25,001 bases of DNA from a virus: positions 1-25,001 of IMG/VR virus record IMGVR_UViG_3300013132_000242, one strand, 5' to 3'. Both the position numbers and the translations under genes were made by a program. The first letter of the stretch is position 1. Each line of letters opens with the position of its first letter. The notes below the pieces were generated by a model. That model ran no database searches. It was not told the origin of the DNA and saw nothing but the letters and a program-made list of their open reading frames with translations. Shown here piece by piece: positions 1 to 25,001 of the stretch.

Positions 1-20
1 GCAAGTTAGCGGAAGAAGAT

Positions 21-84
21 GAGTGAGTGTGATTCACTCCCCACCGTAAAAGGTGTTGGCCCCACCAGAGATCGCATCTCTGGT
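21..84 (+). other. Chain of three RNA hairpins before a terminator (possible structured 3' UTR or small RNA)
   Basis: Three consecutive inverted repeats lie here: GAGTGA/TCACTC (21-26 with 34-39, 7-base loop), CACC/GGTG (42-45 with 52-55) and a perfect 9-bp stem ACCAGAGAT/ATCTCTGGT (64-72 with 76-84, CGC loop). A terminator hairpin follows directly at 92-105. No open reading frame of any length crosses the stretch; the rightward reading frames entering from the left edge stop at 5-7, 20-22 or 24-26. It may be the folded 3' UTR of a gene ending just at the left edge, or a small RNA processed from it. The folds are seen directly; the function is unknown. Confidence 0.45.
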
Positions 85-91
85 CCGACAG

Positions 92-116
92 CCCCCGCAA
101 GGGGGTTGTTTCTTTT
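92..116 (+). terminator. Intrinsic (rho-independent) terminator, rightward
   Basis: A perfect CCCCC/GGGGG stem closed by a GCAA (GNRA) tetraloop is followed by the T-rich tract TTGTTTCTTTT. This is the classical intrinsic terminator shape for rightward transcription. It should end a transcript entering from the left edge. Read leftward, the same hairpin has no U-rich tail, so it is not an obvious terminator for the tape measure transcript, which converges on this spot and whose stop codon (115-117) touches the T-tract. Confidence 0.8.
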
Positions 117-2430
117 AGAAGGCAGGCTGCTCTCCGAACTGCATAGTTCTTATTGTAGGCTCTGTGTTTCTTGAAGATTGAGGTGCTATGATTATAGGCT
201 CTGATCTAGAAGCAGACGGTGTGCCCACATTGTTAGTTGTTCTATTATTGATAACAGTTGCACTTGAATTTGTCTTAGAGACATCTTCTTGTGCTCTTTG
301 GAGTTCTTTAGTCATCTGACCCATAGAAGTATTTTGATCCTCTGACATTTCTATGGAGGTCTCTTGATTCCTTTTCATGTTTGCAAGAAGCGCAGTCACC
401 TCAGGATCAGGCGGAAGACTAATCGGTCCACCATCATCCATTCCAAATATAGTACCTACAGCATTCTGTGCCGTTTTCTTTGCAATCCAAGCAGTTTCAC
501 CTTCGCCAGTTTTTTGCGCTTCTGCCAAAGTCTCAGCATCTGTTCCTAAAGTTTCTGACACAGGATCTTCGCTCGACCAATCAACTCCGGTAATCCATTC
601 AAGAATACCGTAGGCCAAATCCTTTAGTCCATCAAATATCATTCCCATGAACTCTTTGACCTTTTTTAGTATGTGGTCTACACCCAACATCTCAGCAACT
701 GATGTCACAAGCCAGTCTATTGCCTTGAATAACATCGAAATGGGATTGTATTCAAGTAAGAAATTCCAAAAAGCACTTAAGTGAGTTTTCAATGTTCCGC
801 TGAAGTCATTGACCCAACTCATTAGATAGTCATATACTGCATCAAATGATATACCGAATATGCCTGTGATTCCTGATATGATTCCCGCTACAGCACCTAC
901 AATCATTCCTTTGATGCCATCACGACTAAACCCTTTGAACGCACCAACAAGTGCATCAATTACAGTGATGATTATTGTGAGTGGAAATAATATCTTCGAT
1001 CCTATGAACTTCAAGAAGTTCAAAACAGGAGATAGAAAACTTAGTATTGGAGACATAAATTCTAGTATTCTTGCAAAGAACGATATAACTCTTCCGAATG
1101 GGCCTGCTTGTAAATATTTGGCGATAGGTCCAAAAAACCGTTCACTAAAATCTGCGACTACATCTACAATCCCACTTTCAGCGAAAATTCCCGTAATAGA
1201 ACCTATGATTGATTTGACTAGTTCTGGTGGACTAATTATTCTGAATATAGCACGAATCTCTCTACCGAGATCTGACAAAAAAGTTCCACCTTCTATGAGG
1301 GCAGATCCAATAAGACCGCCCTCAGAAAATAGTCCTTTCACATATTGAATGAACATGTCTTTAGCAGACCCAAGACCCGAAGTCAAAATGGACATTGCTT
1401 TGTCTTGAATGTATTCACTTACACTCGTATACATGTCCTTTATTTTGTCTTGAATGAATTGACTTACAAATGAATACATGTCTTCCAGTTTATTCGTCAC
1501 AGATACTAACACACCTTCAATGTATTCACTTATACTTACTAACACACCTTCAATGTATTCACTTATACTTACTAACGCACCTTCAATGTATTCACTTGCA
1601 TTTGGGAACATCTCTTTGAACTTGTCCTTAGCAAAATCAAATAATCCTCCTAATGCTTTACCTATTGATTCTTTTAAACTTTCTAGGAAATTGCCTTTCA
1701 GCAACAGGTATAACCCACCTCCTACAGCGGCCAGCCCCACAAACGCTATTGCTATTGTTTTGAGGATGTTGAAAATGAATCGTAAAATACCACCCTCAGT
1801 ATTCTCTTTGATCTCTTCAATATTTTCACTTATGTTTTGTATTTCAGGGGCAACTTCTCTGAACCATAGGGGTAACGCATCGGCCTCATCTTCAGATTCT
1901 ATTCTTCTACGAATATCACCTTCTATCGCATCATTTTGTTCAGCCAATCTAGATTCAATATTTCTAAAGATCTCGACTTGTTCTCTAGGTTGACCTTCAG
2001 ATTGAATGTCTCCGAATTCAGATGATCTAAATGCTTCAATGAACTTTTTAAATTCAGAAGTTGAATCTTCTGCACCCTGTTCGGTTGGAGTAAATGAAGA
2101 TACCGATCTTGATACTAATTCTTGACTTTGTGCAAGTTGATTTTGAGTTTCCGATATTCTTGCAAAATTTTCTGTCTGAAATCTGTTCTGTTCACTTTGT
2201 ATTTTGGCAATAAACTCTGACGATTGATTTGCCTTATTGAGAGTTTCTTCTACCGATTTTTGATTTGAGAGTAACTGATCTGATATTTCACGCAACAGTT
2301 TAGTTTGCTCTTCTTGAGTTTGTAACTGTTTGTTGAATATAGCACTTTCCGCACGAAAGTCCGGTCTTTCGGCAGAATCACTTCCTGGTGCTATTCTGTT
2401 GTTTGGATTGAATTCACCTGGGTCGGGCAT
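115..2430 (-). CDS. Tail tape measure / baseplate hub protein, gp29-like
   Basis: 771 residues, considerably longer than T4 gp29 (about 590). The architecture is that of a tape measure protein: a polar, glutamine- and glutamate-rich coiled-coil N-terminal third (about 30-210), a glycine-rich hydrophobic segment (about 215-246), tandem helical repeats (about 278-350), and a long hydrophobic stretch with probable membrane-active helices (about 445-535). A polar tail ends it. By family knowledge it would fill the tail tube lumen, set tail length and leave with the DNA. The ATG at 2430 has a good AAAGGTG Shine-Dalgarno and follows the gp51-like stop by nine bases. Position directly downstream of gp26/gp51 supports the call. 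Three nearly identical 33-base repeats (1501-1599) are internal. Clear homology to T4 gp29 cannot be shown by eye, so the gp29 label rests on architecture and context. Confidence 0.75.
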   Translation of the reverse strand: MPDPGEFNPNNRIAPGSDSAERPDFRAESAIFNKQLQTQEEQTKLLREISDQLLSNQKSVEETLNKANQSSEFIAKIQSEQNRFQTENFARISETQNQLAQSQELVSRSVSSFTPTEQGAEDSTSEFKKFIEAFRSSEFGDIQSEGQPREQVEIFRNIESRLAEQNDAIEGDIRRRIESEDEADALPLWFREVAPEIQNISENIEEIKENTEGGILRFIFNILKTIAIAFVGLAAVGGGLYLLLKGNFLESLKESIGKALGGLFDFAKDKFKEMFPNASEYIEGALVSISEYIEGVLVSISEYIEGVLVSVTNKLEDMYSFVSQFIQDKIKDMYTSVSEYIQDKAMSILTSGLGSAKDMFIQYVKGLFSEGGLIGSALIEGGTFLSDLGREIRAIFRIISPPELVKSIIGSITGIFAESGIVDVVADFSERFFGPIAKYLQAGPFGRVISFFARILEFMSPILSFLSPVLNFLKFIGSKILFPLTIIITVIDALVGAFKGFSRDGIKGMIVGAVAGIISGITGIFGISFDAVYDYLMSWVNDFSGTLKTHLSAFWNFLLEYNPISMLFKAIDWLVTSVAEMLGVDHILKKVKEFMGMIFDGLKDLAYGILEWITGVDWSSEDPVSETLGTDAETLAEAQKTGEGETAWIAKKTAQNAVGTIFGMDDGGPISLPPDPEVTALLANMKRNQETSIEMSEDQNTSMGQMTKELQRAQEDVSKTNSSATVINNRTTNNVGTPSASRSEPIIIAPQSSRNTEPTIRTMQFGEQPAF
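1501..1599 (-). repeat. Three tandem 33-base repeats inside the tape measure gene
   Basis: Three head-to-tail copies of a 33-base unit occupy 1501-1533, 1534-1566 and 1567-1599. The middle copy differs from the others by only a few bases. Each encodes an 11-residue helical unit, S-x-SEYIEGxLV-like (residues about 278-310). A second, more diverged 45-base repeat lies just beside it (starting at about 1399 and 1444), encoding DMYxxVSxxIQDKxx-type units. Such hendecad and 15-residue periodicities suit extended coiled-coil helices. Confidence 0.85.
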
Positions 2431-2439
2431 CTTTCACCT

Positions 2440-2637
2440 TTACTGTTGTCTATGCATTCTTTCTGCTTCCATTTTCTCTTTTTCTTCCTTCAGATGTTGT
2501 ATTAGAAGTTCGATGTATATTCGACGCTCCCATGGAATCATGTTTTCAATTTCAGTCAAAGAGTACTTATGATGTTGCATCATGGCAAAGTTAGTCTCAA
2601 AGTAGTTCAGAAGACTGTCATGAGAGGTCGTTATGAG
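2440..2637 (-). CDS. gp51-like baseplate hub assembly protein, probably made as a -1 frameshift extension of gp26
   Basis: A small frame ending at 2440 encodes the sequence NYFETNFAMMQHHKYSLTEI, then ENMIPWERRIYIELL and a charged helical tail. It resembles the short gp51-type proteins of marine T4-like phages. The recognisable part begins before the first in-frame ATG (2583), which has no Shine-Dalgarno; translation from there would give only 47 residues. CTG at 2610 would give 56 residues but also lacks a ribosome site. The frame stays open upstream into the end of gp26 and lies -1 to it, meeting the TTTTTTC heptamer at 2643-2637. A shift there would add 65 residues to gp26, giving a product of about 301. 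I infer that frameshifting is the main route. Role by analogy: chaperone for tape measure and hub assembly. Coordinates give the -1 frame portion after the slip. Confidence 0.65.
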   Translation of the reverse strand, partial: LITTSHDSLLNYFETNFAMMQHHKYSLTEIENMIPWERRIYIELLIQHLKEEKEKMEAERMHRQQ

Positions 2638-3344
2638 AAAAAATCTTGAACACCTCTTAGATGAACTGTTTCTTCACTCCCACAATGTTTACATGTATAA
2701 CTCACATCTTTAGTGATCTGAGGCATAGTTTCGAAGAACTTTGATAGCATCTTGAATTGACTCTGAGTTAGGTTGTCAATGAATTCAATTATCTCTTTAC
2801 TGTCAAGATCTTTTGCTACAAATGTGTTGTCTGTGGTGTGTATCTTTTCAATGCAGATGGCTATTACATTTAGTAATTTCTCAGCATCGCTTTTCACACC
2901 TTGAACTTTTTCGATATCTGTGATTCTGGGATAGCGCATTTCAATGATCACATTTTTGGATATCTCTATGCTCTTATTGTGTATGTCTTTGGAAACAGGC
3001 TCAATACTGTCAATTGCGATTTCAATTGAATTGACTTTACTACACTTCTTGCACTTCACAGAGGGTTTTGCAGTTTCACCAACTGATTTGCTTCGTATCT
3101 TGAGGAATAGGTACTCGATATCAACCATGGCAGCAGTTGAGACATCTAACTTTCCAAAAGTGCATGCGGCTACGACATCCTGCATCGCTCTGAGTATTTC
3201 TTTCTCGTTTTTTGACTCTGATGCGATTAAGAGTATCTTCTCCTCTCTGACTAGGAAAGGACGATATTCAATCCTCATTTGATTACTCGGAAGAGTAAGT
3301 TCATAAGATGGCGTTGTGGGTATCAGTTTTGATAGTGTACTCAT
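2631..3344 (-). CDS. 26: Baseplate hub subunit / assembly protein gp26-like
   Basis: 237 residues (T4 gp26 is about 208). It opens with a polar segment and a typical EYRPFLVREEKILLIA stretch, shared by the T4 baseplate gp26 family of marine phages. Two CxxC pairs (C98/C101 in VKCKKC, C218/C221 in YTCKHC) could bind one zinc ion; this is a feature of the marine versions. The ATG at 3344 has an AAGGAG Shine-Dalgarno seven bases upstream, and the gp54-like stop lies 19 bases before it. Family role: hub assembly. Its place directly before the gp51-like frame and the tape measure suggests a tail assembly chaperone. The last codons include a slippery heptamer, so a minor product of about 301 residues fused to the gp51-like sequence is likely. 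Confidence 0.8.
   Translation of the reverse strand: MSTLSKLIPTTPSYELTLPSNQMRIEYRPFLVREEKILLIASESKNEKEILRAMQDVVAACTFGKLDVSTAAMVDIEYLFLKIRSKSVGETAKPSVKCKKCSKVNSIEIAIDSIEPVSKDIHNKSIEISKNVIIEMRYPRITDIEKVQGVKSDAEKLLNVIAICIEKIHTTDNTFVAKDLDSKEIIEFIDNLTQSQFKMLSKFFETMPQITKDVSYTCKHCGSEETVHLRGVQDFFS
2637..2658 (-). promoter_or_regulatory. Candidate -1 programmed ribosomal frameshift site (T TTT TTC) with upstream SD-like element
   Basis: Reading leftward, the gp26 codons run GAT TTT TTC TCA TAA. The heptamer T-TTT-TTC (2643-2637) is in the canonical X-XXY-YYZ register for tandem -1 slippage. The zero frame stops one codon later (2633-2631). AAGAGGTG (2658-2651), a Shine-Dalgarno-like run seven bases upstream, is of the kind that stimulates frameshifting in E. 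coli dnaX. Downstream, a weak 6-bp stem AGTCTT/GAGACT (2616-2611 with 2598-2593) starts 20 bases after the heptamer, which is further than usual. Confidence 0.65.
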
Positions 3345-3363
3345 TGTGTTCTCCTTGTTTCAC

Positions 3364-4101
3364 TCAAAAAATTTGTCCTAAGAATCCTTGTGATTGGGAC
3401 AGGAATAGCGATCCTAGACGAAGTATCTCTTGTTCCAATCGATTTCCATTTTCATCCACTAGTATTAAACCGCTATTTGGGTCTGAGAGTTTAGGCTCTT
3501 TCACCTCGGTAATTTCACGGAACATGAAATCCACTTTGATCTTTAGTGGTTCAGTTGCCGATGCGTAATTTTGCGACCCTCCATTTACGGTGAAATTGTA
3601 AGGGTAGATTTCTGATAGTCGCAATCCGGAGATTTCCTCCGTTTCAACAAGTGCCTTTAGTCCCTCCTCGTAAGAGGAGATATTGTTTGGTACTTGTGCA
3701 ATAATCATTGAGGATCCCTTGGCATAATCATCATAATACGATTGCTGTTTTGTTACCGGATCTATAATGAGATTTTGCCATATCTGAAATATGTTCTGTT
3801 CGAAATAGTCACCAAGAACATTAAACTCAACAGAAACTCCTGCCGAATTGTTGGTGTTAATACCGTAAGGGATCAGTCTTACTGGTTGAGTTACTGACAT
3901 TTCGTGTGTCATGAAAGACTTTGAAGGCTGTGCCACAGATGAGCATGTCATTGCCAGTCTCTGCTTTATTGTGCTGGCGTTAAATCCCAACTTAGATGCA
4001 ACATATGGATTCGGTTCAACGAGAACAAGGTAGCGATTTGCTTTCGCAAATCCCTTGTATTTCATATTAGCGATGAAACTGTCGATAAATCTAGCCGTCA
4101 T
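3364..4101 (-). CDS. 54: Tail tube initiator / baseplate-tail tube protein gp54-like
   Basis: 245 residues. The N-terminal YLVLVEPNPYVAS strand, the LAMTCSSVAQPSK loop, and the VEFNVLGDYFEQNIFQIWQN segment fit the tail-tube fold shared by T4 gp19 and gp54. The SGLRLSEIYPYNFTV strand and the KVDFMFREI strand continue it. In this fold, residues near ISGLRLSEIYP form the "polarised, asymmetric response" seen in tube proteins. By family knowledge gp54 sits on gp48 at the top of the hub and starts tube polymerisation. Its ATG overlaps the previous stop (ATGA at 4101-4098). A tube protein gp19 is an alternative, but it is longer than T4 gp19 (163) and lies in the baseplate cluster. In T4, genes 48 and 54 are adjacent; here they are on opposite strands and separated by two genes. 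Confidence 0.65.
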   Translation of the reverse strand: MTARFIDSFIANMKYKGFAKANRYLVLVEPNPYVASKLGFNASTIKQRLAMTCSSVAQPSKSFMTHEMSVTQPVRLIPYGINTNNSAGVSVEFNVLGDYFEQNIFQIWQNLIIDPVTKQQSYYDDYAKGSSMIIAQVPNNISSYEEGLKALVETEEISGLRLSEIYPYNFTVNGGSQNYASATEPLKIKVDFMFREITEVKEPKLSDPNSGLILVDENGNRLEQEILRLGSLFLSQSQGFLGQIF

Positions 4102-4703
4102 GACTTAATGTATTTATTAGCCCATGCCCACACTTCTTCACGGGTAGCCCCCTGAAATTTTTCGAGCGGCATGAATGTGGTATACTTCCATTCGTTCGAA
4201 GGAATCGTATTGACTTTTGTGACTATCGAACTGAGATAGTACCTTTTGATTGCGGCTTTGAAGGGTTTCAATTTAGGTAGTCTAATCAAGAGCGAATAGG
4301 TGACTTCCATTTTCGCATCGAGATTGTTTGCATACTCAGGGTTGTCTGCGTATTTGAGAAGACTATTGAGAAAATTCGCTCTGAGGTTGGGACTCAAATA
4401 GTGCAGATTTAGTCCCAAAAATGAGTTTCCTTGTTTGTGTAGAAGAACAACTAATGGAAATGTGTCCCAAAACTGCAACTTCTGTTTAGTTTTAGGATCA
4501 TAGCCAAAAAATAGCATACTTCCTTCTTCCAAACTGCTAGGGCTAGATACTGATGGTCGTTTTCTATTGTATTGTTCCTGTCTCATCTGTGTCTGAATTT
4601 TCGACAGGTTTTTCGCCAACCAAATAGTCGATTGGTCGGAAAAGATATCTTTGCCGGACTTGCTAAATTGATTTAAGACTCTGTTTACTTCTTTTTTGCT
4701 CAT
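4098..4703 (-). CDS. Putative DNA end protector, gp2-like
   Basis: 201 residues. The core MLFFGYDPKTKQKLQFWDTF followed by PLVVLLHKQGNSFLGLNLHYL and SPNLRANFLNSL resembles the protein usually labelled DNA end protector in T4-like marine phages. It is followed by a basic segment (LPKLKPFKAAIKRYYLSSI) and a WxWANKYIKS C-terminus. T4 gp2 (about 274 residues) guards the packaged DNA ends from host RecBCD. T4 gene 2 lies beside gene 4, and this gene directly follows gp4 here with an ATGA overlap at 4703-4700, which supports the call. No catalytic motif is visible. I rely on memory of the family pattern plus neighbour position, so the name is tentative. Confidence 0.5.
   Translation of the reverse strand: MSKKEVNRVLNQFSKSGKDIFSDQSTIWLAKNLSKIQTQMRQEQYNRKRPSVSSPSSLEEGSMLFFGYDPKTKQKLQFWDTFPLVVLLHKQGNSFLGLNLHYLSPNLRANFLNSLLKYADNPEYANNLDAKMEVTYSLLIRLPKLKPFKAAIKRYYLSSIVTKVNTIPSNEWKYTTFMPLEKFQGATREEVWAWANKYIKS
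4111..4118 (-). promoter_or_regulatory. Possible internal late promoter AATAAATA before gp54-like gene
   Basis: AATAAATA on the leftward strand matches the T4 late element TATAAATA at seven of eight bases. It lies within the last codons of the gp2-like gene (NKYIK), nine bases before the gp54-like ATG (4101). Usual spacing would start transcription near 4105. Because these bases also code for protein, the match could be chance. Confidence 0.3.
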
Positions 4704-5170
4704 GTCTTGTCCGTTTTTGAGAACAGATTGTCTTCAGTTAGGATTTTAAACTCCCACCCACGGTCTTCATACAGATTTTTTGCCGCTGACCATTTTGCAC
4801 TGTTGACAAGCCAGTTTCTCATTTGAGTGATTTTTGATCTTGACATCCGTTTTGTCTTAGGAAGTTCTGGTTTTTTGGTTTGGGATTTAGGTTTTACCTC
4901 TATCAGATACTCTTTGATAGACCCTTCTTTGGTCTTCACTTTAGCCCAAAAGTCAACAAAGTACCTGTGTACCTTGCCGTCTATGGGAGAAATGTAAGGA
5001 ACCACTATCTCTTCAGATGACCACTCCAGAACGGATGAATTCTCATCACAGAAAACCATGAACTTCCTCTCCCATAAAGATCGGTAGTAACAAATAGAAG
5101 CATCGCCCTTATACTTTTCAGTATTTCTTGGACGATACTTGCCCTTGTAACTTTCATTTGACCTTCTGAT
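4700..5170 (-). CDS. 4: Head completion protein gp4 with an apparent AUC start codon
   Basis: The product is a TnsA-like endonuclease-fold protein that acts in head completion in T4. A conserved block SYKGKYRPRN, then YYRSLWERKFMVFCDEN, VLEWSSEEIVVPYISPIDGK, HRYFVDFWAK and YLIEVKPKSQTKKP is present. It includes the E, D and E-x-K residues expected of the nuclease core. The first ATG (5059) falls in the middle of this block (KFMVFCD), so the true start is upstream. In-frame codons back to the stop TAA contain no ATG, GTG or TTG. ATC at 5170-5168 has a TTGGAGG Shine-Dalgarno (5183-5177) with a six-base spacer, and would give 156 residues starting (M)RRSNESYKGK. T4 gp4 has about 150. The identification is strong; the start codon is unusual or reflects a base error (ATG to ATC). 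Its stop overlaps the next gene. Confidence 0.85.
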   Translation of the reverse strand: MRRSNESYKGKYRPRNTEKYKGDASICYYRSLWERKFMVFCDENSSVLEWSSEEIVVPYISPIDGKVHRYFVDFWAKVKTKEGSIKEYLIEVKPKSQTKKPELPKTKRMSRSKITQMRNWLVNSAKWSAAKNLYEDRGWEFKILTEDNLFSKTDKT

Positions 5171-5185
5171 GGTGCGCCTCCAAGA

Positions 5186-5193
5186 TATTTATC
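5186..5193 (-). promoter_or_regulatory. T4 late promoter-like motif GATAAATA upstream of gp4
   Basis: GATAAATA on the leftward strand matches the T4 late -10 element TATAAATA at seven of eight bases. With usual spacing, transcription would start near 5180, leaving about ten leader bases and a shortened GAGG ribosome site ahead of the gp4 AUC start. It lies in the 45-base divergent gap, the natural place for a leftward late promoter. Confidence 0.45.
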
Positions 5194-5202
5194 AATTTGC
5201 AA

Positions 5203-5209
5203 CTAAATA
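5203..5209 (+). promoter_or_regulatory. Late promoter motif CTAAATA upstream of gp48
   Basis: CTAAATA is the form of the T4 late promoter described for T4-like cyanophages. It ends six bases before the gp48 ATG (5216), so the usual spacing puts the transcription start at about 5215-5216, at the start codon itself. No Shine-Dalgarno precedes the ATG, in keeping with a leaderless or nearly leaderless message. Confidence 0.5.
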
Positions 5210-5215
5210 AGTTAT

Positions 5216-6406
5216 ATGCTAGAAAACCTCTCTAATAGTCTTGGTGGTAAATTTCCATCAGTATCCTCTCTGTATCCCGCCGGTGGAGCAATAGACAATG
5301 CTGTAAATTGGAGTTTGGATCAAGGTAGACAGATACTAGATTATGGTGCTGAAAGTTATGGTGAATTATTTGATAGGAGTATCGTTGAAGAAACGAGATC
5401 AGCACCTCCAGTTTTAGTATATCCTATCGATCTTGGCACATCTCAAGATCACCTGTTTTCAATTAGGTTCGACATCTATGAGACTGGTGGGGTAAATCTC
5501 AACAGAAGGCGTTTCATACAAGACAAATTTGCAAAGGATATAGTTGAGTCAGCAGGGGGAAATGACGGGAGTCTTAGTTCAAAACAAGTTCTTGGTCTAT
5601 TTGGTGCTGCTTCAACTCCATTTCTTGAGGCTCTAAGTGCAAACGATTTGCTTGGTGGTTATGACGAAACTAATGCAAATACAGGAAGAGACACATTTAC
5701 AGAAGAGCAAACTGGTTTAGCAGGATTAACACAGCATGTTTCTACGGTATATCTTTATCTACCTGGTGCTTTGAACTTTGGATATAAGTTCGACTATCAG
5801 GATTCCGACAAATCCAGTTTAGAGGTTGCAAAACTACTCAGGAGTTTGACAGAAACGCAGACAGCAGAGGGTGGAGCAGTACAGGCGGAGATAGCGAGAA
5901 AAATAGGCTTTGCTGCTGTCAGAGCAGCAGATAGTGTTACTGAGTTACTTGGCGGTAAAGACGCATTACTTACAGACCTATCTCAAAAACTTCGTCAAAT
6001 TGAAAACCCATATGTTGTGCACCTATTCAAGGGAGTAGGCAGAAGAACTTTCAAGTTCACATTCAATTTGATTCCCAGATCATATGCGGAAGCGCAGTCA
6101 ATAGACAACATAATCAGAGTATTCAAAGCATATGGTCATCCCAAGAAATCTCCCGCAGGAAGGTTTTTGGACTTTCCTGCTGAGTTTGACATATCATTTC
6201 TGTATCAGAACAAGGAAAATATTAGGTTACCAAAAATTAGAAAGTGTGCCCTCACAGGTATAAATCTGATCTACGGTGAAAACACATTCACTACGACTAA
6301 ACCAGATCCACTAGGTATGGTGAATGCCACCAAGGTGACTTTAGACCTTGAATTTACTGAATTGGAAATTCTCACGCAACAAAGTATCACAGAACAAGGA
6401 GCGTGA
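5216..6406 (+). CDS. 48: Baseplate tail tube cap protein gp48-like
   Basis: 396 residues (T4 gp48 is 364). The C-terminal third has the gp48 pattern: NPYVVHLFKGVGRRTFKFTF, then NLIPRSYAEAQSIDNIIRVFKAYGHP, a strand-rich region with FPAEFDISFLY, and the end LDLEFTELEILTQQSI. The N-terminal part is glycine- and alanine-rich and poorly conserved. gp48 caps the hub and forms the first tube-like ring under gp54. The ATG at 5216 is the only reasonable start in this frame. It lacks a Shine-Dalgarno and sits just after a CTAAATA late promoter. It heads the rightward operon, and gp53 follows after three bases. Confidence 0.8.
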   Translation: MLENLSNSLGGKFPSVSSLYPAGGAIDNAVNWSLDQGRQILDYGAESYGELFDRSIVEETRSAPPVLVYPIDLGTSQDHLFSIRFDIYETGGVNLNRRRFIQDKFAKDIVESAGGNDGSLSSKQVLGLFGAASTPFLEALSANDLLGGYDETNANTGRDTFTEEQTGLAGLTQHVSTVYLYLPGALNFGYKFDYQDSDKSSLEVAKLLRSLTETQTAEGGAVQAEIARKIGFAAVRAADSVTELLGGKDALLTDLSQKLRQIENPYVVHLFKGVGRRTFKFTFNLIPRSYAEAQSIDNIIRVFKAYGHPKKSPAGRFLDFPAEFDISFLYQNKENIRLPKIRKCALTGINLIYGENTFTTTKPDPLGMVNATKVTLDLEFTELEILTQQSITEQGA

Positions 6407-6409
6407 TCG

Positions 6410-7303
6410 ATGCCTTATTTCTCAGAAATGCCCACTTTCAATTACCCTGATTTTGTCGGAGGTAAACTGAAACAGGTTAACTCTAGAAACATTTTGGTCC
6501 GAGCCAAAATCATAGACTATATCAAAAGAACTCAGGCCGCTTACTTGAATTATACTATAAAGGATGGAGAAAGACCGGACACAGTCGCTTATAAAGTATA
6601 TGGACAATCTGAGATGCATTGGTTGATCTTGCTTTTCAATGAGATAATTGATCCCATATTTGAATGGCCTTTATCAACACAAGATTTGAATAACGCTATT
6701 GGTAATCAGTATAGCGGAAAGACTCTTTTCATCGATTTAAGAAGAGTCCTTATGAGCATCGGAGGCGTTCCGCAGTCAAATCGACTATTTGACGGTATTT
6801 GGTATAAAGTTGGAGGAACTGTTACGCAAGGTAATGCTGTAGGAACGGTTATGTCTTGGGATCCGAACCTCTACAAGATTGTGATACGGCAAGATAGCAC
6901 AGCGTCATTTAAAGTGACTCCAAACATTACAGATCCAACTAGTCAGTTTACGGACTTGGTTCATGACCGTGGTGATGGCTTTGTGATCAAGGCACCTGTT
7001 GGTAAAGTTGTTGACGATAACAAGTACGCAGTTCACCATTTTGAAAATGCAGATACAGGGGAAACACAAGACCATCATGCACTTATACAGAATAGCGATG
7101 GAGCACTTTTAGATGCAAGTATACTTGACTACTACGCTGTTTATGGATCAGAGGTTTTGCCTCTTCCAGGTAAAACTGTAGTTTCTGTTTCAAACTATCA
7201 ACACGAAGTTACCAAGAATGATTTGAAGCGAACGATCAAAATCATGAGACCCGAACTGATGGATGTGGTGGTAAAGGATCTAAGGAAGATTTTCATTGGC
7301 TGA
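6410..7303 (+). CDS. 53: Baseplate wedge subunit gp53
   Basis: 297 residues against 196 in T4. Residues about 46-95 form the LysM-like core typical of gp53: LNYTIKDGERPDTVAYKVYG, then SEMHWLILLFNEIIDPIFEW and PLSTQDLN. The extra length is mostly a beta-rich insertion (about 120-215) containing WYKVGGTVTQGNAVGTV. The C-terminal helix NDLKRTIKIMRPELMDVVVKDL is a family feature. In T4, gp53 ties the wedges to the hub. AAGGAG precedes the ATG at 6410. The stop overlaps the next gene by eight bases. Confidence 0.88.
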   Translation: MPYFSEMPTFNYPDFVGGKLKQVNSRNILVRAKIIDYIKRTQAAYLNYTIKDGERPDTVAYKVYGQSEMHWLILLFNEIIDPIFEWPLSTQDLNNAIGNQYSGKTLFIDLRRVLMSIGGVPQSNRLFDGIWYKVGGTVTQGNAVGTVMSWDPNLYKIVIRQDSTASFKVTPNITDPTSQFTDLVHDRGDGFVIKAPVGKVVDDNKYAVHHFENADTGETQDHHALIQNSDGALLDASILDYYAVYGSEVLPLPGKTVVSVSNYQHEVTKNDLKRTIKIMRPELMDVVVKDLRKIFIG

Positions 7304-8612
7304 ATTTAGTTCTGACAAACTATATCACGCAGGAGATGTCATTGTAGATGAGATCAGAATTGTGTCATATACAGGATTTGAGATCAACATCAAGAGCATG
7401 ACCACGGACTTCTCGATTTATGAGGACATATACTCCAATTATCTTTCTGGATCTATAGTCTTTTCGGACTCACAGAATTTGGTGAAGAACACGCCAATTA
7501 TTGGTAACGAAGACATATACATCACATTCTACACTCCTGGTGTTGATGTACTTCCTAGAACAGTCAGATTCAAGATATTCAAAATTTCAACATTCGTTCG
7601 TGGTGTTGCTCCTAATGCAATTGGTGTCAGACTTGAATTTGTTTCACACATTGCAGAGATATCAACTAGATTTAAGTTGAACCGAGTAATGAGAAATATG
7701 TCGTACTCCGAAATGGTCGAAAGTGTCTATTCGGATATGGTTAGGGTCGATCCAAATTTACCTAGTCTAATTTCAGATAAAACATTTGGACACTCAACTG
7801 CAATAATAACAAACTGGAGTCCGCTTTACTCAATTAACTGGTTTGCACATAGATCTGTTTCAGAACAGAATCCATCGATTGCGGATTATCTCTTCTATCA
7901 GAATTTAGATGCAGTTAACTTCGTCCCTCTTTCAAAACTCAAACAAGCACCAGTTGTGTGCACATACAAATCTGCGCCAGGTGGATTTAGATCTCAATCA
8001 GGCGAAAGAATGATCGAGTCAGAACTCAGAAACATCACAAGTTACGCAATAAAAGATTTAGGAGACAAACTCAAAGAGACTAATTTGGGTGTTTACGCAT
8101 CTAGCATGTTAGTACATGAGGTGACTACTAAATCGTACTATGGAAATGTTTATTCATATAAGTCCGAATTCAAAGAGACTCCACATTTAAATGATGGAAG
8201 AATGATTTCGTTTGATGATCCTGTTCAGGATAGGTATTTGTCACATATGAAGTACTATCCGAAATCGTATTTCCAATATGAATATCTTGATGACACTAGT
8301 TTTATAGACAGATCACAGAACAGACAGTCTTTGCTAAATCAGATGAACGCTCTCACTATGGTGATTGATGTTTATGGAGATTCTACTCTTCGTGTTGGCA
8401 ACATAGTAAACTTAGAATTTTTCTCTCAGGAATACACCAAAGATAAAACTGACTTCTTAGATGCTTACCTGTCGGGGAAGTACATGATTACATCCATATT
8501 GCATAATGTCACTGGTGTTAATACATCAGGTCTGCACACAATGCGTGTTACTATCTCTAGAGACTCGTACTATGAGTACTTGCCTGACAAGAAAGAGAAG
8601 GATTTGAAATGA
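7296..8612 (+). CDS. 27: Baseplate hub subunit gp27-like
   Basis: 438 residues (T4 gp27 391). The opening EIRIVSYTGFEINIKSM, the DFSIYEDIYSNYLSGSIVFSD segment, and the GNEDIYITFYTPG strand are typical of the gp27 hub family in marine T4-like phages. The later region WSPLYSINWFAHRSV...DYLFYQN also fits. gp27 forms the trimeric torus that holds gp5. The start is TTG at 7296, eight bases inside gp53, with AAGGAAG about seven bases upstream. The stop overlaps the gp5 start by four bases (ATGA), as expected for a translationally coupled hub-spike pair. Confidence 0.8.
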   Translation: MAEFSSDKLYHAGDVIVDEIRIVSYTGFEINIKSMTTDFSIYEDIYSNYLSGSIVFSDSQNLVKNTPIIGNEDIYITFYTPGVDVLPRTVRFKIFKISTFVRGVAPNAIGVRLEFVSHIAEISTRFKLNRVMRNMSYSEMVESVYSDMVRVDPNLPSLISDKTFGHSTAIITNWSPLYSINWFAHRSVSEQNPSIADYLFYQNLDAVNFVPLSKLKQAPVVCTYKSAPGGFRSQSGERMIESELRNITSYAIKDLGDKLKETNLGVYASSMLVHEVTTKSYYGNVYSYKSEFKETPHLNDGRMISFDDPVQDRYLSHMKYYPKSYFQYEYLDDTSFIDRSQNRQSLLNQMNALTMVIDVYGDSTLRVGNIVNLEFFSQEYTKDKTDFLDAYLSGKYMITSILHNVTGVNTSGLHTMRVTISRDSYYEYLPDKKEKDLK

Positions 8613-9715
8613 GTACCGATAGAGCAGATTATGTTGGATTGGACCATTTTGTTTGGTGGCATGGCGTTGTAGAGGACATAGATGACCCACTTAAGATGGG
8701 TAGAGTTCGTGTTAGAGTTTTGGGTTGGCACACAGAAAACAAAACACAGACTGGTATACCAACTGAAGATCTTCCGTGGGCACAGGTTCTTCTTCCGATC
8801 ACAAGTGCTGCTATGACAGGAATAGGGCGATCTCCTACAGGTGTATTGCGGGGATCTTGGGTTATAGGTTTTTTCCTAGATGGTAAAAATGCACAACAGC
8901 CATTCATCATGGGATCATATGCAGGAATACAAAAGCCTGACAAAGAAGAGCAGGCAGACTCGGTTCCATACAATGATTTCAGAAAGCCTCTACCACCAAA
9001 TCGACTAATGTATACCAACATAGGATTCAGAGATCCTCAGAATATCTATCCAATTGAAGGTAGAATGGGTGAACCTGACACAAACCGTCTTGTCCGAAAT
9101 GAGAATGTTGATTGGACTGTGGTAAAGAAAAAGAAAGATGAAATCGTTGCTTGTGACACCGCACTCTATGGGGGATGGGAAGAGCCTTATACCCCATATG
9201 CAGCAAAATATCCATTCAATCATGTTACTGAATCTCAGTCAGGACACATCTTTGAAGTGGATGACACACCGGGTGCCGAAAGACTACACACATACCACAG
9301 ATCAGGGACATTCAACGAAGTGCATCCGAACGGAAGTGAGGTTCACAAGGTTGTTGGTAATGAGTGGAACATAACCCTTAATGACAGATTGATTCTCGTT
9401 CGTGGTAATACTACATGGAATACAGACAAGTTGATGAAGATTCGTGTGGGTAAAGATTTGGGTAAAGGTGGACACCTTGAGATCGAGGTCGAAGGAGATA
9501 TGCGAGTCCTTGTAAAAGGAAACACAATCATGGAAACGCAAGGTAACTTCCTTCATAAAGTTAAGGGTAAATATACAACAGCCAGTGAAGGGAACATGTT
9601 GTTTGTGGCACCAAGAATAGATCTGAATCCAAATGGATCATCTGCCGGAAAAATACAAACTTTCTTGACACGATTGAGAAGCACAATACGCAAGGTATTC
9701 AGTAGGCGTAGGTAA
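8609..9715 (+). CDS. 5: Baseplate hub / tail spike protein gp5-like, without lysozyme domain
   Basis: 368 residues against 575 in T4. Residues about 14-107 form the gp5/VgrG OB-fold: HGVVEDIDDPLKMGRVRVRV, then DLPWAQVLLPITSAAMTGIG, and FLDGKNAQQPFIMGSYAG. The segment 110-205 is a linker rich in proline and aspartate and shows no T4-lysozyme-like E-D-T catalytic arrangement. Residues about 210-340 hold the C-terminal GHIFEVDDTPGAERLHTYH block and short beta-strand repeats (GNEWNITLNDRLILVRGN, VEGDMRVLVKGN) that start the triple-stranded needle. The end is strongly basic (RSTIRKVFSRRR). It would pierce the outer membrane, tipped by the PAAR protein encoded downstream. Cell-wall digestion must come from another gene, not seen here. 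Confidence 0.88.
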   Translation: MSTDRADYVGLDHFVWWHGVVEDIDDPLKMGRVRVRVLGWHTENKTQTGIPTEDLPWAQVLLPITSAAMTGIGRSPTGVLRGSWVIGFFLDGKNAQQPFIMGSYAGIQKPDKEEQADSVPYNDFRKPLPPNRLMYTNIGFRDPQNIYPIEGRMGEPDTNRLVRNENVDWTVVKKKKDEIVACDTALYGGWEEPYTPYAAKYPFNHVTESQSGHIFEVDDTPGAERLHTYHRSGTFNEVHPNGSEVHKVVGNEWNITLNDRLILVRGNTTWNTDKLMKIRVGKDLGKGGHLEIEVEGDMRVLVKGNTIMETQGNFLHKVKGKYTTASEGNMLFVAPRIDLNPNGSSAGKIQTFLTRLRSTIRKVFSRRR

Positions 9716-9719
9716 TAAA

Positions 9720-10337
9720 ATGCTTGGAAGAAGACCATTCAAAAGAAATCCACCTGATGTTAAAGACACAAAGCCACCGTCGCTTACTGTCGGCGGTGTA
9801 GTTCTTCCCGAACAAGAAAGCAAAAAGGTCAAATCAGCAGAGTTCTTGGGACTGAGCGAGTCTCCTAATGTCGATCTTCCTTCGACACTAGATGAATCAT
9901 TAGTGAACGAGCAACTCCTTGACAATCCATCACTAGTCATCGAAAACACCGTGACTATATTTCCAAATGTCGCATCTGTGGATGATGTTGCTTTCGGAAT
10001 ACCCACACCAAGCCAAGTTGACAGTAACGCATTCGGCGGTGGATTCGGGACACAGACGCAAGAGCAGCCCCAATCATTCAACCGAGGACCATTAGACCGT
10101 GAAGAAAGTTCTCTTCTTATGCAGAACACTCTGTTGGCACCTCTTGTCGCCACAGGCAACATGGTATTTGAGGAACTTGGAACTAAACTGAAGTACTCTG
10201 TTGAGCAGTCGAGCAAATTAAGAGAGGTTCTGTCAACAGAATTCCCTCTATTGAATTTAGATACACAGGTAGTTGTCGATCCACCAACATTTCTCTCACC
10301 TGATCCTCCATTTGTTTTGGACGGCGGGGAGTTCTAA
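9720..10337 (+). CDS. Unrecognised protein between gp5 and the spike tip
   Basis: 205 residues, not recognised. It is low in predicted structure: proline-, serine- and asparagine-rich, with no cysteine, membrane segment or signal peptide. The C-terminal part has a helix-like LLMQNTLLAPLVATGNMVFE followed by KYSVEQSSKLREVLSTEFPL and a proline-rich end (VVDPPTFLSPDPPFVLDGG). The ATG at 9720 follows the gp5 stop by four bases and has AGGT upstream; the stop is two bases before the next gene. Its place suggests a virion or spike-assembly part. Nothing more can be said of function. Confidence 0.75.
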   Translation: MLGRRPFKRNPPDVKDTKPPSLTVGGVVLPEQESKKVKSAEFLGLSESPNVDLPSTLDESLVNEQLLDNPSLVIENTVTIFPNVASVDDVAFGIPTPSQVDSNAFGGGFGTQTQEQPQSFNRGPLDREESSLLMQNTLLAPLVATGNMVFEELGTKLKYSVEQSSKLREVLSTEFPLLNLDTQVVVDPPTFLSPDPPFVLDGGEF

Positions 10338-10339
10338 TC

Positions 10340-11035
10340 ATGCCGATGGTACACAGTGGTCAGTACCCTATAGAGTATTACTATCCTGGATTGGGGACTG
10401 GTCCAAACTACAACACAACTGGATTTGGTCCAACAGCAGAGAACTGTAGATTCACATGGACAGATTCAGGCAGAACATTTGGCAGAAAACCAATCTTCGA
10501 AAAGCAGTATGTCGGCAAATGTATAGACATTAGAGTCGAAGCAAACTACACCCGATGTCTAGATTCGGTTGTTAGTGGTACTTATGATCCCCCCTTTGCT
10601 GGTGCCGATGAGATTCCTATGCAATGTTGCCCAACTGCGAGTGGACCGATTAAGTATGCGATTATTGGTGGAGAATTTCCACCGAGTCTATTATTTGATA
10701 TAGACACAGGAAGCATGACGGGACAGATAGACACCCTACAGGAGATAAATCCAAATCGGTTTGGATTCATTGAGAGAAAAGAGTTCACCGAAATCGATTA
10801 CTTAGACGGGTCCATAGGCGGCGGAAAAGTTTTCTTTACTGTCAGGGCATTCGATTCGGGAAACACTTCTGACTACTCTGACCGAGAGTTTGTGTTTCAT
10901 ATCAGAACAAATTGGGCTTTGCGGCGTGATAGGATGCTCCTAAATATGAACAATCAGTCCTATTTGGATAGCATGAAAGAACAGGGATTCTTTGTGGGAC
11001 CGGGCTGTGACGAATATGAGGAAGATATCTTCTAA
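10340..11035 (+). CDS. Hypothetical structural protein with an Ig-like (He_PIG type) segment
   Basis: 231 residues. Residues about 105-131 (IKYAIIGGEFPPSLLFDIDT then GSMTGQI) match the pattern G-x-x-P-x-x-L-x-[FL]-D-x-x-T-G-x-[IM]-x-G of putative Ig (He_PIG) domains. The usual closing strand appears at about 163-174 (KVFFTVRAFDSG). Six cysteines (36, 61, 73, 96, 97, 223) stand out. The C-terminal helix-like region RRDRMLLNMNNQSYLDSM ends in an acidic tail. GGGGAG precedes the ATG. It lies in the spike cassette directly before the PAAR gene, so a baseplate or spike accessory role is inferred from position alone. Confidence 0.75.
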   Translation: MPMVHSGQYPIEYYYPGLGTGPNYNTTGFGPTAENCRFTWTDSGRTFGRKPIFEKQYVGKCIDIRVEANYTRCLDSVVSGTYDPPFAGADEIPMQCCPTASGPIKYAIIGGEFPPSLLFDIDTGSMTGQIDTLQEINPNRFGFIERKEFTEIDYLDGSIGGGKVFFTVRAFDSGNTSDYSDREFVFHIRTNWALRRDRMLLNMNNQSYLDSMKEQGFFVGPGCDEYEEDIF

Positions 11036-11044
11036 AGGAAAAGA

Positions 11045-11329
11045 ATGCCACCAGTTCACAGATTAAGAGATATTTGCACAGGACACGGATGCTATCCACC
11101 TAGACCGAATCGGTCAGCATCCTCTAATGTGATTGTAAACAGTCGTGGATGGCATCGCAAAGGGGATTCGTGGAAAGTCCATTGCTGTGGCGGGTGTCAT
11201 AGCAGCGTGACTTGCAGAGGATCCTCTACTGTATTTGTCAACAGTAGACAAGCAGTTCGGATTGGAGATCCAGTTTGCTGTGGTTCCGCTACTGCCACAG
11301 GTTCTCAGAATGTTTTCTGTGGAGGTTAA
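11045..11329 (+). CDS. PAAR-type spike tip protein (T4 gp5.4 counterpart)
   Basis: 94 residues. The sequence holds the two-part PAAR pattern: VIVNSRGWHRKGD and, after an H-C-rich centre, TVFVNSRQAVRIGDPV, then CCGSATATGSQNVFCGG. The family folds into a sharp cone that caps the gp5 needle and binds a metal ion. Nine cysteines (11, 16, 47, 48, 51, 57, 78, 79, 92) and five histidines (5, 14, 37, 46, 52) are far more than the usual four metal ligands. AAAGGA precedes the ATG. The stop is two bases before the gp25 GTG, whose Shine-Dalgarno lies within the last PAAR codons. Confidence 0.88.
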   Translation: MPPVHRLRDICTGHGCYPPRPNRSASSNVIVNSRGWHRKGDSWKVHCCGGCHSSVTCRGSSTVFVNSRQAVRIGDPVCCGSATATGSQNVFCGG

Positions 11330-11331
11330 TC

Positions 11332-11724
11332 GTGCCTGAATTCAATGAAAACTCAGCAGACCTAGACATCAACTTTCAGAGAAATTTGTTCACAAATGAT
11401 GTTGTTCTAAAGAGAGGCGACGAAGCAGTTCGTAGAGCACTAAAGAATTTGATTCTTCTCAAGTCTTATGAGAAGCCCTTTCATCCAGAAATCAATTCTG
11501 GAATATCTGACTTACTATTCGAAAATGCAGATCCGATCATCTTAGAGGAAATCAAAAGAAGGATCGCAAGAGTCATTAAGAAGTACGAGCCAAGAGTCAC
11601 AAGAACCGTTATCAACTTAGAGTATAACATCGACAAAAATATAGTCAGCGTAAAGGTTCTTTACACAATTAGAAATGTATCTACTGTGTTTACCGCAGAA
11701 CTAACTTTACAGAGGACACGATAA
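11332..11724 (+). CDS. 25: Baseplate wedge subunit gp25
   Basis: 130 residues, matching T4 gp25 (132). The gp25 family signature is present: an N-terminal DLDINFQRNLFTNDVVLKRG, then AVRRALKNLILLKSYEKPFHP, PEINSGISDLLFE and IIRRRI-like helices (IKRRIARVIKKYEPRV), ending in a strand (VSVKVLYTIRN). gp25 is a core wedge part that nucleates sheath contraction. The start is GTG at 11332, with GGAGG six bases upstream (11321-11325). A longer frame from 11275 exists but its extra N-terminus only shadows the PAAR gene. The stop overlaps the gp6 ATG by one base (TAATG). Confidence 0.92.
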   Translation: MPEFNENSADLDINFQRNLFTNDVVLKRGDEAVRRALKNLILLKSYEKPFHPEINSGISDLLFENADPIILEEIKRRIARVIKKYEPRVTRTVINLEYNIDKNIVSVKVLYTIRNVSTVFTAELTLQRTR

Positions 11725-13655
11725 TGGCAAACACCCCGATCCGTGAACTTGATTTCGATCAAATAAAGAGAAGCCTCAAAGATTATCTTAGAGGACAGGA
11801 ACAATTCAAAGACTATGACTTTGAAGGTTCCACTATGAATATCTTACTTGACTTGTTGGCGTACAACACTCACTACCAAGCGTTTTATGCAAACATGGTT
11901 GCAAATGAAGCCTTTCTTGATTCTGCTGTAGTAAGAAATTCTGTTGTCTCTCTTGCAAAACATTTAGACTATAGACCAAGATCTAAAAAAGCAGCAAGGA
12001 TTTTAGTAAATGTTGAATTAGTTCCAATTACATCTAGAAGAGTCGAGCCTGCTGGAGTTTCGGTCACCGCAGGAAAGGAATATGTAATTTCCGGATCGAC
12101 ATTCACATCGAGAGATGCTTTAGGTAAAACTGTTTCATTTGTCTCTTTGGATGACTATCGATTCCGTGTTGTTGGAGGCAGATTTCTTGCTACTGATGTG
12201 ACACTTTATGAGGGAACTTTAAAAACTGCATCATTTATTGTCAACACAAAAGATTCTCTTCAGAGGTTTTTGATTGACGATTCAAATATTGACATAGACA
12301 CACTTGTGGTTAAGGTCCAACGGTCTGTCAATGACAATGAAGGATTTGATGAAATTTGGACGAGAGTAAATGATATAAACAAATTGGATGGTAACTCTAG
12401 AGTTTTCTTTGTCCAAGAGGCAGAAGCGGGGAAATGGGAAATCTACTTTGGTGATGGCATCGTTGGTCAAGCAGTTTCGAATGGCAATCTTATCAGAATG
12501 GTGTATTTGGCAACGAACGGCGACAGAGGAAATGGAATAGGTGCAACAGACTCTCAGAACTTTAAAGCATTTACATCTAATAACCCTGAACATGTTGTTA
12601 CTGTAGTTACGGACGAAGATGGTGACCCTCAACCATCATACGGTGGCAGTGAGCCTGAGACAGTAGAGTCTATTAAGTTTTACGCACCAAGAAATTACCA
12701 AGCACAGAATCGAGCGGTAACATCTGATGACTATCTCGCAATTCTCGCAAAAGAGTATTCGCTCAGATCAGAATCGTTTTTGGTTTGGGGCGGTGAGGAA
12801 AATGATCCTCCACAGTACGGTAAGGTTTTCATATCCATCAAACCAAGAAACTCTAGTAAATTATCGGTGACCGAAAAACAAGCAATTTCAAGAACCATCT
12901 TGGGCGAGAGAAATCTTGTTACAGTTACTCCTGAAATAGTAGATCCTGATGTCACATACATCAATCCAACAATACAGGCATTCTATAATCCCCAAGCAAC
13001 GACTGCTACACCTGACATTTTAGTTTCAGGAATTACACAAAAGGTACTAGAGTTCGGGGATAAAAACTTGGATCAGTTTGGAAAGAACTTCAGGCAATCC
13101 AAATTTAGTGCGTATATCGATTCTCTAGATTCGGCAATAAACAGTAGCACAGTTAGCGTAGTTCTTGAAAAGCGAATAGAGCCAAAGTTTGGAGTGGCAT
13201 TGCCATATACAGTCAAGTTCGACAATGCACTCTTCCATCCAATTGATGGATATCCTCCAATAATCGATTCATCGGCGTTTTACCATAAAGATTTAACATC
13301 CGAGGCAATAAACAAACCAACAGTTGTTGCCTATTTGGATGATGATGGATATGGTAATGTCCGCATTTATAAGAAAATCGGTCAAGAAAGAGTGTATCTC
13401 AATCGCAAAGCAGGAACTGTAAATTATACAACGGGACTAGTCGAGGTTAAACCGTTCTCACCGATTGGGATTCCCGATGGATCAGTTGAAATAAAAATCA
13501 AAGTCAGACCAAACAAGTCAGATGTTTTGGTTCGTCGCAATCAAGTTCTTGTTATGAATGAGAGTGAAATCGATGTTGTTGTATCAAAAGAAAGAACCGT
13601 GATCGATAGAAGTGCGAGTGATGCTGGGTTCCCCTACCCATATAGGTCAAATTAA
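11724..13655 (+). CDS. 6: Baseplate wedge subunit gp6
   Basis: 643 residues (T4 gp6 660). The N-terminus PIRELDFDQIKRSLKDYLRG, the FEGSTMNILLDLLAYNTHYQ helix, and ANEAFLDSAVVRNSVVSLAK with LDYRPRSKKAA are diagnostic of gp6. The centre has the beta-rich EIYFGDGIVGQ block and the baseplate J-like segment NRAVTSDDYLAILAKEYS. gp6 dimers form the inner ring of the baseplate and link wedges. AGAGGA lies upstream of the ATG, and the start overlaps the gp25 stop, so the two are coupled. gp25-gp6-gp7-like is the classical wedge core order. Confidence 0.93.
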   Translation: MANTPIRELDFDQIKRSLKDYLRGQEQFKDYDFEGSTMNILLDLLAYNTHYQAFYANMVANEAFLDSAVVRNSVVSLAKHLDYRPRSKKAARILVNVELVPITSRRVEPAGVSVTAGKEYVISGSTFTSRDALGKTVSFVSLDDYRFRVVGGRFLATDVTLYEGTLKTASFIVNTKDSLQRFLIDDSNIDIDTLVVKVQRSVNDNEGFDEIWTRVNDINKLDGNSRVFFVQEAEAGKWEIYFGDGIVGQAVSNGNLIRMVYLATNGDRGNGIGATDSQNFKAFTSNNPEHVVTVVTDEDGDPQPSYGGSEPETVESIKFYAPRNYQAQNRAVTSDDYLAILAKEYSLRSESFLVWGGEENDPPQYGKVFISIKPRNSSKLSVTEKQAISRTILGERNLVTVTPEIVDPDVTYINPTIQAFYNPQATTATPDILVSGITQKVLEFGDKNLDQFGKNFRQSKFSAYIDSLDSAINSSTVSVVLEKRIEPKFGVALPYTVKFDNALFHPIDGYPPIIDSSAFYHKDLTSEAINKPTVVAYLDDDGYGNVRIYKKIGQERVYLNRKAGTVNYTTGLVEVKPFSPIGIPDGSVEIKIKVRPNKSDVLVRRNQVLVMNESEIDVVVSKERTVIDRSASDAGFPYPYRSN

Positions 13656-13658
13656 TTC

Positions 13659-15845
13659 ATGTCTACCCCTCCGATAAATCAGATAAGCGATTTAGTTTCA
13701 GGTCGCCTTCCCGAATTCGTTCGGGTGGATCACCCCACATTAGTCGCATTCATTGATGCTTATTATGAGTGGTTGCAGAATAAGGATAGAACCGGAAAAA
13801 TTTTGAGTCCAATGGTTCTACAAGATGTGATCGATGTTGACAGGAGTTTGAATGATTTCATCACTCAATTCAAGAAAGAGTACTTATTTGATTTTCCTGA
13901 GCAACTGGCGGTGTCTAGTGAAACAGGTAAACCAGTTGATGTCAGAAAACTAATCAAAAACATCAAAGCCTTTTATAGAGCAAAGGGCACAGAGAAATCT
14001 TATGAGTTCTTGTTCAGAATTTTGTATGACACTGGTGTAGAATTTTACTACCCTAAAAAGGACATCCTAAGAGTATCGGATGGGAAATGGTTACAAAAAA
14101 CTTCTATCAAAGTCACCAACACTTTAGGCGATAGGATATTTGAGTCTATTGGAAGAATTGTCTATCAGACAAATTCAATGGGGCAGATAGTATCATCAGG
14201 AAAAGTCCTTGAAATTTCAATCTATAGACAAGGGCAAAATGATGTTGCTGAACTAGTTCTTCTTGGAAGAAATGGTTCTTTCAGTCCTGGAAGTATAGGT
14301 ATAGATTTCAAAACAAGTTCAGGTGAGATACTACACGAACTTAGAGTGTATGATGTTGTTGGTTCGGTCTCAGTATCTAATGCCGGATCTGGATACATTG
14401 TTGGAGACAAATTGTTTTTTACACCAGCGACTGGAGATAGTGGTGAGGGTGCGAGAGCATCAGTTTCACTTGTAACTAGTTCGGGTGCAATACGCAGAGT
14501 CAAAATGGATGACTTTGGGATCAACTATCTTTCTAGTCCAAATCTGACGATAGAATCTCTAGGTGGAACTGGATTTGCAGGAGTTGCAAATACATCTGCT
14601 GTTTGTGAATATGAGGGCTACTACATCAATACCGATGGTAGACTCAGCACAAACAAAGTTCTTCAAGACAATCACTACTATCAAGACTACTCATATGTCC
14701 TCAAAGCGGAAATAGTGATTGATGAATATCGAGAGTCGGTAAGAAAACTAGTTCATCCTGCCGGTACAGCAATGTTCGGGCAAGTTCTTATCAAGCGATG
14801 TGCCCGTGAGGATTTGGACAATTCGTCTGCTCTCATCAGATTTGAAGTTCCAATCATTGGACACTATGCACCGTACACATTCAACACATTTGACAACTTG
14901 CCTGACTGGTTCTCTATTCCAGGCACAGGAGCGTCATCGGGATACAATGTTCATGTTGGTTACAATCCCACTAAACACGACTCTCTAATACAGGCAGTGG
15001 GTATAACGCCTGTTCCTCGCCAACAGGGTAATCCTATAGCCAATGTAATACCCTTTGTGGAGGCTACAGGACCATCTTTCACACCACTCGGACTTACGGG
15101 CTACAAGTATGCAGATCCATTCTGGATCATCTATGAGCATCCAAACAGAAAGATCAGCGACATAGTTGTCGCACAGGTATGGAAGAGTCAGATTGCCGAT
15201 TTTATGCAATGGCCTGAGTGGACATCTTCAACAGGTGGAGGCCCACCCGCAGGATGGGACTCAGATTTCTATGGCGCATCTGGCACTTCCGCAGTTGAAA
15301 AGAAGTATGCCCTTTTGAAGTATGATAGTCAGTCTGCATTTAGAAAGATTACTGCGAGATCATTCTTCAATATGCCAATAGGAAATGAGTTCGATTGTAG
15401 GACGGAAGACAGAGTCCGCTATGCTAGACCGATTGTTTCAACGATATACCCGCTAAATGCACAGATAATCTCCACTTTTGGTAGATGTGAATTTGATGCG
15501 AGAATACTGATCACCAACTATGAAAATTTGCCAAGGTTTGGTGTCACGGCGGCAAGTAAAATTAGGTTCACTCTTTCAGGTACAAGGAGTGAAACAAAAG
15601 TCATAAACATCAACGCTAGAAACTGTCTGTTTCAGAATCTAACTGATGGACCTTATTCTCTGAAGGTAGAAGTGACGGACAGTAATGGTAAACCAATACA
15701 AGGAATTTCAGATACTGTAGTATTTGAGTTTTACTGCACCAGTCCCGAAATCGTCGGTGATGCAAGTGGTTCTACAGATTCGGAAATCGACAGAATTGTT
15801 TCTAGTATATCGGGGCAAGCACAAGACCCAATTGGGTTTGTTTGA
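13659..15845 (+). CDS. Baseplate wedge protein, gp7-like
   Basis: 728 residues against 1032 in T4 gp7. The N-terminus (GRLPEFVRVDHPTLVAFIDA, YYEWLQNK) and the AFYRAKGTEKSYEFLFRILY helix are typical of the protein found after gp6 in marine T4-like phages. KLVHPAGTAMFGQV (about 364-377) is a further family mark. Residues about 235-312 show GxGYxxGDxLxF and GxxY strand repeats, a phage beta-structure module. The C-terminal part (about 600-700) looks Ig-like (TLSGTRSETKVININ... DGPYSLKVEVTDSNGKPI). T4 gp7 bridges wedge parts and carries gp10. Similarity to T4 gp7 itself is weak, so the name rests on gene order. The Shine-Dalgarno before 13659 is weak. Confidence 0.65.
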   Translation: MSTPPINQISDLVSGRLPEFVRVDHPTLVAFIDAYYEWLQNKDRTGKILSPMVLQDVIDVDRSLNDFITQFKKEYLFDFPEQLAVSSETGKPVDVRKLIKNIKAFYRAKGTEKSYEFLFRILYDTGVEFYYPKKDILRVSDGKWLQKTSIKVTNTLGDRIFESIGRIVYQTNSMGQIVSSGKVLEISIYRQGQNDVAELVLLGRNGSFSPGSIGIDFKTSSGEILHELRVYDVVGSVSVSNAGSGYIVGDKLFFTPATGDSGEGARASVSLVTSSGAIRRVKMDDFGINYLSSPNLTIESLGGTGFAGVANTSAVCEYEGYYINTDGRLSTNKVLQDNHYYQDYSYVLKAEIVIDEYRESVRKLVHPAGTAMFGQVLIKRCAREDLDNSSALIRFEVPIIGHYAPYTFNTFDNLPDWFSIPGTGASSGYNVHVGYNPTKHDSLIQAVGITPVPRQQGNPIANVIPFVEATGPSFTPLGLTGYKYADPFWIIYEHPNRKISDIVVAQVWKSQIADFMQWPEWTSSTGGGPPAGWDSDFYGASGTSAVEKKYALLKYDSQSAFRKITARSFFNMPIGNEFDCRTEDRVRYARPIVSTIYPLNAQIISTFGRCEFDARILITNYENLPRFGVTAASKIRFTLSGTRSETKVININARNCLFQNLTDGPYSLKVEVTDSNGKPIQGISDTVVFEFYCTSPEIVGDASGSTDSEIDRIVSSISGQAQDPIGFV

Positions 15846-15857
15846 AAGGATGACCCA

Positions 15858-16607
15858 ATGGTCGAAATAAACGCAGCATACATCAGAAATCAGATAGCAA
15901 AACTTGCCTTTCAAGATCCAAGAGGAGATGGGTTTGAACAAGTTTTTCCTGGCATACCTGTTGGCCCAGGCGTAAATCAAGATTGTTGCGGTGTGGAAGG
16001 GGGCAACAATCCAATGGAAATGCCGTGTGCTGGCATGTTCATTTATATTTGGACAACTCTTGTTCCCGATTGCCTTCGCCCGTGGCAACCCTATTGGCAC
16101 CCTAGTGATCTCACTTTATCTCCCGAAGACTTAAATAGGTATAACGATGCAAATAGCGATTTCCCCACAATGATCCCCCCATATCTGAAATTTGGAGATT
16201 GTGAGTTAGATATTTGGAAGATTATACCATACAGTGATAAAGACTTCAACTGGCCCAGAACTACTGACGGGGTTCCAATTGGTCCAAGTTTGCCGGGGAA
16301 TAGAGCAAACAGAAAAATCAAACTTGATGAAATAATAGAGTGTTTTCGTAGATTTTACGCAGCAGTAGCAGAACACAATGCAGAGCAGAATGGGTCTTCA
16401 AACTGGAACACAAATAATCCATGTTGTTCGGTTCAAAATTTCAAAAAGATGATGATGATAATGAGACTTTTTTCATGCCTCAGTTTCATAACAACAGGGA
16501 ATATACCCTCCGCTGTAGGTGGTGACCCACTTCTTTCAGATAAATTAAGATTGAAGATGCTCAAATGTATCAACTGTATTGATAAGAAGTGTTTTTCGAC
16601 AGCATGA
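15858..16607 (+). CDS. Cysteine-rich unrecognised protein between gp7-like and gp8
   Basis: 249 residues, not recognised. Twelve cysteines are spread along it (43, 44, 57, 72, 115, 162, 189, 190, 207, 237, 240, 245), including two CC pairs and a C-terminal KCINCIDKKC cluster. It is also rich in tryptophan and proline in the first half (IYIWTTLVPDCLRPWQPYWH). No signal peptide or clear membrane helix is seen; MMMIMRLFSCLSFI (198-211) is mildly hydrophobic. AAAGGA precedes the ATG. It sits in the wedge operon between two structural genes, so a virion role is plausible. Metal binding is a possible reading of the cysteine pattern, not shown. Confidence 0.75.
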   Translation: MVEINAAYIRNQIAKLAFQDPRGDGFEQVFPGIPVGPGVNQDCCGVEGGNNPMEMPCAGMFIYIWTTLVPDCLRPWQPYWHPSDLTLSPEDLNRYNDANSDFPTMIPPYLKFGDCELDIWKIIPYSDKDFNWPRTTDGVPIGPSLPGNRANRKIKLDEIIECFRRFYAAVAEHNAEQNGSSNWNTNNPCCSVQNFKKMMMIMRLFSCLSFITTGNIPSAVGGDPLLSDKLRLKMLKCINCIDKKCFSTA

Positions 16608-16674
16608 CCAATAAACATAACATAGTCAAATGATCAATGTTTCAGCCCAAAATTGTCCTCTAAATAGGTAAAGT
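16608..16674 (+). promoter_or_regulatory. Intergenic gap with a CTAAATA late promoter before gp8
   Basis: This 67-base gap is the longest in the rightward block. CTAAATA at 16660-16666 matches the late promoter form seen before gp48. Usual spacing places the transcription start near 16672, three bases before the gp8 ATG (16675). The SD-like AGGT (16666-16669) lies between the motif and the start and would be lost from a transcript starting there, so it could serve read-through messages from upstream. No terminator hairpin is visible. Confidence 0.5.
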
Positions 16675-19011
16675 ATGCCAAGTTGCGATCCATTTCGTCA
16701 GAACCACAGACGCTTCATAGCCGACACGATACTGGATGAGTACAGTGATCTTTCGGATGAAAACTTCTTCCTTTGCATTGGAAAGATTACTCCTTGGGGA
16801 ACAACAGGGTCCGATGTTCCACCACAGTCAGTAGACTCAGTTCAGGATGAAACAGATTTCTGGCGAGGTCTTATAGCAGCAAAAAGAATAAACCGCTCCG
16901 ACTGCTCAATGGTCACTAGGAGAATAGATTGGGAACCTGGTGCGGTATATCAACCTTACAGAAACAATATAGATCTATTTGATGATGTTGATCCCGCAAA
17001 TTTTTATGCATTAGTGGACGATGAACGGGTTTATGTTTGTATAGACAATAATCTTGGAGAACCATCCACGGTTCCGCCCACACATACGGACACAATCATT
17101 CGTAAATTGAGTGACGGATATAGGTGGAAGTTCCTATATCAAATACCTGAAAGTAAGAGAAAATTTTTAACGAAAACCCGTGTTGGAGCAATCGGTTACA
17201 TTCCTGTTGAATTTGTTGAATCGCTTCGTCCGAATGACGATAGATTTCTTCAATGGCAAGTTCAAAATGCAGCAGTTGATGGCAAAATTGAATTTGCGTA
17301 TATGGACGAGGCGGCAAAGGCATACTGGGTTAGCACGGCATCATGTATTCTCCCATCGAGTGCGAATTTAGTGACCTTGAATGCTGTTGCTGGTGCAACC
17401 ACAGTGCAAATTGCTTCACCTGAACTGACACCGGATTCAACTCTGTATGAGGACATGATTATTTCGTTTGATGGTGGTCCTGGACAAGGGCAGAGAAGAG
17501 TAATCAAAGACTACACATGGCAAGGGACTACAGCCAGAGTCTTCATAGACCCTTTGGTTTTGGGATTGTCGGGAACCTCGGATCCCGCAAAACAGTCATT
17601 CTTTAGTATTCAACCAAGAATCACAGTTAAAGGTGATGGCACTTCATATCAAAACACCAATAATCCTAATATAAAAACTGCGGATTTTCAAGTGAAATTC
17701 GGGGAGACTGCCGATGCTGACATCGAATGTAGCATTGTGGCACCAAGATATGTGAAGAGTATTGAGATTGTTGATGGTGGTAGAAATTACACATTTGCTG
17801 AATTGAACATTCCCAAGGGATTGACCACGATAGTCTCAACCACTCCTTTTGAGTATAGCGATCTGAAGAAAGTTCTTCATGCAGTCATTCCACCACCAGG
17901 CGGTCATGGTGCTAATCCTCTCCGTGAATTGGGAGCAGCATCGTATATGATCGTAAAGAACTACGAAAGAGATGAAGGAGGTAAGGTAGATACTGACAAT
18001 GACTTCCGTCAGTTTGGAATTCTACGCAATCCTCTTTTATCCGAGAAGCAAGTTCGAATCAAGTTCTATCAGCCTGGACTAAGTGGAACATTTACTGTCG
18101 GTGCAACGGCGACTCAAATGACAGGAGCATATGGTGCACCATACGGTAAGGTTGTGGAGTGGTGTCCGGGATACTCTGGAGTTACTGCGACAAGCGAACT
18201 AGTTATAACTAATATTCGTGGTGGAACATTCGCTGCGGGTGCAACAATGTCGGGTCTCACAATTTTCGATGTTGTAAACAAGACTGTCGCCGGATCCGAA
18301 GGCCGTCATTTGCTGAATTTGACATTGACTCCTGAAAATGGAGAATTCTTATCAGTTGGTGGTGACTATCGCCGCAAATATTTTGCACATGGAGTTGGAA
18401 ACAAGCGAGTTAACATCCCTCAGTCTAGATCTTCAGGAGAAGTTTGTGACTGGCTTGCTTCTGGCGGAACACTTTTATTTGGAACCCTAAAACTAGAAAA
18501 TCCGAAGGGCAAGTTTTATATTGGCGAGACTGTGTTGCAGACTGAACCGTATTTCTCTGGATCAAATGGGTCCACGGGTCAGGGCAAAATTTATGCAATT
18601 GATACGGAAATTTGCTGTGCACCTACAACATACGATCTCACTTCATCTTTAACAATTTACGGTGAAGGATTCGAAGATGATACTTTCTTCAGAGATGCAT
18701 TTGTGTCATTTGTTACGGGATCCACCGAGGGAAATGGGTATGTTGTTGATTGGACCCCCGCAACAGGAGGAACAAGTGGTACTTTGCGCCTTGGCGGTGT
18801 TCAGGGAGACATAATCAAAGGTCAATTAGTGGACTATACAGCATTCGGGGCATCTGGAACAACAGTAACGGTGAATGGATCTATTCTTTCAGTTGATCAC
18901 CTTGGTGAACTTAAGTATAGATCCGGCGAAGTCCTATACATACAGAATATAAAGCCCATTCAGAGAGAGATAGAGCAGAGGGAAGAGATCAAACTCGTCA
19001 TCGACTTCTAA
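16675..19011 (+). CDS. 8: Baseplate wedge subunit gp8-like, enlarged
   Basis: 778 residues, more than twice T4 gp8 (334). The N-terminal region has gp8 marks: FIADTILDEYSDLSDENFFL with CIGKITPWG, WRGLIAAKRINRSDCSMVTR with RIDWEPGAVYQPY, FYALVDDERVYVCIDNNLGE, and SDGYRWKFLYQIPES. The C-terminal half is glycine- and threonine-rich beta structure with recurring GxVxxW/GxxY modules (FTVGATATQMTG, GGTFAAGATMSG, FYIGETVLQTEPYFSG), the kind found in fibre-attachment regions. The extra part likely gives a surface for peripheral proteins. It has its own late promoter motif in the gap upstream. The gp8 call is good for the N-terminus; the role of the rest is inferred. Confidence 0.8.
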   Translation: MPSCDPFRQNHRRFIADTILDEYSDLSDENFFLCIGKITPWGTTGSDVPPQSVDSVQDETDFWRGLIAAKRINRSDCSMVTRRIDWEPGAVYQPYRNNIDLFDDVDPANFYALVDDERVYVCIDNNLGEPSTVPPTHTDTIIRKLSDGYRWKFLYQIPESKRKFLTKTRVGAIGYIPVEFVESLRPNDDRFLQWQVQNAAVDGKIEFAYMDEAAKAYWVSTASCILPSSANLVTLNAVAGATTVQIASPELTPDSTLYEDMIISFDGGPGQGQRRVIKDYTWQGTTARVFIDPLVLGLSGTSDPAKQSFFSIQPRITVKGDGTSYQNTNNPNIKTADFQVKFGETADADIECSIVAPRYVKSIEIVDGGRNYTFAELNIPKGLTTIVSTTPFEYSDLKKVLHAVIPPPGGHGANPLRELGAASYMIVKNYERDEGGKVDTDNDFRQFGILRNPLLSEKQVRIKFYQPGLSGTFTVGATATQMTGAYGAPYGKVVEWCPGYSGVTATSELVITNIRGGTFAAGATMSGLTIFDVVNKTVAGSEGRHLLNLTLTPENGEFLSVGGDYRRKYFAHGVGNKRVNIPQSRSSGEVCDWLASGGTLLFGTLKLENPKGKFYIGETVLQTEPYFSGSNGSTGQGKIYAIDTEICCAPTTYDLTSSLTIYGEGFEDDTFFRDAFVSFVTGSTEGNGYVVDWTPATGGTSGTLRLGGVQGDIIKGQLVDYTAFGASGTTVTVNGSILSVDHLGELKYRSGEVLYIQNIKPIQREIEQREEIKLVIDF

Positions 19012-19025
19012 AGTTAAGGTAAAAA

Positions 19026-22000
19026 ATGCCATCATACATTCCAGAACTGTTCAATACCGATCCTTATTACGATGACTTCAGCGAAAGCAAGAAGTTCCTC
19101 CGTGTCATGTTCAGACCGGGATTTGGTGTTCAGGGTCGTGAACTGACTCAGATACAGACGATTCTACAGAACCAAATTGAGCGGTTTGGAAACCATGTCT
19201 TTGAAGAAGGAAGCATGGTTCTTGATGGCAAGATTACTGTCAACAGTCTGAGATTTGCCCGTGTGACCGGATTGTCAGGAACAAACGATGTCGCTGACTT
19301 ACTAGGAACAATCGTTTCCGCCGGTGGTAAAGCAAAAGCAAAAATCGTTCATACAGAAGATGGATATACAGCCTCATCGATTGACAACATCCCAATCGTC
19401 TTCTTTGAATATCTAGAGGGTGGAACTGCATTCGCATGGGGCGATTACATTGGTGGTACTGCTGGTAACGGAACATACATCACAGCAAGTATCACGGGAG
19501 CCACATCAGGTGTTGTTCCGCCCACAGGAAATGCTCTTGTGGTGTCTGTTGATCGTGGTGTTCGCTTCACCGAGGGATTCTTTGTTCTGAATGATTCACA
19601 GTTTTTAGGTGCATACTCTTTATCTGGTGCCGCAGGCACACAGGTACGCATGTATGAGAGACCCACTACAAGAATGGGGTTCAATGTAGTTAAGGGGTTT
19701 GTTCAGGCTGAAGATGATACGAGTCTTAACGATCCTGCATTTGGTTCTTACAACTATAACGCTCCCGGCGCAGATAGATTTAAGATTGATCTCAACATCA
19801 CTCAATATGGATTTACTGCGGCAAATACTAGTGCAACAGATAACTTCTCCCGAAAAGACTTCATTGAGTTCCTCCGTCTTGTTGACGGAAGCCCAATCAA
19901 AATTGAGAAGTATCCGGACTATGCAGTGCTTGAGGACACCCTCGCTCGTCGCACCTACGATGAATCAGGAAACTACACAGTTCGTCCATTCGAATTGAAT
20001 ATGGTTGATGGTCCTGGAATTAGTAATGATGGCGCAACCGCAAATTTGTTTGCCGATCTTGAGCCTGGTAAGGCATACATCTTTGGTTATGAATTTGAAA
20101 CCCAAGGTGTGACTCGTCTTCCAATTGATACCGCAAGAGATGCGGAACATGTTAGAACAATATCAGAGAAGTACTTTAACAGGACTCTTGGCCCATATTG
20201 CAGAGTTCAGTTCACAAACATAGCAAACTCTCTTACTGGAATTGCATTTGATGATGAGCAACTTGTCTATCTTGGTAGGGGTGCGTCGGGTGCAGCAAGA
20301 AATGAGATTGGAACCGCAAGACTCCGTTGGATAGAGCCGTATGATGTTGCAAGCGGCGTGTATAACTTGCATCTCTTCAATGTTGAGATGGCAGGAACAG
20401 CATCATTTGACGATGTTACTAGAATCCACCATGCGTCATCAGGCACAGCACATGCATTTTCAATTACTGGAAGCAATGGGCTAATCAATTTACAGAATAG
20501 CAATTTGCTATTTGAATATCCGACTGGAACCAGAGGAAAGACAGTTACAGATGCAAATTATTCGATAGCGGGATTCTTTGAAGTTACTCTCGGCGCAGGA
20601 AATTTCCCATCTGTCGGTCCTAACGGTTCAAGGGGTATTGTTAACATTACTGACTACACCGCAAGTGCTACAGATGTTGCATTCTCAGTCCCGCAAGATT
20701 ATACAGTTATTCCTGATGAAGATGTTATGGCTTTCACTCGTAGTGGTTTACCCGTAGGTGGAACTGCTTACAGAAAGAACGACCAAGAACTCGATTTGAC
20801 TTTGACTGGACCTGGAGTTGTTTCTGGTGAGAAGATTTATGTTGTCACATCGATTGATGTTCGTGCTATCGATTATCCCGATCTGCGCCGTAACAAATCT
20901 ATTGTCACGGAAAACATTGGAGCCACAGCAGCCGGTGGATTTACAGGAATCTTTGCGGGATTGACAACTGATCAATACAACAATAGTGTCCTGTATCTTG
21001 CAGGCAAAGTTGATGTCTTTGATGTTGTGTCTATTACGGGTGTCAAAGATTCTGAAACTCAACTGAAGACATATTTCTCCTTCGATAGTGGTCAGAGAGA
21101 TAACTTGTATGATTGGTCAAGACTCACTCTACTTGCCGGTGTCACGGGCGTGACAGGACCATTCCAAGCAACAATCAAGAGATACGAGAGAGCAGGAAAC
21201 CGTGGACCATTCACAGTTGACTCTTACCCATCTCCATACTCAGACATTCCGAAGTACTCAAGTCGAACGACCGGCAAGATATACGACCTCGCAGATGTAA
21301 TTGACTTTAGACCTGATCGTGGTCCTAGCGGGGATGTGGTTGGTTATCCTTGGTTCCCTGTAAATACAGCAGCGAATGATCAATTATTCTGGTATCAACA
21401 TTATCTACCAAGAACTGATAAGATAGTTCTGAATAGAGACAGAACATTCTCAGTTGTTAAGGGAATTCCAAGTCTGGATGCACAGTCTCCACCGGATGAC
21501 CCGAACTCAATGACATTGTATTCGGTGACAGTCAATCCTTACACATTCGACAAGAAAGATGTTTCAGTTCGTTTTGTCGAGAACAAGCGATATACGATGC
21601 GGGATATCGGTGAACTTGAGAAGAGAATCGAAGCGGTAGAGTACTACACTACCCTGACTCTTCTTGAACAAGAAGCCAAATCGATATCAATTGTCGATGT
21701 AAACAACATTGAAGTTCCGAAGAAGGGCATTCTAGTCGATCAGTTCAAGGGACATAATATTGGAGATGTTACAAATTCGATGTACGCTGCATCTGTGGAC
21801 TTTGAGCGTAATGAGTTGCGTCCTCCCTTCGTATCTCGGGTCTTTGCCCTCACAGGACCAACTGAAATCTCCGGCCTGACTACATCAGGTGACGGAATCG
21901 TGACATTGAACTACACTACGCAAGCAGAAATCGTTCAGCCACTTGCCACAAACACTTATACCATAAACCCATCTAGTGTATTCAATTATCTTGGCACATT

Positions 22001-23975
22001 AATGCTGTCTCCTTCTTGCGATTTCTGGTTTGACACGGGGCTTACTCCGTCAGTCAAAGTGAATGTCGATGGAGAAAATGATGCATGGCAATCAGGTGAT
22101 GGATTCGGAACTCAATGGAATGATTGGGAATCGATTTGGTATGGCCGTGAAGTTGCAAGTGAAGCAAACACGAAGCCAAACATTGTTGACACCAAGAATT
22201 CGGTTGTTGCTGGAACTAAGGGTCTCAGTCTTGGAAACACATTCAAGTCGGGTGTTCCTGAAGGCATCAAGAGAAAGTCAGTCTCAAAAATCATTCGCAA
22301 GGATGTGGTTCCTTACATGAGAGACAATACTATAACCATGAATGCTTATGGTCTTAAACCAAACACAAAGTTCTATGTGTTCGTTGATGATATTGACATC
22401 ACAGCATATTGCACTGGTGGATCTCAATTTACTAGTGAAAAGGGAGAGATTAGTAACCTTAAGTATATCATGAGTCAAGATACTGAGAATGAATTCTTGA
22501 CTGGCCGCCGTGTTGTTAGAATCACAGATAGCAGCACAAATACAGTTTCAGAAACTACGATGGCAGCAGACGCTATATTCAACTCTGCGGGTGGCGTTGA
22601 TACACTTCCCGAAGATGAAATACTCGCAACTCGCCCCGCTACCGTCCGTCGCAGATCGACTAAATCTAATAAGATTCAATCTAATCTAACAGAACTGCTG
22701 TCCACCGATTTCTTCGGATTCACGGAACCGATGAGTCAGACATTCTATGTGGACCCCATCAAGTATCCAGATGGTGTGTATGCCAAAACAGTTGGAGTCG
22801 CATTCGCAGGCAAAGACAGTGATTCAAATGTTCCGATTACCTTGGTAATTAAACCAACTCAGAATGGATATCCTCACCCATCAAAGATCATGCCATTTGG
22901 TCAGAAGACTCTGTATTCTTCAGGTATTACAACAACCGAGGATGGATCGACAGAAACGACATTTGATTTCTCAAGTCCAATTTACCTCTTACCTGGCAGA
23001 GAGTATGCAATTTCACTCGTAACAAACAGCAGCGATTTCATTGTATTCGGTGCTACAGTCGGAAACAATCTGATTCGTTTGAGTGAAGGTGATCCAATTC
23101 AGAAGGCAACGAAGCAGCCTGCAATACGCAGTATGTTCCTGCCACAAAATACAGGCAACCTAACGAAGAAAGATACGGACTCATTGAAGTTCTCTGTTTA
23201 CATCTGTAAGTTCTCTCCACAGTCAGGTTATGTGAAGTATGAAAATAAGCATGAGTCATATGGTTCGAATACTCAGTTTGATATGATGAGACTGAATATG
23301 AACTATATCACACCCTCAAATACATCATCGTCTTTCAGTGAAAGAGGGCTTCTTGGTGATGTTGGAGGGTCGTTCATTGCAGCACAGCCAAATAAGAATC
23401 TTGATCGTCCGACAACAAGAACTACAAGAAACATGGGAACCGCAAAGTTCTCCGAAGTTCGTGCCAATTTGATAGGAAATACTTATGCATCTCCTGCTTT
23501 AGATGTCGAATCATCTCACTATCTTGTTGTAGAGAATAAGGTAAACAATAACTTTGTTGTTGCAACTAACCGTGAGTTGTTCCCAACGAATCTTGGTGCG
23601 ACAGCCCCAAGTGCGGCTCGGTACATCACGAAGCAAGTTACACTTGAGCCTGGATTTGAAGCAACAAATGTTCATGTGCAAATGTCTCTATGCAATCCTT
23701 ATGATTCAAGTATTCAGGTTTTTGTTAGACCGCTTCCAGTCGGGGAGGGCGACTTCAGCAGCATAGGTTACACTCAACTGACCACCACAGATTCTGCGTA
23801 TTCACAGAATGCAGATGAGTTCCGTGAGGTTCTGTATACGAGTGATGGGCTAAACCTTGCCAAGTTTAGAGCGTTTGCGATAAAGATAGTAATGTACTCA
23901 TCTTGCACATCCACTCTACCAAGTGATCCTCGTTCTCTACCCAGAATCAAGAATCTCAGACTGGTGGCGACATGA
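19026..23975 (+). CDS. Giant DUF4815-type baseplate / fibre-attachment protein
   Basis: 1649 residues. The N-terminus YYDDFSESKKFLRVMFRPGF, GVQGRELTQIQTILQNQIER and FGNHVFEEGSMV (about 13-63) is the hallmark of the DUF4815 family, common in T4-like marine phages downstream of gp8. The rest is mostly beta structure. A helical part near 870-900 (MRDIGELEKRIEAVEYYTTL, TLLEQEAKSI) may be a trimeric coiled coil. The C-terminal region repeats receptor- or adhesin-like strands. In T4 the corresponding genomic place holds gp9-gp11, which anchor the tail fibres; I infer a like role. AAGGT precedes the ATG. No lysine-type cleavage site or signal peptide is seen. The stop overlaps the next gene by four bases. 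Confidence 0.8.
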   Translation: MPSYIPELFNTDPYYDDFSESKKFLRVMFRPGFGVQGRELTQIQTILQNQIERFGNHVFEEGSMVLDGKITVNSLRFARVTGLSGTNDVADLLGTIVSAGGKAKAKIVHTEDGYTASSIDNIPIVFFEYLEGGTAFAWGDYIGGTAGNGTYITASITGATSGVVPPTGNALVVSVDRGVRFTEGFFVLNDSQFLGAYSLSGAAGTQVRMYERPTTRMGFNVVKGFVQAEDDTSLNDPAFGSYNYNAPGADRFKIDLNITQYGFTAANTSATDNFSRKDFIEFLRLVDGSPIKIEKYPDYAVLEDTLARRTYDESGNYTVRPFELNMVDGPGISNDGATANLFADLEPGKAYIFGYEFETQGVTRLPIDTARDAEHVRTISEKYFNRTLGPYCRVQFTNIANSLTGIAFDDEQLVYLGRGASGAARNEIGTARLRWIEPYDVASGVYNLHLFNVEMAGTASFDDVTRIHHASSGTAHAFSITGSNGLINLQNSNLLFEYPTGTRGKTVTDANYSIAGFFEVTLGAGNFPSVGPNGSRGIVNITDYTASATDVAFSVPQDYTVIPDEDVMAFTRSGLPVGGTAYRKNDQELDLTLTGPGVVSGEKIYVVTSIDVRAIDYPDLRRNKSIVTENIGATAAGGFTGIFAGLTTDQYNNSVLYLAGKVDVFDVVSITGVKDSETQLKTYFSFDSGQRDNLYDWSRLTLLAGVTGVTGPFQATIKRYERAGNRGPFTVDSYPSPYSDIPKYSSRTTGKIYDLADVIDFRPDRGPSGDVVGYPWFPVNTAANDQLFWYQHYLPRTDKIVLNRDRTFSVVKGIPSLDAQSPPDDPNSMTLYSVTVNPYTFDKKDVSVRFVENKRYTMRDIGELEKRIEAVEYYTTLTLLEQEAKSISIVDVNNIEVPKKGILVDQFKGHNIGDVTNSMYAASVDFERNELRPPFVSRVFALTGPTEISGLTTSGDGIVTLNYTTQAEIVQPLATNTYTINPSSVFNYLGTLMLSPSCDFWFDTGLTPSVKVNVDGENDAWQSGDGFGTQWNDWESIWYGREVASEANTKPNIVDTKNSVVAGTKGLSLGNTFKSGVPEGIKRKSVSKIIRKDVVPYMRDNTITMNAYGLKPNTKFYVFVDDIDITAYCTGGSQFTSEKGEISNLKYIMSQDTENEFLTGRRVVRITDSSTNTVSETTMAADAIFNSAGGVDTLPEDEILATRPATVRRRSTKSNKIQSNLTELLSTDFFGFTEPMSQTFYVDPIKYPDGVYAKTVGVAFAGKDSDSNVPITLVIKPTQNGYPHPSKIMPFGQKTLYSSGITTTEDGSTETTFDFSSPIYLLPGREYAISLVTNSSDFIVFGATVGNNLIRLSEGDPIQKATKQPAIRSMFLPQNTGNLTKKDTDSLKFSVYICKFSPQSGYVKYENKHESYGSNTQFDMMRLNMNYITPSNTSSSFSERGLLGDVGGSFIAAQPNKNLDRPTTRTTRNMGTAKFSEVRANLIGNTYASPALDVESSHYLVVENKVNNNFVVATNRELFPTNLGATAPSAARYITKQVTLEPGFEATNVHVQMSLCNPYDSSIQVFVRPLPVGEGDFSSIGYTQLTTTDSAYSQNADEFREVLYTSDGLNLAKFRAFAIKIVMYSSCTSTLPSDPRSLPRIKNLRLVAT

Positions 23976-24169
23976 GAGTCCCTGTAAAAAACAACAAGAT
24001 GGTGAGAGACACTAAAACAAATGCCATCTTGTCTGTTGATACAGATGCTATAAGGGCATACGAGGATAGAATTAGAAAGATTCAAGCCGAAAAGGATAGA
24101 CTAAATAGGCTAGAACTAGAGGTATCGGAACTCCGTGCCATCATAGAAGAACTGAGGAAGAAGCCATAA
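23972..24169 (+). CDS. Small coiled-coil protein
   Basis: 65 residues. After a basic N-terminus (VPVKNNKMVRDTKTN) comes a predicted helix from about residue 25 to the end with a heptad pattern of isoleucine and leucine (AYEDRIRKIQAEKDRLNRLE, LEVSELRAIIEELRKK). The ATG overlaps the giant gene's stop (ATGA) and has GGTGG upstream; its stop shares one base with the next ATG (TAATG). Tight coupling on both sides supports that it is real. It could trimerise or act as a small chaperone or collar for the fibre proteins on either side. No homology is recognised. Confidence 0.8.
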   Translation: MRVPVKNNKMVRDTKTNAILSVDTDAIRAYEDRIRKIQAEKDRLNRLELEVSELRAIIEELRKKP

Positions 24170-25001
24170 TGTCCTGCTCCTGCACCGGTAATTGCGACCT
24201 GATTAACATCTCAAATCTTGTCCTGTCGGACACATTTCACACATGGTACGACAGAACAAATGAGATCATCGACGCTATCAACCCACTCCAAATTTATGAT
24301 GTAAATGTCGGGCAGACTGATGGTGGTCTTACTCTCAACTCAACCTGTGTGAATGGTGATACCAATGGTGTTATAACCCTGAAGGTTTGGCCTGGACCGG
24401 GTATTGGTGTTGGCACTACACTAACACCAAATTACTATCTAAACCACACAATGATCGATGTGTCGAACATGTTGACACTCGGTGAAACTGGATTCTCTGA
24501 TGCTATTGTCGCAAACCGTTCACTCACATCGTTTCCTAACAATAACGATTGGTTCATCGTAAGTGATACACTAGACAATCGTTTAGGGTCAGGCGCAGGC
24601 ACTCCGAAGAGAATCAGCGCACAACATATTTTGCCGCCAACCGTTTACTTACCACCAGGATTCCAATTCAACGGTAATGTAAGTATCAACGGTAACTTTA
24701 GCGTTCAGGGGACTGCATCGAACATAGACTCTAATGATCTGCGAATCGAAGACAAGGTTATCGAAATTGCATATCACCGACTAGTTTCGATTGATGTTAC
24801 TGGTCCAACATATGGAGGATTCCCCGCACAGGGGGCAACATTCCACTACTACGATCCTGGTGTTACGAATGTAAACGATTACACCACAGTTGGGCAAGTG
24901 AGTCAGGTAGATTTCTACCCAACTTTTACTAACCTAAAGTTGCACAATTTCACATTTGGTGGTGTTAATGATATCGTTGCCGGGGGTAGTATCAGTATTA
25001 C
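24169..25001 (+). CDS. Tail fibre-like structural protein, 5' part (runs off the window)
   Basis: An open frame of 277 complete codons without stop continues past the right edge. It begins MSCSCTGNCDLINISNLVLS, with three closely spaced cysteines (3, 5, 9), then a DTFHTWYDRTNEIIDAINPL helix. The later segment NGNVSINGNFSVQGTASNID with SNDLRIEDKVIEIA (168-201) is typical of trimeric fibre or virion structural proteins of marine T4-like phages, where a beta layer precedes a linking helix. The start is certain by overlap with the previous stop at 24167-24169. The complete length, C-terminal receptor-binding region and any chaperone are outside the window. Confidence 0.8.
   Translation, partial: MSCSCTGNCDLINISNLVLSDTFHTWYDRTNEIIDAINPLQIYDVNVGQTDGGLTLNSTCVNGDTNGVITLKVWPGPGIGVGTTLTPNYYLNHTMIDVSNMLTLGETGFSDAIVANRSLTSFPNNNDWFIVSDTLDNRLGSGAGTPKRISAQHILPPTVYLPPGFQFNGNVSINGNFSVQGTASNIDSNDLRIEDKVIEIAYHRLVSIDVTGPTYGGFPAQGATFHYYDPGVTNVNDYTTVGQVSQVDFYPTFTNLKLHNFTFGGVNDIVAGGSISI

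Follow-up and report, generated by a model that had tools for sequence, protein, structure and literature searches.

The region immediately 5' of the tape measure gene was analysed in a 25,001-nucleotide stretch of DNA (the window) from an uncultivated marine T4-like phage, and the features found there are collected in Table 1. The gp26 product matched PF12322 (T4_baseplate) with an E-value of 3e-59 and a score of 200.8 bits against a cut-off of 24.5, and positions 7-232 of the 282 positions of phrog_150 with E=2e-62. The 3' end of the gene reads GAT TTT TTC TCA TAA. The initial annotation had placed a slippery heptamer in the correct register one codon before the stop, and the sequence check found this to be exact.

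Table 1. Features of the gp26/gp51 region in the window
Feature	Coordinates	Strand	Basis or remark
gp26, short tail assembly chaperone form (TAC-N)	2631..3344	-	237 aa; PF12322, phrog_150
AAGAGGTG, Shine-Dalgarno-like element 5' of the slip site	2651..2658	-	sequence
Slip site, heptamer T_TTT_TTC in register with gp26	2637..2643	-	sequence; T_TTT_TTN conserved in relatives
gp26 stop TAA, one codon past the heptamer	2631..2633	-	sequence
gp51-like C-terminal domain (TAC-C)	2440..2637	-	65 codons plus stop; phrog_634, phrog_150 C-terminal end
First -1 frame ATG past the slip site	2581..2583	-	would start a separate 47-aa gp51; weak ribosome site
Tape measure protein gene	115..2430	-	E=1.1e-12 with phrog_4200 (tail length tape measure)

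The -1 frame was said to be open for 65 codons carrying gp51-like sequence, and this was confirmed up to the TAA at 2440. Its product matched phrog_634 with E=6.5e-27 ('baseplate hub assembly catalyst') and, with E=3.5e-7, positions 231-281 of 282 at the C-terminal end of phrog_150, so that gp26 and the -1 product are together predicted to form one full-length phrog_150 protein. The fusion of the two comes to 301 aa counted from the gp26 ATG, as had been estimated. The sole open reading frame of at least 40 aa with a start codon in this part runs from the ATG at 2583. As the initial annotation had noted, the recognisable NYFETNFAMM sequence has already begun before this first ATG, which falls inside the conserved part.

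The two overlapping frames, gp26 and the -1 tail, lie directly 5' of the tape measure gene, which starts 9 bases after the gp51-like stop. The tape measure gene also holds a 33-bp tandem repeat at 1504-1597 (2.8 copies, 98% matches), in frame and of the SISEYIEGVLV type, possibly a sign that the copy number in this tail-length gene changed recently.

Conservation of the slip site and of the -1 frame

The search for relatives used gp26 and, separately, the -1 product as queries, and annotated phage records were added to its results. The conservation set comprised the 117 loci at which both domains lie on the same strand, and the frames were anchored on profile matches. An alignment of gp26 ends across related phages had been proposed along with the initial annotation; in the set gathered here T_TTT_TTN stood in the gp26 register at 116 of 117 loci and the C-domain lay in the -1 frame at 116 of 117. 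The -1-product query favours a conserved Phe-Phe, and the loci found by gp26 alone gave the same picture: both domains were present in 22 of them, with the heptamer and the -1 frame in all 22. The arrangement is kept in the Straboviridae phages Aeromonas AP1 and CC2 and Cronobacter LPCS28, and likewise in Stenotrophomonas, Rhizobium, Sinorhizobium and Ochrobactrum phages. A distant blastn search was also run with the 5 kb at the start of the window, and the best among the matches listed all fell within 2449-2654.

The two exceptions were one Ackermannviridae phage, with the -1 frame and no heptamer, and Synechococcus phage S-SCSM1 (MK867354.2), with the heptamer intact and the C-domain in the +1 frame owing to extra bases past the gp26 stop, around 1480-1540 of its locus. 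The +1 frame of S-SCSM1 is either a real change or a sequencing error. For the window itself, an error of sequencing or assembly could in principle have split one continuous gene, as a one-base change can mimic a frameshift; the same junction recurs in isolates and in environmental contigs of many sources, and this explanation was rejected on that recurrence, its probability being negligible.

After clustering at 70% protein identity, the heptamer was kept in 58 of 59 clusters, and elsewhere in the gp26 genes of the representatives of these clusters T_TTT_TTN occurred at only 9 of 13,864 codon positions; its presence at the slip position is therefore not due to chance. The first Phe codon at the slip site was always TTT against a same-gene expectation of 68% (log10 probability about -12), and the codon before Phe-Phe always ended in T against an expectation of 58% (log10 probability about -15), both probabilities treating the clusters as independent. 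The gp26 stop usually followed 0-2 codons past the heptamer and 8 codons past it in one group. In the Pelagibacter phage Mosig group the 0-frame runs about 8 codons past the heptamer, giving a longer overlap than in other groups.

The last base of the heptamer across the 58 clusters was C in 29, T in 22, A in 5 and G in 2. This distribution bears on slippage of the RNA polymerase on the six-T run, by which mRNAs of altered length would supply the second frame. Some relatives do have seven-T runs, and transcriptional slippage in bacteria is known on runs of 9 A or T (PMC5009743). The run here is shorter, with six T, and in most clusters the heptamer ends in C, A or G and not in T, while the codon register, the SD-like element upstream and the nearby 0-frame stop are features of a ribosomal shift. 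Polymerase slippage is thus an extremely unlikely source of the second frame.

The sequence from the slip site to the first conserved Met was stop-free in the -1 frame in all 54 clusters, whereas the other two frames had stops in 54 and 52 of them. Among the differences in this segment, 45% fell at the third -1 codon position. These patterns indicate that the segment is translated in the -1 frame. No ATG, GTG or TTG occurred between the slip site and the conserved Met in 31 of 54 clusters which, together with the weak ribosome sites, agrees with the expectation that the absence of a gp51 start would be conserved.

The main competing explanation was that gp51 is a separate gene, translated from the internal ATG at 2583 or by reinitiation past the gp26 stop, and that the heptamer is a by-product of the conserved Phe-Phe. 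Public records do annotate gp51 from an internal ATG, and the NFAMM/NFALM position commonly holds a Met. However, the -1 protein is conserved from the slip site onwards, about 20 codons before that Met. The ATG at 2583 had been described as lacking a ribosome site, and the calculation bore this out: the best anti-SD pairing near it was -2.7 kcal/mol, which is weak, against a mean of -6.6 kcal/mol for the best upstream window of the shift sites. The TTT codon and the T preceding it are fixed beyond codon usage, and the long form is a single polypeptide in the gp51 of T4. Phe-Phe alone does not force a heptamer, since phages T4 and S16 keep Phe-Phe in gp26 with the heptamer broken (GAG TTC TTT in T4, GAA TTC TTT in S16). 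The broken heptamer with kept Phe-Phe is, as read from these sequences, found in phages that encode the long form in a gene of its own. The separate start was rejected on the upstream -1 conservation, the weak ribosome site and the excess of the heptamer over codon usage, and it is considered very unlikely.

The upstream element and downstream folding

The SD-like sequence noticed seven bases upstream of the heptamer was found as AAGAGGTG, and its AGAGG ends 9 nt before the heptamer. This spacing is within the range of 9-14 nt published for stimulators of -1 shifting such as that of dnaX (PMC5009743). Strong anti-SD pairing at this position was present in about 91% of the 58 clusters compared with 5.6% of control positions. 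A conserved [KRE]-Gly imposes much of the element, and the evidence therefore lies in the excess of pairing and not in its bare presence: the pairing was -6.6 kcal/mol against -5.5 kcal/mol for synonymous codons drawn from the same genes (p=3.6e-6). By this sequence comparison, the element is conserved beyond the amino-acid constraint.

A stable downstream stem-loop was also sought in the window, and the folding there was not significant (z -0.62 and -0.93). Across the clusters the downstream folding was mildly above control, with a mean z of -1.4 against -0.4. A stem-loop as stimulator was rejected on the non-significant result in the window and the only mild enrichment across clusters.

In Ackermannviridae and close relatives (8 loci) the C-domain lies in -1 relative to gp26, and no canonical heptamer is present. 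The slip region of these phages shares only T_TTY, in the forms ATT TTC, CTT TTC, CTT TTT and GCT TTC. Some of them have a TAATG stop-start overlap while others, for example Kuttervirus, have no ATG at the junction. Their route could be slippage of a single tRNA or reinitiation. We propose tentatively, at somewhat below even probability, that the shift depends on the SD-like stimulator and not on downstream structure, and that the heptamer-less Ackermannviridae use another route. In the record of Dickeya phage LIMEstone1, which belongs to the Ackermannviridae-like -1 group, gp26 (locus 595-1401) is labelled 'confirmed structural protein', which is unusual for a chaperone believed not to stay in the virion.

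Predicted products and their annotation

The heptamer, its register, the -1 coding of the C-domain, the upstream element and the gene order are conserved. A -1 programmed frameshift giving short and long tail assembly chaperones, as in lambda G/GT, is very probably the explanation of this locus. Most ribosomes would stop at the gp26 stop codon and yield the short chaperone TAC-N. A minority would slip back by one base at T_TTT_TTC and enter the -1 frame, probably aided by pairing of AAGAGGTG with 16S rRNA, and this reading would yield the 301-residue gp26-gp51 fusion (TAC-NC). If the pair works as lambda gpG/gpGT does, coating of the tape measure protein would fall to the short form and recruitment of tail tube subunits to the C-domain of the long form. 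The occurrence and efficiency of the ribosomal shift we infer from sequence, and the role of both products as tape measure chaperones by analogy.

The -1 shift put forward in the initial annotation is strongly supported, as the heptamer, the register, the short 0-frame overrun and the uninterrupted -1 frame are conserved in divergent T4-like phages. Counting against it are the +1 C-domain of S-SCSM1, the Ackermannviridae arrangement in the -1 frame without the heptamer, the lack of strong downstream structure in the window and the record that labels a gp26 as a structural protein. The predicted fold of gp26 (mean pLDDT 88.9) had no significant match in the PDB; the HK97 tail assembly chaperone (gp13, 2ob9) had the top probability, 0.16 with E=1.2, among the 50 PDB matches listed. 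Against viral predicted structures the fold matched mostly other gp26 and baseplate hub proteins, and a search of the gp26 profile against PDB sequences found nothing relevant.

The gp51 of marine T4-like phages would accordingly be read as a C-terminal extension of gp26 and not as a separate protein. On that reading the examined database entries carry a misannotation, some by omitting gp51 and others by starting it at an internal ATG. The gp51-like -1 domain is present and unannotated in S-WAM1, Sf-CH1b, Aeromonas AP1 and CC2, other phage records start gp51 at an internal ATG, and no joined frameshift CDS at gp26/gp51 was found among the records examined. A 2010 comparison gave cyanophage gp51 as only about 20% of the full length, with no shift proposed, and gp51 seemed to be missing from Aeh1 (PMC3037559). 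The apparent length of about 20% of T4 gp51 would arise because the cyanophage domain is a C-terminal extension of gp26, and the 'missing' gp51 of Aeh1 may be explained by the unannotated -1 C-domain which the Aeromonas phages AP1 and CC2 carry. Across the phage set, nature supplies the same protein pair in arrangements that can be set side by side: with frameshifting, as two separate genes and in heptamer-less variants.

Comparison with T4 and other known systems

In T4 the two genes, 26 (208 aa) and 51 (249 aa), are on opposite strands, so that no counterpart of the shift is possible there. A profile of the fused product was built from the window and its relatives with the T4 sequences left out. 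On its 301 positions T4 gp26 matched 9-240 and T4 gp51 matched 28-284, and PF12322 was matched by both T4 proteins; on these matches T4 gp26 and gp51 are short and long versions of one protein. T4 is thus like the present phage in that gp26 matches the short form and gp51 is a full-length form of the same profile, and unlike it in that its heptamer is broken and the two genes are on opposite strands, with no frameshift. The proposal that gp26/gp51 is the T4-like counterpart of the lambda-type pair consequently holds for the T4-like relatives and not for T4 itself, where the genes are separate.

The abstract of the 2022 paper of Vladimirov et al. is said to name T4 genes 26 and 51 and to state that several T4-like groups appear to conserve the frameshift. 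T4 was still the exception to G-T frameshifting in a 2016 review (PMC5009743). Vladimirov, Gautam and Davidson (Virology 2022) are cited in one paper for those T4-like phages which have a short chaperone gene and a longer fused gene instead of frameshifting (PMC10885494). According to citing papers, some T4-like groups have a poly-T shift site ending the short gene and others have two genes (PMC10885494, PMC12846349). The analogy with lambda G/GT is supported here and, by the account of the papers crediting Vladimirov et al., is also the published view. As far as these accounts represent the 2022 report, the chaperone frameshift of T4-like phages had already been described in it, the uncultivated phage is a further member and the novelty implied by the initial annotation falls away. 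Two points, the SD-like element upstream and the lost heptamer of the Ackermannviridae, possibly go beyond that report as the citing papers present it.

The E. coli dnaX site also has an SD-like element 9-14 nt 5' of its heptamer; it differs in its A_AAA_AAG, in place of which poly-T is found here, and in its downstream stem-loop, which has no clear equivalent here. Phage Adele of the Vandenendeviridae, a different family from that of the T4-like phage analysed here, has a -1 shift at a conserved GTTTTT ending TAC-N, 5' of the tape measure gene (PMC12846349). Unlike the sites of lambda G/GT and P2 E/E', the site here has a poly-T heptamer with an SD-like element in front of it. Both of those pairs share with it a -1 shift close to where the short gene ends and just 5' of the tape measure gene, and both make a C-terminally extended minor product, as is predicted here (PMC5009743).
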